DNA of 60,251 nucleotides from Hyphococcus sp. (lineage in GTDB: Bacteria; Pseudomonadota; Alphaproteobacteria; Caulobacterales; Parvularculaceae): positions 138,547 to 198,797 of the forward strand of contig JANQON010000004.1 of NCBI GenBank assembly GCA_028289605.1, given 5' to 3'. Under the pieces are notes generated by a model. It saw only the letters and a program-made list of their open reading frames with translations, did not search any database and was not told the DNA's origin. This document shows, piece after piece, positions 1 to 60,251 of this stretch. The position numbers and the translations under genes were made by a program. Every line of letters starts with the position of its first letter. Position 1 is the first letter of the stretch.

Positions 1-1
1 C

Positions 2-46
2 GACCGCTGGAATCTCAAATGCCCGCATTGCGGCTATAATGCTTGA
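2..46 (+). CDS. C-terminal tail of an upstream gene (5' truncated)
   Basis: An open frame runs in from the left edge and stops with TGA at 44-46. It encodes DRWNLKCPHCGYNA. The CPHC pair looks like half of a zinc ribbon at a protein C-terminus. Only 14 residues are visible, so the family cannot be named, and the frame could be open by chance. About 90 bases of non-coding sequence separate it from the photolyase gene. Confidence 0.3.
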   Translation, partial: DRWNLKCPHCGYNA

Positions 47-137
47 AAAGTCCATTTGCCCACCCTGAAAACCACCACGGCGGTATTTTAACGATGAACG
101 CTAATCCGGTCCACCCGAGCGTTACGTAGTTGATTTC

Positions 138-1592
138 ATGACGCAAAACACCGATCAGGCAACCTCTCTCGTGTGGTTCAGACACGATCTGAGGATATCC
201 GACAACCCAGCATTGCATTTCGCTTGTAAGGCCGGCGCACCGGTTTTCGCACTATACGTCCTCGACGAGAGCCTGCCCAATGGCCCCGGCGGCGCCGCGC
301 GCTGGTGGTTGCACCACTCGCTCGCCGCTCTGGCCAAGGATCTGGAAACACTCAATGTGCGTCTTATCCTTCGGCGCGGCCCGGCGAAGGATATCCTGCC
401 GGAAACGATTGAAGCGGTCGGTGCGAATGCGGTGTACTGGAACCGCCGCTACTTCCCCGATCATGTTGAATCGGACACGCTGATAAAAGCCGCGTTGAAA
501 GATCAGGGGGTCGCGGTCGGAACTTTCAACGGCGCCCTCCTGCGCGAACCTTGGGAGTTGCAAACCGCCGCCGGCGGTTACTTCAAGGTTTATTCCCCGT
601 TCTGGCGCGCGCTTCAGAAGGTGGGGCCTGCCCGAGACACGCTGCTTCAGCCGATTCCGGCCGCGCGCGGCGGGAACAAAGGGCCGATAGGCGACAAACT
701 CGCGGACTGGCGCCTTCTGCCGAAAAACCCAAACTGGGCTGCGGAATTCGAAGAGACTTGGTCGCCCGGTGAACAAGGTGCGTCGCACCGTTTAACATCA
801 TTCCTGGATGGACCGGTCGAAGAATATGCGGACGGACGCAATCGACCGGATTGTGAGTGGACCTCTCGTCTATCGCCTCACCTGGCCTTTGGCGAAATCT
901 CTCCCCTGATGATCTGGCGCGAAACACAATCGCGCATTGAATCCGGCGCTGTTAACGCAACGGCAGGAGAGAAGTTTCTGTCAGAAATCGCATGGCGCGA
1001 GTTCTCCTACAATCTTCTCTTCAACAATGCAGACCTACCTAATCATCCGCTGCGACAGGAGTTCTCCAATTTCCCGTGGCGCGACGACCCTGACGGCCTG
1101 AACGCGTGGCGGCAAGGGCGCACCGGATATCCCATCGTCGATGCTGGAATGCGTCAGCTCTGGCGCACCGGTTGGATGCACAACCGGGTACGGATGATCG
1201 CCGCCAGCTTTCTGATCAAAGATTTGCTTGTTCCTTGGCAGCACGGACACGACTGGTTTTGGGATACCCTTGTCGACGCTGATATCGCGAACAACGCCGC
1301 CAGTTGGCAATGGGTCGCAGGATGCGGCGCGGACGCCGCCCCCTACTTTCGAATTTTCAACCCCGTAACCCAGGGAAAGAAATTCGATCCTGAGGGAGAC
1401 TACGTGCGACGTTTCGTACCGGAATTGGCAAAAATGCCAAAAAAATTCATCCATGAACCGTGGACCGCGCCTGACAAGGTATTGCAGGATGCGGGCGTAA
1501 CCCTTGGAAACTCTTATCCGTTACCTATTTTAGATCACGGGGAAGCGCGTAAACGCGCGTTAGATGGCTATGAACAAATCAAGGCCGGATAG
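138..1592 (+). CDS. phr: Deoxyribodipyrimidine photolyase (cryptochrome/photolyase family)
   Basis: Flavin enzyme that uses blue or near-UV light to split cyclobutane pyrimidine dimers in DNA. The N-terminal alpha/beta antenna domain opens with VWFRHDLRISDNPAL at residues 12-26. The helical FAD-binding half (about 210-480) carries GRTGYPIVDAGMRQL near 327-341, TGWMHNRVRM near 345-355 and ANNAASWQWVAGCG near 384-397, all hallmarks of class I photolyases. The length of 484 residues is normal. The ATG at 138 gives a standard N-terminus. The cfa-like gene starts 6 bp after its stop, so the two are probably co-transcribed; this pairing is known from singlet-oxygen/ECF-sigma regulons of alphaproteobacteria. 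A cryptochrome with signalling rather than repair function cannot be excluded by sequence alone. Confidence 0.95.
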   Translation: MTQNTDQATSLVWFRHDLRISDNPALHFACKAGAPVFALYVLDESLPNGPGGAARWWLHHSLAALAKDLETLNVRLILRRGPAKDILPETIEAVGANAVYWNRRYFPDHVESDTLIKAALKDQGVAVGTFNGALLREPWELQTAAGGYFKVYSPFWRALQKVGPARDTLLQPIPAARGGNKGPIGDKLADWRLLPKNPNWAAEFEETWSPGEQGASHRLTSFLDGPVEEYADGRNRPDCEWTSRLSPHLAFGEISPLMIWRETQSRIESGAVNATAGEKFLSEIAWREFSYNLLFNNADLPNHPLRQEFSNFPWRDDPDGLNAWRQGRTGYPIVDAGMRQLWRTGWMHNRVRMIAASFLIKDLLVPWQHGHDWFWDTLVDADIANNAASWQWVAGCGADAAPYFRIFNPVTQGKKFDPEGDYVRRFVPELAKMPKKFIHEPWTAPDKVLQDAGVTLGNSYPLPILDHGEARKRALDGYEQIKAG

Positions 1593-1598
1593 CCCGAT

Positions 1599-2822
1599 AT
1601 GACAACAGAGATCCGCAAGCACCCGACCGATAACGAGCTAAGGGACCTCCCCTTCTTTTTCAGGCAGGCGTGCAAAATCGCCTGCCGTATTCGATACGGC
1701 GCCATCACTTTTGCGCTTCCTGACGGCAGGCGCCTGGAATTCCGCGGCGATGCCGAGCTCGAGTCTACGGCGCTCGTTCTTGTCAAGGATTTCAGCTTCG
1801 CGCGACGCGTCTTGTTTGGCGGTGATATTGGGTTCTACCAGAGCTACGCCGAGGGGCAGTGGGACACGCCCGATCTCGCCGCAGTGCTCTACATTTTTGC
1901 GCGCAACGCAGACTATGTTCAGGATGCATTCGTTGCGGCGTCTGTGATTGAATTTATTCGGAATGTCCGTCACGCGCTGAACAAGAACACGCGCGCCGGG
2001 TCTCGCCGTAACATCATGGCGCACTACGACCTAGGCAACAGTTTCTACGAAAAGTGGCTCGACGACACGATGACGTATTCGTCCGCGCGTTTTGCTTCGC
2101 CGAGCTTCGATCTGAAGACTGCACAGGAAACCAAATATCGCACGCTCGCCCAGTCCATTGAACTCGGACCTGACGATTCCTTGCTTGAGATCGGCTCCGG
2201 TTGGGGCGGCTTCGCCGTCTATGCCGCAAAAGAACTGGGCGCCAATGTGACCGGCCTCACACTGTCCCCGTCACAACTCGAATATGCGCGCAAACGCGTG
2301 TTCGAAGAAGGGTTGAGCGACAAGGTCGAGTTTCGCCTTCAAGACTACCGCGATGTTGACGAACGCTTTGACAAAATTGCCTCCATCGAAATGTTCGAAG
2401 CGGTTGGCCAAGAGTATTGGGCCGAGTACTTTTCAAAGGTCCACAATTCGCTCAAGCCCGGCGGCGCGGCGGGATTGCAGATCATCACCATCGCCGATCG
2501 GTTCTATGACAACTATCGACGATCAACCGATTTCATTCAGCGCTACATTTTTCCCGGCGGCGTTCTGCCCAGCCCTTCGATCCTTCACGAATTATCGGAC
2601 AAGGCGGGGCTGACTGTTCGTTCAGTGTCGGAATTCGGCGAAGACTACGCGTTGACGCTTCACGAATGGCAAAAACGGTTCATGGCCGCGTGGGACGATA
2701 TCAAATCCCTCGGGTTCGACGAACGTTTCAAGAAACTATGGAATTTCTACCTGGCCTATTGCGAAGCGGGCTTCCGCGCCGGCACCACCAATGTCAGCCA
2801 GGTAACGCTTGCCAAGTCTTGA
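1599..2822 (+). CDS. cfa: Cyclopropane-fatty-acyl-phospholipid synthase family methyltransferase
   Basis: Transfers a methylene group from S-adenosylmethionine to the double bond of unsaturated acyl chains in membrane phospholipids, which protects the membrane against oxidative and acid stress. It has 407 residues. The SAM-binding motif EIGSGWGGFAVYAA lies near residues 196-209. It is preceded by MAHYDLGNSFYEKWLDDTMTY, the usual entry to the CFA synthase catalytic domain, and followed by GLTLSPSQLEYA. The C-terminus FYLAYCEAGFRAG is typical. The N-terminal 130 residues are the less conserved domain. The start codon lies 6 bp after the photolyase stop. The gene ends 41 bp from the convergent lolD gene, with no clear terminator between. 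A related unsaturated-lipid methyltransferase of the same family is the main alternative. Confidence 0.93.
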   Translation: MTTEIRKHPTDNELRDLPFFFRQACKIACRIRYGAITFALPDGRRLEFRGDAELESTALVLVKDFSFARRVLFGGDIGFYQSYAEGQWDTPDLAAVLYIFARNADYVQDAFVAASVIEFIRNVRHALNKNTRAGSRRNIMAHYDLGNSFYEKWLDDTMTYSSARFASPSFDLKTAQETKYRTLAQSIELGPDDSLLEIGSGWGGFAVYAAKELGANVTGLTLSPSQLEYARKRVFEEGLSDKVEFRLQDYRDVDERFDKIASIEMFEAVGQEYWAEYFSKVHNSLKPGGAAGLQIITIADRFYDNYRRSTDFIQRYIFPGGVLPSPSILHELSDKAGLTVRSVSEFGEDYALTLHEWQKRFMAAWDDIKSLGFDERFKKLWNFYLAYCEAGFRAGTTNVSQVTLAKS

Positions 2823-2863
2823 TAACGCGCCGAGCGGGCAGGCGAAGATGGCCCTAAACCCGA

Positions 2864-3559
2864 CTAAGCAGTTGTCGTTTCCGGCGTCACTTCCACAAGT
2901 CGACGGTCCTTAATGACAACAGTGCGATCCATCCGTTTGGCCAATCGGTGGTCATGCGTGGCGATGAGCGCGGCCAGCCCTTCCGTTTGAACAATATTCA
3001 GCAATGCGTCGAAAACAGCGTCGGAAGTTTTCGGGTCGAGATTGCCCGTCGGTTCGTCCGCAAACAGAAGCGACGGCTTGTTGACGAGGGCGCGCGCGAT
3101 AGCGGTGCGCTGTTGCTCGCCACCGGACAACTGTCCCGGCTGATGGGAAAGGCGCTCACCGAGGCCAAGCGCTGTCAGGAAAGCCGCCGCCTCGGCGTCT
3201 GCTACTGACTTCTTCTCGCCCGCGATCAATCTCGGCAACGCTACATTGTCGATAGCGGTAAATTCCGGCAGCAAATGGTGAAACTGGTACACAAACCCAA
3301 GCGAATCGCGGCGAATTCGCGTTCGCTCCGCGTCATTGAGCGCTGATGTTGCAACGTCATTGATGACCACTTCACCAGCGCTGGGCGCCTCCAGCAATCC
3401 GGCAATATGGAGAAGAGACGACTTTCCGGACCCGGACGGCCCCAGCAGCGCCGCCGTTTCCCCCTTGCGAAGGGAAAAGTCGACCTCTTCAAGCACAGTC
3501 AAGTCGCCGTAACGTCGTTCGACGCGCTCAAGGCGGAGCGCGCATTCTTCACGATTCAT
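2864..3559 (-). CDS. lolD: Lipoprotein-releasing system ATP-binding protein LolD
   Basis: ATPase of the LolCDE-type machine that extracts outer-membrane lipoproteins from the inner membrane and hands them to LolA. With the ATG at 3559 the product has 231 residues, the LolD length. A longer open frame upstream has no family-like sequence. Walker [10 protein letters not shown] is at 40-48, the Q-loop region [14 protein letters not shown] at 89-102, the ABC signature LSGGEQQR at 144-151, and Walker [13 protein letters not shown] from 163. The first 11 bases overlap the end of the SnoaL-like gene, so translation is probably coupled. Last gene of the leftward proS-lolC operon. Confidence 0.95.
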
Positions 3560-3926
3560 CTGTATGCCACCATTCCCGGAAGGACAGTGCACGTCCCTTG
3601 TCGCTGAACTGAACAACGAGAACGCCGTCGATATGCACGCGCTTGTTGGCGGCGACGCGTGTAAAGGCGCAGCTCCAATGAGCCGCGCCCAATCTCGCTT
3701 CAACATAAAGCGGCCGTGCGCCGAAATCGATGTCGCGCTGACGGCCCACGGCGCGGTTGAACGCGCTTGCTATCTCAGCCCGGCCTTTTTTGGGATCCTC
3801 AAAAGGCGCCCAGTAGTAAAGGGCGTCCTTCTCGAAAAGCCGGAAGAAGCGCGCCGAATCCTTGGCTTCCCATGCTGCGCCATACTCTTTGAGCCACTGT
3901 TGGAACTGTTGAATAGACAGGGCCAT
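3549..3926 (-). CDS. SnoaL-like / NTF2-fold small protein
   Basis: A 125-residue protein of the SnoaL-like (nuclear transport factor 2) fold. It begins with an alpha-helical stretch (FQQWLKEYGAAWEAKDSARF), followed by the usual DALYYWAPFEDPKKGRAEI region and beta strands ending in [10 protein letters not shown]. Members include small ketosteroid-isomerase-like enzymes and many proteins without known activity, and no catalytic set can be assigned here. It sits between lolC (9 bp upstream) and lolD (11-base overlap). It is not a known Lol component, so its place inside the operon is unusual. Confidence 0.8.
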   Translation of the reverse strand: MALSIQQFQQWLKEYGAAWEAKDSARFFRLFEKDALYYWAPFEDPKKGRAEIASAFNRAVGRQRDIDFGARPLYVEARLGAAHWSCAFTRVAANKRVHIDGVLVVQFSDKGRALSFREWWHTDES

Positions 3927-3935
3927 GCTCGCCTC

Positions 3936-5252
3936 CTATTCGTATCTGAGCGCTTCGACAGGATCGAGCCGAGCCGCCCGCCAGGCAGGATATATTGTCG
4001 AGACAAACGACATAAACAGCGCCCATCCAGCGATGGTGAACACTTCCCGCAATTGCATCTCGGCCGGAATATTCTGGAAGAAGTAGATTTCGGCGTTAAA
4101 CAAGTCCCGTCCCGTCAGTTGCGACAGGACAGCTTCGATGCCGTCAATATAGGTCACGAACAAGGCGCCCAAAACAACGCCTGCGACCGTTCCCAAGACG
4201 CCGATCAGCGCGCCGGAAAGAAAGAAAATTCGCATGATCGCCCCTTGTGTGGCGCCCATGGTACGGAGAATTGCAATGTCGCCGGTCTTGTCCTTCACAA
4301 GCATGACCAGCCCCGTGATAATGTTGAGGGCGGCAACCGCTACGATCAGCATCAAGATCAACCGCATCACATTTCGCTCAATTTCGAGCGCATCAAAATA
4401 TGGTCCGATAACCCGGGTCCAGTCGGTAAGCCGGCGCCCCTCGACGACTTCGGCCACAGACGGAACCAGGTCGGCAAAGCGATCAGGATCTGCAACGCGC
4501 ACCTCGATCTGTTCCGGTGCGCCCGATGCGGCGAAAAATCGTTTCGCCTGATCATACGGCATGAATACGATAGAGGAGTCATATTGCGAGTTATCGACTT
4601 CGAAAATTGCGCCGACGATGTAGGTTTTTGTCGTGACGGGAATTCGCCCGAGCGCCGTTTCGCGGCCCCCGTTGGTGGTGAGATTGACGCCGTCCCCCGC
4701 CCCAACGCCTAGTGCATTCGCCAAGCGCACGCCGATGACGATTTGATTTCCGCCGTTCCTTCCCGCGCCAAACGACTCAAATGATCCCGCAATGACGTTT
4801 TCGGGTTTGGTCAGTTCTTCAATGCGGATCAGGTCTTGCTGACGCATGCCGCGTATCAGCGCTACCTCGCCGCCTCTTGGCGTCGTCGCATACGCCGGCG
4901 CCTGGATCAGCGGGGCTGCGTTTACGACGCCGTTGATTGAGTCCAGACCCGGTAAGAACGCGTCAGGGTTGTCGTCCTCCTGCAACTGAACGAAAATATG
5001 GCCGTTTAGTCCCAGCATCTGTTCCAGAAGCTTTGCGCGAAAACCCTGCATGACCGACATCACGATGATCAGGACAGCGACCGCCAGCATAATGCCCAGG
5101 AATGCGATGATGGAAATCAACGACACCCCCTTGCCCGACCGTGTGGCGCCGAGATAGCGCCGAGCCACCATCCATTCGAAAAACGAGAACGGGCGCGTTG
5201 CCGATGCAGGTTTCACCGGACCGCTGGCGATGTCGTTATTCTGTTTCAGCAT
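3936..5252 (-). CDS. lolC: Lipoprotein-releasing ABC transporter permease (LolC/E family)
   Basis: Inner-membrane subunit of the Lol lipoprotein-release transporter, 438 residues. The N-terminal PFSFFEWMVARRYLGATRSG motif precedes the first membrane segment (about 43-66), then a large periplasmic MacB-like domain (about 70-290), then three C-terminal segments around 295-318, 340-372 and 405-427. The cytosolic loop DIAILRTMGATQGAI between them is the coupling helix that contacts LolD. The C-terminus DPVEALRYE is the family signature. Only one permease gene lies beside lolD, so the transporter may use a homodimer, or a second gene lies elsewhere. Starts 93 bp after the proS stop. Confidence 0.94.
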   Translation of the reverse strand: MLKQNNDIASGPVKPASATRPFSFFEWMVARRYLGATRSGKGVSLISIIAFLGIMLAVAVLIIVMSVMQGFRAKLLEQMLGLNGHIFVQLQEDDNPDAFLPGLDSINGVVNAAPLIQAPAYATTPRGGEVALIRGMRQQDLIRIEELTKPENVIAGSFESFGAGRNGGNQIVIGVRLANALGVGAGDGVNLTTNGGRETALGRIPVTTKTYIVGAIFEVDNSQYDSSIVFMPYDQAKRFFAASGAPEQIEVRVADPDRFADLVPSVAEVVEGRRLTDWTRVIGPYFDALEIERNVMRLILMLIVAVAALNIITGLVMLVKDKTGDIAILRTMGATQGAIMRIFFLSGALIGVLGTVAGVVLGALFVTYIDGIEAVLSQLTGRDLFNAEIYFFQNIPAEMQLREVFTIAGWALFMSFVSTIYPAWRAARLDPVEALRYE

Positions 5253-5345
5253 GGTGCATTGGTCTACGGCGCGCCTCGCCGGGTGTCCAGCGGGCCATCA
5301 TGAACAGCAAAGCGACAAAACGATGGCGAATACGGCGGCTGGTCG

Positions 5346-6692
5346 TCAGGGATGGGAAAGCCCTTCTCGCACAGCGTCGCAAATCCAATTCGGCGCCGCC
5401 TCCAGGTCGACCTCCTCTTTTGTGTTGTCGCTTCGTCGTTTGACTTCAACCTTGCCGTCGGCGAGCCCTCGTGGACCGACGGTAATCTGAAGCGGCAGAC
5501 CGATAAGATCCATGCGCGCAAACTTCTCTCCCGGCCGACCGGCGGTTTCGTCGTACAGCACTTCAACGTCAGCCTGCGTCAAAGCGCTGTAGAGTTGTTC
5601 GCAAGCCCGGTCCGCTTCCGCATCGCCTGGTTTCAGGTTGATGAGACCAGCGTGGAACGGCGCAACCGGCATCGGCCACTTGCACCCATTATCGTCATGA
5701 TTGGCCTCGATGATGGCGCCCAGGAGACGAGACACGCCAATGCCGTAGGACCCCATCTGCACGACGATATCTTTTCCATCCGGTCCGGCGACGGCCGCGT
5801 TCATCGGTCTGGAATACTTCTCGCCGAAAAAGAAAATGTGGCCGACTTCGATGCCGCGCGCGGACAATTGATTTTCAGCATCGACCCGAGACTCATAATC
5901 ATCGGCGTCATGCATTTCGTCGGTGGCGGCGTAATAGGTCGTAAACTGATCAACAATCGGTTGAAGATCCGCGCTGAAATCGGTTGAAGCGCTCGGCACC
6001 TCTAGGTCCAGCAATCGACGGTCGCAAAAAACTTCGCTCTCTCCGGTGTCGGCAAGGACGATGAATTCATGGCTGAGGTCGCCGCCTATGGGGCCCGTAT
6101 CCGCTCGCATAGGAATGGCTGTAAGACCCATCCGCGAAAACGTCCGCAAATAGGCGGCGAACATTCGGTTATAACTGTGACGTGCAGCAGGCTCGTCCAA
6201 ATCGAAGGAATACGCGTCTTTCATCAAAAATTCGCGCCCGCGCATAACGCCGAAACGGGGTCGGATCTCGTCACGAAACTTCCACTGGATATGGTAGAGC
6301 AGTTTCGGAAGCCCCTTGTACGATCGCACCCCGGCGCGGAAGATTTCCGTGATCATTTCCTCGTTGGTCGGCCCGAAGAGCATTTCGCGGTCGCCGCGGT
6401 CTTTGATGCGCAGCATTTCCTTGCCATACGCGTCGTAGCGCCCACTTTCGCGCCACAATTCAGCCTGCTGAATTGTCGGCATCAGCATCTCCACGCCGCC
6501 GGCGCGGTCCTGTTCCTCCCGGACGATTTGCTCAATTTTCTTGAGAACGCGAAAGCCCAGCGGCAGCCAGGCGTAAATGCCCGCGCCCTGCTGTCGGATC
6601 ATTCCTGCGCGCAGCATCAGGCGATGCGAAGCGATTTGGGCGTCGGCAGGCGTTTCTTTCAGAAGCGGAAGATAGAACTGACTGAGTCGCAT
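5346..6692 (-). CDS. proS: Prolyl-tRNA synthetase (short, alphaproteobacterial type)
   Basis: Class II aminoacyl-tRNA synthetase that charges tRNA-Pro. It opens with [20 protein letters not shown]. Motif 2 with [20 protein letters not shown] lies at 141-160 and motif 3 with [14 protein letters not shown] near 311-325. The C-terminal anticodon-binding domain contains [19 protein letters not shown]. At 448 residues it lacks the inserted editing domain found in the roughly 570-residue enzymes; the polypeptide runs from motif 2 to motif 3 without that insert. Such short forms are normal in alphaproteobacteria, which usually rely on a separate trans-editing protein for Ala-tRNA-Pro. First gene of the leftward proS-lolC-SnoaL-lolD group. 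Confidence 0.97.
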
Positions 6693-6753
6693 GGGCTGGT
6701 TTCATTGCTGCGCCGTCGTTCTAGGCGCCGCCGCGGCCCATGTCTATTCTGAC

Positions 6754-7020
6754 CTAATCCGCAGAACAGGGCGAATCCGGCTCAAGGGCGTACGGGATCC
6801 CGGTCTCCGGATCGATATACAACCGATAGACCGCACCGCTGTCCTCCAGGGGAATGTCCTCAAAGAGGTCGCCCTCCTCTAGGATGAGCCGCCAAGTGTT
6901 GAGGTCCGCCCCCTCAGTCGCTTCTTCCACCCACGAGACGGGAGGCGCGTCGGCAGCGATCGGACAAGGCTCCGATGTCGCTATCACGGATGTCAGGAAC
7001 AGAAGCGGCAGCATGCTCAT
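6754..7020 (-). CDS. Small secreted hypothetical protein (88 aa)
   Basis: The start at 7020 overlaps the stop of the upstream gene as ATGA, and gives a product beginning MSMLPLLFLTSVIATSEPCP, which looks like a short signal sequence. A longer in-frame start exists but would overlap the upstream gene deeply. The mature part is acidic (WVEEATEGADLNTWRLILEE, then DIPLEDSGAVYRLYIDPETG) and has cysteines near both ends that could form a disulphide. No family is recognised. With its coupled neighbour it probably acts in the periplasm. Confidence 0.6.
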   Translation of the reverse strand: MSMLPLLFLTSVIATSEPCPIAADAPPVSWVEEATEGADLNTWRLILEEGDLFEDIPLEDSGAVYRLYIDPETGIPYALEPDSPCSAD

Positions 7021-7340
7021 TTTGATATCCTGCAGGTCATATTCGCATTCCGGATGGTGACCGGCTCGTTGTCCAAGGTCGTGGCGAGGTCGAATCGCGC
7101 CAGAAGACGACGACTGGCCCACCCGCTGTCCTGTCGGGGCCGATAGACGACGACAGCGGAGCCTCCTCGCCCCTCTTTGTACTTATCAACCCTGATGATA
7201 GCGCCGCTGTGTTGAGCCAGCAAATACGCCCCAGCCCCCGTTTGGCACGGAGGCCGATAGATGCGGGTCGCAGCCCCGACGGCGGAAACCGCAAGGATAT
7301 CGAGGTATATCGCCGCTAGAATGATCCGTCCCGCCTTCAT
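7017..7340 (-). CDS. Small secreted hypothetical protein (107 aa)
   Basis: Begins MKAGRIILAAIYLDILAVSA followed by VGAATR, a plausible cleavable signal peptide. The mature region is basic and tyrosine-containing, with YLLAQHSGAIIRVDKYKEG and VVVYRPRQDSGWASRRLLA, and two cysteines (near residues 32 and 104). No domain is recognised. Its TGA overlaps the ATG of the next small gene (ATGA), so the two are translationally coupled and probably work together. Divergent from the sodium-channel gene across about 160 bp. Confidence 0.6.
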   Translation of the reverse strand: MKAGRIILAAIYLDILAVSAVGAATRIYRPPCQTGAGAYLLAQHSGAIIRVDKYKEGRGGSAVVVYRPRQDSGWASRRLLARFDLATTLDNEPVTIRNANMTCRISK

Positions 7341-7503
7341 AGCGGATCCGTTGCAACGATTACGCCTTGTTAACCAAAACAGGGATCGAAAGAGAGGCGG
7401 CGACGCTTATACGCCGACGCGCCAACCTTGACATTTGGGCGGACGGAACCAAGTCGGCGCGACATCGGATCGTCCTGATTGCGATCATCTTGGAGTATTG
7501 AGC

Positions 7504-8388
7504 GTGAACGACAGCATATCGAAAGCGTCATCCAGAAGCGGACCTGAGCGTCTTTCGGCCGCGAGACGGGCGGTCGACACATTCGTGGAGAAACCATATT
7601 TCGGGGCCTTTATCACTGCGGTAATCGCGTTAAATGCTGTGACGCTCGGTCTTGAGACTTGGCCGGCGGCGATGCAGAACGCGGGCCCCCTGATCATCGC
7701 AATCGACAGAACGGCGCTCTCCATCTTTGTCATCGAAATCGCGCTCAAACTTTTCGCCAAAGGGCCGCGCTTTTTCAGAAGCGGCTGGAATGTGTTCGAT
7801 TTTGTGATCGTGGCTGTTGCGCTGACGCCGTCAGCAGGCGCGTTTTCCGTTCTACGCGCGCTTCGTATTCTCCGCGCCTTGCGCCTGATGTCGATGGTGC
7901 CGCAAATGCGGGCCGTCGTAGGCGCTCTACTCGGAGCCCTTCCCGGGATGGGCGCCATCATCGCGGTGTTGGGATTGATGTTTTACGTCGCCGCCGTAAT
8001 CGCCACCAAACTCTTCGGAGCGACTTTCCCCGAATGGTTCGGCAGCGTCCCCGCTTCGATGTATTCGTTGTTTCAGATTATGACGCTGGAGAGCTGGTCC
8101 ATGGGAATTGTGCGGCCGGTCATGCAGGTGCATCCCTGGGCCTGGGCGTTCTTTGTGCCCTTCATCGTCATTACGAGCTTCGCCGTGCTGAATCTGTTTA
8201 TCGGACTGATTGTCAACTCGCTCCACATGATGCAGCTGGAAGACGATCGCGCGGAACGCGATACCGCTGAAGCCGCCGCCCACGACGAACGGTTGCTTGT
8301 TCTCAGTGAGTTGAAAGCAATTCGTGAGGAACTGAAGACGGTTCGGGGGACGCCTGACGACAGTCCCGGCGCCGTTCGGCCGGGATAA
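7504..8388 (+). CDS. Voltage-gated sodium channel, bacterial NaV (NaChBac) family
   Basis: Single-repeat six-helix ion channel that assembles as a homotetramer in the inner membrane. S1 begins around GAFITAVIALNAVTLGLETW. S4 is VLRALRILRALRLM at 116-129, with arginines every third position (118, 121, 124, 127). The pore filter TLESWSM occupies 194-200 and matches the sodium-selective filter of NaChBac/NavAb/NavMs relatives. S6 (FIVITSFAVLNLFIGLIVNS) is followed by a charged helix suited to the C-terminal coiled coil. GTG at 7504, with TGGAG eight bases upstream, is chosen over a TTG at 7435. Length 294 residues. Proposed roles in the family include motility, pH and sodium homeostasis. Confidence 0.93.
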   Translation: MNDSISKASSRSGPERLSAARRAVDTFVEKPYFGAFITAVIALNAVTLGLETWPAAMQNAGPLIIAIDRTALSIFVIEIALKLFAKGPRFFRSGWNVFDFVIVAVALTPSAGAFSVLRALRILRALRLMSMVPQMRAVVGALLGALPGMGAIIAVLGLMFYVAAVIATKLFGATFPEWFGSVPASMYSLFQIMTLESWSMGIVRPVMQVHPWAWAFFVPFIVITSFAVLNLFIGLIVNSLHMMQLEDDRAERDTAEAAAHDERLLVLSELKAIREELKTVRGTPDDSPGAVRPG

Positions 8389-8389
8389 A

Positions 8390-8474
8390 TGGTGCGGTCG
8401 AGAAGACTCGAACTTCCACGGGTTGCCCCACAGCGACCTCAACGCTGCGCGTCTACCAATTCCGCCACGACCGC
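8390..8474 (-). tRNA. tRNA-Leu(GAG)
   Basis: Read on the minus strand from 8474, a 7-bp acceptor stem GCGGTCG/CGACCGC closes a class II tRNA with a D-loop GAATTGGTAGA, anticodon stem CAGCG/CGCTG with loop TTGAGGT (anticodon GAG at 8440-8438), a variable arm around TGTGGGGCAACCCGTG, and T-arm AGTTCGAGTCT. The CCA end is encoded (8392-8390). The type and the long variable arm fit leucine. Its 3' end is one base from the stop of the convergent channel gene. Confidence 0.97.
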
Positions 8475-8531
8475 ACGTCGAAGCCAAGGCGCGGGAGATA
8501 GCAAAGCCGACCGGGCTTGTGAAGCCTGATT

Positions 8532-8789
8532 CTACGCGAAATCTGCGGCACGAGAATCCGCCGATGGACCGTCCGCCGGCTCCAGCGAGACCGCCACTCG
8601 TTCGCCGTTCAGCACCACCCGGCCGTCCGCAATTTTGCGGCCGTTCGCCAGAATATCGACGGGTTTGCGCTCGTCCCGCCCAAGTGGGATAACGGCGCCG
8701 CGCCCCATTCGTAAGAGGCGTCCCAGAGGCAAGGCAGCCTCGCCAATACGCACCGTGAGTTCAATTTCGACGCTATCGATCGCCGACAT
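8532..8789 (-). CDS. Orphan FliN-like protein (SpoA / FliM-FliN C-terminal domain)
   Basis: An 85-residue protein made almost entirely of the SpoA fold of the flagellar switch and type III secretion ring. ELTVRIGEAALPLGRLLRMG, then GAVIPL, then PVDILANGRKIADGRVVLNG correspond to the core beta strands of FliN. The short C-terminal tail (EPADGPSADSRAADFA) differs from classical FliN. No other flagellar or secretion gene is in the window, so it is either an unlinked FliN or a diverged paralogue. Divergent from lipB across 47 bp; the tRNA-Leu gene lies downstream. Confidence 0.82.
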   Translation of the reverse strand: MSAIDSVEIELTVRIGEAALPLGRLLRMGRGAVIPLGRDERKPVDILANGRKIADGRVVLNGERVAVSLEPADGPSADSRAADFA

Positions 8790-8836
8790 GAAAAACCCCG
8801 CCTTTAGCCAGAAAACGACGTTGAGAGTGCCGATCT

Positions 8837-9553
8837 TTGGTTAGCGGTCCGTTAAGCGACACGCGGCCCAAATCGCGCCTGTGGGCCCCGGATCCGGTGG
8901 AATGGACGGTTTCACCAGGACTGACCGAATACGGCGAAGCGGTCGCTGACATGGAGGCCCGCGCTGCGGCAATCCGGGCTGGCGAGGCCCGCGAACGCAT
9001 TTGGCTGCTGGAGCATCCCCCGCTCTATACGGCCGGAACCAGCGCGAAGGCCGCCGATCTCTTAGATCCCGATCGATTCCCCGTTTTCAGATCAGCGCGC
9101 GGCGGGGAGTATACCTACCACGGGCCCGGGCAGCGGGTCGCTTATATCATGCTCGACCTCGACCGGCGCGGCAGGGACATTCGCGCCTTTGTGCGCGCCT
9201 TGGAAGACTGGATTCTAGAGGCGCTGACCGAATTCTCGGTTCGCGGCGAGCGACGAGAGGGCCGCGTCGGCGTTTGGGTTGATCGGACCGCGCCGGGCGG
9301 GCCCGTCAGGGAGGACAAAATCGCCGCCATCGGCGTCCGCGTCCGGCGTTGGGTGAGTTTTCACGGCATTGCCCTGAATGTTGAGCCCGACCTCTCTCAC
9401 TTCGGCGGAATCACGCCCTGCGGCGTCAGCGATCCTCATCTCGGGGTCACCAGCCTGGTCGATCTTGGGTTGCCGGTCACCATGGATGACGCCGACGCGG
9501 CGTTGCGCGCCTCGTTTCATCGCATTTTCGGCCCAACGCTCGACGCTGCCTGA
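8837..9553 (+). CDS. lipB: Octanoyl-[acyl-carrier-protein] transferase LipB
   Basis: Transfers octanoate from acyl carrier protein to lipoyl domains, the first step of lipoate synthesis. Motifs are [16 protein letters not shown], the conserved [16 protein letters not shown], the catalytic lysine 161 in [20 protein letters not shown], and the catalytic cysteine 195 in TPCGVSD. Numbering is from a TTG at 8837. A GTG at 8897 would remove 20 residues of weak similarity and is an alternative start. Usual length is about 210-240 residues. Confidence 0.95.
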
Positions 9554-9608
9554 AAGGCGTGGTCAAGTTACCGCACCGCGAATCACCCAGTTTTCGGAAG
9601 GGGCGGTC

Positions 9609-10625
9609 ATGGCGCAACAGGTATTGGTCACCGGAGTCGGCGGATTTATCGCCAATCACCTGACTTTCCAGCTTCTGCAAAAAGGCTACAAAGTGAGGGG
9701 AACCCTCCGCTCCCTGAACAAAGCAGAACTGGTCAAGAAGACCCTGACCGACGCCGGCGCCGATACATCTGAACTCACCTTCGCAGCGGCGGATCTGACG
9801 GACGACAAAGGCTGGGAAAGCGCCGCCCGCGGCTGCGCAGGCGTGTTTCATGTCGCCTCACCGATGCCGTTTGAACAGCCGCACGAGCGTATGGCGTTGG
9901 TCCCGGCGGCGCGCGACGGCGCTATACGAGTCCTGCGCGCATCCGCCAATGCCGAGCGCATCGTAATGACATCGTCGGTTGCCGCCATGATGTATCGTTC
10001 CGGTCGCCCCGATGTCATGCCAGTCAACGAAGAAGACTGGACCGATCCGGAGTGGCGACGGATATCGCCCTATGTCGTATCCAAGACCCTTGCTGAAAAA
10101 AGCGCCTGGAACGAGGCCACTGCCGGCGGTTTCAAGCATCGCTTGACGACAGTGAATCCCGGCTTGGTCATGGGCCCCGCGCTTGACGACGACCTGGGCG
10201 CTTCGATTGAGCTTATCCGGCAAATGGTCAAAGGCGCCTTTCCCGCGGCGCCGCCGGTGAGCTATCCGGTCGTGGATGTACGAGACGTGGCGGCGCTTCA
10301 CATAAAGGCGTTTGAAACGCCGGCGGCCGGCGGCCGACGACTGATAGCGGCCGCGGATACGATGTCGATCCTGGACATAGCCAATGTTATGCGCGAGGCC
10401 GCGCCGGAACTGTCAAAAAAAACGCCGACACGCGAGCTGCCGGCGTTCATGGTGCGACTGCTATCCGTTCTGGACCGTCGAATAGCAGCGGTTTCAGCTG
10501 ATCTCGGCGCCATCCCGCAGGCTGACACGGCCTATGTGCGGGCGCTTGTCGGTATTGAGTTTCGCACCGGGCGGGAAGCCGTCGCCGCCGCCATCCGCTC
10601 GCTGGACAAGATTAAAGCGCTGTAA
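9609..10625 (+). CDS. NAD(P)-dependent epimerase / dihydroflavonol-reductase-like extended SDR
   Basis: Extended short-chain dehydrogenase with an N-terminal Rossmann fold. The glycine motif GVGGFIA is at 9-15 and the active-site Y155/K159 pair is in YVVSK, preceded by the conserved serine region VMTSSVAAMM. The overall pattern (VFHVASP, VNPGLVMGP, YPVVDVRDVAALH) matches dihydroflavonol-4-reductase/ketone-reductase relatives rather than sugar-nucleotide epimerases. The substrate cannot be told. ATG at 9609 is preceded by GGAAGGGG; a longer open frame upstream overlaps lipB and is not used. The product has 338 residues. It lies 55 bp after lipB on the same strand. Confidence 0.88.
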   Translation: MAQQVLVTGVGGFIANHLTFQLLQKGYKVRGTLRSLNKAELVKKTLTDAGADTSELTFAAADLTDDKGWESAARGCAGVFHVASPMPFEQPHERMALVPAARDGAIRVLRASANAERIVMTSSVAAMMYRSGRPDVMPVNEEDWTDPEWRRISPYVVSKTLAEKSAWNEATAGGFKHRLTTVNPGLVMGPALDDDLGASIELIRQMVKGAFPAAPPVSYPVVDVRDVAALHIKAFETPAAGGRRLIAAADTMSILDIANVMREAAPELSKKTPTRELPAFMVRLLSVLDRRIAAVSADLGAIPQADTAYVRALVGIEFRTGREAVAAAIRSLDKIKAL

Positions 10626-10718
10626 TGATTCAATAATCAACCGCAGGCGGAAGAAACCGGCAATCTTTTGACGCAATTCTGTGCTATTCGAGACCGGACG
10701 AATACGGAGAAAATTCCC

Positions 10719-11468
10719 ATGAAGCGTGCTGTCACCTTGCTCCTTTCGAGCGCCAGCCTGATGTTTGCGGCGCCGTCCCTGGCGCAGGAGCTGGAGGACG
10801 CAGGAGAAGACGAAGCAGCGATCGCAGAGGTCGATGCTGCAGAAGAAGACGAAAACGTTGAAGAAACAAATCCCGACGAAAGCGCAGACGCCTTGAACTC
10901 ACTCCAGCAGTTGGAGCAGACGTTTACGCTGCGGCGAACCATCAACGGAGAAGTCGTCGAGACTACCAAGAAAACGATAACGCTTTCACCGGGTGTTCCC
11001 TACCGCGCCACGGAGGCAAGCGAGACAGCGCTAGAGCAGGTGCGCGCTGAGTTCGACAGCGAGGTCTTGACGCGGGTTGAGGCATTTGAGGAAGCAAAAC
11101 TCGACTTCACCATTGCCGATTTGGACCGCGATGGCCGAATGACGGAAACTGAATTCGTAAATCTCGTTGACACTTGGCGCAGTGACGACGCCGATGAGCA
11201 GCTTGCGCCGGCAGCTGAGGATGATCGGCGCCGGCAGTATGACGCCATGCTCGATCCCGGCGGCGCGACCGAAGACCAATACGTTTCCTACGCCAAGGCG
11301 AAATTCTCGTTCATCAGCGGAGCTTCTGAGACGATTTCACGCGAAGACTTTATTCGCGAGTATCTCCTTGATTTCGACACGATGGACATCAATGACGATA
11401 CGCTGCTGAGGGGCGATGAATTGTTGCAGTTCCGCGCCGCCAATAGAGGCGAAACCATGAAAATGTAG
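10719..11468 (+). CDS. Secreted acidic EF-hand protein
   Basis: A signal peptide (MKRAVTLLLSSASLMFAAPS, then LAQE) leads into a glutamate/aspartate-rich segment (about 24-60). The C-terminal half holds two calcium-binding-like loops, DLDRDGRMTETEF and DTMDINDDTLLRGDEL, which resemble the EF-hand DxDxDG pattern; the second lacks some canonical positions. Probably a periplasmic or exported calcium-binding protein of unknown role. ATG at 10719 has GGAGA eight bases upstream. The gene stops 5 bp from the convergent ATP12 gene. Length 249 residues. Confidence 0.82.
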   Translation: MKRAVTLLLSSASLMFAAPSLAQELEDAGEDEAAIAEVDAAEEDENVEETNPDESADALNSLQQLEQTFTLRRTINGEVVETTKKTITLSPGVPYRATEASETALEQVRAEFDSEVLTRVEAFEEAKLDFTIADLDRDGRMTETEFVNLVDTWRSDDADEQLAPAAEDDRRRQYDAMLDPGGATEDQYVSYAKAKFSFISGASETISREDFIREYLLDFDTMDINDDTLLRGDELLQFRAANRGETMKM

Positions 11469-11473
11469 CGATT

Positions 11474-12193
11474 TCAGGGTTGTTCGCGAGCCCAGGAAAG
11501 CAGGTCGGCGACAACCATGAACTCGGCGCGCATTTGCTGTCTGCGCATTGACGCTTCTGCGTCCTCCCCCCATTTTTCCGCCTGGAATGTTTCGTCGACG
11601 AGGGACGCGTCAAACAGAGCGGCAGCCGTGAATGCGCCGCGCCAAAGCGCAAGCGCAATCGCGCCGGATCCTGTCAGTGTTGTCGCTTGACGTATAGCCA
11701 GCAATTCAAGCGGCGTTGTTTTTTCCAGAACAGCTCGGATGGCTTGTATCGCAGCGTCGGGTTGGACGATCTTGATCACCCCGCTCGTCACGACAAGACT
11801 GGCGCCGAGCTCCGATCGCATCCACTCGAGTATCGGACTCCAGATTTGTTCCTGACGCGCCGCAAGCGCTTCGGGCCGGTCGGCGCGATAACACAAAAGA
11901 TCTGCGCCCAGATACGACAAAACGTCGTTGCGCCAATCCGCTAAACCTTGGTCGTCAGCGTCGATGGCGGCGGAAACAAGCGACGTCAGCGGCGTGGCGC
12001 TTGGATCAATCCTGTCTCCTTGCCTGACCCATTCGGTGCGAATGGCCTCTGCAAGCGCAGACGACGGCACACGCAGGACGTTGCGCCCCCGGGTGCGAAG
12101 CGATCGATCATCCAGACGCAGTTCAAAACGTCCCTCACGCTCAATAACAAGCACTTCTTTGAAGAACCTGTTTGCGCCGGCGTCGCTGGACAT
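11474..12193 (-). CDS. ATP12 family F1-ATPase assembly chaperone
   Basis: Homologue of mitochondrial Atp12, which binds the alpha subunit of F1 and prevents its aggregation during ATP synthase assembly; the family is characteristic of alphaproteobacteria and mitochondria. RFFKEVLVIEREGRFELRLD is the N-terminal hallmark. PLTSLVSAAID and DLLCYRADRPEALAARQEQI form the conserved centre, and the C-terminus runs through SGAIALALWRGAFTAAALFD. The ATG at 12193 overlaps the TAA of rluC as TAATG and gives 239 residues; an upstream in-frame start at 12211 is possible. Last gene of the rarA-to-ATP12 operon. Confidence 0.94.
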   Translation of the reverse strand: MSSDAGANRFFKEVLVIEREGRFELRLDDRSLRTRGRNVLRVPSSALAEAIRTEWVRQGDRIDPSATPLTSLVSAAIDADDQGLADWRNDVLSYLGADLLCYRADRPEALAARQEQIWSPILEWMRSELGASLVVTSGVIKIVQPDAAIQAIRAVLEKTTPLELLAIRQATTLTGSGAIALALWRGAFTAAALFDASLVDETFQAEKWGEDAEASMRRQQMRAEFMVVADLLSWAREQP

Positions 12194-13158
12194 TAGAGGT
12201 TCTCCGGCCACTCGACAGCGGCGTCAGCATCAAAACCAAAAAAATTCCACGTCTTCGCCATATGACCGGACAAATCGGCGGACAACGAGATTACTGCGCC
12301 GGAATGCGGGTGCCGGAACGTCATCGTCCGACAAAATAAATGCAGCTTCTGCGAAATCCCGTCAATCATCGCCTCGTCGCCGCCGTATTTCCTGTCTCCG
12401 GCAATTGGCCGTCCAATTGCGGCGGTGTGAACGCGCAGCTGATGGGTGCGTCCCGTCAGGGGCCTCATCGCCACGAACGAAACAGGACCAGCCATATCCA
12501 CTGTCTGAAACAGGGTAACGGCGCGCTTACCGTCTTTCCCGTCTGTCGGCTGCACGCGTTCGCCGCGACCTGTCATCTGTTTTGCAATCGGCAAATCAAT
12601 TGTTCCTTCTTTCGGGCGCGGCGTTCCGACGAGCAACGCCCAGTAGGTTTTTTCAATCTCCTGGCGTTTAAACGCATCAGTCAGTCTTTGCGCCGCTATG
12701 CGCGTTTTGGCCACAAGCAAGAGACCGCCCGTGTCTTTGTCGAGACGATGCACGAGCCTCGGCCGAACCGTCCCATTGGCGGTCGCCTGCAGCAAACCAT
12801 CTACATGGCGGTTAGTCTTGGCGCCGCCCTGCACCGCCAGGCCGAAAGGTTTGTTGATGGCCAGTAAATGGTCATCTTCGTAGACTGTCATTTCCGCCAG
12901 CGCGCGACGGTCGCTCTCGGACGACGACGAGCCGGAAGCTGTCGGCGGCGGCGGCGCGATCGGCGGTATGCGAATGCTGTCTCCGGGCATTAGTCGCCGG
13001 TTCGATTTCGAACGGCCGCCGCCGACCCTTACCTCGCCCTTTCGCAGAAGTTTCTCCAGCTGACCGTGGGAAATCCCTGGAAAGTGAACCTTAAACCAGC
13101 GGTCGAGACGCATTCCGTCCTCGTCATCGGTCACTGAAATATGCTGTACACGGCTCAT
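12193..13158 (-). CDS. rluC: RluA-family 23S rRNA pseudouridine synthase (RluC/RluD-like)
   Basis: Isomerises uridines in 23S rRNA to pseudouridine. An S4 RNA-binding domain lies at the N-terminus (MRLDRWFKVHFPGISHGQLE, residues 16-35). A serine-rich linker is followed by the catalytic domain with RLVHRLDKDTGGLLLVAKT, whose aspartate after HRL is the nucleophile. RPLTGRTHQLRVHTAAIGRP is the conserved uridine-pocket segment. It has 321 residues, close to RluC and RluD; the exact target uridines cannot be decided. The ATG overlaps the TGA of crcB by four bases and the TAA overlaps the ATP12 start by one. Confidence 0.93.
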   Translation of the reverse strand: MSRVQHISVTDDEDGMRLDRWFKVHFPGISHGQLEKLLRKGEVRVGGGRSKSNRRLMPGDSIRIPPIAPPPPTASGSSSSESDRRALAEMTVYEDDHLLAINKPFGLAVQGGAKTNRHVDGLLQATANGTVRPRLVHRLDKDTGGLLLVAKTRIAAQRLTDAFKRQEIEKTYWALLVGTPRPKEGTIDLPIAKQMTGRGERVQPTDGKDGKRAVTLFQTVDMAGPVSFVAMRPLTGRTHQLRVHTAAIGRPIAGDRKYGGDEAMIDGISQKLHLFCRTMTFRHPHSGAVISLSADLSGHMAKTWNFFGFDADAAVEWPENL

Positions 13159-13538
13159 AATGCAGCTCGGAAAGCAGCCATTCCCGCAGCCAGGCCAGCG
13201 ATGGAAAGCGAAACGGAAGCGGCGACATAGAGCACGGCGATGGTCAAGCTACGATCCCTGTAAAGAACCATCGCGTCCAATGAGAATGTTGAAAAGGTGG
13301 TGAACGCTCCGAGAACGCCAACCGTCAGGAATGCGCGAAGCGCCGGCGCAGCGGGCTCGTGACGGGAAAGCCAAACAATCAGGGCGCCCATAAAAAAAGA
13401 GCCGGAGACATTGGCGATTAATGTGCCCCAGGGAAAATTCGGACCGAACAAGTGGAGCGCCGCCCGCGACACGCCGTAACGAGCTGTGGCGCCGATTGCG
13501 CCGCCCGCGCCAACAGCCAACCAGACCGGAAAGTTCAC
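13155..13538 (-). CDS. crcB: Fluoride channel CrcB/Fluc
   Basis: Small four-helix membrane protein that forms dual-topology dimers and lets fluoride leave the cell. The 127 residues contain all family signatures: GAGGAIGATARYGVS at the N-terminus, GTLIANVSGSFFMGAL with the conserved asparagine, and VGVLGAFTTFSTFSLDA with the phenylalanine box. Its start overlaps the sterol-desaturase stop (ATGA) and its stop overlaps the rluC start (ATGA). No fluoride riboswitch was recognised nearby. Confidence 0.95.
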   Translation of the reverse strand: MNFPVWLAVGAGGAIGATARYGVSRAALHLFGPNFPWGTLIANVSGSFFMGALIVWLSRHEPAAPALRAFLTVGVLGAFTTFSTFSLDAMVLYRDRSLTIAVLYVAASVSLSIAGLAAGMAAFRAAL

Positions 13539-14308
13539 CGCCGCCTCCTCATGAATGGTGACAGCATTAGGCCCAAAAAAGACAATTCTTCAACGCCTTC
13601 GGCGCCGATTTTCATATTTTCAGTCCGCTTTGTCCGGCTGCGCGAGGAAAAGACGCGATCCCAGACGCTGAGAATGGACGCATAGTTTGAATCCGTATCG
13701 CTGCGGCGCGCATGATGATGCACCCAGTGTATGGACGGCGTTACAATGACCCATGACAGCGCCCGTTCCAGCGGGGCCGGCATTTTGATGTTCGAATGAT
13801 GGAAGAACGCCGCGCTTAACAAAAGCGCCTCAAAAATAATGACCGTTGTGAGGGGCGTCGCCAGCAACGCGATCGGAATAAGCCGCAAAGACGCCGACAG
13901 AATAATTTCCAGAATATGAAATCGAACCGCGCTCGTTGTGTCGAGGAATTCGTCCCTGTGATGCACTTCATGAAGGCGCCACATCACTGGAACGCGGTGA
14001 TAGGCGCGATGAAGCCAATACGTCCAAAGGTCAAGGATAATAAGATCGATAATGAGGACCGCGGTCGCGGTTGCGCCGCTAATCAAAAAAACATCTCGGT
14101 TCCAGATCGCGTTATTCGCGCCAAGCGCGGTGATCGGCGCTACGATCAAGGGCGACGCAATCGCGGCGACCAGCCATAACCCGCCGTTGCGAAAGAGCCG
14201 CTTTGCAGACGGCGCCGCCGGCGCCGCCCTGATAATCCGTTCCGCAACAAAAAGACTCAAGAAAACGCAGCCGACGAAAATCGACTTGGCTAACAGAAGA
14301 TCATTCAC
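13535..14308 (-). CDS. Sterol desaturase / fatty acid hydroxylase family membrane protein
   Basis: Di-iron membrane oxygenase family, 257 residues with several transmembrane helices. The histidine boxes that bind iron are WLHRAYH, HEVHHRDE, FFHHSN and HWVHHHARR. Substrates in the family include sterols, fatty acids, carotenoids and ornithine lipids; the actual substrate is unknown. Starts 6 bp after rarA and overlaps crcB by ATGA, so it is embedded in an otherwise housekeeping operon. Confidence 0.9.
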   Translation of the reverse strand: MNDLLLAKSIFVGCVFLSLFVAERIIRAAPAAPSAKRLFRNGGLWLVAAIASPLIVAPITALGANNAIWNRDVFLISGATATAVLIIDLIILDLWTYWLHRAYHRVPVMWRLHEVHHRDEFLDTTSAVRFHILEIILSASLRLIPIALLATPLTTVIIFEALLLSAAFFHHSNIKMPAPLERALSWVIVTPSIHWVHHHARRSDTDSNYASILSVWDRVFSSRSRTKRTENMKIGAEGVEELSFLGLMLSPFMRRRR

Positions 14309-14314
14309 CGAGCG

Positions 14315-15619
14315 TCATGTCCGCTTGTCTCGCAACCGTCGCCAGTAGTTCAGGCGCTTGGCGATTTCCTTGTCAAATCCGAATTCGGAAGGCTCGTAAT
14401 AGGTCTCGCGATCCATGTCCTCGGGAAAGTAATTTAAACCCGAAAATGAACCTTCGACATCGTGGTCATATTGATAGCCTTCCGAGTAGCCCAGTTGCTT
14501 CATGAGTTCTGTCGGCGCATTGAGCGCATGCGGCGGCGGCGCAAGTGAACCGGTTTCTCTGGCGCTAGCTTTGGCTTTTTTGAAGGCGACGTGGGATCGG
14601 TTCGATTTCGGCGCGGCGCCGAGATAGGCGACAAGTTGTCCGATCGCGATCTCACCTTCCGGCTGGCCCAAAAACTCGTATGCGTCCCGGGCCGCGATGG
14701 CGAGCGGCAGCGCCTGCGGATCGGCGTTTCCAATGTCCTCCGATGCAATCACCACAAGTCTGCGGAGGACAAAACGCGGATCCTCGCCGCCGGCCAGCAT
14801 ACGCGCGGCCCAATATAGCGCCGCATCGACGTCTGACCCTCTGATGGACTTCTGCAATGCGCTCGCCAGATTGTAGTGAGACTCCGCGGACTTGTCGTAA
14901 ATCGGGGCCCTGCGCTGAACAATATCCGCCAGCGCGCCTGCTTCAATAACCTCTCCGGTATCGGATGCGAGTACTTCCTCTGCCATATTGAGGAGCGCTC
15001 GACCGTCACCGTCAGCCATGGCGCGCAACTGTACGCGCGCTTCCTCTGAAAGCGGGAGCTTTTTGCCTTCCGCCGTTTCGGCGCGGGAAAGCAACTGTTC
15101 CAACGCGGCGTCATCCAGACGCTTCAGCACAAGAACCTGCGCGCGTGACAACAGCGCCGCGTTCAACTCAAATGACGGGTTTTCCGTGGTGGCGCCTACA
15201 AGCGTAATCAGGCCTGACTCAACGTGAGGTAAGAAACCGTCTTGTTGCGACTTGTTGAAGCGGTGAATTTCGTCAACGAACAAGAGCGTTCCCTGGCCGA
15301 CGCTGCGACGGGCCTTGGCCCGCTCAAAGACTTTGCGCAAATCCGCAACACCGGAGAAAACAGCGGAGACTTGCTCAAATTCAAGTTTCGTTTTCGCCGC
15401 AATCAAGCGGGCCAATGTTGTCTTGCCGACGCCGGGCGGGCCCCAAAAAACGATCGACGGAAGCCGGCCCGCGTTCAGCATCCTTGAAAGCGGCTTGCCC
15501 TCGCCCAGCAGATGGTCTTGTCCAAACACCTCGTCAAGGGAGGCCGGGCGCAGACGGTCCGCCAGCGGGCGCGGCGCTTCCGCAGCCATTCCTGCAGCGT
15601 CGAAGAGAGTGTCGGTCAC
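14315..15619 (-). CDS. rarA: Replication-associated recombination protein RarA (MgsA, AAA+ ATPase)
   Basis: Clamp-loader-like AAA+ ATPase acting at stalled replication forks. Walker A GPPGVGKTT lies at 60-68 and Walker B LLFVDEIHRFNKSQQD follows; the sensor 1 segment is LVGATTENPSFELNAALLSR. The C-terminal tetramerisation domain contains DPRFVLRRLVVIASEDIGNA and GYQYDHDVEGSFSGLNYFPE. GTG at 15619 (VTDTLFDA) gives 434 residues; a TTG six codons upstream is an alternative. First gene of a five-gene operon with spacing of 6 bp or overlaps downstream. Confidence 0.95.
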   Translation of the reverse strand: MTDTLFDAAGMAAEAPRPLADRLRPASLDEVFGQDHLLGEGKPLSRMLNAGRLPSIVFWGPPGVGKTTLARLIAAKTKLEFEQVSAVFSGVADLRKVFERAKARRSVGQGTLLFVDEIHRFNKSQQDGFLPHVESGLITLVGATTENPSFELNAALLSRAQVLVLKRLDDAALEQLLSRAETAEGKKLPLSEEARVQLRAMADGDGRALLNMAEEVLASDTGEVIEAGALADIVQRRAPIYDKSAESHYNLASALQKSIRGSDVDAALYWAARMLAGGEDPRFVLRRLVVIASEDIGNADPQALPLAIAARDAYEFLGQPEGEIAIGQLVAYLGAAPKSNRSHVAFKKAKASARETGSLAPPPHALNAPTELMKQLGYSEGYQYDHDVEGSFSGLNYFPEDMDRETYYEPSEFGFDKEIAKRLNYWRRLRDKRT

Positions 15620-15717
15620 CCCGCGGATATACCCCAAAATCCGGACGGGGTCAGCATCGTACGATTATGCGCTAAGTTGAAATTTCTTCGCGACCGCCGC
15701 CGCCGCGCATTCAACCG

Positions 15718-17184
15718 CTAGCGGCCGACGCGCCAGGTCGCAACGCGGCCGCCTGTGTCGACCTCGATTTCCCAGCTTGGCGTCGACCGACTGATTTCGC
15801 GGTCCAACTCCCGCACCGTATCAACCGCCCGTCCGTTAACGGATAGAATTTTGTGACCCGGACGCAGGCCGCGCCGCGCCGCAAAGCTGCGCGATCCCAA
15901 TTCTGATACGACGACGCCTTGAGACAACGGGTCGAGGCCTAACTCTTCGCTGTAGCGGGGCGACAGATTGTCGACCGTAACGCCGTTCAGCGGATGGCTC
16001 CCTTCCAACGTTCGCGTGTCGCGCGCCGGCTCGTCCGGCGGCAGCGCAACCAGGATGTCGGCGTTGCGTTCGCGGCCGCCGCGCAGAAACACGACCCGGG
16101 CCGTCTCGGCGTCATTCTTCACGCCAATCCGGTATTGCAGCGTTTGCTGATCAAACACCGGCTGATCATCAACCTCAATAACGACATCGCCCGGCCTCAA
16201 CCCAGCTTCGTCCGCCGGTCCCCCCGGCCATACATCATCGATCAGTGCGCCCGCAGGCCGATCGAGTTCCAGGGCCATTGCAAGGTCTGACGTGACGGTG
16301 CTGGTCGACGCGCCCAGCCAAGGGCGCACGAGAACGCCGCCGTCGATAGCGGTTTTCAACACTTGCTGAACGAGACGCGAGGGGATCGCAAATCCGATGC
16401 CGTTTGACCCGCCGGATCGTGAGTATATCGCCGTATTGACGCCGACCAGCCTGCCTTCGGAATCCACCAGCGCGCCGCCGGAATTGCCGGGATTGATAGC
16501 GGCGTCTGTCTGAATGAAGAACTGGTAGTCCGACACGGAGACGGCGGTCCTCGCCAGCGCCGAGACGATGCCGTTAGTCACAGTTTGCCCGACGCCAAAC
16601 GGGTTGCCGATAGCAAGCACAATGTCGCCGACCTGCAGGGCGTCCGAATTGGCAAAAGAAAGAAATGGCAGCGATTCGCCCGCGTCAATTCGCAGAACCG
16701 CAAGATCCGTTTGCGGATCAGTCAGCACGACTTCAGCGATGAACTCCCGTCGATCGCTCAGAACCACCGTGATCTCCGTCATCCCTTCGATGACGTGGTT
16801 GTTCGTCACGATGACGCCGTCGGGGCTGACAATCACGCCGGATCCAAGCGAGTTTTGGACCCGCTCTCGCGGCATCGATCGGCTGCCGCCGAAAAACCGC
16901 TCAAAGAACGGATCGCCGGCGAATGGGCTGCGCTGTTGCACGACGCGTTTTGTGAAAACATTGACGACGGCCGGCGCGGCGCGCTCCACAACCGGCGCGA
17001 AGGAAAGCTTCACCTCTCCCATTGATTCAGGCACCAGCCGGGGCGCGGCGCTGATGTCGCTCGCTCGCATTTCGTCAACAACGGCCTCATCGCCGGCCGG
17101 CGCATCGTTGGACGCAGTTTGTCCGCATGCGACGCTGACAGAAACAGCAAACACAAGCGGCAACATGAACGTCAAGCGGATCAT
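15718..17184 (-). CDS. HtrA/DegP-family periplasmic serine protease with two PDZ domains
   Basis: Envelope quality-control protease or chaperone. The trypsin-like domain has the catalytic triad H130 (TNNHV), D160 (DPQTDLAVL) and S235 (NPGNSGGAL). PDZ1 lies about 275-370 and PDZ2 about 390-485 (GLRPGHKILSVNGRAVDT). The N-terminus MIRLTFMLPLVFAVSVSVAC is a signal sequence; the cysteine at residue 20 after SVA is a weak lipobox, so the protein may be a lipoprotein. ATG at 17184 is preferred over one two codons upstream. Length 488 residues. DegP, DegQ or MucD orthology is not resolved. Confidence 0.93.
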   Translation of the reverse strand: MIRLTFMLPLVFAVSVSVACGQTASNDAPAGDEAVVDEMRASDISAAPRLVPESMGEVKLSFAPVVERAAPAVVNVFTKRVVQQRSPFAGDPFFERFFGGSRSMPRERVQNSLGSGVIVSPDGVIVTNNHVIEGMTEITVVLSDRREFIAEVVLTDPQTDLAVLRIDAGESLPFLSFANSDALQVGDIVLAIGNPFGVGQTVTNGIVSALARTAVSVSDYQFFIQTDAAINPGNSGGALVDSEGRLVGVNTAIYSRSGGSNGIGFAIPSRLVQQVLKTAIDGGVLVRPWLGASTSTVTSDLAMALELDRPAGALIDDVWPGGPADEAGLRPGDVVIEVDDQPVFDQQTLQYRIGVKNDAETARVVFLRGGRERNADILVALPPDEPARDTRTLEGSHPLNGVTVDNLSPRYSEELGLDPLSQGVVVSELGSRSFAARRGLRPGHKILSVNGRAVDTVRELDREISRSTPSWEIEVDTGGRVATWRVGR

Positions 17185-17268
17185 AAACACTCCCTGAAGT
17201 CGTCTTTCGTCGAGCGCAAAATACGAGCGCCGACAGGTTCAATCAATCAATTATGCGCCTGAATGAGG

Positions 17269-19122
17269 CTACTCTGCGGCGCTGCGAACGCCTGGTTCAA
17301 CCCCAATGAATCCGCCGGACTGACGTTCCCACAGCTTCGCGTAAATGCCGCCTTTGGCGACAAGCGCATCGTGAGCGCCTTCTTCCACAATTTCGCCTCG
17401 ATCAAGCACGATCAGCCGGTCCATCGCGGCAATAGTGGACAAACGGTGCGCGATGGCGAGGACCGTTTTGCCGCGCATCAGATCAAACAAATTCTCCTGG
17501 ATCGCCGCTTCGACCTCGGAATCAAGCGCCGACGTGGCCTCATCAAGAATAAGTATCGGCGCGTTTTTCAGAAAGATGCGCGCAATCGCGATTCGTTGGC
17601 GCTGTCCTCCCGACAGCTTCACGCCGCGCTCGCCCACATGCGCGTCAAAACCGCGGCGTCCGTCTTTGTCTTCCAGATCCGCGATGAACTCTTCAGCGTT
17701 AGCGCGTGCGACCGCCTCGCGAATTTCAGCGTCGGTCGCGTCCGGTCTGCCGTAGGCGATATTGTCTCGGATAGAGCGGTGCAGGAGCGACGTATCCTGG
17801 GTCACAACGCCGATCTGGCTACGCAGGGAGTCCTGCGTCACGTCGGCGACGTTTTGCCCGTCGATCTCAATTCGTCCGCCTTCGACGTTATAAAAGCGCA
17901 ACAGCAGATTAGTGATGGTCGTTTTCCCGGCGCCGGAACGCCCGACAAGGCCAATCTTTTCTCCCGGCTGAATGGAAAGAGATAAGTCGTCAATAACCCC
18001 GCCTTCTTTGCCGTAGTGGAATTTCACGTTGCGAAAGGCGACCGCGCCGCTGGTGACGACCAGCGGTTCTGCGTCATGGGCGTCTTCCACATCCACCGGC
18101 TTTGTCAGCATTGCCATGCCGTCGTGAATAACGCCGATATTTTCAAATAGCCCTGAGACTTCCCACATAATCCACTGCGACATGCCGAAAATGCGCAGGG
18201 TCAAGGCAATCGCCGTTGCAATGGCGCCGACACTCACAAGATCCTCGCGCCATAGCCAGATCGACAGCGCGCCGACAGCGAAGACCGCGAGACAGTTAAT
18301 GAAGTAAACAAGGCCGTAGAACTGCGTGACGAGCCGCATCTGCGGATGCACCGTCTGCAGGAATTTGTCCATGCCGTCGCGCGCATAGCCTTCCTCGCGA
18401 CCCGCATGGGCGAAAAGTTTCACGGTGGTGATATTCGTATAGCTGTCCACAACGCGCCCGGTCATTTCCGACCGGGCGTCAGCCTGTCGTTCAGACGTGA
18501 CCTGAAGCCGGGGCACGAAGTAAACAATGAGCGCGATGTAGAGACCAAGCCAGACAATCAGCGGCGCCACCAGCCGCACATCCGCGGCGGCGATAAGCGC
18601 AAACATCGCCAGGAAATACACCGCCACATATACGAAGATGTCGAGAACCTTCATCATCACCTCGCGGACAGCGAGCGATGTCTGCATCATTTTAGTCGCG
18701 ACCCGGCCGGCGAACTCGTTGGCGTAAAAAGACGCGCTTTGCCGGAGGAGAAGCTTATGGATCCGCCAGCGCGCGCCCATGGGCATGTTGCCTAGAAGGG
18801 TCTGGTGTTGAACGAGGCCGTTCACGAGCGCGGCCAGCGGCAGGCCGACCAGGATCAGCGCGCCGATCAACATCAGCGGCGTTCCTTCGTCTGAGAGGAA
18901 AGTGTCTTTGTCCGCGACGGCAAGCCAGTCAACGAGCCGCCCGAGGAACGCGAACAGCATGACCTCGCCGATGGCGAGCAAGGCGGAGAGCGACGACAGC
19001 GCCGCCAGCCAGGGCCAGGCGTCTTTGCCGTAATGCCAGCAAAAGGCGCGAAAATCCTTTGGCGGGGCGGCGTCGCCGCCCGCCGGAAACGGATTTAAGC
19101 GTCTTTCAAAAAAGCCAAACAT
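17269..19122 (-). CDS. ABC exporter, fused membrane and ATPase domains (MsbA-like)
   Basis: Type IV ABC half-transporter of 617 residues that should work as a homodimer. Membrane helices fill about residues 35-330. The nucleotide-binding domain follows with Walker A LVGRSGAGKTTITNLLLRFY, Q-loop GVVTQDTSLLHRSIRDNIAY, signature VKLSGGQRQRIAIARIFL, Walker B ILILDEATSALDSEVE and H-loop LAIAHRLST. The substrate is not apparent; lipid, drug or peptide export are all possible. It has no dedicated partner gene. Its ATG lies about 75 bp past the rplQ terminator, so it is probably transcribed from its own promoter. Confidence 0.92.
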   Translation of the reverse strand: MFGFFERRLNPFPAGGDAAPPKDFRAFCWHYGKDAWPWLAALSSLSALLAIGEVMLFAFLGRLVDWLAVADKDTFLSDEGTPLMLIGALILVGLPLAALVNGLVQHQTLLGNMPMGARWRIHKLLLRQSASFYANEFAGRVATKMMQTSLAVREVMMKVLDIFVYVAVYFLAMFALIAAADVRLVAPLIVWLGLYIALIVYFVPRLQVTSERQADARSEMTGRVVDSYTNITTVKLFAHAGREEGYARDGMDKFLQTVHPQMRLVTQFYGLVYFINCLAVFAVGALSIWLWREDLVSVGAIATAIALTLRIFGMSQWIMWEVSGLFENIGVIHDGMAMLTKPVDVEDAHDAEPLVVTSGAVAFRNVKFHYGKEGGVIDDLSLSIQPGEKIGLVGRSGAGKTTITNLLLRFYNVEGGRIEIDGQNVADVTQDSLRSQIGVVTQDTSLLHRSIRDNIAYGRPDATDAEIREAVARANAEEFIADLEDKDGRRGFDAHVGERGVKLSGGQRQRIAIARIFLKNAPILILDEATSALDSEVEAAIQENLFDLMRGKTVLAIAHRLSTIAAMDRLIVLDRGEIVEEGAHDALVAKGGIYAKLWERQSGGFIGVEPGVRSAAE

Positions 19123-19197
19123 GGCGCGCTATATGGGCTCGTAGACGGCTTGAGAAAAGCCAAAATTTATCGAGTTTAAAAAACAGGCGGTTAAAGC

Positions 19198-19222
19198 AAA
19201 AACGGCGCCCTCTCGGGCGCCG
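19198..19222 (-). terminator. Rho-independent terminator after rplQ
   Basis: An 8-bp perfect GC stem, CGGCGCCC/GGGCGCCG with a four-base loop (19203-19222), is followed on the minus strand by five T. It lies 32 bases past the rplQ stop and closes the str-S10-spc-alpha transcription block before the ABC exporter gene. Confidence 0.78.
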
Positions 19223-19253
19223 CCTGCTTCAACGAAGCTAATTCCGCGAACGC

Positions 19254-19694
19254 CTATTCGTCGTCGTCATCGTCGCTTTCGAACATCGTCGGACCAGAGT
19301 CCTGGCCTTTCGCGTCCTCGTCCCGGTCGACGAATTCAATGACCGCGAGCGGCGCGTTGTCGCCGTGGCGAAAGCCGGCTTTCATAATACGGATGTATCC
19401 GCCGTCTCGTTCAGCGTAGCGCGGACCCAGCGTATCAAAAAGCTTCGCCGCCATATCCTTGTCGCGGATAGACGAAATCACCTGACGGCGAAGATGAAGC
19501 GCTCTGTCTTTATCCTTCGCCGCGTTTTTCGCTTTGGTCACAAGCTTCTCGACGATCGGCCGCAGCTCTTTCGCTTTCGGCAGGGTCGTCGTGATTTGCT
19601 CATGCTTGATCAGCGCGCATGACATATTGGCGAACATCGCTTTGCGATGCTCATGCGTTCTGTTCAACTTTCGATGCGCCATCCCATGTCGCAT
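19254..19694 (-). CDS. rplQ: 50S ribosomal protein L17
   Basis: Large-subunit protein near the exit-tunnel opening. [20 protein letters not shown] is the invariant N-terminus and [20 protein letters not shown] the conserved C-terminal core. The 146-residue protein carries an extra acidic tail ([13 protein letters not shown]) beyond the roughly 120-residue core. Last gene of the alpha operon, 33 bp after rpoA, with a terminator directly downstream. Confidence 0.97.
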
Positions 19695-19727
19695 GGGTCA
19701 TTCTCCTGAAGGCTGACTCTCGTCAGG

Positions 19728-20753
19728 CTATTCGTCAAATTTTTTCGCAAGCTCTTCGATGTTATCAGGCGGCCAGTCCGGCACATCCATGCCCAGATGC
19801 AGCCCGAGACCGGCAAGCACTTCTTTGATTTCGTTCAGCGACTTCCGACCGAAGTTTGGCGTACGAAGCATTTCCGCTTCGGTCTTCTGGATGAGATCGC
19901 CGATATAGACCACATTGTCGTTTTTCAGACAGTTGGCCGAGCGCACAGACAGTTCGAGCTCATCGACTTTGCGCAACAGCGCCGGATTGAACGGAAGCTC
20001 TTCGCGCGTCTCACCGCCCATGTCTTTGGAAGGCTCATCAAAGTTGATGAAGATCTGCAGTTGGTCCTGAAGAATGCGTGCGGCGTAAGCTGCCGCATCC
20101 TCCGGCGAGATCGACCCGTCTGTTTCGACTTCCATGATCAGCTTGTCGTAGTCGAGAACCTGGCCTTCCCGCGTGTTCTCAACGCGGTAGGCGACGCGAT
20201 TCACAGGGCTGTAAAGACTGTCGACCGGGATCAAGCCGATCGGGGCGTCCTCCGGACGGTTCTGCTCCGCCGGCGTATAGCCTTTGCCTGTGTTGACGGT
20301 CATTTCGATGCGAAGATCGGCACCCTCGTCGAGGTGGCAGATTACATGATCCTTGTTGAGGATCTCAACCGAGGCGGTTTCTTCGATATCGGCGGCGGTC
20401 ACAAGGCCCGGCGTTGATTTCTTCAGCACAAGGCGCTTCGGCCCGTCAGCGTGCATCCGCAAGGCCAGCTGTTTGACGTTCAGGACGATGTCCGTAACGT
20501 CTTCGCGAACGCCCGGAATTGACGAGAATTCATGCACGACGCCGTCAATCTGAATCGCGGTGACGGCGGCGCCCTGCAGCGACGACATCAAAATCCGGCG
20601 CAGGCCGTTGCCCAGGGTCAAGCCAAAGCCGCGCTCCAGCGGTTGCGCCACGATGGTCGCTTTGCGCTGCAAGTCGGCGCCGGGCGTCACTTCGAGCTTT
20701 GAAGGACGAATAAGCTCTTGCCAGTTCTTTTCGAGGATCTGAAGTGAATCCAT
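19728..20753 (-). CDS. rpoA: DNA-directed RNA polymerase alpha subunit
   Basis: Dimerises to scaffold beta and beta-prime, and contacts UP elements and activators through its C-terminal domain. The N-terminal domain (about 1-235) shows [20 protein letters not shown] and the C-terminal domain [23 protein letters not shown] at 20753 ([11 protein letters not shown]) is preceded by an AGAGAG stretch and is preferred to a TTG three codons upstream. Length 341 residues. It sits between rpsK and rplQ as usual. Confidence 0.97.
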
Positions 20754-20778
20754 GGTGTTCAATTCTCTCTAAAACTTC

Positions 20779-21171
20779 TTAGACGCGGCGACGCTTGCGC
20801 GGACGAGTGCCGTTATGCGGAATGGGCGTAACGTCGCGAATCATCGAGACCGTGAGACCCGCAGACTGAAGCGCGCGAAGCGCACTTTCGCGCCCGGAAC
20901 CCGGTCCGCGCACTTCTACGCTAACCGTTTGGAGACCATGCTCCATTGCCTTTTTGGCGGCGTCTTCCGCGGCAAGCTGCGCCGCGTAAGGTGTCGATTT
21001 GCGAGAGCCCTTAAAGCCCATGCCGCCGGCGGAGGACCAGGAAATAGCGTTTCCTTGTTCATCCGAGATTGTGATCATGGTGTTGTTGAACGAGGCGTTT
21101 ACGTGAACGACGCCTGTCGAAATGTTTTTGCGTTCGCGGCGCTTGACGCGGCCTGCAGGTTGTTTCGCCAT
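20779..21171 (-). CDS. rpsK: 30S ribosomal protein S11
   Basis: Platform protein of the small subunit, 130 residues. [20 protein letters not shown] and [20 protein letters not shown] are the conserved N-terminal strand and C-terminal basic tail. The first tract, [20 protein letters not shown], is the usual basic N-terminus. Encoded 12 bp after rpsM. Confidence 0.97.
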
Positions 21172-21183
21172 TGGTCCGTGTCC

Positions 21184-21552
21184 TTACTTCTTCTTGCCGG
21201 CGATAGGCTTGGCCGGGCCTTTGCGCGTGCGCGCGTTGGTGTGCGTGCGCTGGCCGCGAACCGGCAGGCCGCGGCGATGACGCAGGCCCCGATAGCAGCC
21301 CTGATCCATCAGGCGCTTGATGTTGACGGCGACTTCCCGGCGAAGATCGCCTTCGACCATATAATCGCGGTCGATGGTTTCACGGATTTGCAGAACTTCC
21401 GCATCGGAAAGGTCCTGGACGCGCCGTTCGGCCGTGATACCGACTTTGTCGCAGATTTCGGCGGCTTTCGCCGGACCAATGCCGTGGATGTAGCGAAGCG
21501 CAATGGTCACGCGCTTGTTGGTGGGGATGTTCACCCCTGCAATACGGGCCAC
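21184..21552 (-). CDS. rpsM: 30S ribosomal protein S13
   Basis: Head protein of the small subunit that contacts the P-site tRNA and forms inter-subunit bridges. [20 protein letters not shown] and [14 protein letters not shown] open the 122-residue protein. [20 protein letters not shown] is the conserved C-terminal RNA-binding segment. First gene of the alpha operon, 203 bp after adk, and probably served by a promoter in that gap as well as by read-through. Confidence 0.97.
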
Positions 21553-21713
21553 TTATAGGCTCCTTCTCTTACCTCTCGCCCCTTTTCCGTGGGCCGGGCC
21601 AACCCTTTCAAAGGTCCCCTTCGGAACCCGCCTCTTACGCAACAAGGCCCGCGGGCGGCTCAGGGGTTTCCCCTTGCCGGGCGGGCTAAACTCCTTCTGA
21701 CGGAGAGCGCGTA

Positions 21714-21741
21714 GATATAGGGCCGCGCGCCCCGCAGTCAA
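21714..21741 (-). promoter_or_regulatory. Candidate promoter for the alpha operon (rpsM-rpsK-rpoA-rplQ)
   Basis: On the minus strand TTGACT (21741-21736) is followed after 16 bp by TATATC (21719-21714), close to a sigma-70 type promoter. It lies in the 203-bp gap after adk and would give a leader of about 155 nt before rpsM. That leader contains GC-rich inverted repeats (for example GGGG/CCCC around 21663-21673), compatible with leader control but not matching any motif I can name. Confidence 0.5.
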
Positions 21742-21755
21742 CACTTTTGAGGCCT

Positions 21756-22349
21756 CTACGAGCCCCGAAATTCGTCCAGAATCGCATCAATCGCGGCCGA
21801 AACCGCTTCAACTGACCCCATGCCGTCCACGACCTTCAGTTTTCCCTGTTTTTCGTAATAGGGAATGAGCGGCGCGGTCTGCTCCTGGTAGACCCCCAGC
21901 CGCTTTTTGAAGGTTTCCTCATTGTCGTCTTTGCGGATCTCTTCGCCTCTCGCCTCGGTTTCGGCGATGCGCGAGCGCAGGCGATCGATCAATACCGCCT
22001 CATCCACCCGCAGCTCGACGACGGCGTCGAGCGCCAGCTCTTTCTTTTCGAGCATTGCGTCCAGCATCTCCGCCTGCGGCAGCGTTCGCGGAAACCCGTC
22101 GAGGAGGAATCCGCCTGCGCAGTCGTCCTGCTCGATCCGCTCTTCGACGATGGCGGCCACAACCTCGTCTGACACCAGGTCGCCGGCGTCCATAATCGCC
22201 TTGGCTTTGAGACCGATCGGCGTCTTGGCGGCCACGGCCGCCCGCAGCATGTCGCCTGTGGAGAGCTGAGGAACGCCGTATCGATCGACGATGTGTTTAG
22301 CCTGGGTTCCTTTGCCGGCGCCGGGCGGGCCGAGAAAAATCAGGATCAT
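21756..22349 (-). CDS. adk: Adenylate kinase
   Basis: Interconverts AMP, ADP and ATP. The P-loop [19 protein letters not shown] is at the N-terminus and [17 protein letters not shown] is the conserved catalytic segment. The LID region is short and lacks the four-cysteine zinc site of the longer form, so at 197 residues it is the short type common in alphaproteobacteria. Its ATG overlaps the secY stop as ATGA. Confidence 0.97.
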
Positions 22350-23683
22350 TTCCGCCCTCCCCGCAGCTTGGACTTCTTGATGAGGCTTTCATATTGCTGA
22401 GCGACCAGGTGGCCCTGAATCTGAGACACTGTGTCGAGGGTCACCGAAACCACAATCAAGAGCGATGTGCCCCCGATATAGACGGGGATCGCCTGATTGG
22501 AGCCCATTTTCAGAAGCTCCGGGAAGATACAGACGGCTGTCAGGTACAGCGCGCCGATCACGGTCAGTCTGGTAACGACAAAGTCGAGATATTCTGCGGT
22601 TCTGGCGCCCGGCCGGTAGCCCTGGATAAAGCCGCCGTATTTCTTGAGGTTGTCGGCGACATCCTCAACGTTGAAAACAACGGAGGTGTAAATGAACGTG
22701 AAGCCGATAATGAGGACGGCGTAGAGCCCGACATAAAGCGGGCGGCCCGGAGAGAAGAGAAAACCGAGGGTCTGCAGCCAATCAGGAGAATCCTGACCGA
22801 TCGCCCCAATCGCCGTCGCCGGCAGCAGGAGCAGAGACGATGCGAAAATCGGCGGAATAACGCCCGACGGGTTCAGCTTTAGCGGCAGGTGCGATTTTTC
22901 GCCTTGCGTCATGCGCTGGCCGACCTGGCGGCGCGGATACTGGACGATGATGCGGCGCTGGGACCGCTCCATGAACACGACGAAAACGATAAGCGCCAGC
23001 GCCAGCGCGCCAATCACCACAATGGTGCCGCCGCCGACGCCGGCGCCGGTGCGGCCCTGGTCGAGCAGACCTGCGATCGCGCGGGGCAATTCGGCGACGA
23101 TGCCGGCGAAGATGATGAGCGAAACGCCGTTGCCGACGCCGCGCGCGGTGATCTGCTCGCCGAGCCAAAGCAGGAACATGACGCCGCCCACCAGCGTCAC
23201 AACAGTCGTGACCAGGAAGAACGGCCCGGGATTGATCGCCGTGCCCTGGCTCTGCAGGCTGACGGCAATGAAGTAGCCCTGCATCGTTGCGAGAAAGACT
23301 GTTAGGTAACGCGTATATTGGTTGATCTGCCGGCGCCCCTGTTCGCCTTCCTTTTTAATTGCTTCAAGCGAAGGAATAACCGCCGTCATCAACTGCATGA
23401 TGATCGAGGCGGAGATGTAAGGCATGATATTGAGGGCGAAGATCGCCATACGCTCAACCGCGCCGCCAGCGAAGATATTGAGCGTTCCCAGAATGCCGCC
23501 TTGCTGACCCTGAAAGCCCTGGCTGAAGGCGACCATGTCGATGCCGGGCAGCGGCACAAACGTGCCGAGGCGATAAACAATCAGCGCGCCAAGCGTAAAC
23601 AGCAGTCTTTTCTTCAGCTCTTCCGCCTTGGCGAAAGAGGAGAGCGTGATGTTCGAAGCAAACTGTTCGGCGGCTGACGTCAT
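22346..23683 (-). CDS. secY: Protein translocase subunit SecY
   Basis: Channel-forming subunit of the SecYEG translocon with ten membrane helices; 445 residues. [20 protein letters not shown] marks the first helix and plug region. GERMTQ-like and [20 protein letters not shown] segments are conserved, as are the cytosolic loops [20 protein letters not shown] and [20 protein letters not shown] that contact the ribosome and SecA. It ends the spc part of the block and is coupled to adk by a 4-base overlap. Confidence 0.97.
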
Positions 23684-23788
23684 GGGTCTCTACTCAAATC
23701 TCTTTGCGCTTGGCGGCCTAGTCGCCCCGGAGCCGAAGTCGACCATGTGGCGACGGCGCGGCTTTAGCGCAACCGCGGCGGTCGCTGA

Positions 23789-24262
23789 TCAGGCCTCTTC
23801 TTTGGCCGGCAGCGTTACGGACCCGCCGGCCTTTTCAACGGCGGCTTTCGCAGCGGCTGAGGCGTGAATCACCTCAATATCGACCTTCGCCGTCAGCGCG
23901 CCGACGCCCAGTAGTCGAACGCCGTCATGCGCACGGCGCAAAACGCCTGATTCAACAAGAGCTTGGGCGTCAATCTTCTTTGCTGCGTCGAGCTTGCCGG
24001 CGTCGATGGCCGATTGCAGGCGGCCAAGATTGATCTCAGCGAATTTTTTTGCATTCGGCTTTGAAAAGCCGCGTTTCGGCAGGCGCATGTAAAGCGGCAT
24101 CTGGCCGCCTTCATAGGCGCGAATGCCGGAAACGCCGGACCGGGATTTTTGCCCCTTGACGCCGCGGCCGCCGGTTTTGCCTTTGCCGGAGCCGATGCCG
24201 CGCCCGACGCGCGTTCTGGCCTTGCGGGCGCCTTTGTTATCGGAGAGTTCGTTGAGTTTCAT
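23789..24262 (-). CDS. rplO: 50S ribosomal protein L15
   Basis: Late-assembly large-subunit protein, 157 residues. The glycine- and arginine-rich N-terminus [20 protein letters not shown] and [20 protein letters not shown] are diagnostic. The C-terminal globular domain includes [20 protein letters not shown]. It lies between rpmD and secY, with 105 bp before secY. Confidence 0.97.
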
Positions 24263-24324
24263 GTTTTCCTCGACTTTCGACGGATCATGTCCGCCTCGCC
24301 TTGCATCATCCGAATTCGGACAAT

Positions 24325-24513
24325 CTATTCTTCCACCACCTCGACCATATGCGCGACCTTGCGAATCATGCCGCGGACGGAGGGCGTGTCTTCAAGTTCG
24401 CTCACCCGGCCCATTTTGTTGAGGCCGAGACCGACAAGCGTCGCACGTTGATCTTGCGGTCGGCGAATCGGACTGCCGGTCTGTCGGACCTTGATGGTTT
24501 TCTTTTTAGCCAT
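24325..24513 (-). CDS. rpmD: 50S ribosomal protein L30
   Basis: Small large-subunit protein of 62 residues. [20 protein letters not shown] followed by [10 protein letters not shown] is the conserved core. Situated 11 bp after rpsE and 62 bp before rplO. Confidence 0.96.
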
Positions 24514-24524
24514 TGGATTGCTCC

Positions 24525-25145
24525 TTAAGCCGCGCCGGCCGCTTCAGCCGCATCGCCGGCCGGTTCGGATACCGGTTGTTCGCTAGCGCCGCCGCCAGTG
24601 CGACGAGACAGCACGTCAGATACTTTCTTGCCGCGTTTCGCAGCGATGGAACGCGGGCTGGTTTGGTTTTTCAGCGCGTCCACCGTCGCCCGGACCATGT
24701 TGTAGGGGTTTGAAGACCCAATGGATTTGGCGACCACATCCTGCACGCCAAGGGTTTCAAAGATGGCGCGCATCGGTCCGCCGGCGATGATTCCGGTACC
24801 GGCCGGCGCAGCGCGCAGAACGACTTTTCCCGCGCCCCAACGCCCCTGAGCGTCGTGATGCAGGGTGCGGCCTTCGCGCAGCGGAATGCGGACAAGATTG
24901 CGTTTCGCTTCCTGGCTCGCCTTCCGGATCGCTTCAGGCACCTCGCGGGCTTTGCCCTTTCCGAAACCGACGCGGCCTTTCTGATCGCCAACGACGACGA
25001 GCGCAGCGAAACCGAAATTCTTGCCGCCCTTTACAACCTTTGCAACGCGGTTGATGGCAACGAGCTTGTCGACAAACTCGTCGCGTTCTTCGCGTTCGCC
25101 GCGACCTTTGCCGCGTCCGCGCCCTCTGTTTTCCTCACGCGCCAT
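24525..25145 (-). CDS. rpsE: 30S ribosomal protein S5
   Basis: Small-subunit protein at the mRNA entry side that influences decoding accuracy. The double-stranded-RNA-like domain [20 protein letters not shown] is followed by [20 protein letters not shown] and [20 protein letters not shown]. At 206 residues it has an Arg-Gly-rich N-terminal extension ([19 protein letters not shown]) and an alanine-rich acidic tail beyond the bacterial core. Confidence 0.97.
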
Positions 25146-25157
25146 TCGTCTTGCTCC

Positions 25158-25520
25158 TTAGAAATTCAATCCGGCTTCGCGCGCCGCTTCGGCCAGCGCT
25201 TTAACGCGGCCCTGATACATGTAGCCTCCGCGATCGAAGACCACCTCTTTCACGCCCGCTTTGATCGCCCGTTCGGCGACGGCCTTGCCTACCTGAGCGG
25301 CGGCCTCGCTGGTCGATCCCTTTGCGAGGTCTTCGCGCAGGGATTTGTCGAGCGAAGAGGCCGACGCAACGGTCTTGCCCTCGGCGTCGTCGATGATCTG
25401 CGCAGCGATGTTTTTCGACGAGCGAAAAACCGACAAGCGCGGACGACCATCCGCAACTTTTTTGATCTTCAGTCTCGTGCGGCGCACCCGCGCGGCGTTT
25501 TTCTTCGCTTGAGAGGCCAT
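25158..25520 (-). CDS. rplR: 50S ribosomal protein L18
   Basis: 5S rRNA-binding protein of 120 residues. [20 protein letters not shown] and the C-terminal [20 protein letters not shown] and AREAGLNF are characteristic. Encoded 12 bp upstream of rpsE. Confidence 0.97.
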
Positions 25521-25540
25521 GGCCTTCGTCCTTGCTAAAA

Positions 25541-26074
25541 TTACTTCTTCTTGCCTTCCTTGCGGAAGATATATTCGTCAGCGTACTTAACGCCCTTGCC
25601 TTTGTACGGCTCAGGCGGACGGAATGCGCGGATTTCCGCCGCGGTCTGTCCTACCTTTTGCTTATCGTTCCCGGTGACGACGATCTCAGTCGGTTTCGGG
25701 GTCGCGATTTTGACGCCCTCCGGTACGGGAAAGTCAATCTCATGGCTGTAGCCAAGCGCCAGGTTGAGAGACGAGCCCTTCATCTGCGCCCGGTAACCGA
25801 CGCCGACAAGCTCCAGCGACTTGGAGAACTCATTCGCGACGCCGTCGATCATGTTGGCGATGCGCGTGCGGCTCATGCCCCACATCGAACGCGCCGGTTT
25901 TGAATTGTCGACCGGCGTGACGGAGACTTCGTTTTCCTGAAGGGCGACCGTGCAGAGCTCGTTCACCACGAACTCCAGCTCGCCCTTGGGACCCTTCGCT
26001 TTCACCGCCTGACCGTCAACCGTCACGGTGACGCCCTGAGGAACAGCGATCGGTTTTTTACCAATGCGGGACAT
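25541..26074 (-). CDS. rplF: 50S ribosomal protein L6
   Basis: Large-subunit protein near the factor-binding site. ATG at 26074 gives [20 protein letters not shown], the universal N-terminus; the open frame continues 39 codons upstream into rpsH sequence and that part is not used. [20 protein letters not shown] and [20 protein letters not shown] are conserved. Length 177 residues, standard. Confidence 0.97.
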
Positions 26075-26093
26075 CGGACCTTGCTCCCAATCC

Positions 26094-26492
26094 TTAGTAA
26101 ACTTCGCAGAGGACTTCGCCGCCGACATTCGCGTCGCGGGCGGCGTTGTCCGACATAACGCCTTTCGGCGTCGATACGATTGAAATGCCAAGGCCGTTGC
26201 GCACCGAAGGCAGATCGCCCACGGAGGAATAGACGCGACGGCCAGGCTTCGACACGCGCTTGATCTTAGTGATGACAGGCTCGCCTTCGAAATACTTCAA
26301 CTCGATGTCGAAGGACGGCTTTTCGCCAGCCTGCTCCACCCGCGAATAGCCGCGAATGTAGCCTTCGGTTTCGAGCACGTCGAGAACCCAGCCGCGCAGC
26401 TTGGAGGCCGGCACGGACAGACTGCTGTGACGGCGCATCTGCGCGTTGCGGATGCGGGTGATCAAATCGCCGATCGGATCGTTAATCGCCAT
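26094..26492 (-). CDS. rpsH: 30S ribosomal protein S8
   Basis: Binds the central domain of 16S rRNA; in E. coli it also represses the spc operon by binding its m[23 protein letters not shown] and the C-terminal [20 protein letters not shown] are diagnostic. 132 residues. Encoded between rpsN and rplF. Confidence 0.97.
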
Positions 26493-26510
26493 TGTTTCTC
26501 TCCGCTTCCC

Positions 26511-26816
26511 TTACCAGCTCGACTTCACCAGGCCCGGAATCTTGCCATCCGAACCCAACTGCCGCAGCGCGATGCGGGACATTTTCAGTTTGCGGTAAAA
26601 CCCGCGCGGCCTGCCTGTGACGAGGCAGCGATTGCGAATGCGCGTCTTGGAGGAATTGCGCGGCAATTCGGCGAGCTTCAGCGCCGCCATAAAGCGATCC
26701 TCCGCAGCCAGCTCTTTGTTATAGAGCGTCTCTTTCAGCCGGTTACGCTTGGACTCAAACTTCTTCGCCATGCGGCGACGTTTGAGATCGCGTTCAACCA
26801 TTGATTTCTTCGCCAT
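26511..26816 (-). CDS. rpsN: 30S ribosomal protein S14 (zinc-independent form)
   Basis: Small-subunit head protein. ATG at 26816 ([20 protein letters not shown]) gives 101 residues, the long form without the CxxC zinc motif; only one cysteine is present, in [20 protein letters not shown]. Zinc-independent S14 in the main operon is usual for proteobacteria. Encoded 64 bp after rplE. Confidence 0.97.
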
Positions 26817-26880
26817 GGTGTCTCCTTTTTCAAGCCGGTTTCCGCTTGCCACGGACCCTGCTCAAACAATCCTCTTTGCG

Positions 26881-27441
26881 TTACTTCCGAAACGGGAAGT
26901 TAAATTCTTTCAAAAGCGCCCGCGCTTCGTCATCGTTCTTGGCAGTGGTGCATACGATGATGTCCATGCCGCGAATCTTATCGACTTTGTCGTACTCGAT
27001 TTCCGGAAACACGATGTGCTCTTTCAAGCCCATGGCGTAGTTTCCGCGCCCGTCGAAACTCTTTCTGTTCAGCCCGCGAAAGTCCCGAACGCGCGGAAGC
27101 GCAATCGTGACAAGTCGGTCAAGAAATTCGTACATGCGATCTTTACGCAAGGTCACTTTGACGCCGATCGGCATGCCGTCACGCAGCTTGAAGTTTGCAA
27201 TAGACTTGCGCGCTTTCGTAACGACTGGTTTTTGACCAGCGATCCGCGTGAGATCTTCAACAGCCGCGTCGACAATTTTGCGATCGTTCACAGCGTCGCC
27301 AAGACCCATGTTGATCACGACCTTTTCCAGACCCGGCGTTTGCATCGGGTTAGCGTATTTGAACTGCTCGTTCATCTTGCCGCGAATTTCATCGCGATAG
27401 AGCTTTTTCAGCCGCGGCTCATATCCGTTTGCTTCAGCCAT
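26881..27441 (-). CDS. rplE: 50S ribosomal protein L5
   Basis: 5S rRNA-binding protein contacting P-site t[23 protein letters not shown] and [20 protein letters not shown] are conserved, followed by [20 protein letters not shown]. 186 residues. The ATG overlaps the rplX coding end by 8 bases, so translation is probably coupled. Confidence 0.97.
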
Positions 27442-27748
27442 CGATCACCTCGCCGGACGCTTTTGCGACCCGCACTTTTTTGTCACCATCCATTTGAATG
27501 CCGACGCGTGTCGGCTTGCCCGATTTCGGATCTTTCAGGGCCACATTGGAAATGTGGATCGGCGCTTCGCGCTGAATGATCCCGCCCTGTTCCGTCTGCG
27601 TTTGCTTCTGGTGTTTCTTGATAATGTTGACGCCGCGCACGACCACGCGTTCGTCTTTCGGATGCACTGCGACAATCTCGCCCTCGGCGCCGCGATCACG
27701 GCCCGCAAGTACGATCACCTTGTCGCCTTTTCTCAATTTCGCGACCAT
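27434..27748 (-). CDS. rplX: 50S ribosomal protein L24
   Basis: Assembly-initiating large-subunit protein of 104 residues with an N-terminal KOW motif, [20 protein letters not shown]. The C-terminal half includes [20 protein letters not shown]. Its ATG overlaps the rplN stop (TAATG), and its end overlaps rplE. Confidence 0.97.
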
Positions 27749-28116
27749 TAGAGCACCTCCGGAGCGAGCGACACGATTTTCATGTGCTTGGCGGCGCGAA
27801 GCTCGCGCGTCACCGGACCGAAAATACGCGTGCCGATCGGTTCTTTGTTGTTATTGATGAGCACCGCCGCATTGCGATCAAACCGGATGACCGACCCGTC
27901 GCGGCGCTTGATGTCCTTGGCGGTGCGAACGACCACGGCCTTCATGACCTGGCCCTTCTTAACGCGGCCGCGCGGAATCGCTTCCTTGACGGAGACAACG
28001 ATAATGTCGCCGACGCCGGCGTATTTCCGCTTCGCGCCGCCCAGCACTTTGATGCACTGAACGCGCTTGGCGCCGGAATTATCCGCCACGTCCAAATTTG
28101 ACTGCATCTGGATCAT
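27748..28116 (-). CDS. rplN: 50S ribosomal protein L14
   Basis: Interface protein forming a bridge with 16S r[23 protein letters not shown] and [20 protein letters not shown] are conserved. 122 residues, standard length. One-base overlap (TAATG) with rplX. Confidence 0.97.
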
Positions 28117-28190
28117 GCCGCGATCCTCTCTTCATGGGGACGAAGCCCCTGTTAAACTCACTTGGCGCGGAACTGACGCGCCAAAACTCC

Positions 28191-28433
28191 TTAGCCTTTC
28201 GAGCCGGCGCCGATGACTTCCCAGCGCTTCAGCTTCGATTTCGGCGCGCATTCCTGAATCCGAACGAGGTCGCCCGCCTTAAACTGGTTGTCATCGTCAT
28301 GCGCGTGAAAGCGGCTCGACCGGCGCACGGTCTTTTTCAGAAGCGGATGGGTGAAGATCCGCTCGACATTGACCACGACGGTCTTGTCGCCTTTGTCGCT
28401 GACGACGGTACCCTGCAGAATTCGTTTCGGCAT
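28191..28433 (-). CDS. rpsQ: 30S ribosomal protein S17
   Basis: OB-fold small-subunit assembly protein, 80 residues. [20 protein letters not shown] and the [20 protein letters not shown] segment identify it. Encoded between rpmC and rplN, 74 bp ahead of the latter. Confidence 0.97.
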
Positions 28434-28449
28434 TTCTGTTGTCGCCTTC

Positions 28450-28659
28450 TCAGTTTGCAGCCGCGCCGGCGCGTTCGCCGAGGACCGTCTTGATACGCGC
28501 GATGTCCTTGCGGACTTCCCGAACGCGAGCCGTCTTTTCCAACTGGCCGCTCGCGCGCTGGAAGCGCAGATTGAATTGTTCTTTCTTGAGCTGCAGGAGT
28601 TTGTCCTTCAGCTCGTCCGTCGTCAGATCGCGAACTTCGCCCGGTTTCATCTGAGCCAT
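28450..28659 (-). CDS. rpmC: 50S ribosomal protein L29
   Basis: Helical hairpin protein near the tunnel exit where trigger factor and SRP dock. [20 protein letters not shown] and [20 protein letters not shown] are typical. 69 residues. Encoded 11 bp after rplP. Confidence 0.96.
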
Positions 28660-28670
28660 CTCATTCGCTC

Positions 28671-29084
28671 CTATTCGCCGACGCGCGTAACGATACGCGT
28701 CTTGATGGGCAGCTTGGCGGCGCCGAGCGCCAGCGCTTCGCGCGCAATCTCGTCAGAGACGCCGTCAATTTCGAACATGATGCGACCAGGCTTGACCTTC
28801 GCCGCCCAGTATTCGACCGAGCCCTTGCCTTTACCCATCCGGACTTCGGTAGGCTTTTTGGACACAGGCACATCCGGGAAAATCCGGATCCAAACGCGAC
28901 CTTGCCGTTTCATGGCGCGGGTGATGGCGCGACGCGTCGCTTCGATCTGGCGCGAAGTAATGCGCTCCGGCTGCGTGGCTTTCAGTCCGTGGGAGCCGAA
29001 ATTCAGCTCCGTGCCGCCTTTTGCAACGCCTTTGATGCGCCCTTTGTGCATCTTGCGAAATTTTGTTTTCTTCGGTTGCAGCAT
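28671..29084 (-). CDS. rplP: 50S ribosomal protein L16
   Basis: Organises the A-site tRNA region of the large subunit. [40 protein letters not shown] and [20 protein letters not shown] are conserved, the last including the arginine-rich segment. 137 residues, normal length. Encoded 36 bp after rpsC. Confidence 0.97.
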
Positions 29085-29120
29085 TGTTCGACTGTCCCGT
29101 TAACTTCCCTGTTCCGATCG

Positions 29121-29822
29121 TTAGTTCGGCCGTTGCTGGCCGACGCCGCCCGTTTGGGCGTCGATCAAACGTTTTTCCTGGGCCATGGGATCGTGCTCCA
29201 TGATCTCGCCCTTAAAGATCCAGACCTTGACGCCGATGGAGCCGTAGGTCGTGCGCGCGGTGGCGACGCCATAGTCGATATCGGCCCGCAGCGTATGCAG
29301 CGGCACGCGACCCTCGCGATACCATTCCATGCGCGCGATCTCTGCACCGCCCAGACGGCCCGCTACGTTCACGCGAATGCCGAGAGCGCCCATGCGTTGC
29401 GCGGTTTGCATCGCCCGTTTCATGGCGCGGCGGAACGCGACCCGGCGCTCCAGCTGTTGCGCAATATTTTCGGCGACCAGCATGGCGTCGGTCTCCGGCT
29501 TGCGGATCTCGACAATGTTGAGCACGGTTTCAGACGACGTCAGCTTCTGCAGTTCGCTGCGCAGCTTTTCGATATCCGCGCCTTTTTTGCCGATCACGAC
29601 GCCAGGACGCGCAGTATAGATAGTGACGCGGCACTTCTTGTGCGGGCGCTCGATGACGATGCGGCTGACGCCGGCCTGCGACAGGCGCTTCTCAAGAAAA
29701 CGCCGGATGCGGAGGTCTTCGTGCAACAGGTCGCCATAGCTCGCCTTGTTCGCGAACCAGCGCGAGTCCCAGGTGCGATTGATCCCGAGGCGCAGGCCGA
29801 TGGGGTTTACTTTCTGACCCAT
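29121..29822 (-). CDS. rpsC: 30S ribosomal protein S3
   Basis: Head protein at the mRNA entry tunnel with a KH domain. [20 protein letters not shown] opens the protein, [20 protein letters not shown] is the KH motif, and [20 protein letters not shown] is in the C-terminal domain. 233 residues. Its ATG overlaps the rplV stop by one base (TAATG). Confidence 0.97.
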
Positions 29823-30202
29823 TATGCGGCCTCCTCAACTTCTTTGACGACAATCGTGATTTCCGAGAACGGCTTTTGAATTCTGCCGACCCGGCCGCGG
29901 GCCCGGGCGCGCCATCGTTTCATGACGAGGTTCTTGCCGACAAACGCGCGGTCGACGACCAACGAGTCGATATCGAGATCGTGGTTGTTCTCCGCATTCG
30001 CAATGGCGCTTTCGAGCACTTTCTTGACGTCCTTGGCGATGCGCTTGCGCGAGAACTGAAGCTCGGCCAGCGCCTTTTCCGCCGACTTGCCGCGGATCAA
30101 TTGCGCCACGAGGTTCAGTTTCTGCGGCGACACCCGAAGCATGCGGCCCTTGGCCATGGCTTCCGTATCGGCGAAACGCCGTTCGTTCTTCTTCTGGCCC
30201 AT
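29822..30202 (-). CDS. rplV: 50S ribosomal protein L22
   Basis: Its long hairpin lines the peptide exit tunnel. [20 protein letters not shown], the central helix and the tail segment [20 protein letters not shown] identify it; the last lies in the loop that macrolides approach. 126 residues. Two bases separate the rpsS stop from its start. Confidence 0.97.
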
Positions 30203-30204
30203 GA

Positions 30205-30483
30205 CTATTTTCTCTTCGCTTTTTTGTCCGCGCCGTGCCCGAAATAGGACCGGGTCGGAGAGAATTCGCCGAGCTTGTGGCCGACCATGTCTTCGGTGAC
30301 ATGGACAGGAATGAATTTCTGGCCGTTGTAGACGTTGAACGTCAGGCCAACGAATTGCGGCAGGATCGTCGAGCGCCGAGACCAGGTCTTGACGCCGCCC
30401 TTGTGTTTGCCCTCACCGCTCTCTTCCGCTTTTTTGAGAAGATAGCGGTCAACAAAAGGGCCTTTCCAAACTGAACGAGACAT
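30205..30483 (-). CDS. rpsS: 30S ribosomal protein S19
   Basis: Head protein that pairs with S13. [40 protein letters not shown] and [20 protein letters not shown] are diagnostic. 92 residues. Encoded 18 bp after rplB. Confidence 0.97.
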
Positions 30484-30501
30484 AAAAGTTTCTCCGGCGT
30501 C

Positions 30502-31341
30502 CTATTTGCGTTTCTTGCGCGCGTGACGCGAGCGAAGGATGAGTTTGTCGGTGGACTTGTTCTTGCGGGTTTTGGCGCCTTTGGTCGGCCGGCCCCACGG
30601 CGTCACCGGGTGACGACCGCCGGACGTCCGGCCTTCGCCGCCGCCATGCGGGTGATCAACCGGGTTCATGACAACGCCGCGTACGGATGGTCGCTTGCCC
30701 TTGTGGCGATTGCGACCGGCCTTGCCGATATTTTCGTTCATGTTGTCCGGGTTCGATACCGCGCCCACTGTCGCCATGCAGTCGCCAAGCACCAGGCGAA
30801 CCTCGCCAGACTGAAGACGGATCTGCGCATACACGCCGTCGCGCCCGACGAGCTGGGCGTAGGCGCCGGCGGACCGGGCGATTTGGCCGCCTTTTCCGGG
30901 CTTCAGCTCGACATTGTGGATGATGGTGCCGACCGGCATGGCTTTCAGCGGCATCGCGTTGCCGGGCTTGATGTCGACCTTGGCGCCGGCGATCACCTTG
31001 TCGCCCGCCTTCAGGCGCTGCGGCGCCAGGATATAGGCCATCTCGCCGTCGAGATACTTGACCAGCGCGATAAAGGCCGTGCGGTTGGGATCGTATTCGA
31101 GCCGCTCGACCTTGGCTTCGATATCAAACTTGCGCCGTTTGAAATCGATAATGCGATAGGTCTTTTTCGCGCCGCCGCCGCGACGACGCACGGTAATGCG
31201 GCCCGTATTGTTGCGGCCCGCTTTTGCATTCAGCCCTTCGGTCAGCGACTTGACCGGCTTGCCGGCCCAAAGCTCGCTCTTATCGACCAGAACCAACTGG
31301 CGACGCGACGGCGTGGTCGGATTGAATTTTCTAAGCGCCAT
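30502..31341 (-). CDS. rplB: 50S ribosomal protein L2
   Basis: Essential for peptidyl-transferase centre assembly and subunit joining. The C-terminal signature [20 protein letters not shown] includes the conserved histidine. [20 protein letters not shown] and [20 protein letters not shown] are also typical. 279 residues, standard. Confidence 0.97.
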
Positions 31342-31354
31342 CTTCGGCTACCCC

Positions 31355-31669
31355 TTAGAGTCCGGTGGTCACGTCAATGGCGTGACCTTCTTCAAGCGTA
31401 ACAATCGCTTTCTTGACGGTTGAGCGAACGTATGAACGTCCGCGGAACATTTTGCTTTTGCCCTTTTGGCGCAGCGTATTCACCGATTTGACTTTCACTT
31501 TGAACAGCGTCTCGACCGCTTCGGTGATTTGCGGTTTCGTCGCGTCCAACGGCACGCGGAAAACGACCTGGTTGTTTTCCGCCGCGATCGTGGATTTCTC
31601 CGTGATGATCGGCTGGACCAGCGTATCGTAGTGGGCCTCTATGCCTTCAGATTTTTTCGCCTTGCTCAT
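31355..31669 (-). CDS. rplW: 50S ribosomal protein L23
   Basis: Tunnel-exit protein that docks trigger factor and [23 protein letters not shown] and [20 protein letters not shown] are conserved. 104 residues. Its ATG overlaps the rplD stop as ATGA. Confidence 0.97.
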
Positions 31670-32283
31670 TTGAGACGCGCCTCCAAACCTTCGACGGCCG
31701 CTTTGGTGAGAACGAGCTTTTCGGCCCGCAGAATGTCGTAGACGTTGGCGCCAATCACCGGCAGCACATTCACGCCGGGCAGGTTGCGGATGGCGAGACC
31801 GAACTTTTCGTCGACCTGTGCGTCCACGATCAGCGAGTTGGCGATATCGAGTTTTGAGATCGCGTCAGCTACCGCCTTGGTCTTGGCGTCCTTGATGTTC
31901 GCATCTTCGATGACGACGAGCGAGCCCTCCGCCTGCTTCGCGGAAAGCGCGTGCTTCAATGCGAGGCGACGAACCTTCTTCGGCAGATCGATCGCGTGGC
32001 TGCGCGTCCGCGGTCCGTGTGCAACACCGCCGCCGACGAAAATCGGGGCGCGGCGGTTGCCGTGACGGGCGCCGCCGGAACCCTTCTGGCGTCCGAATTT
32101 CTTGCCGGTGCGGGAGACCTCGTTGCGGGGCTGGGTTTTGTGCGTGCCCTGCTGTCGTTTTGCGAGCTGATACACAACGCAGCGATGCAGAATATCTTTG
32201 CGCGGCTCAAGGCCGAAGATCGCATCGTCGAGATCGACCGATCCTGCCTTGGACGCATCCAGTTTGAGGACGTCTGTTTTCAT
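31666..32283 (-). CDS. rplD: 50S ribosomal protein L4
   Basis: Lines the exit tunnel; in E. coli it also regulates the S10 operon. [20 protein letters not shown] and [20 protein letters not shown] form the long loop, with an intact tunnel segment. 205 residues. One-base overlap with rplC upstream and four-base overlap with rplW downstream. Confidence 0.97.
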
Positions 32284-33092
32284 TATTCGTCCCCTTCTTT
32301 CTTGGGCTCTTCCGTCGGCGCTTCATCGCTTGCGCTTTCCGCCTCGGCGGCGGCAGAGTCTTCGGCGGCTTTAGCCGCAGCCGCGTCGGCCTCCGCCTGA
32401 CGCAGCGCTTCTTCCTTGGCCGACTTCAGCGAAGCGGGCAAAACGGCCTCTTTCGGGAAGGGCTTTTTGACCGCGTCCTTGACGAAAACCCATCCGCCTT
32501 TAGGGCCCGGAACGGCGCCTTTGACGAGAATAAGACCGCGAGAAGCGTCAGTTTTGACGACCTGAAGGTTCTGCGTCGTCACCCGCGCCGCGCCCATATG
32601 GCCGGCCATCTTCTTGCCTTTGAAGACCTTGCCGGGATCCTGGCACTGTCCGGTTGAGCCATGCGACCGGTGTGAGATCGAAACGCCGTGCGACGCGCGC
32701 AGGCCGCCGAAATTGTGCCGCTTCATGGCGCCGGCAAAGCCTTTACCGATGGACGTGCCCGTCACGTCGACAAACTGGCCGTCGAAATAGTGGTCGGCGA
32801 CGATTTCTTCGCCGACCTCAACAAGATTGCCTTCGTCGACGCGAAACTCAGCGACTTTGGCCTTCGGCTCCACATTCGCCTTCGCGAACTGGCCGCGCTC
32901 AGCCTTCGTCGTGCGCTTGGCCTTCTTCGCGCCGGCGCCGAGCTGCAGCGCCGTGTAGCCGTTCTTATCCGCGGTGCGTTGACCGACAACCTGACAGTTG
33001 TCGAGCTGCAGCACGGTAACAGGGATATGGTCCCCGGCATCTGTATAGATGCGGGTCATCCCGACTTTCTGTGCAATCACTCCTGTGCGCAT
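32283..33092 (-). CDS. rplC: 50S ribosomal protein L3 with extended C-terminus
   Basis: Assembly-initiating protein near the peptidyl-transferase centre. [20 protein letters not shown] and [20 protein letters not shown] with [12 protein letters not shown] are diagnostic; the Gln in GSTGQ is the residue methylated by PrmB in E. coli. The 269-residue protein has about 50 extra C-terminal residues rich in alanine and glutamate, ending [13 protein letters not shown]. Confidence 0.97.
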
Positions 33093-33105
33093 TGCTTAAG
33101 TTCCT

Positions 33106-33417
33106 TTAAGCGCCGAGCTTGATTTCGACATCGACGCCAGCCGAGAGGTCGAGTTTCATGAGGGCGTCCACCGTTTGCGGCGTCGGATCGACGATATCGA
33201 GCATGCGTTTGTGAGTGCGCATTTCGAATTGCTCACGGCTCTTTTTGTTAACGTGGGGAGATCGGTTGACGGTGTAACGCTCGATGCGCGTCGGCAGCGG
33301 GATCGGCCCGCGCACATTGGCGCCCGTCCGTTTCGCCGTATTGACGATCTCGATCGTGGAAGCGTCGAGCACGCGGTGATCAAAGGCCTTCAGCCTGATG
33401 CGGATGTTCTGTTGCAT
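33106..33417 (-). CDS. rpsJ: 30S ribosomal protein S10
   Basis: Small-subunit head protein that also acts as NusE in antitermination. [20 protein letters not shown] and [20 protein letters not shown] are conserved. 103 residues. It begins the S10 gene string, 97 bp after tuf. Confidence 0.97.
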
Positions 33418-33466
33418 GGTTCTAACGCTTCGCTGGTTATTAATGTTGTCTGCACTTTTAGAGTCG

Positions 33467-33499
33467 AAAGCGCGGCCCGGAGTTTCCGCCGGGCCGCGC
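33467..33499 (-). terminator. Hairpin between tuf and rpsJ (weak terminator or attenuator)
   Basis: An 11-bp perfect stem GCGCGGCCCGG/CCGGGCCGCGC with an 8-base loop lies 16 bases past the tuf stop. On the minus strand it is followed by only TTT, so termination is likely partial; it could also be a processing site. It may set the tuf to S10-operon transcript ratio. Confidence 0.45.
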
Positions 33500-33514
33500 C
33501 CTTAATGTGATATG

Positions 33515-34690
33515 TTACTCGATGATCTTTGAGACGATCCCCGCGCCGACCGTACGGCCGCCTTCACGGATAGCGAAGCGAAGCTTCTCTTCCATGGCGA
33601 TCGGCACGATGAGCTCGACGTTCAGCTCGGCGTTGTCGCCAGGCATCACCATTTCGGTGCCTTCTTTGAGCGTCACGACGCCGGTCACGTCTGTCGTACG
33701 GAAGTAGAACTGCGGACGATAGTTCGTGAAGAACGGCGTGTGACGGCCGCCTTCTTCCTTGGTGAGGATGTAGGCTTCAGCCACGAATTTCGTATGCGGC
33801 GTCACGGAGCCCGGCTTGCAAAGCACCTGGCCGCGCTCAACAGCGTCGCGCTCGATGCCGCGGAGAAGAACGCCGACATTGTCGCCGGCCTCGCCGCGAT
33901 CAAGCAGCTTGCGGAACATTTCAACGCCCGTGCAGGTCGTTTTCTGGGTGTCTTTGATGCCGACGATTTCAAGTTCGTCGCCAACGTTAACAACACCGCG
34001 CTCAACCCGGCCCGTGACAACCGTGCCGCGACCGGAAATCGAGAATACGTCTTCAATCGGCAGAAGGAACGGCTGGTCGACCGGACGCTCCGGCGTCGGG
34101 ATGTATGAGTCGACTTGTTCCATCAGTTCGCGGATCGACTTTTCGCCGATTTCTTCGTCACGGCCTTCAAGAGCGGCGAGCGCAGAACCTTTGATAATGG
34201 GAATATCATCGCCCGGGAATTCGTAAGACGACAGCAGTTCGCGAACTTCCATCTCAACGAGCTCGAGGAGCTCTTCATCGTCGACCTGATCGACTTTGTT
34301 GAGGTAAACGACGATCGCAGGCACGCCGACCTGGCGAGCAAGCAGGATGTGCTCGCGCGTTTGCGGCATGGGACCGTCGGCGGCGTTCACAACCAGGATC
34401 GCGCCATCCATTTGCGCCGCGCCGGTGATCATGTTTTTGACGTAGTCGGCGTGGCCCGGGCAATCGACGTGAGCGTAGTGACGGCCGTCCGTCTCGTACT
34501 CGACGTGCGCCGTGGAGATGGTGATGCCGCGCGCTTTTTCTTCCGGCGCAGCGTCGATCTGATCGTAGGCTTTGAAGTCACCAAAATATTTGGTGATCGC
34601 CGCCGTCAGCGTCGTCTTGCCGTGGTCAACGTGGCCGATCGTGCCGACGTTGGCGTGCGGTTTTGTGCGTTCAAACTTTTCCTTCGACAT
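33515..34690 (-). CDS. tuf: Elongation factor Tu
   Basis: GTPase that delivers aminoacyl-tRNA to the ribosome. G1 [19 protein letters not shown]3 [20 protein letters not shown] and G4 NKVD are intact. [20 protein letters not shown] and [20 protein letters not shown] lie in domains 2-3. 391 residues. Whether a second tuf copy exists cannot be seen from this window. Confidence 0.98.
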
Positions 34691-34783
34691 CTTACTTTCT
34701 CCGTCTTCGACGTCTTCAGTTAACTTCCTTGGTTCCGGCCGCCTTCAGTTGGTTCCGAAGGAGGACGTCTCAAGGCGACCTGG

Positions 34784-36862
34784 CTATCCGGCCAGTTTCG
34801 CCTTTACCTCCTCTTCCACGTTTTTCGGGACCTGTTCGTAGTGGTCGAACTGCATGGTGTAGTTCGCCCGTCCCTGGGTCGCGGACCGAAGATTGTTGAC
34901 ATACCCAAACATGTTTGCGAGCGGCACCATCGCGTGGACGACGTTCGCATTGCCGCGCAGTTCCTGTTCCTGGATCTGGCCGCGGCGGGAGTTAAGGTCG
35001 CCGATCACCGTACCGGTGTATTCTTCCGGCGTAACGACCTCGACCTTCATGATCGGCTCGAGCAATGCGAGGCCCAGAGCAGGCTTGTTTTCACGCAACG
35101 CGGCGCGCGCGGCGATCTCAAACGCCAGCACCGACGAGTCAACGTCGTGGAACGCTCCGTCATAGAGTTCGATTTTGAAATCGAGAATCGGGAAGCCGAC
35201 GAGCAGACCGGTGTCGCGGACGGAATTGATGCCTTTTTCAACGCCCGGAATGTACTCTTTCGGAATCGCGCCGCCGACAATCTGGCTTTCGAACTCATAG
35301 CCCTCGCCAGGTTGTTGCGGAATGACGCGCATTTTGATGCGCGCAAACTGGCCCGAACCGCCCGACTGTTTCTTGTGAGTGTAGTCAATGTCGGCGTCGC
35401 GGGTGATGGTCTCGCGATACGCCACCTGCGGCTGACCGATATTCGCTTCAACTTTGAATTCGCGCTTCATGCGGTCGACAAGAATGTCGAGATGCAACTC
35501 GCCCATGCCAGCGATAATCGTCTGGCCGGACTCTTCGTCTGAAGACACGCGGAAAGACGGGTCTTCCGCTGCAAGACGCTGCAGCGCGATGCCCATTTTT
35601 TCCTGGTCGGCTTTCGTTTTCGGCTCAACCGCAAGCTCGATAACGGGCTCGGGGAATTCCATACGCTCAAGGATGACCGGGTTTTGCTGCTCGCACAGCG
35701 TATCTCCCGTCGTCGTGTCCTTCAGGCCGACAATAGCGATGATGTCGCCGGCGTACGCTTCCTTGATTTCTTCACGGTTGTTGGAGTGCATGAGCAGCAT
35801 CCGACCGATGCGCTCTTTCTTTCCCTTCACCGTGTTCAGGAGCGAAGTGCCCGATTCCAGTTTACCGGAGTAAATGCGGCAGAACGTCAGAGAACCGACA
35901 AAGGGGTCGTTCATCACCTTGAACGCCAGCATCGACAGCGGCTCGTCGTCCGACGACTTGCGCGTCACCTCTTCGTCAGAATCCGGCAACACGCCCTTGA
36001 TCGCCGGGACTTCGACGGGGCTCGGCAGGTAGTCGACGACGGCGTCGAGCATCGGCTGGACGCCCTTGTTTTTGAACGCCGAACCGCAAAGTACCGGATG
36101 GAACTCGACTTCACAGGTGCCTTTACGGATGAGCTCTTTGATTTTGTCGTTATCGGGCTCATTGCCTTCGAGGTAAGCTTCCATCGCTTCTTCGTCGATC
36201 TCGACCACGGTCTCGATCAGCTTTTCACGATACTCGTTCGCCTGATCGACGAGATCAGCCGGGATGTCTTCCTCATGGAATTTCGCGCCGAGGGATTCTT
36301 CCTCCCAGACGATGGCCTTCATTTTGATGAGGTCAACGACGCCTTTGAAGTTGGACTCCGCGCCGATCGGCAGCTGCAGCACCGCCGTTTTCGCTGCGAG
36401 GCGTTTGTGAATCGTGTCGACGGAATTAAAAAAGTCGGCGCCCAGCTTGTCCATCTTGTTGATGAAAAACATGCGCGGCACGCGGTATTTGTCGCCCTGG
36501 CGCCATACCGTTTCCGTTTGCGGCTCCACCCCGGCGTTAGCGTCGAGGAGCGCAACGGCGCCGTCGAGCACGCGCAAGGACCGCTCGACTTCGATGGTGA
36601 AGTCCACGTGTCCGGGCGTGTCGATAATGTTCAGGCGCTTGTCGTTCCAAAACGTCGTCGTCGCAGCCGACGTGATGGTGATCCCGCGTTCCTGCTCTTG
36701 CTCCATCCAGTCCATGGTGGCGGCGCCGTCATGGACTTCGCCGATTTTGTGAGACTTGCCGGTATAATAGAGAACGCGCTCGGTCGTCGTCGTCTTGCCC
36801 GCATCAATGTGGGCCATGATGCCGAAGTTGCGATAGTCCTCAATTTTGTATTCGCGGGCCAT
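34784..36862 (-). CDS. fusA: Elongation factor G
   Basis: Translocase GTPase of 692 residues. G1 [21 protein letters not shown]3 [20 protein letters not shown] and G4 [10 protein letters not shown] are present. Domain IV includes [20 protein letters not shown] followed by GSGQFARIK. No fusidic-acid resistance change is evident by eye. Starts 33 bp after rpsG. Confidence 0.98.
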
Positions 36863-36895
36863 GGGGCTCGTTCCTTAAAAACTCTTCAACCTGAC

Positions 36896-37751
<856 letters not shown>

Positions 37752-37809
37752 CGGGTCTCCTGGGGCCTCAACTCGTCTCACGCATCATTTCAATGCGCAC
37801 TCAATGCGG

Positions 37810-37821
37810 ATTGGCGCCAAT
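37810..37821. promoter_or_regulatory. 12-bp palindrome in the rpsL leader
   Basis: ATTGGCGCCAAT reads identically on both strands, 59 bases upstream of the rpsL start. It could be a protein-binding site or a base-paired element of the leader RNA; the function is not known. Confidence 0.3.
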
Positions 37822-37850
37822 GGATTTCTCCAAAGACGCAAACAAACGGG

Positions 37851-37867
37851 GTTCCGGCTGCCGGAAC
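37851..37867 (-). promoter_or_regulatory. Perfect hairpin in the rpsL leader
   Basis: GTTCCGG and CCGGAAC pair across a three-base loop. No T-run follows on the minus strand, so it is not a terminator. Leader structure or an RNA-processing site are possible roles. Confidence 0.35.
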
Positions 37868-37948
37868 GCCGCTTGAAAAACTAACTCTCATCGGCTGGAA
37901 ATGGCTGCGTTTCAGGTCACACTGACGGCCAGCCCTTCAGCGGCGCAC

Positions 37949-37977
37949 TACCTAACGTCGGCCCCTTACATGGTCAA
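37949..37977 (-). promoter_or_regulatory. Candidate str-operon promoter (rpsL onward)
   Basis: TTGACC (37977-37972) and TAGGTA (37954-37949) on the minus strand are separated by 17 bp, a good sigma-70 type match. It lies about 200 bp upstream of rpsL in the gap created by the sulfotransferase/glycosyltransferase insert. If real, it drives the str-S10-spc-alpha block independently of rpoC. Confidence 0.55.
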
Positions 37978-38095
37978 TAGGTGAATCCGCTCTAAATTGA
38001 GTTTTTTTCCGCCTTTTCCACATCATTAGCAAACTGGCTTATCGTCAGGGACCAAGCCCGCAAAACAGGCTGGCGCTGAAAGGGATCCGAACCGG

Positions 38096-39064
38096 ATGTC
38101 GAGCACAACAATCGACCGATATCTTGTCATCGCGGGTCATGGCCGATCCGGCTCAAATCGTCTGCTCGACGCGTTCGACTGCCATCCCGCCGTCTTTTGC
38201 CGGAATGAGCCCAACAAACCCAGCGGCTCGCCCTTTCTGAAGCTTCCAGACGGGTTTTTTCCCAGCCAGAGAGCGGATTTCGCTGATTTGTGGAAACCGA
38301 CTATCGATCAGGCCGCCCGCCAAATCTCAGTGCGGGACCGGCTGCGGGGCGTCGGCAAGGACTTCGTGCGGTCGCCCATTCGGCGCGCCTACGCCCGTCA
38401 CGTCTTCCTGCGCGCTCGGCCGCGGAAGGCGGCCGCCTTGTTCGCCCCTTCCCTTCGCAGCCAGACGTCCCCGGCGGAGCCCCACTACGCCGAGCCGGGG
38501 CTGGTCAGCCTCGCCTACCCCGTTTTCAAAATCCTGCTCACCCCGGGTTGGCTGATCGACGCCTTCGACGGGGACCCCAGAATGCGTGTTATCCTGAACC
38601 TGCGGGCGCCGGCCGGTTTCCTCCGCTCATGGCGGCATCGCTACGCGGAGGCTGCGGGCGTTGAAGAGGTGTTCAGGGCCAACCTCAACTCGCTTCCCAG
38701 GATCCTTCAGCATTTCGGCGCGGAGGGGCTTGCCCCCCACGGCTTCAGCGAGGCGGCGCTCTATGAGAGCGAGCTCTGGCGCTGGCGATATGTAAACGAG
38801 ATCATGTTGCAGCGATTGAAAGACAGCGCACGCTTCACCGCCGTCACCTACGAAGCCTTCGATTCCGACCCGGTCGGGCAGTCGGAGAGACTCTACGCGT
38901 TTGCCGGCGTCGAGATGACCGCCGGCGTGCGAGACAAAATCCGGCTTCTGGAAAACCGTCTCTTCAAACCGCGGACCAATACTCGGTTCCGCGATGAACC
39001 GCTGGTCGCAGCGGCCATCGATAAAGTCCTTGAGGGCAGCCCGCTGAACGCGTTCTGGCCCTGA
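38096..39064 (+). CDS. Sulfotransferase family protein 1
   Basis: PAPS-dependent sulfotransferase-like protein of 322 residues. The 5'-phosphosulfate-binding loop is GHGRSGSN at 14-21, following a beta strand (RYLVIA). The 3'-phosphate-binding segment is VILNLRAPAGFLRSW near 165-179. The acceptor could be a polysaccharide, lipid or other carbohydrate and is not deducible. It is divergent from rpsL and convergent with a second sulfotransferase gene, whose end is 3 bp away. ATG at 38096 is chosen as the first start in front of the conserved loop. Confidence 0.85.
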   Translation: MSSTTIDRYLVIAGHGRSGSNRLLDAFDCHPAVFCRNEPNKPSGSPFLKLPDGFFPSQRADFADLWKPTIDQAARQISVRDRLRGVGKDFVRSPIRRAYARHVFLRARPRKAAALFAPSLRSQTSPAEPHYAEPGLVSLAYPVFKILLTPGWLIDAFDGDPRMRVILNLRAPAGFLRSWRHRYAEAAGVEEVFRANLNSLPRILQHFGAEGLAPHGFSEAALYESELWRWRYVNEIMLQRLKDSARFTAVTYEAFDSDPVGQSERLYAFAGVEMTAGVRDKIRLLENRLFKPRTNTRFRDEPLVAAAIDKVLEGSPLNAFWP

Positions 39065-39067
39065 TCC

Positions 39068-40003
39068 CTATTTCAGAAAGAGCTTATGCTTGTCGTTGAT
39101 GCGGCGTCGGGCGAATTCATGAACCGGCTCAATTCCTGTTCGCCGGCCGACAATTTCAAGTACGGTAAGCCAAAGACCGTATCGCCGGACGGTTTCGCGC
39201 AACCGGCCCCAGCGATTTTGCCGTTCAAGTCTGCGGATTTCCGCTTCGCCGGGAACAACCAGCGGCGCGCCTGAGGGCGGATATCCCCGCTCCGACAACA
39301 GGGCGCCCACCTTGCCCTCTACAAGCCCCAGCTCCCTTTCAGAGAGTTTGGTTCGCCATTGCTCAACAAGGCTCTTGTCGGGCGGCGCGTATGTCGACGT
39401 CAAATGATAGTCGAGCATCTTCGGATCGTAGGGTGCGCCGATAAATGCGCACACACGCGTGAGTGCGACTTCCGGATCCGCGACCAAGTCTTCATTTCTG
39501 ATCGTCAAAATCTCGGTGCGGGGGAAGGCGTTGCGCAATGCTTCCATGGACCGCTCCGATGCGATCCAGTGGTCGACCCCGTGATACACATTGCCTGACC
39601 AGCCCATGCCGATTGAAGAACGCGCTACGTCCCGCGGGTCGCGCAGAAGGTGGATGATTTTAGAATCCGGAAAGGTTGCAGGAATGCGCTCAAAGTTGCG
39701 GTGCAGGTTGACTGTCAAAGCCTTGTTCGGAATGCGCATCTGTGACACCAGCGCCCGAATGAAACTGTGCACGTTGTCAGCGTCAGGGATCGACAGGCCC
39801 GCATCCGCAAACAAGCCGTTGCGCGCCAGCTGATGCTTAAAAGCGGCGACATTCGGATGACGGCCGGACGTATGCGGATATTCAAACAGATAGTCCGCCT
39901 CGCCAAAATTCGACAATTCAGGATGACTGTCGATCATGAGGCGCAGCATGGTCGTGCCGGAGCGAAGCGCGCCGCAAATGAATATCGGCGAATCGTCCGG
40001 CAT
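39068..40003 (-). CDS. Sulfotransferase family protein 2
   Basis: Protein of 311 residues with the classical PAPS sites: CGALRSGTTMLRLMIDSHPE from residue 10 and IIHLLRDPRDVARSS at 116-130. The middle, DHWIASERSMEALRNAFP, resembles bacterial heparan- or Stf0-like sulfotransferases. It differs from its neighbour in sequence, so the pair does not look like a recent tandem duplication. The acceptor is unknown. Divergent from the glycosyltransferase gene across about 140 bp. Confidence 0.88.
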   Translation of the reverse strand: MPDDSPIFICGALRSGTTMLRLMIDSHPELSNFGEADYLFEYPHTSGRHPNVAAFKHQLARNGLFADAGLSIPDADNVHSFIRALVSQMRIPNKALTVNLHRNFERIPATFPDSKIIHLLRDPRDVARSSIGMGWSGNVYHGVDHWIASERSMEALRNAFPRTEILTIRNEDLVADPEVALTRVCAFIGAPYDPKMLDYHLTSTYAPPDKSLVEQWRTKLSERELGLVEGKVGALLSERGYPPSGAPLVVPGEAEIRRLERQNRWGRLRETVRRYGLWLTVLEIVGRRTGIEPVHEFARRRINDKHKLFLK

Positions 40004-40146
40004 CTTGATAACTCTCAGTTAACCTCTTATAGCGAATTCTAAGCCGGTTCGACGATTGGTAAACAGCCCGGTAGGACAATTCATACATTCGAAACCTGTT
40101 TCTCGCCTGATAAGCGGGCGAAAAAACGACAACCCAAAACAGACTG

Positions 40147-41082
40147 TTGTGCACAAAGAGCGATATTACGTCCTCGACTGACCCCCTCGTCAGCGTGATT
40201 GTCATCAGCCGCGACCGTCCTGAGTTTTTGAAGCGCGCGCTGCAGAGCATTCACGCTCAAGACTGGAGGCCGATCGAGATTGTCCTGATTGACAACCAGT
40301 CTTCGTCGCCGGTCCTGCCCCTTGAAAGCAACAGCGATCGTCTCGAAACAAAGGTCTACGCCACACCGCGATTGCTGAACGGGTCTGAGGCGCGCAATTT
40401 CGCTGCGCAACGGGCCAGCGGAGAGTACATCGCATATCTCGACGACGACGACTTTCTCCTTCCGCAATCTCTTTCGCTTCGGGCATCGGCGCTGATCGAC
40501 AATCCGTCCGTTGACATAGCCTATATGAACACCAGCGTTATTGGTCCGCATGGAAGGGAAATCGAACTGCTAAGCGGCACCCCCGATTGGCCGATCATGG
40601 TCCACGTTCATTTAAACGCTCTGATGGTTCGCCGGCGCGTCATATTTGAAGAACCGTTTGAAGAACGGATCACAAAGGACATTGACGATCAGTTGGCCAT
40701 TCGCATTTTCAGGCGCTACCCGTGGATCCATATCGATCAGGTGGGCGCGGTGTGGAACAATGACGGCCGGCCGGACCAAGTCACGCATTGGGGGCTCTCG
40801 CCGCTCGGGAAATTGCAGAACCGGCGTCAGAAATACCTCAACAGCAAAATCATGTGCGAGGATGTCGCGCTGCTGATTGATCAGGACAAAAAACTCAAAA
40901 GATACTACTACGGGCGCCAATCCAAATGGTCGCTCGCAACCTTTCGCCCATTCGAAGCGTTGCATTTCGCATTGGCTGCAATCGACCTTTGCCCGGGACC
41001 GAAGCCGTCAGGTCTGCTGGAGCGGACGAAAGGCCTTGCCGCGCCGCATGCGGATCTTGGACAAGAAAAAACGACCCTCTAA
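40147..41082 (+). CDS. Family 2 (GT-A) glycosyltransferase
   Basis: Inverting glycosyltransferase, 311 residues. The nucleotide-sugar domain starts with PLVSVIVISRDRPEFLKRAL (13-32) and continues with EIVLIDNQSSS. The metal-binding DXD-like motif is YLDDDDF at 97-103, after ARNFAAQRASGEYIA. The C-terminal third is lysine- and tyrosine-rich. No membrane helix is seen. The TTG at 40147 is the best available start but is weak. Its TAA stop lies in the loop of a bidirectional terminator. With two sulfotransferases next door it probably helps build a sulfated glycan. Confidence 0.88.
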   Translation: MCTKSDITSSTDPLVSVIVISRDRPEFLKRALQSIHAQDWRPIEIVLIDNQSSSPVLPLESNSDRLETKVYATPRLLNGSEARNFAAQRASGEYIAYLDDDDFLLPQSLSLRASALIDNPSVDIAYMNTSVIGPHGREIELLSGTPDWPIMVHVHLNALMVRRRVIFEEPFEERITKDIDDQLAIRIFRRYPWIHIDQVGAVWNNDGRPDQVTHWGLSPLGKLQNRRQKYLNSKIMCEDVALLIDQDKKLKRYYYGRQSKWSLATFRPFEALHFALAAIDLCPGPKPSGLLERTKGLAAPHADLGQEKTTL

Positions 41083-41097
41083 GAGGGCCGTTTTGGT
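41065..41097. terminator. Bidirectional terminator between glycosyltransferase and rpoC
   Basis: Stem CGACCCTC/GAGGGCCG with one mismatch and loop TAA (41072-41090). On the plus strand it is followed by TTTTGGTTTT, and on the minus strand by six T (41070-41065), so it can end both transcripts. It starts 40 bases past the rpoC stop and overlaps the last codons and stop of the glycosyltransferase gene. Confidence 0.72.
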
Positions 41098-41130
41098 TTT
41101 CCCACAACTGGGTTTTGACGCGCGCAAACG

Positions 41131-44100
41131 TTACTCCGCCGCCGAGACCTGTTCTTCCGCGCTTTCCGCTGGCGTTTCCGCCGGCGGCAGCGCCTGGGCG
41201 GCGCGCTCTTCGCGTTCAGCAATCAGCGCCGCGTCGCGTTGGTCAGCTTCTAGCTGGCGCCGGCTCATGGCGCCGCCGGTGCCGGCCGGAATGAGCCTGC
41301 CGACGATGACATTCTCCTTCAGACCTTCAAGCGCATCGACTTTGCCGTTGACGGCGGCGTCGGTAAGCACCCGGGTGGTCTCCTGGAAGGAGGCCGCCGA
41401 GATAAAGGACCGCGTCTGCAAGCTGGCTTTGGTGATGCCCAGCAAGACGGGGATCGCTTTCGCCGGCTGTTTGCCTTCGTCTTCAAGCCGTTCGTTGACC
41501 TCTTCGAATTCCAGCTTGTCGATCTGTTCTTCTTTGAGGAACAGCGATTCGCCCGGATCGGTGACTTCAACCTTTTGCAGCATCTGGCTGACAATGACTT
41601 CAATGTGCTTGTCATTGATCGGCACGCCCTGGAGACGATAGACCTCCTGAATCTCATTGATCAGATAGTCAGCGAGCGCCTCAATTCCCATAATCTGAAG
41701 GATGTCGTGCGGCGCCGGGTTGCCGTCCATCAGATATTCGCCCTTGGCGATGAAGTCTCCATCCTGAACAGCGATGTGCTTGCCCTTCGGCACGAGATAA
41801 TCCGACGTATCGAGGCTTTCGTCTGTCGGGATAATCTGTATGCGTCGCTTGTTCTTGTAGTCGCGCCCAAAGACGACCTTTCCGTCCACGTCAGCGATAA
41901 TCGCGTGGTCCTTCGGACGGCGCGCTTCGAACAGTTCCGCAACCCGCGGCAGACCGCCGGTGATGTCGCGGGTTTTTGCGCCTTCAGTCGGGATCCGCGC
42001 AATCGCATCGCCCGGCGCGATTTCCTCACCGTCTTCCTGACTGAGGATGGCGCCCACCGGCAGGACATAACGGGCCTCGCCGCCCGTCGACAAGGTCAAC
42101 GGATCGCCCTTGGCGTCCACGATGACGATGGCCGGCCGCATGTCGGCCGCACGCGGGTTAGCCCGCCAGTCGGTGACAACGCGGCTGGTAATGCCGGTCG
42201 CCTCGTCGGCCACGACCTGCATCGAGAAGCCTTCTTGAAGGTCTTCGAATTTCACGTTGCCGGCGACTTCCGTCAGAATGGGAATGGTGTACGGGTCCCA
42301 ATCCGCCAGTCGTTGGCCGCGCGTGACTTGCGAACCGTCCAGGGCGCGCAGCTTGGCGCCGTAGGACACTTTGTAGGACGCATGCTCCTTGCCGTCGTCG
42401 GAGATGATTTTCACAAGCGTGTTGCGGCCCATGACGACGGTTTCGCCGGCGGAGTTTTTCTGAACCTGCTTGCCTTCCAGGGCGATTGTCCCCTCGTGGC
42501 TTGCCTCGATAAAGGAGGTGTCTCCCACTTGCGCCGCCCCGCCGACGTGGAACGTCCGCATGGTGAGCTGCGTGCCCGGCTCGCCGATTGACTGCGCCGC
42601 AATGACGCCGACGGCCTCGCCGATGTTGACGTGAGAGCCCCGCGCAAGGTCGCGGCCATAGCATTTCGCGCAAATCCCGACCTTGGAATCGCAGGTCAAC
42701 GCCGATCGAACGCGAACCGCCTGAACGCCTGACGCTTCGATTTCTTCCGATTGCGCCTCGTCGGCCTCGTCGCCGGCTTTGCCGATAACTTCGCCCGTTT
42801 CCGGATGCACGATGTCTTCAAGCAGCGTGCGTCCCAGGATCCGTTGCGATAGCGGCACAACGATTTCACCGCCCTGAACGACGGCTTCCATGGTGATGCC
42901 GTTGGTGGTGCCGCAATCTTCTTCTCTGACGATGCAATCCTGAGCAACGTCAACCAGACGACGCGTCAGGTATCCCGAGTTGGCGGTTTTCAACGCCGTA
43001 TCGGCCAGACCCTTACGGGCGCCGTGAGTCGAGTTGAAGTATTCAAGAACCGTCAGTCCCTCTTTAAAGTTGGACGTGATCGGCGTTTCGATGATTTCGC
43101 CCGACGGCTTGGCCATCAGGCCGCGCATGGCGCCGAGCTGACGCATTTGAGTCGGCGAACCGCGCGCCCCGGAATGCGACATCATGTAAATGGAATTCGG
43201 CTCCTGCTGTCGCTTGGTGTCCGGATCGAATTTCGTTTCCGAAATCTCTTCCATCATCGCATCAGCGATCCGGTCGGTGCACTTGGCCCAGGCGTCGATG
43301 ACCTTGTTGTATTTCTCGCCTCTCGTGATCAGGCCTTCCGCGTATTGCTGTTCGAATTCGGAAACCTGCGCGCGGGTTTCGTCGACCACGTCGCGCTTCG
43401 CCTGCGGAATGACAACATCGTCCTTGCCGAAGGAAATACCGGCCTTGCAGGCTTCCTTGAAGCCAAGGTCCATAATGTGGTCAGCGAAGATGACAGTCTT
43501 CTTCTGACCCGTATGGCGGTAAACGATATCGATCAGTCCCTGGATGGTTTTCTTGGTGAGAAGCTGGTTCACCACCGAAAACGGAACCGCGCCGTCCTTC
43601 GGCAACACCTGGGCGACCTTCATGCGGCCCGGCGTTGTCTCGACGAGTTGGCGGATCGGTTCGCCGTGTTCGTCGACCGATTCCCAGCGCGCCTTGATTT
43701 TGGAGTGCAGCGTGACGACACCCGCATCGAGCGCGTGCTGGATTTCTTCGATCGTGCCGAAGACCTTGCCCTCGCCCGGCTCTCCCTCTTTTTCCATCGT
43801 TATGTAGTAGAGGCCGAGAACAATGTCCTGGGACGGAACAATGATCGGTTTGCCGTTGGCCGGCGACAGGATGTTGTTGGTCGACATCATCAGGACGCGC
43901 GCTTCCAACTGCGCTTCCAGCGACAGCGGCACGTGAACGGCCATCTGGTCGCCGTCGAAGTCAGCGTTGAACGCCGTACAGACCAGCGGGTGAAGCTGGA
44001 TCGCCTTGCCTTCAATGAGCTTGGGCTCGAACGCCTGGATGCCGAGGCGGTGAAGCGTCGGCGCTCGGTTGAGCATCACCGGATGCTCGCGAATCACCTC

Positions 44101-45345
44101 GTCGAGAATATCCCAGACCTCGGGACGTTCTTTCTCGACCAGCTTCTTCGCCTGTTTGACCGTCGCCGAAAGACCTTTTGCGTCAAGCCGCGAATAGATG
44201 AACGGCTTGAACAGCTCCAGCGCCATTTTCTTGGGCAGGCCGCATTCGTGCAGTTTCAGTTCCGGTCCGACAACGATGACCGAGCGGCCGGAATAATCGA
44301 CGCGCTTGCCGAGCAGGTTCTGACGGAAGCGGCCCTGCTTGCCCTTCAGCATGTCGGAAAGGGATTTCAACGGACGCTTGTTCGTGCCCGTAATCACCCG
44401 GCCGCGGCGGCCATTGTCGAACAGCGCATCGACGGATTCCTGCAGCATGCGTTTTTCGTTACGCACGATGATATCCGGCGCGCGCAACTCGATGAGGCGC
44501 TTCAGACGGTTGTTGCGGTTGATTACGCGGCGGTAGAGATCATTGAGGTCGGAGGTTGCGAACCGGCCGCCGTCCAGCGGGACGAGCGGACGCAGTTCCG
44601 GCGGGATCACCGGCACAACCGTCAGGATCATCCATTCCGGCCGGTTGCCGGACTCGATGAAGGCGTTGATCAGCTTCAGGCGCTTGGAGAGCTTTTTGGT
44701 TTTCAGCTCCGACGTTGAATCGGCGATTTCAACGCGCAGTTTCTCCGCTTCGCCTTCGAGATCAATATTGGTGAGGATTTCGCGGATCGCTTCCGCGCCG
44801 ATGCCGGCGGTGAAGCTATCCTCGCCATACTCTTCCTGGGCCTGGAGATACTCTTCTTCGGTCAGCATCTGATTGGGCTGCAGCGACGTCAGACCCGGTT
44901 CGATGACGATATACTGTTCGAAATAGAGTACGCGCTCGAGATCCTTCAGCGTCATGTCGAGCATCAGCGAGATGCGGGACGGCAACGACTTCAAGAACCA
45001 GATATGCGCCACCGGCGCGGCGAGCTCGATGTGGCCCATCCGGTCGCGGCGCACCTTGGTCAGCGTCACTTCCACGCCGCACTTCTCACAGGTGATGCCT
45101 TTGTACTTCATGCGCTTGTACTTGCCGCACAAGCACTCATAGTCCTTCACCGGACCGAAGATCCGCGCACAGAAAAGACCGTCCCGCTCCGGCTTGAACG
45201 TGCGGTAGTTAATCGTCTCCGGTTTTTTGATCTCGCCGAACGACCAGGAGAGGATTTTCTCCGGGCTCGCCAACGAAATACGGATCTGATTGAACGTCTG
45301 CGCCGGGGCAACGGGGTTGAATACGTTCAAAAGTTCCTGGGACAT
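41131..45345 (-). CDS. rpoC: DNA-directed RNA polymerase beta-prime subunit
   Basis: Catalytic RNA polymerase subunit of 1404 residues. The N-terminal zinc ribbon [20 protein letters not shown] is near 70-90, and the magnesium-binding [12 protein letters not shown] near 459. The second zinc site [16 protein letters not shown] is in the C-terminal half. The bridge-helix region with [20 protein letters not shown] is intact. The alanine/glutamate-rich tail [20 protein letters not shown] is a low-complexity extension. Starts 77 bp after rpoB. Confidence 0.98.
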
Positions 45346-45422
45346 ATGAGCCTCTTAACTTCGGTTGCGACTGATCAGGCCGCGGATAATCAAAACTTCA
45401 AAGCGACGGGAGCGCGAAAGCG

Positions 45423-48400
45423 CTACCCGTTCTGCAATTCTACGTTCAGGCCGAGCGACCGCATTTCTTTAACGAGCACGTTAAAGCTTTCCGGAATGCC
45501 CGCCTCGAAACTGTCGTCGCCGCGGACGATCGCTTCGTAGACTTTGGTGCGGCCGGCGACGTCGTCAGACTTCACCGTCAGCATTTCCTGCAAGGTGTAA
45601 GCGGCTCCATAGGCTTCGAGGGCCCAGACTTCCATTTCACCGAAGCGCTGGCCGCCGAATTGCGCTTTGCCGCCCAATGGTTGCTGGGTGACGAGCGAGT
45701 ACGGGCCGATGGACCGCGCGTGAATCTTGTCGTCGACCAGGTGGTGCAGCTTCAAGAGATACTTGTAACCGACTGTCACCGGACGCGCGAAGGTCTCGCC
45801 GGTGCGCCCGTCGAAGAGCGTCACCTGACCTGAGTCTTTAAGCCCCGCGCGCTGCAGCATGCGGATGATGTCGTCCTCGCGCGCGCCGTCGAACACAGGC
45901 GTCGCAATCGGCACCCCGCGCACGAGATTGCCGGCGAGTTCTTTCATTTCCTCATTGGAGCGCGGCAGCACCTGTTCTTCGCCGTAGACATCCTTGATCT
46001 TGGCGGTGACGTCCTCGCGGGTGGACGCGCCGGCATCCCATTCCTCGAGCACCTGACCGATCTGGCGGCCGAGGCCGCGGCAGGCCCAACCAAGATGGGT
46101 TTCCAGGATCTGCCCCACATTCATCCGCGACGGCACGCCGAGCGGGTTGAGCACGATGTCGACCGGCGTTCCGTCTTCCAGGAACGGCATGTCTTCCATC
46201 GGCGCAATCTTGGAAATGACGCCCTTGTTGCCATGACGGCCGGCCATCTTGTCGCCCGGCTGCAGCTTGCGCTTCACCGCAACGAACACCTTGACCATCT
46301 TCATGACGCCCGGCGGCAGCTCGTCGCCGCGCTTCAGCTTGTCGACCTTGTCTTCGAAACGGGCCTCAAGGCGGGATTTGGATTCATCGAATTGCTTTTT
46401 CAGCGCTTCGATTTCGCTCATCACCGCGTCGTCGCCGATGGCGAGTTTCCACCATTGGCCGCGCGACAGTTTCTCGTCGAGAACGTCGGCGGTGATCGCG
46501 CCCTTCTCAAAGCCTTTCGGACCGCCGACAGCGGTCTTGCCCTCGATCAGCGGACGCAGACGGCCGTAGATGTTACGCTCCAGAATGGCGAGTTCGTCAT
46601 CTCGGTCTTTGGCGAGACGCTCGACTTCTTCACGCTCGATCGCAATCGCGCGTTCGTCCTTGTCGACGCCGTGGCGGTTGAACACGCGCACCTCGACGAC
46701 CGTCCCGGCGACGCCCGGGGGCAGCTTCAGAGAGGTGTCGCGCACGTCCGCGGCCTTTTCGCCGAAAATGGCGCGGAGCAGTTTTTCTTCCGGCGTCATC
46801 GGCGACTCGCCCTTCGGCGTGATTTTGCCGACCAGGATATCGCCCGGGTGGACTTCGGCGCCGATGGCGACGATGCCCGCTTCGTCAAGATTGCGAAGCG
46901 CTTCTTCGGAAACGTTCGGGATATCGCGGGTGATTTCTTCCGGGCCAAGTTTGGTGTCCCGGGCCATCACTTCGAATTCTTCCAGGTGGATCGAGGTGAA
47001 GACGTCGTCGCGCACGATGCGCTCGGAAATCAGGATGGAGTCCTCGAAGTTGTAGCCATTCCAGGGCATGAACGCGACGAGCACGTTCTTGCCAAGCGCC
47101 AGTTCGCCGAGATCCGTCGACGGTCCGTCGGCGATGATGTCGCCCTCGCGGACGATGTCCCCGATCTTCACCAGCGGGCGCTGGTTGATACAGGTGTTCT
47201 GGTTCGACCGCTGGAACTTGCGCAGATTATAGATGTCGACGCCCGGCTTGGTCGGATCCGTTTCTTCCGTAGCGCGCACGACGATGCGTTGGGCGTCCAC
47301 TTGTTCGACCACGCCCGGCCGGCGCGCGGCCACGGCGGCGCCGGAATCGCGCGCAACGATCGATTCCATGCCGGTGCCGACAAACGGCGCCTCGGCCTGC
47401 AGCAGCGGCACAGCCTGACGCTGCATGTTCGATCCCATAAGCGCGCGGTTGGCGTCGTCGTTCTCCAGGAACGGGATCAGCGCCGCGGCGACGGACACCA
47501 GCTGTTTCGGCGAAACGTCGATGTAAGCCACGTCATCGCGCGGCACCAACGTGGCTTCGCCGGCGATACGGCAGTTCACGAATTCGTTCGCCAGCACGCC
47601 GTTATCGTCAACGTCGGCGTTCGCCTGCGCGATCGCGAAGCGTTGTTCTTCCATGGCCGACAGGTAGACGACCGTATCAGTCACCTTGCCGTCGACCACC
47701 CGGCGGTACGGGCTTTCGATGAAGCCGTATTTGTTGACCTGCGCATGGGTCGCCAGGGAGTTGATGAGCCCGATATTCGGGCCTTCCGGCGTTTCAATGG
47801 GACAGATCCGGCCGTAGTGGGTCGGGTGGACGTCGCGCACCTCAAAACCGGCGCGTTCGCGGGTCAATCCGCCCGGCCCCAACGCCGACATGCGGCGTTT
47901 GTGGGTGATTTCCGACAGCGGGTTGGTCTGGTCCATAAACTGCGACAGCTGCGAGGAGCCGAAGAACTCGCGCACCGCCGCCGCCGCCGGCTTTGCGTTG
48001 ATGAGGTCATGCGGCATCAGCGTGTCGAGCTCGGCCGAGGACATCCGCTCCTTGATGGCGCGCTCCATCCGCAACAGGCCGATACGGTATTGGTTTTCCA
48101 TCAGTTCGCCGACAGAACGCACCCGGCGGTTGCCGAGATTGTCGATGTCGTCGATGTCGCCATGGCCGTCGCGCAGATCGTTCAGCGTCTTCAGAACCGA
48201 GAGAATGTCCTCTTTGCGCAGGGTGCGCAGAGAATCGTCGGTCTCAAAACCGAGCCGGATATTCATTTTCACGCGACCGACCGACGACAGGTCGTAGCGC
48301 TCCGGATCGAAGAACAGCGAATAGAAAAGCCCTTCCGCCGTTTCGAGGGTCGGCGGCTCGCCCGGACGCATCACGCGATAGATGTCGATCAGCGCCATGT

Positions 48401-49502
48401 CGCGGTTTTTGTTTTTGTCCGCGGCAAGGGTCGTACGCATGTAAGCGCCGATATTGACGTGGTCGACGTCGATCGTATCGAACGCGTTGACGCCGATTTC
48501 CTCAAACGTCTCCAGGTGGTCGGCTGTGACTTCGTCGCCGGCTTCGGCGTAGATCTCGCCGGTGTCGAAATTCACAAGATCCGAAGCGAAATAGCGCCCG
48601 GTCATTTCCTCATCGCTGAGAAGCAGGTCCTTGAGGCCGTCCTCGGCCTTCTTGCGCGCCCCGCGGGCGGTCAACTTTTCGCCCATGGCGACAGCAACGT
48701 CGCCTGATTTCGCGTCGACCAGGTCGCGCTCAACCTTGACGCCTTTCCAGCGCTCGGGATTGAACGGCATGGTCCAGCCTTTTTTAGTCTTCTTGTGCGA
48801 GACCCGCTCAAAGAACTCGTCCAGGATCTCTTCCTGATCCATGCCGAGAGCATAAAGCAGCGTCGTCGCCGGCAGCTTCCGGCGGCGGTCGATCCTCACA
48901 TTGACGACATCTTTGACGTCAAATTCGAAATCGAGCCATGAGCCGCGATAGGGAATGATCCTGGCGGCGAAGAGCAGTTTTCCGGACGAATGGGATTTGC
49001 CCTTGTCGTGGTCGAAGAACACGCCCGGGGACCGGTGCATCTGAGAGACGATGACCCGCTCGGTGCCGTTGACGATGAAGGTGCCGTTGTCCGTCATGAG
49101 CGGCATGTCGCCCATGTAGACTTCCTGCTCTTTGATATCTTTGACGGATTTGGCGCCGGTGTCTTCGTCGACTTCAAAAACGATGAGGCGCAGCGTAACT
49201 TTCAGCGGGGCCGCGTACGTCATGTCCCGCTGCTGGCACTCGTCTACGTCGTATTTTGGATCTTCGAATTCGTAGGAAACGTATTCAAGAGTCGCCTGTT
49301 CCGTGAAATCGGATATGGGAAAAACGGAGCGGAAAACCGCTTCCAGCCCTTCGACCAGCCGGTCCTCCGGCTTCACGAAACGTTGCAGGAACGCTTCATA
49401 AGAGTCTTTTTGAACCTGAATGAGGTTCGGCATGGGCGCCGCATCGCCGATGCGGCCGAAATTTTTACGAATGCGTTTCTTCTCAACGAAGGATTGCGCC
49501 AT
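45423..49502 (-). CDS. rpoB: DNA-directed RNA polymerase beta subunit
   Basis: RNA polymerase subunit of 1359 residues. The rifampicin-binding region [20 protein letters not shown] then [20 protein letters not shown] keeps the residues equivalent to D516, H526 and S531 of E. coli, consistent with a sensitive enzyme. [20 protein letters not shown] and the C-terminal [20 protein letters not shown] are conserved. The start [20 protein letters not shown] is typical for alphaproteobacteria. A 325-bp gap precedes it. Confidence 0.98.
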
Positions 49503-49717
49503 CTTTTCCTCACGAACGGAAGTCTCTGTCTTTTGCGCACGGCGTTCGCCGCTCCCGCCTCGCCGCGACGGGCAAAAAACGCAAAAGCCGCTCTTCGCAA
49601 CCGGTCGGTGATCCGGCCGCGATTAGCGGGTGACCTAAAATTTTTTCTCGATTAACCGAAGCACGTCGCCGCAAAGCCTGAAACCGCCGCGAGAAGCCCC
49701 CGCGACGGCGAGTGAGT

Positions 49718-49746
49718 GTAATAAGCACGCTTGGCCTCTCTCGCAA
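49718..49746 (-). promoter_or_regulatory. Candidate internal promoter for rpoB-rpoC
   Basis: TTGCGA (49746-49741) and TATTAC (49723-49718) on the minus strand, 17 bp apart. Placed just after the hairpin and T-run, it would restore rpoBC transcription independently of rplJL. Confidence 0.45.
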
Positions 49747-49756
49747 CCCTTTTGGT

Positions 49757-49800
49757 AAAAAAATTGCAAGAGGCAGTCGCCCTCCGCAGCGGAGACCGCC
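49757..49800 (-). terminator. Candidate attenuator between rplL and rpoB
   Basis: GGCGGT (49800-49795) pairs with ACTGCC (49777-49772) around an inner stem CTCCG/CGGAG. Seven T follow nine bases further on (49763-49757). The gap before the T-run suggests partial termination or processing, as expected where rplL needs more transcript than rpoB. Confidence 0.45.
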
Positions 49801-49827
49801 GCACAGGGTGATAGCGTGCCCAACCCC

Positions 49828-50211
49828 TTATTTTAGCTCGACTTTTGCGCCTGCGTCTTCGAGCTTTTTCTTGATTTCTTCGGCTTCGGCCTTCGGCGAG
49901 GCTTCTTTCACCGCTTTGCCGCCAGCCTCGACGAGTTCCTTGGCCTCTTTCAGACCAAGACCCGTGATTGCGCGTACTTCCTTGATCACATTGATCTTTT
50001 TGTCGCCCGCAGCCACCAGAATGATGTCGAACTCGTCTTTTTCTTCGGCCGCGCCGCCAGCGTCGCCGCCAGCGCCCGGCGCCGCCGCGACCGCAACCGC
50101 GCCCGCCGCCGGCTCGATGCCGTATTCGTCCTTGAGAATGTTTTTCAGCTCAGCCGCTTCGAGAAGCGTCAGGCCGACAAGCTCTTCAGCCAGTTTTTTC
50201 AGATCAGCCAT
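49828..50211 (-). CDS. rplL: 50S ribosomal protein L7/L12
   Basis: Stalk protein that recruits translation GTPases. The N-terminal dimerisation helix region [20 protein letters not shown], an alanine/glycine hinge (about 36-56) and the C-terminal [20 protein letters not shown] with [13 protein letters not shown] are typical. 127 residues. Encoded 40 bp after rplJ. Confidence 0.97.
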
Positions 50212-50251
50212 TTCTTCGTTTCCTGTCAGTTAAGTCTTACCGGTGCGCGCC

Positions 50252-50764
50252 TTAGGCCGCTTCCCGGTTTTCAAGCGTTTCAAGAATGCCGGCGATATTG
50301 GACGCAGGCGCGCCGATGGCTCCTGCGATATTCGACGCCGGCGACATGATGGTCTGGACAATGGAAGCCAGGAGCTCCTCGCGGGACGGCATTGAAGCGA
50401 GCGCCTCTACGCCTTTTTCGTCGAGGATTTCCTCACCCATCGCGCCGCCGAGGATTTTGAGTTTGTCGTTCTCTTTGGCGTATTTCTTGACGGCTTTCGC
50501 CGCCGCGACGGGATCTTCGGAAAATGCAATCGCGGTCGGGCCTTCGAAGAGATGCGAGATCTGCTCGGAGGGCTTTCCGGCGATGGCGATTTTGGCGAGC
50601 CTGTTCTTGATCACCCTCATCGACGCGCCTGCGTTGCGAAGCTCGCCGCGCAGCGTTTCGAAGTCGGAAACCGTCAGACCGCCATTGGCGACCACGACGA
50701 CGGCGTTCTTATCGAACACCCCGCCGATCCATTCGACCATGTCCGCCTTTTGGGCTCTGTCCAT
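50252..50764 (-). CDS. rplJ: 50S ribosomal protein L10
   Basis: Stalk base that binds L7/L12 dimers; in many bacteria the L10-L12 complex represses its own operon through the leader m[23 protein letters not shown] and the C-terminal helix [20 protein letters not shown] followed by [11 protein letters not shown] are conserved. 170 residues. Unusually, rplA is not directly upstream but 8.4 kb away. Confidence 0.97.
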
Positions 50765-50845
50765 AGGACTTTTCCCTTCGGTTCAGGTGCAAAGCGAAAC
50801 CACTCCGCTCTGCGGTTACGGTCGGTTGCGAGATGTGTGGAAACC

Positions 50846-50874
50846 AAAAAGGCTTCCGCATTCCCGCGAAAGCC
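50846..50874 (-). terminator. Attenuator-like terminator in the rplJ leader
   Basis: On the minus strand GGCTTTCGC pairs with GCGGAAGCC (nine pairs, one G-U) across a six-base loop and is followed by TTTTT. It lies about 82 bases upstream of the rplJ start codon, inside the leader, where it could prematurely end transcription. It may be part of an L10-responsive leader, but no anti-terminator was defined. Confidence 0.6.
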
Positions 50875-51008
50875 TGCCCCAGAAGGTCATGCGGCCCAGA
50901 TCGGCTGCGATGCCGACTGATCCTTTGCCTCCCGTCTATGCAGGATATTAAGTAGGAACCCTACCCCTGCAGTCTCGGACAGGTGCCGCCCCGAGAGGCG
51001 ACGGGCGG

Positions 51009-51036
51009 CTTTTACCGGGGAAAATCGAGAATGCAA
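51009..51036 (-). promoter_or_regulatory. Candidate promoter for rplJL-rpoBC
   Basis: TTGCAT (51036-51031) and TAAAAG (51014-51009) on the minus strand with a 16-bp spacer. It would give a leader of roughly 235 nt before rplJ. The match is moderate. Confidence 0.35.
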
Positions 51037-51157
51037 GGCTCTGCGTTCGATTTTTTCTATCGCTGTGATGTGAAACCGGCGGCCCTTGCGTCGGGGCCCG
51101 CGCTCTCCACCTCACGCGTCGCGTTATCAAACGCTTAACCTCATAGGAGAAATTTCC

Positions 51158-51904
51158 ATGTCACGCTTCCAAGGCAATTCCGTCCTGATCACGGGAGGCA
51201 CATCCGGCATCGGCCGGGCGACTGCAGAGCGGCTCATCCAAGAGGGCGCCCGCGTCGCCGTTACCGGGTCCAACGCTGACCGTCTCGACGACTTCAAAAG
51301 CCAACATCCCGGCGCGGTCACGATCCTCGCCGACAACGCCGATCCCATTTCCGCCGAAAACATTGCGAAATCAGTGAAAGAAGAGTTCGGCGCGGTCGAC
51401 GCCGTGTTCCTGAACGCCGGCTTTGGACGGTTCTCACCCATAGAACAGGTAACGGCGGAAGACTTCGACGAGCAATACGCCGTCAATGTTCGCGGACCGC
51501 TGCTCCAGGCGCGTGCTTTGTCGCCGCTTCTGAAAGACAACGCCAAAGTCGTCTTTACGACATCCGTCGCGCAAAATCTCGGGATGCCAGGGGGGGCGAT
51601 TTACAATTCCACCAAAGGCGCGCTGCGCACCGTTGTCCGTATCCTCGCCCGCGAATGGGCGGAGCGAAACATAAGCGTAAATGCAGTCAGCCCCGGCCCC
51701 ATCGGCTCCAGCTTTTTTGAACGCACCGGTCTGGACAGCGAACAAATCGAAGCCTTCGGCAAACAGATTATGGCGCAAGTCCCGCTCGGCCGGTTCGGCA
51801 AACCGGAAGAGGTCGCCGCCGTCGCCGCGTTCCTGCTTTCTGACGACGCAAGCTACGTCACCGGCTCTGAGTATGTCGTCGACGGCGGCATGAGCGAACT
51901 CTAG
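51158..51904 (+). CDS. Short-chain dehydrogenase/reductase (classical SDR)
   Basis: NAD(P)-dependent oxidoreductase of 248 residues. The coenzyme motif TGGTSGIG is at 12-19, NAG in FLNAGFG follows, and the catalytic S136, Y149 and K153 are in TTSVAQN and YNSTK. PLGRFGKPEEVAAVAAFLLS and the C-terminal GSEYVVDGGMSEL are typical. The substrate is not predictable. ATG at 51158 has AGGAGA seven bases upstream; the longer open frame upstream is not used. A strong terminator follows, so it is a single-gene unit. Confidence 0.93.
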   Translation: MSRFQGNSVLITGGTSGIGRATAERLIQEGARVAVTGSNADRLDDFKSQHPGAVTILADNADPISAENIAKSVKEEFGAVDAVFLNAGFGRFSPIEQVTAEDFDEQYAVNVRGPLLQARALSPLLKDNAKVVFTTSVAQNLGMPGGAIYNSTKGALRTVVRILAREWAERNISVNAVSPGPIGSSFFERTGLDSEQIEAFGKQIMAQVPLGRFGKPEEVAAVAAFLLSDDASYVTGSEYVVDGGMSEL

Positions 51905-51918
51905 GGCCTCTCCCTTTC

Positions 51919-51954
51919 AAAACGCGTCCCCATAAGCATGGGGACGCGTTTTTT
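51919..51954 (+). terminator. Strong Rho-independent terminator after the SDR gene
   Basis: ACGCGTCCCCAT and ATGGGGACGCGT form a perfect 12-bp stem with loop AAGC, extendable by A-T pairs, followed by a T-run (51949-51954). It lies 17 bases after the SDR stop and separates it from iorA. Confidence 0.92.
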
Positions 51955-52079
51955 GTGTCAGGCTTTTTTCGGCTCGCGCGCATTTCGCCTCGACGCCATA
52001 ACGTTGTATAGGTCATGGAGTCTTTGCGTTTCTGGACAGTTTCGATTGCCCTTGCGCCGCCTGACGAGAGGAAAACTCC

Positions 52080-52544
52080 ATGGCCGAATTCACTATAAAC
52101 GGTGAAAAACACACGATTGACGACGACTCCACCATGCCGCTCTTGTGGTATCTGCGCGACATCGCCGGACTGAAGGGCACGAAATTCGGCTGCGGCGTCG
52201 CCCAGTGCGGCGCCTGCACCGTGCATCTCAACGGGGTCGCCGTTCGGTCCTGCGTAACCCCGGCGACAGCCGCCGACGGTCAGGAAGTCACGACCATCGA
52301 GGGTCTCAGCGAAAACGGCGACCACCCCGTCCAGGCCGCCTGGCGCGATCTCAACGTCCCCCAATGCGGATACTGCCAGACGGGCCAGATGATGCAGGCA
52401 GCCTCGCTCTTAAACGCCAACCCCTCCCCGTCCGATGAGGATATTGACCAGACCATGCAGGGAAACATTTGCCGCTGCGGAACCTATCCGCGCATCCGCG
52501 CCGCGATTAAGACCGCCGCCAAATCTGCGGGAGGCGGATCATGA
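52080..52544 (+). CDS. iorA: Isoquinoline 1-oxidoreductase-type [2Fe-2S] subunit
   Basis: Small electron-transfer subunit of a xanthine-dehydrogenase-family hydroxylase, 154 residues. The plant-type cluster ligands are C38, C43, C46 ([15 protein letters not shown]) and C58. The second cluster ligands are C96, C99, C131 and C133 ([12 protein letters not shown] and [10 protein letters not shown]). The stop overlaps the iorB start by four bases. An upstream AGAGGA is present. The true substrate is unknown; N-heterocycles and aldehydes are typical of the family. Confidence 0.93.
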
Positions 52545-54856
52545 TCGATAAGATCCAGAACATATCGCGCCGTTCCGTTCTGCGCGCCGGCGCCGGAACC
52601 GGCGTTTTCATGCTGGCGACGACTCTGCCCGGCTGCGGCAGCCCGCAGGACGACCTTGCCGGCGCACAGACGCCGCTCAGCACCGAGCTGGAACCGTTAA
52701 ACCTTTTCGTGTCGATCAGTGAAGACGGCACCGTTCAGGTGTTGTGCCACCGGGCTGAAATGGGTCAGCAGGCGCGCACCGGCATGGCGCGTGTGATCGC
52801 CGACGAACTGGAAGCCGACTGGGACCGGATCAGCGTCCTGCAGGCGGAGGGCGAAGCCAAATACGGTGATCAGAATACGGACGGTTCAACCACCATCAGG
52901 GCCGATTTCATGCGATTGCGCCGCATCGGCGCCAGCGCGCGCTCAATGCTTGAACGCGCAGCCGCGGAGCAGTGGGGCGTTCCAGTCGAAGAGTGCAAGG
53001 CTGTATTGCATGAAGTTGTCCATGAAGCGTCAGGCCAACGCGCAGGCTATGGCGCACTTGCAGCCGCAGCCGCTGCTTTGGAGCCGCCGGCCTATGAGGG
53101 CGACGGCTTCGACCCAACGGCCGCGACATACACGCTGAAGAAGCCCTCCGAATGGCGTTACATCGGCAAGTCGGCGGCGGCGGTTGATCTTGACGACATG
53201 CTTGTCGGCAAAGCCGTGTACGGCCAGGACCTCACCCTGCCCGGCATGAAGATCGCCGTCATCGCTCGGGCGCCGGTGCTTTACGGAAAAGTCAAATCTT
53301 TCGACGCCAGCGCAGCCGAACAAGAACCCGGCGTCAGCCATGTTCTCGAGCTGCCGGCGGGCGATCGGCCTGCGCCTGGCAATCAAGGCGGCTTTAACCC
53401 TCTCGGCGGCGTTGCTGTCGTCGCCGATAATACGTGGGCCGCCATTCAGGGCCGGAACGCGCTTGAAATCGAATGGGAAGACGGCGCCAATGCGGACTAT
53501 GATTCAGCGGCCTATCGCGCCGAGTTGGAAGCGTCCGTGAAAGAGCCGCAACGGGTCGTACGCGAAAAGGGAGACGTTGAGGCGGCCTTCGCCGGCGCGT
53601 CGAACGTCGTCACCGCCGACTATTACGTTCCCCATCTCGCCCACGCGCAAATGGAGCCGCCGGCGGCGCTCGCCGAGTTTAAGGACGGCAAAGTCGAGGT
53701 GTGGACGTCGACGCAAAATCCGCAACAGGCTCGCCTCGACCTCGCCGAAATACTCGGCGTCGGATACGAGAATGTCCGCGTCAACAACGCTCTTCTCGGC
53801 GGCGCATTCGGCCGCAAGTCAAAACCGGACTTTGTCTATGAAGCCGCGCTGCTGTCGCGCCAGCTCGGCGTACCCGTCAAGGTGATTTGGACGCGGGAAG
53901 ACGACATTCATCATGACTACCTGCACTCGGTCAGCGCCCAACGGGTCGAGGGCGCCCTTGACGAAAACGGCGCCCTGACCGCGTGGCGCCACCGCGTCAC
54001 GTTCCCGTCGATCGGGACGACATTCAATCCGGCGGCGGAATATGGCAGCGACGGCGAACTGAGTTTGGGCTTTACGGACAATCCGTTCGCGGTTCCCAAC
54101 ATGCGCCTCGAAAACGGAAAGGCGAAAGGCAAAATCCGCATCGGCTGGCTGCGTTCGGTGAATAACATTCAGCACGCCTTCGCCGTTCAGTCCTTCGCCG
54201 CGGAACTGGCGCACGCCGCCGGGCGCGATCCGAAAGACTACCTCCTCGAACTTATCGGCGAGGATCGGATCATTAATCTCGATGAAGAAGGGCTTCAGGT
54301 GGAATACGGTAACTACAATCAACCGTATGAAGACTATCCGATCGATACAGCGCGGCTGAAAAATGTCATCAACGTAGCCGCGGACGCGATTGGATGGCGC
54401 ACCGACCTGCCGCAAGGCCGCGGTATGGGCATCGCCGGTCATCGCAGCTTTCTGAGCTACGTGGCGACAGCTGTCGAAGTCTCCGTCAGTGAAGACGGCG
54501 CCCTTGAGATTCCGCGCATGCACGTCGCCTGCGACTGCGGCGTCGCCGTCAACCCTGAGTCGGTGCGCGCACAGATGGAAGGCGGTTCAATTTTCGCGCT
54601 GTCTTGTATTCTGTCGAGCGCGATTACGGTCGCCGCCGGCCGGGTCGAACAGAATAATTTCTACGACTACGAGATGGCGCGGATCCATCAGGCGCCGAGA
54701 GAGATCGACATCACGCTCGTTGAAAGCGACGCCGCTCCCGGCGGGGTCGGCGAACCGGGTACGCCGCCCTTCGCCCCCGCTCTGGTCAACGCAATATTCG
54801 CGGCCACAGGAAAACGCATCCGGGAGCTGCCCCTTGGGGACCAACTAAGAGCCTAA
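52541..54856 (+). CDS. iorB: Isoquinoline 1-oxidoreductase-type molybdopterin subunit, Tat-exported
   Basis: Large catalytic subunit, 771 residues, of the aldehyde oxidase/xanthine dehydrogenase family. The twin-arginine motif SRRSVLRAG at 9-17 is followed by a hydrophobic stretch and LPGC, with C32 in a lipobox-like setting, so it may be a periplasmic lipoprotein. [17 protein letters not shown] and the active-site glutamate E738 in [18 protein letters not shown] are seen. The [2Fe-2S] partner is encoded with a 4-base overlap and has no signal, as expected for co-export. No flavin subunit, cytochrome or XdhC-type maturation gene is adjacent. Confidence 0.93.
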
Positions 54857-55215
54857 AGCGAGCCAACGCCGGCGGCGCGGCTTCGCCGACTCGTCTTGAA
54901 GGCTTCGCGCGCCGATTCGACGCATTAAGAGCGATCGTTCGCCCATCGGCGCCTTGCAGGTTCGGCGCGCAAAGTGCGCCCATATGGCCAAAATCGGTTC
55001 CGTTTTCGCCGGGATCGCGCACCATTATGGTTACGACTCCCAAAATGGGAACAAGACCGCGGTTTTTTACCGGCACGCTATTGGCAAGTGATCCACTAAC
55101 ACCATATTTCGGCGGAATTATTCTGTCCGGGACTATCGCCAAACACGTTTAGAGTGGTAATCAATACCGCGAAATCGGACGTCAATCAGCAAGTTTGCGT
55201 TTGGGGGAGACGCTG
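54857..55215. other. Intergenic region before the carbamoyltransferase cassette
   Basis: 359 bp with no convincing gene. A small hairpin GGCGCGC-AAA-GTGCGCC (54964-54980) lacks a T-run but could end iorB transcription with Rho. TTGGCA (55081-55086) with an AT-rich CATATTTC about 16-17 bp downstream is a weak candidate promoter for the cassette. The rightmost 100 bases are noticeably more AT-rich than the flanking genes. Confidence 0.4.
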
Positions 55216-56583
55216 ATGATCACGGCAAAGCCCTTTCGAAAAGAGAGGCTTTTGGGAACGCTGCTCTGTGCGGTTCCGGCAATTTATTGCTTTTCTATAG
55301 CCGCTTACGCGGTCTGGCAGTTTGACGATTTTGCCGGCTCCTTGGTCTATTTCACACGCTATGTGGCCGCCCCGGCGCTCATCGGCGGCGCCCTCGTCTG
55401 GATGATTTTCGCAGGCAAAGCACAAACGAGGACCATTGTCGGCGTGAACGCCATGGCCATCCTCGCAGCGCTGTTCGCCCATGAAGCGTACGCGACCTCA
55501 TCAATCGCGAAAGCCTTGAAACAATCCATCGCATCGGTTCAGGCCGACACGTCCCAGAGTTCGGCGTCGGTTCGGTCCCTGCCGCCCGGCGCAACGCTGA
55601 GGCGCCTCAATTATCAGGCGGGATTAACGACCTCACTTGAAGAAGCTGTTCTGGGCGGTCCGCCTCACCGCGACGTATTGATGTGCTTTCATCCGACCAA
55701 AGGGCCGGTGCGCTATAGATCCGACCGATACGGCTTCAACAATCCGGACACGATTTACGATGCGGACGCCATCGACGTGGCCCTGTTTGGAGACTCCTTT
55801 ACGGAAGGCATATGCCTGGAGCCCGGCGACGACGTCGCCGGACAGGTTCGATCGGCTGGCTTCAATGCGGCGAATTTTGGAATTCGCGGCAACGGACCGC
55901 TGTTCGAACTCGCCGCGATGGGACGCTACGGCCGCGCGTTCAAACCGAAGACGGTTGTTGTTCTCTACTACGCCGGGAACGACGGATCGAATCTGGAGCA
56001 AGAGGCCAGCGAAGCGTGGCTCATGGCGGGACTTGAAGATGACGCTGACTATGGCTCTCCGGCTTGGTCCGAAGCGCAGAAAGCCAGTGTGGACAGTGCG
56101 ATTCCCGTCCTCGCGAATACGAGCGGAGCGGCCTCATCGCAAAGCTATCGAAGGCGGTTGATGCGCAACTTCGTGGCGTTGGCGCAAACGTGGTCGGTCC
56201 TGGGCCTCCACTACCCGAGCCTGCCGAAACACCAGCCCATTTTTCTCGACGTTATCTCGAAGATGGAATCTCTGGCCAAAGAGTGGGACGGTGATTTTAT
56301 CCTGGTCTATATCCCTCGGGCGGAACGGTTCCGCGGCGCATTGCCCAATGATTTTGTTTTTGACGCAGACAGACGGTTAGTCATTGAAGCCGCAAAGCAA
56401 GCAAACATCTCCCTCATCGACCTGGCGGAGGAATTCGGCAAAACAGGAGACCCCTACGCGAATTTCGGCCCTGACGGGCATTTCAGCGAAGAGGGCGCAA
56501 AACTTGCAGCAAGCCTGATTATCGAAGAAATCAAAGTTGCTCGCGGAGAGCAAATCGCGGCCTCCGCCGCCGTAAGCCGATAA
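55216..56583 (+). CDS. Membrane-anchored SGNH/GDSL hydrolase-like protein
   Basis: The ATG at 55216 has GGGGGAGA five bases upstream and is preferred to a TTG at 55195; the product has 455 residues. Three N-terminal membrane segments (about 12-34, 47-66, 72-88) precede a soluble SGNH domain. The nucleophile serine S194 is in ALFGDSFTEG, the next block is FGIRGNGPLFELAAMG, an asparagine block is YYAGNDGSN, and the catalytic Asp-His pair D420/H422 is in PDGHFSEEG. Related domains are O-acyl esterases or transferases acting on polysaccharides. First gene of a four-gene rightward operon ending in a carbamoyltransferase. Confidence 0.82.
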   Translation: MITAKPFRKERLLGTLLCAVPAIYCFSIAAYAVWQFDDFAGSLVYFTRYVAAPALIGGALVWMIFAGKAQTRTIVGVNAMAILAALFAHEAYATSSIAKALKQSIASVQADTSQSSASVRSLPPGATLRRLNYQAGLTTSLEEAVLGGPPHRDVLMCFHPTKGPVRYRSDRYGFNNPDTIYDADAIDVALFGDSFTEGICLEPGDDVAGQVRSAGFNAANFGIRGNGPLFELAAMGRYGRAFKPKTVVVLYYAGNDGSNLEQEASEAWLMAGLEDDADYGSPAWSEAQKASVDSAIPVLANTSGAASSQSYRRRLMRNFVALAQTWSVLGLHYPSLPKHQPIFLDVISKMESLAKEWDGDFILVYIPRAERFRGALPNDFVFDADRRLVIEAAKQANISLIDLAEEFGKTGDPYANFGPDGHFSEEGAKLAASLIIEEIKVARGEQIAASAAVSR

Positions 56584-56591
56584 GGAACCGC

Positions 56592-57044
56592 ATGGCGCGT
56601 AACAAGGCAAAATTCGCACCGCACGAGGCCGGCGCCACATCTGAGGCGCCGCCGGAGCCTTCCAATCGCTCCTTTGGACTGATTGTGGGCGGGATCGCGC
56701 TCGCCATCGGCGCGCTTCGTTTCTTTATTCTCGATCACAGCGGCCCCTTCACCATCGGTTTCCTGGCGATCGGCGGCGCCTTAATGCTGCTGGGCCTGAT
56801 TGCCCCGTCGCTTCTTTCCATACCCAACCGATTGTGGATGAAGCTTGGCGTGCTGCTTGGGATAATCGTTACACCGATCGTTCTCGGTCTCATCTTTCTG
56901 TCGACATTCGTTCCCATCGGTTTTTTGATGCGTTTGCGCGGCTACGATCCCATGCGGCGCGCAGAAAAAGATCCCGGCGAAAGCTATTGGATCGTACGGG
57001 ATCCGGCCGGACCCGATCCAAAGACAATGCCGAACCAGTTCTAA
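56592..57044 (+). CDS. SxtJ-like small membrane protein
   Basis: A 150-residue protein with a charged N-terminus and three hydrophobic segments (about 28-46, 52-72, 82-112), then a conserved cytoplasmic tail with PIGFLMRLRGYDPMRR and ESYWIVRDP. This pattern matches the SxtJ family, which I recall from saxitoxin clusters and from loci next to carbamoyltransferases; its function is unknown. The ATG has AAGGA five bases upstream and lies 8 bp after the SGNH gene. The next gene starts 13 bp downstream. Confidence 0.8.
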   Translation: MARNKAKFAPHEAGATSEAPPEPSNRSFGLIVGGIALAIGALRFFILDHSGPFTIGFLAIGGALMLLGLIAPSLLSIPNRLWMKLGVLLGIIVTPIVLGLIFLSTFVPIGFLMRLRGYDPMRRAEKDPGESYWIVRDPAGPDPKTMPNQF

Positions 57045-57057
57045 ACGGAAAACACAC

Positions 57058-57207
57058 ATGGACTTCATCGTAGAACTCTGGCGATTCATGCGAGCCCGCC
57101 GTAAGTTTTGGCTCCTCCCGGTCATATTCATGCTGACGATTTTCGGCGGCTTGCTTGTATTGGCCCAAGGCTCGCCAGTGGCCCCGTTTATTTACTCGCT
57201 GTTCTAG
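57058..57207 (+). CDS. DUF5989/SxtK-like membrane peptide (49 aa)
   Basis: Short gene easily missed because of its length. It encodes MDFIVELWRFMRARRKFWLL followed by PVIFMLTIFGGLLVLAQGSP and VAPFIYSLF: an amphipathic basic N-terminus, one membrane helix and the conserved QGSPVAPFIY end. This matches the DUF5989 family, found beside SxtJ-like and carbamoyltransferase genes. Role unknown; an anchor or assembly subunit for the carbamoyltransferase is my inference. It lies 13 bp after the SxtJ-like gene and 23 bp before the carbamoyltransferase gene. Confidence 0.85.
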   Translation: MDFIVELWRFMRARRKFWLLPVIFMLTIFGGLLVLAQGSPVAPFIYSLF

Positions 57208-57230
57208 TCGCTCCGGCCACCAGTTCCATC

Positions 57231-59069
57231 ATGCGCATTCTCGGCATTTCCGCTTTTTATCACGACAGCGCCGCCGCCCTCGTTGAGGACGGTAAGATTG
57301 TGGCCGCCGCCCAGGAGGAGCGTTTCACACGCGTTAAGCACGATCCGCGCTTTCCAAAAAACAGCATCGACTACTGCCTTCAGGAAGCGAACTGCGCTCT
57401 CGACAGCGTGGATTATGTCGCGTTCTACGAAAAGCCGCTTATCAAATTCGAACGGCTTCTGGAGACATACCTGGCAAACGCGCCGCGGGGCTTTCGGTCC
57501 TTCCAAATGGCGATTCCGGTTTGGGTGAAGGAAAAGCTCTTCCAGAAGACGGGCCTGAAAAAGTCTCTCAAAAGCTTAGAGGGCGGCGACAAATGGAACC
57601 AGAATATTCTGTTTACCGAGCATCATCAGTCGCATGCGGCGAGCGCATTCTTCGCATCTCCATTTGAGAGCGCCGCTGTCTTGACCATGGACGGGGTTGG
57701 CGAATGGTGCACAACCTCAATCGGTCGCGGCCAGGGCAACAGTCTTGAGATCGAACGCGAGCTGCATTTCCCTCACTCGCTCGGCCTGCTGTACTCCGCT
57801 TTCACATATTTTACCGGTTTCAAGGTCAATTCCGGCGAGTACAAGCTCATGGGTTTGGCGCCGTATGGCGAGCCTCGGTTCACTCAGGTGATTTTGGACA
57901 ATCTGATTGACCTTCGTGAAGACGGCTCATTCAGGCTCAACCAGAAGTTCTTCAATTACTGCACTGGTCTGACGATGACCAATGACGCCTTTGCATCGCT
58001 GTTTGAGGGCCCTCCGCGAAAAGCGGAAGATCGACTGACGCAACGGGAAATGGACATTGCGGCGTCGATCCAACAAGTCACGCAACAGGTCGTTCTCAGG
58101 CTGGCCCGGGAAGCGAGAAAAACAACGGGTGAAGAGAATCTCTGCCTGGCGGGCGGGGTCGCATTGAATTGCGTCGCCAATGGCGAACTTCTCCGCGAAG
58201 GCATTTTTGAAAACATCTGGGTGCAGCCGGCGGCCGGCGACGCCGGCGGCGCGCTTGGCGCCGCGCTGTCCACCTGGCATCAATTTCTCGATGAGCCCAG
58301 AACGCCGCTGGGCAATCATCAAGACAACATGCGGGGCGCATACCTCGGCCCGTCCTTTTCCCAATCCGATATCGAAGACCGACTGACCAAAGCCGGCGGC
58401 GTCTTTGAAAAGCACGCCGAGGACAGCGTGATCGCGATGACGGCCGATGCGCTGGCCGACGGAAAGGCGGTCGGGTGGATGCAAGGCCGCATGGAGTTTG
58501 GACCGAGGGCCCTCGGCGGTCGGTCGATCCTTGGCGACCCGAGATCGCCGACGATGCAGAAGCTTCTGAACCTGAAAGTGAAGTTTCGCGAGAGCTTTCG
58601 TCCTTTTGCGCCGTCAGTGCTGCGCGAAGACGTTGCAGAGTGGTTTGATATTGATACGGACAGCCCGTACATGTTGATGGTCGCCGGCGTAACAAAAGAC
58701 CGTCTGCGTACCATGACGGAGGAAGAAAACGCTCTCTTCGGCATCGAAAAGCTGAACGTGGCGCGTTCTGAAATCCCTGCGGTCACCCATGTGGACTACT
58801 CAGCACGGGTGCAGACGGTCCACCGCGAGACCAACCCCCGCTATCATGCCCTGATCTCTGAGTTCAAACAGCGCACCGGCTGTCCTGTGATCGTGAATAC
58901 GAGCTTCAATGTGCGCGGAGAGCCCATCGTCTGCTCACCCGAAGACGCCTTCCGGTGCTTCATGGGCACGGACCTGGATATGCTCGTCGTCGGCGACTGC
59001 GTGCTCAGGAAAGAAGATCAGGACCCGGCGCTGGCGCAGGATTACAAGGAAGCCTTCGAACTCGACTAG
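57231..59069 (+). CDS. Carbamoyltransferase, NodU/CmcH/SxtI family
   Basis: Transfers a carbamoyl group from carbamoyl phosphate (through carbamoyl-adenylate) to a hydroxyl of a sugar or small molecule. ATG at 57231 gives MRILGISAFYHDSAAALVED and 612 residues; a longer open frame upstream overlaps DUF5989. The Kae1-like half has EHHQSHAASAFF with metal ligands H131/H135, TMDGVGEW, GEYKLMGLAPYG and LAGGVALNCVANGEL. The C-terminal YrdC-like half has GRMEFGPRALGGRSILGDPR near 420 and NTSFNVRGEPIVCSPEDAFR. The acceptor is unknown. Last gene of the cassette; a bidirectional terminator follows. Confidence 0.94.
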   Translation: MRILGISAFYHDSAAALVEDGKIVAAAQEERFTRVKHDPRFPKNSIDYCLQEANCALDSVDYVAFYEKPLIKFERLLETYLANAPRGFRSFQMAIPVWVKEKLFQKTGLKKSLKSLEGGDKWNQNILFTEHHQSHAASAFFASPFESAAVLTMDGVGEWCTTSIGRGQGNSLEIERELHFPHSLGLLYSAFTYFTGFKVNSGEYKLMGLAPYGEPRFTQVILDNLIDLREDGSFRLNQKFFNYCTGLTMTNDAFASLFEGPPRKAEDRLTQREMDIAASIQQVTQQVVLRLAREARKTTGEENLCLAGGVALNCVANGELLREGIFENIWVQPAAGDAGGALGAALSTWHQFLDEPRTPLGNHQDNMRGAYLGPSFSQSDIEDRLTKAGGVFEKHAEDSVIAMTADALADGKAVGWMQGRMEFGPRALGGRSILGDPRSPTMQKLLNLKVKFRESFRPFAPSVLREDVAEWFDIDTDSPYMLMVAGVTKDRLRTMTEEENALFGIEKLNVARSEIPAVTHVDYSARVQTVHRETNPRYHALISEFKQRTGCPVIVNTSFNVRGEPIVCSPEDAFRCFMGTDLDMLVVGDCVLRKEDQDPALAQDYKEAFELD

Positions 59070-59116
59070 CAACTTTCGTCGTCAACGCCGGCTTTCGACA
59101 GAACACACCCTTTCAC

Positions 59117-59149
59117 AAAAAAACCCGGCTCCATGAAGAAGCCGGGTTT
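59117..59149. terminator. Terminator between carbamoyltransferase and rplA
   Basis: AAACCCGGCT (59121-59130) pairs with AGCCGGGTTT (59140-59149) across a nine-base loop. On the minus strand the stem runs into an uninterrupted T-run, so it is a strong terminator for rplK-rplA. On the plus strand TTTAATTTAG follows, giving weaker termination of the cassette. It shows that rplKA transcription stops here rather than continuing to rplJ. Confidence 0.82.
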
Positions 59150-59175
59150 AATTTAGTTCGCAAACGATCGGCGCG

Positions 59176-59871
59176 TTAGGCTGAGGCGGCGCCAGTATCG
59201 ATTTTCACCCCCGGCCCCATGGTCGAGGAAATCGCGATCTTCTTGATATAAGTGCCCTTGGCGCCGGACGGTTTGGCCTTGGCGACAGCGTCGATGAACG
59301 CCTGCACGTTCTCAGCGATCGCTTTCTCTTCAAAGCTCGCCTTGCCGACGCCGGCATGAACGACGCCGGCTTTTTCGGCCTTGAACTGCACCGCGCCGCC
59401 CTTGGCGTCCTTAATGGCTTTGGTGACGTCGGGCGTCACGGTGCCGACTTTCGGGTTCGGCATTAGGCCGCGCGGGCCAAGCACTTTGCCGAGCCGTCCG
59501 ACAACGGACATCATATCGGGCGTTGCAATCACACGATCGAAATCCATAAAGCCGCCCTGAATTTTTTCCATCAGGTCATCGGCGCCGACAATATCGGCCC
59601 CGGCGGCCTTGGCTTCATCCGCTTTGGCGTCCTTGGCGAATACGGCGACGCGGACGTCCCGGCCGGTGCCGTTCGGCAGCGAGACGACGCCCCGCACCTG
59701 TTGATCGGCGTGCCGCGTGTCGATGCCGAGATTCATGGAAATCTCGATCGTTTCATCGAACTTGGCTTTGGCGTTGGCTTTGACCGACTTCACCGCTTCT
59801 TCCACCGAATGAGACTTTCCGGCGTCGATTGCTTCGCGGGCTGCGCGAATTCGTTTTCCTGGTTTGGTCAT
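59176..59871 (-). CDS. rplA: 50S ribosomal protein L1
   Basis: L1-stalk protein; in E. coli it represses the L11 operon. [40 protein letters not shown] and [20 protein letters not shown] are conserved, ending [20 protein letters not shown]. 231 residues, standard. Starts 6 bp after rplK. In this genome the rplJL genes are not directly downstream. Confidence 0.97.
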
Positions 59872-59877
59872 CGCTCG

Positions 59878-60251
59878 TTATCCCCTCACCTCGAGGCCCA
59901 TGGCGCGCGCCGAGCCCATGATGATTTTGGTCGCCGCGTCGATGTCGTTCGCGTTGAGATCCGGCATCTTCGCTTCGGCGATCTCACGGCACTGAGCGAC
60001 CGTGATCGAACCGGCGACGCTGCGCCCGGGTTCGGACCCGCCCTTCGGTAATTTGGCCGCCTTTTTAAGATAGTAAGCCGCCGGCGGGGTTTTTGTTTCG
60101 AAGGTAAAGGACTTGTCCTGATAGATCGTGATGATCGTCGGGACAGGCATGCCCTTTTCCATTTCCTGCGTCTTGGCGTTAAACGCCTTGCAGAATTCCA
60201 TGATGTTGAGACCGCGCTGGCCAAGCGCCGGGCCGATCGGGGGAGACGGCG
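59878..60251 (-). CDS. rplK: 50S ribosomal protein L11 (5' end beyond the window)
   Basis: GTPase-associated centre protein. The visible frame continues to the right edge, with [20 protein letters not shown] as the conserved proline-rich N-terminal segment and [20 protein letters not shown] then [20 protein letters not shown]. About 124 of the usual 142 residues are present; the first 18 or so lie outside. An internal ATG at 60201 is not the true start. Confidence 0.96.

What the first reader, a model, noticed from the sequence alone, without database searches (positions are those of the whole stretch)
55216..59069. SGNH hydrolase / SxtJ / DUF5989 / carbamoyltransferase cassette
Four same-strand genes with gaps of 8, 13 and 23 bp form one unit. 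The last three correspond in type to sxtJ, sxtK and sxtI of saxitoxin clusters, yet no toxin-biosynthesis gene is here. SxtJ-like and DUF5989 proteins have no known function. A carbamoyltransferase accompanied by two tiny membrane proteins and a membrane-anchored SGNH protein suggests a membrane-bound O-carbamoylation complex acting on an envelope or lipid-linked glycan. Seen: gene order, spacing, motifs and membrane segments. Known: the SxtI family transfers carbamoyl groups. Inferred: complex formation and glycan target.
Basis: partly seen in the sequence, partly recalled or inferred. Interest (0 to 1): 0.78.

Follow-up and report, generated by a model that had tools for sequence, protein, structure and literature searches.

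The report
Possible DltX-like carbamoyl shuttle cassette
A four-gene bacterial cassette, whose tiny membrane protein ends in the same tyrosine tag that other bacteria use to carry acyl groups to the cell surface, probably moves carbamoyl groups (the -CO-NH2 unit) through the membrane onto surface sugars, which would explain several widespread proteins of unknown function.

Summary
In detail: SGNH protein, SxtJ, DUF5989 and carbamoyltransferase, same strand, gaps 8/13/23 bp. The unit is real: of 249 genomes of the phylum, 49 have DUF5989; 42 of these have SxtJ and 49 a carbamoyltransferase. Around DUF5989 in 80 named records, the carbamoyltransferase lies within 5 kb in 80, SxtJ in 76. SGNH genes lie within 300 bp of the block in 50 of 134 loci.

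New: DUF5989 ends in FIY(T/S)LF, the FXYXXF acyl-shuttle hexapeptide that PMC12148441 describes for the microprotein DltX and MBOAT C-termini. The tyrosine is invariant in 126 of 126 distinct sequences; the motif ends 134 of 136 DUF5989 but 8 of 14,279 other ORFs. The SGNH profile's best solved match is AlgJ, from an MBOAT-SGNH system.

Best reading: carbamoyltransferase plus SxtJ load carbamoyl on the DUF5989 tyrosine; the membrane-anchored SGNH protein passes it to an extracytoplasmic acceptor, probably a polysaccharide. Parts and motif are shown; carbamoyl-tyrosine, direction and acceptor are inferred. Sinorhizobium meliloti 1021 carries the cassette, so this is testable.

The parts
55216..56583 (+). 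SGNH (GDSL-type) protein, 455 aa: N-terminal membrane helices, then SGNH domain. Counterpart in type of sxtL; proposed extracytoplasmic carbamoyl transferase (DltD/PatB/AlgJ-like)
   Evidence: Pfam PF13472; AlphaFold mean pLDDT 90.8, helices 8-34, 43-66, 69-114 before the SGNH domain (the hydropathy scan found two segments); profile match to AlgJ, E 3.3e-7
55789..55797 (+). codons of G192-D193-S194, catalytic serine block of the SGNH domain
   Evidence: invariant in 24 aligned SGNH proteins; codons read
56479..56481 (+). codon of H422, catalytic histidine
   Evidence: invariant in 24 aligned SGNH proteins; codon read
56592..57044 (+). SxtJ, 150 aa, three predicted membrane segments; proposed docking platform/conduit between carbamoyltransferase and DUF5989
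   Evidence: PF19588; hydropathy; fused to the carbamoyltransferase C-terminus in L082 and L084
57058..57207 (+). DUF5989 (SxtK-like by type), 49 aa, single membrane segment; proposed DltX-like carbamoyl shuttle
   Evidence: PF19451; hydropathy; positively charged N-flank, uncharged C-tail across the family
57187..57204 (+). codons of the C-terminal hexapeptide FIYSLF (FXYXXF acyl-shuttle motif); Tyr46 codon 57193-57195
   Evidence: motif definition from PMC12148441
57231..59069 (+). carbamoyltransferase (SxtI/NodU/TobZ type), 612 aa, no membrane segment predicted
   Evidence: PF02543 and PF16861; nearest solved sequences GdmN, decarbamoylnovobiocin carbamoyltransferase, 7xb6, TobZ; hydropathy

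Best explanation
The cassette is a membrane-spanning carbamoyl relay. (1) The cytoplasmic carbamoyltransferase activates carbamoyl from carbamoyl phosphate and ATP (family knowledge, recalled). (2) SxtJ docks it at the membrane (inferred from two I-J fusions). (3) The carbamoyl group is put on the invariant tyrosine of the C-terminal FXYXXF hexapeptide of DUF5989, a single-pass microprotein that works like DltX (motif shown; carbamoyl-tyrosine inferred). (4) The membrane-anchored SGNH protein takes the group on its serine and passes it to a hydroxyl of an extracytoplasmic acceptor, most likely a surface polysaccharide or a lipid-linked glycan (inferred). Carbamoyltransferase plus SxtJ thus stand where an MBOAT protein stands in the D-alanylation and O-acetylation systems.
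For: Unit: I, J and K within 5 kb on one strand in 42 of 54 phylum loci and 76 of 80 named loci, carbamoyltransferase in 50 of 54 and 80 of 80; genome-level co-occurrence. Motif: Tyr46 126/126, F44 122/126, F49 121/126 (otherwise Tyr), P43 126/126 distinct DUF5989, and all 136 proteins end three residues after that Tyr; [FY]xYxx[FY] C-terminal in 134/136 DUF5989 versus 8/14,279 other ORFs, among which are the only two genes that a phmmer search with the L094 MBOAT found (L094, L034) and the end of a third MBOAT, L176 (MBOAT by Pfam; tail of the third). Published motif: FXYXXF in DltX and PatA, whose tyrosine carries the acyl group to DltD/PatB (PMC12148441 passages); DltX FLYFGF (PMC11035591 passages). 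Topology: mean net charge +2.7 before and 0.06 after the DUF5989 helix. SGNH adjacency: 54 SGNH genes within 300 bp on 253 sides versus 11 on 233, 4 on 207 and 3 on 185 sides further out; found before J, after I, between J and K (L040), between K and I (L149), after K (L032, L034, L159); 53 of these 54 have a hydropathy segment, 48 within their first 60 residues. SGNH profile best against AlgJ. L173: an SGNH-carbamoyltransferase pair without recognised SxtJ/DUF5989 is followed after 22 bp by a 107-aa protein ending in SPFIYVMF. Glycan setting: Ensifer canadensis exopolysaccharide cluster, Paludisphaera exosortase/EPS locus, glycosyltransferases, LptF/LptG pairs and polysaccharide deacetylases beside other copies.
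Confidence: 0.55

Rival explanations
1. Cytoplasmic carbamoylation at the membrane: SxtJ and DUF5989 only anchor or regulate the carbamoyltransferase, which modifies a lipid-linked glycan precursor on the inner face; the SGNH protein does something else, such as O-acetylation or editing.
For: The nearest solved carbamoyltransferases, GdmN, the novobiocin enzyme and TobZ, carbamoylate soluble hydroxyl substrates directly (recalled); I-J fusions show anchoring; no SGNH gene was found within 300 bp in 84 of 134 loci.
Against: Does not explain why the DUF5989 C-terminus is an invariant acyl-shuttle motif ending exactly at the stop codon, nor why SGNH genes recur at the block in five different positions.
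Confidence: 0.25
2. The SGNH protein is a decarbamoylase that removes the group the carbamoyltransferase adds (the role proposed for SxtL).
For: SxtL is proposed to cleave the carbamoyl group (PMC2679770 and PMC3037375 passages); in Lyngbya wollei sxtL is absent where sxtI is truncated, which fits both readings. The predicted fold is that of SGNH esterases in general.
Against: 53 of the 54 SGNH proteins at the block have a hydropathy segment, 48 near the N-terminus, so transferase and hydrolase would probably sit on opposite sides of the membrane; a make-and-break pair in one operon would be futile; the profile's best solved match is AlgJ, an alginate acetylation protein.
Confidence: 0.1
3. 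A saxitoxin-type or other small-molecule pathway: the cassette tailors a secreted metabolite rather than a glycan.
For: sxtIJKL occur in saxitoxin clusters; a J/K-less relative, L172, lies beside oxygenase-like genes; the window genes scanned beside the cassette are not polysaccharide genes.
Against: PMC2684587 passages give sxtI, J, K and L homologues in other Oscillatoriales cyanobacteria (Lyngbya sp. and/or Trichodesmium); several annotated or scanned neighbourhoods hold glycan genes and others housekeeping genes.
Confidence: 0.1

Closest known systems
Dlt D-alanylation system (DltX microprotein, DltB MBOAT, DltD SGNH)
   Same: small single-pass protein ending in FXYXXF with an invariant tyrosine, encoded with an SGNH protein (motif and roles from PMC12148441 and PMC11035591 passages; DltX is 5.9 kDa, PMC3783018 passages)
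   Different: no MBOAT in the cassette; carbamoyltransferase plus SxtJ instead; no detectable sequence homology to DltX; presumed cargo carbamoyl, not D-alanyl
PatA/PatB and alginate (AlgI/AlgJ/AlgX) O-acetylation systems
   Same: SGNH transferase fed by a C-terminal tyrosine hexapeptide (PatA FIYANF; the authors extend the model to alginate); the window SGNH profile matches AlgJ best and AlgX fourth among solved sequences
   Different: there the hexapeptide is the tail of the MBOAT; here it is a separate protein and no MBOAT is in the cassette
sxtI-sxtJ-sxtK-sxtL of saxitoxin clusters
   Same: the same four gene types; order I-J-K-SGNH seen in L032, L034 and L159
   Different: the window order is SGNH-J-K-I; no other sxt-type gene among the window genes scanned; the saxitoxin proteins themselves were not compared
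O-carbamoyltransferases TobZ, GdmN, NovN
   Same: same two-domain enzyme family
   Different: these act without SxtJ/DUF5989 partners (recalled)

Membership tests
sxtIJKL-type carbamoylation cassette | carbamoyltransferase, SxtJ, SxtK-type microprotein and GDSL protein in one block | tested here: met
   for the window; gene types of sxtI-L from PMC2679770 passages
sxtIJKL-type carbamoylation cassette | SxtK itself belongs to DUF5989 and SxtL to the window's SGNH family | not tested
   saxitoxin-cluster proteins deliberately not fetched; only type, size and listing order compared
DltX-type acyl shuttle | small single-pass protein | tested here: met
   49 aa, one hydropathy segment 17-35
DltX-type acyl shuttle | C-terminal FXYXXF with invariant Tyr | tested here: met
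   motif from PMC12148441
DltX-type acyl shuttle | extracytoplasmic C-terminus | tested here: inconclusive
   charge distribution favours N-in/C-out; no experiment
DltX-type acyl shuttle | MBOAT partner | tested here: not met
   no MBOAT in the window cassette; MBOAT genes near the block only in L034 and L094 among the loci searched
DltX-type acyl shuttle | sequence homology to DltX | tested here: inconclusive
   no DltX family in Pfam up to E 10 for 23 DUF5989 and no DltX chain in the PDB profile search; no direct alignment with DltX was made, and a 49-residue protein may hide distant homology
DltX-type acyl shuttle | acyl-tyrosine intermediate | not testable with these tools
   needs mass spectrometry
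SGNH acyltransferases (AlgJ/AlgX/PatB/DltD) | SGNH fold with catalytic Ser and His | tested here: met
SGNH acyltransferases (AlgJ/AlgX/PatB/DltD) | membrane anchor with extracytoplasmic domain | tested here: inconclusive
   three helices before the domain, positive N-terminus; predicted only
SGNH acyltransferases (AlgJ/AlgX/PatB/DltD) | transferase rather than hydrolase activity | not testable with these tools
   local profile similarity to AlgJ only
O-carbamoyltransferase (PF02543 + PF16861) | both domains over the curated cut-off | tested here: met
   HDSAA and HHQSH segments read

The most novel reading that the evidence does not exclude
DUF5989/SxtK is a new, MBOAT-independent acyl-shuttle microprotein: a carbamoyltransferase-SxtJ assembly loads carbamoyl onto its C-terminal tyrosine, and an SGNH enzyme transfers it to surface glycans. 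The module is widespread, moves between lineages, and was recruited whole (sxtIJKL) for saxitoxin carbamoylation. Carbamoyl would join D-alanyl and acetyl as cargo of the tyrosine shuttle.
Probability: 0.5. Interest if true: 0.9.

Novelty: new variant of a known kind. Interest (0 to 1): 0.8.

Why it matters
It gives a concrete, testable function to protein families without one (DUF5989, SxtJ, and the SGNH proteins beside them). DUF5989 turned up in Alpha-, Beta- and Gammaproteobacteria, SAR11, Nitrospira, Acidobacteria, Planctomycetes and a cyanobacterium. It would show that the tyrosine acyl-shuttle principle works without an MBOAT channel and with carbamoyl as cargo, and would predict carbamoylated surface polysaccharides in organisms that include the model symbiont Sinorhizobium meliloti.

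Tried and rejected
Strict monophyly of cassette-linked carbamoyltransferases: on 69 sequences (quick tree) the label needs 5 changes (22 in shuffles), but one clade is rejected (p-AU 5e-5). At least one row is mislabelled by my distance rule (L164 second copy, which groups with NodU-type rows), and relatives without J/K (L172, L173, the degenerate L085 domain) lie inside; so one subfamily with exceptions, not a clean clade.

I-J interface from the AlphaFold model of the L082 fusion: the J part has block pLDDT 35-70; nothing concluded. Homology of DUF5989 to DltX by Pfam or PDB profile: none. The SGNH-carbamoyltransferase fusion L085 (1068 aa) looked like a Rosetta-stone case, but by eye its carbamoyltransferase domain lacks the HDSAA and HHQSH-type residues and no N-terminal anchor is predicted; not counted as evidence. 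A DltA/DltC-like pair beside the Methylosinus cassette: the AMP-binding enzyme is real, the 79-aa protein is not a carrier protein by Pfam. A motif-pattern search for SGNH genes was too crude and was replaced by sequence linkage; that set was seeded from cassette neighbours, which biases it towards near hits. Relatives of the L173 107-aa tail protein: none convincing in 299 and 61 genomes (one hit at E 8e-4 with a stop inside) or in IMG/VR. Rows dropped: 6 of the 60 stretches fetched (L085-L090, fetched for other reasons) are not in the 54; two DUF5989 matches below cut-off (G098, G124) were not fetched. Not everything was annotated: 68 of the 112 operon neighbours listed went to Pfam together.
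Full report
What is there. Pfam places each over its curated cut-off. On the left lie a molybdopterin oxidoreductase pair and a short-chain dehydrogenase; on the right, convergent, two genes that I read as rplA and rplK. In eight congeners I took the stretch beside rplA: none has a match to the window's dehydrogenase, oxidoreductase or cassette genes, and in the six where the next ribosomal protein gene (read as rplJ) was also in view the interval is 2.3 to 9.5 kb. DUF5989 is over cut-off in 2 of 60 relatives searched, the own genome included, and in none of 27 other members of the genus; SxtJ in 4 of 150 genomes of the order. Two family members, G280 and G380, carry the same four genes in the same order; carbamoyltransferase identity is 79% and 77%, SGNH only 45% and 44%. 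The cassette behaves as a patchily inherited unit whose SGNH member diverges fastest.

It is a unit. In 249 genomes of the phylum, DUF5989 is over cut-off in 49; 42 of these have SxtJ, and all 49 have a PF02543 match (both at E <= 0.001). Around DUF5989 in the stretches fetched (54 in the phylum set; 80 named records, the best of at least 513 found), I, J and K all lie within 5 kb on one strand in 42 of 54 and 76 of 80; the carbamoyltransferase does in 50 of 54 and 80 of 80. Some stretches end at contig ends; two places occur in both sets (L047/L112, L064/L120), neither with an SGNH gene at the block; the window itself is in the first set. The order is J-K-I (as in the window) or I-J-K (Nitrospira and others). 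In L082 and L084 the carbamoyltransferase and SxtJ are one 738-aa protein; the SxtJ part of L082 scores below its Pfam cut-off (16.5 of 24.4 bits), but both match my SxtJ profile (98 and 106 bits).

The SGNH partner. SGNH genes lie within 300 bp of the block in 17 of 54 and 33 of 80 loci, on the same strand in 15 and 25. Per side examined: 54 genes on 253 sides within 300 bp, 11 on 233 at 301-2000 bp, 4 on 207 at 2-4 kb, 3 on 185 at 4-6 kb (near versus next bin Fisher 2.5e-8). The search was seeded with SGNH proteins from cassettes, so the fall-off is partly built in, and one of the 50 loci (L102) is doubtful; independently, Lipase_GDSL_2 was the commonest Pfam family among 68 operon neighbours (11 of 68). 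The position varies: before J (window, L038, L094, L128), after I (L037, L043, L100), between J and K (L040), between K and I (L149), after K in I-J-K order (L032, L034, L159). That last order is the order in which PMC2679770 lists sxtI, sxtJ, sxtK, sxtL; [quoted passage not shown] PMC2684587 passages say that all four are shared with Oscillatoriales such as Lyngbya sp. and/or Trichodesmium; PMC3037375 passages say that Lyngbya wollei has a truncated sxtI and no sxtL.

The motif. In 126 distinct DUF5989 sequences, Tyr46 and Pro43 are invariant, Phe44 is present in 122, and position 49 is Phe in 121 and Tyr in 5; all 136 proteins end there. The C-terminal hexapeptide F-I-Y-T/S-L-F is exactly FXYXXF. 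PMC12148441 (abstract and passages) calls this hexapeptide the acyl-shuttle motif: in DltX, a membrane microprotein, its tyrosine takes D-alanine from the MBOAT DltB to the SGNH protein DltD; in the MBOAT PatA (FIYANF in one species) it takes acetyl to PatB. PMC11035591 (passages) gives DltX FLYFGF. [FY]xYxx[FY] at the C-terminus occurs in 134 of 136 DUF5989 and in 8 of 14,279 other ORFs of the same loci, non-coding ORFs included (the strict form in 127 of 136). Among the 8 are two MBOAT proteins (L034, L094) and the end of a third (L176; whole gene in L226), all MBOAT by Pfam (tail). A fourth is the 107-aa protein that directly follows an SGNH-carbamoyltransferase pair lacking recognised SxtJ and DUF5989 (L173). 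The other four look like chance. The 120 best database matches all carry the strict motif, but they are the highest-scoring ones. Of 15 further DUF5989 rows (L195 and L210 are one place), 13 carry a slightly wider pattern; two weak IMG/VR matches do not.

Setting. Ensifer canadensis pT173d carries SGNH-J-K-I inside an exopolysaccharide cluster (J is annotated only as hypothetical, my profile finds it); Paludisphaera PALBO1 carries I-J-K in an exosortase/EPS locus; Methylosinus pMSC49c carries SGNH-J-K-I. Elsewhere the neighbours include LptF/LptG pairs, glycosyltransferases, polysaccharide deacetylases and, twice, MBOAT genes. In the SAR11 loci scanned the block lies beside housekeeping-type genes. 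DUF5989 occurs in 46 of 72,556 plasmid records, 38 of them Sinorhizobium or Ensifer, S. meliloti 1021 pSymB included. In L220 (strain 1021) the order is a divergent SGNH gene, then J, K, I, and its DUF5989 ends in FIYTLF.

Mechanism proposed. Shown: gene unit, motif, predicted fold, neighbours. Inferred: carbamoyl is loaded on the DUF5989 tyrosine by the carbamoyltransferase held by SxtJ; the SGNH serine takes it over and transfers it outside. Aryl carbamates are known to carbamoylate serine hydrolases (recalled), which makes carbamoyl-tyrosine a plausible donor; carbamoyl-serine enzymes also turn over slowly (recalled), a point against. The L173 case suggests that carrier tail, carbamoyltransferase and SGNH may be the essential trio, but it is one case and looks soluble.

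In print. DUF5989 occurs in 0 papers of the library searched. Of 17 papers listed for at least two of DltX, SxtK, DUF5989, acyl shuttle, carbamoyltransferase and MBOAT, none has SxtK or DUF5989 together with DltX, MBOAT or acyl shuttle (by the occurrence columns). One paper holds both carbamoyltransferase and SGNH hydrolase (listing only). The library lacks most subscription journals; the paper I took to be the original saxitoxin-cluster report is not held.

Noticed in passing
window 50764-59176: The interval between the rplKA genes and the next ribosomal protein gene (rplJ by my reading) varies in this genus: 2.3 to 9.5 kb in the six congeners where both ends were in view, without matches to the window's genes; here 8.4 kb with an SDR gene, a molybdopterin oxidoreductase pair and the cassette. 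Its content elsewhere was not examined.
   Followed up: partly
L173:3868-7083: SGNH-carbamoyltransferase-107-aa operon without recognised SxtJ or DUF5989; the 107-aa protein has no membrane segment yet ends in SPFIYVMF. Possible soluble version of the shuttle.
   Followed up: partly
L085:8599-11805: 1068-aa protein with an SGNH domain fused to a degenerate-looking carbamoyltransferase domain, convergent to a carbamoyltransferase-SxtJ pair without DUF5989.
   Followed up: partly
L226:3457-8627: MBOAT with FIYFQF tail directly before a NodU-type carbamoyltransferase, in a row with glycosyltransferase genes.
   Followed up: no
L044, L057, L058, L065: A pair of LptF/LptG-family permease genes directly precedes SxtJ-DUF5989-carbamoyltransferase.
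   Followed up: no
Pelagibacteraceae loci among L100-L171: SAR11 genomes carry the three-gene block; in the loci scanned it lies beside genes such as pntB or a thymidylate synthase of the Thy1 family, and an SGNH gene is beside it in some and not in others.
   Followed up: no
L223:6594-9427: Planktothrix plasmid with sterol desaturase, SxtJ, DUF5989 and SGNH in a row but no carbamoyltransferase annotated in the stretch.
   Followed up: no
L221:6763-8095: In S. meliloti Ak57 the SGNH gene reads as two ORFs where strain 1021 has one.
   Followed up: no
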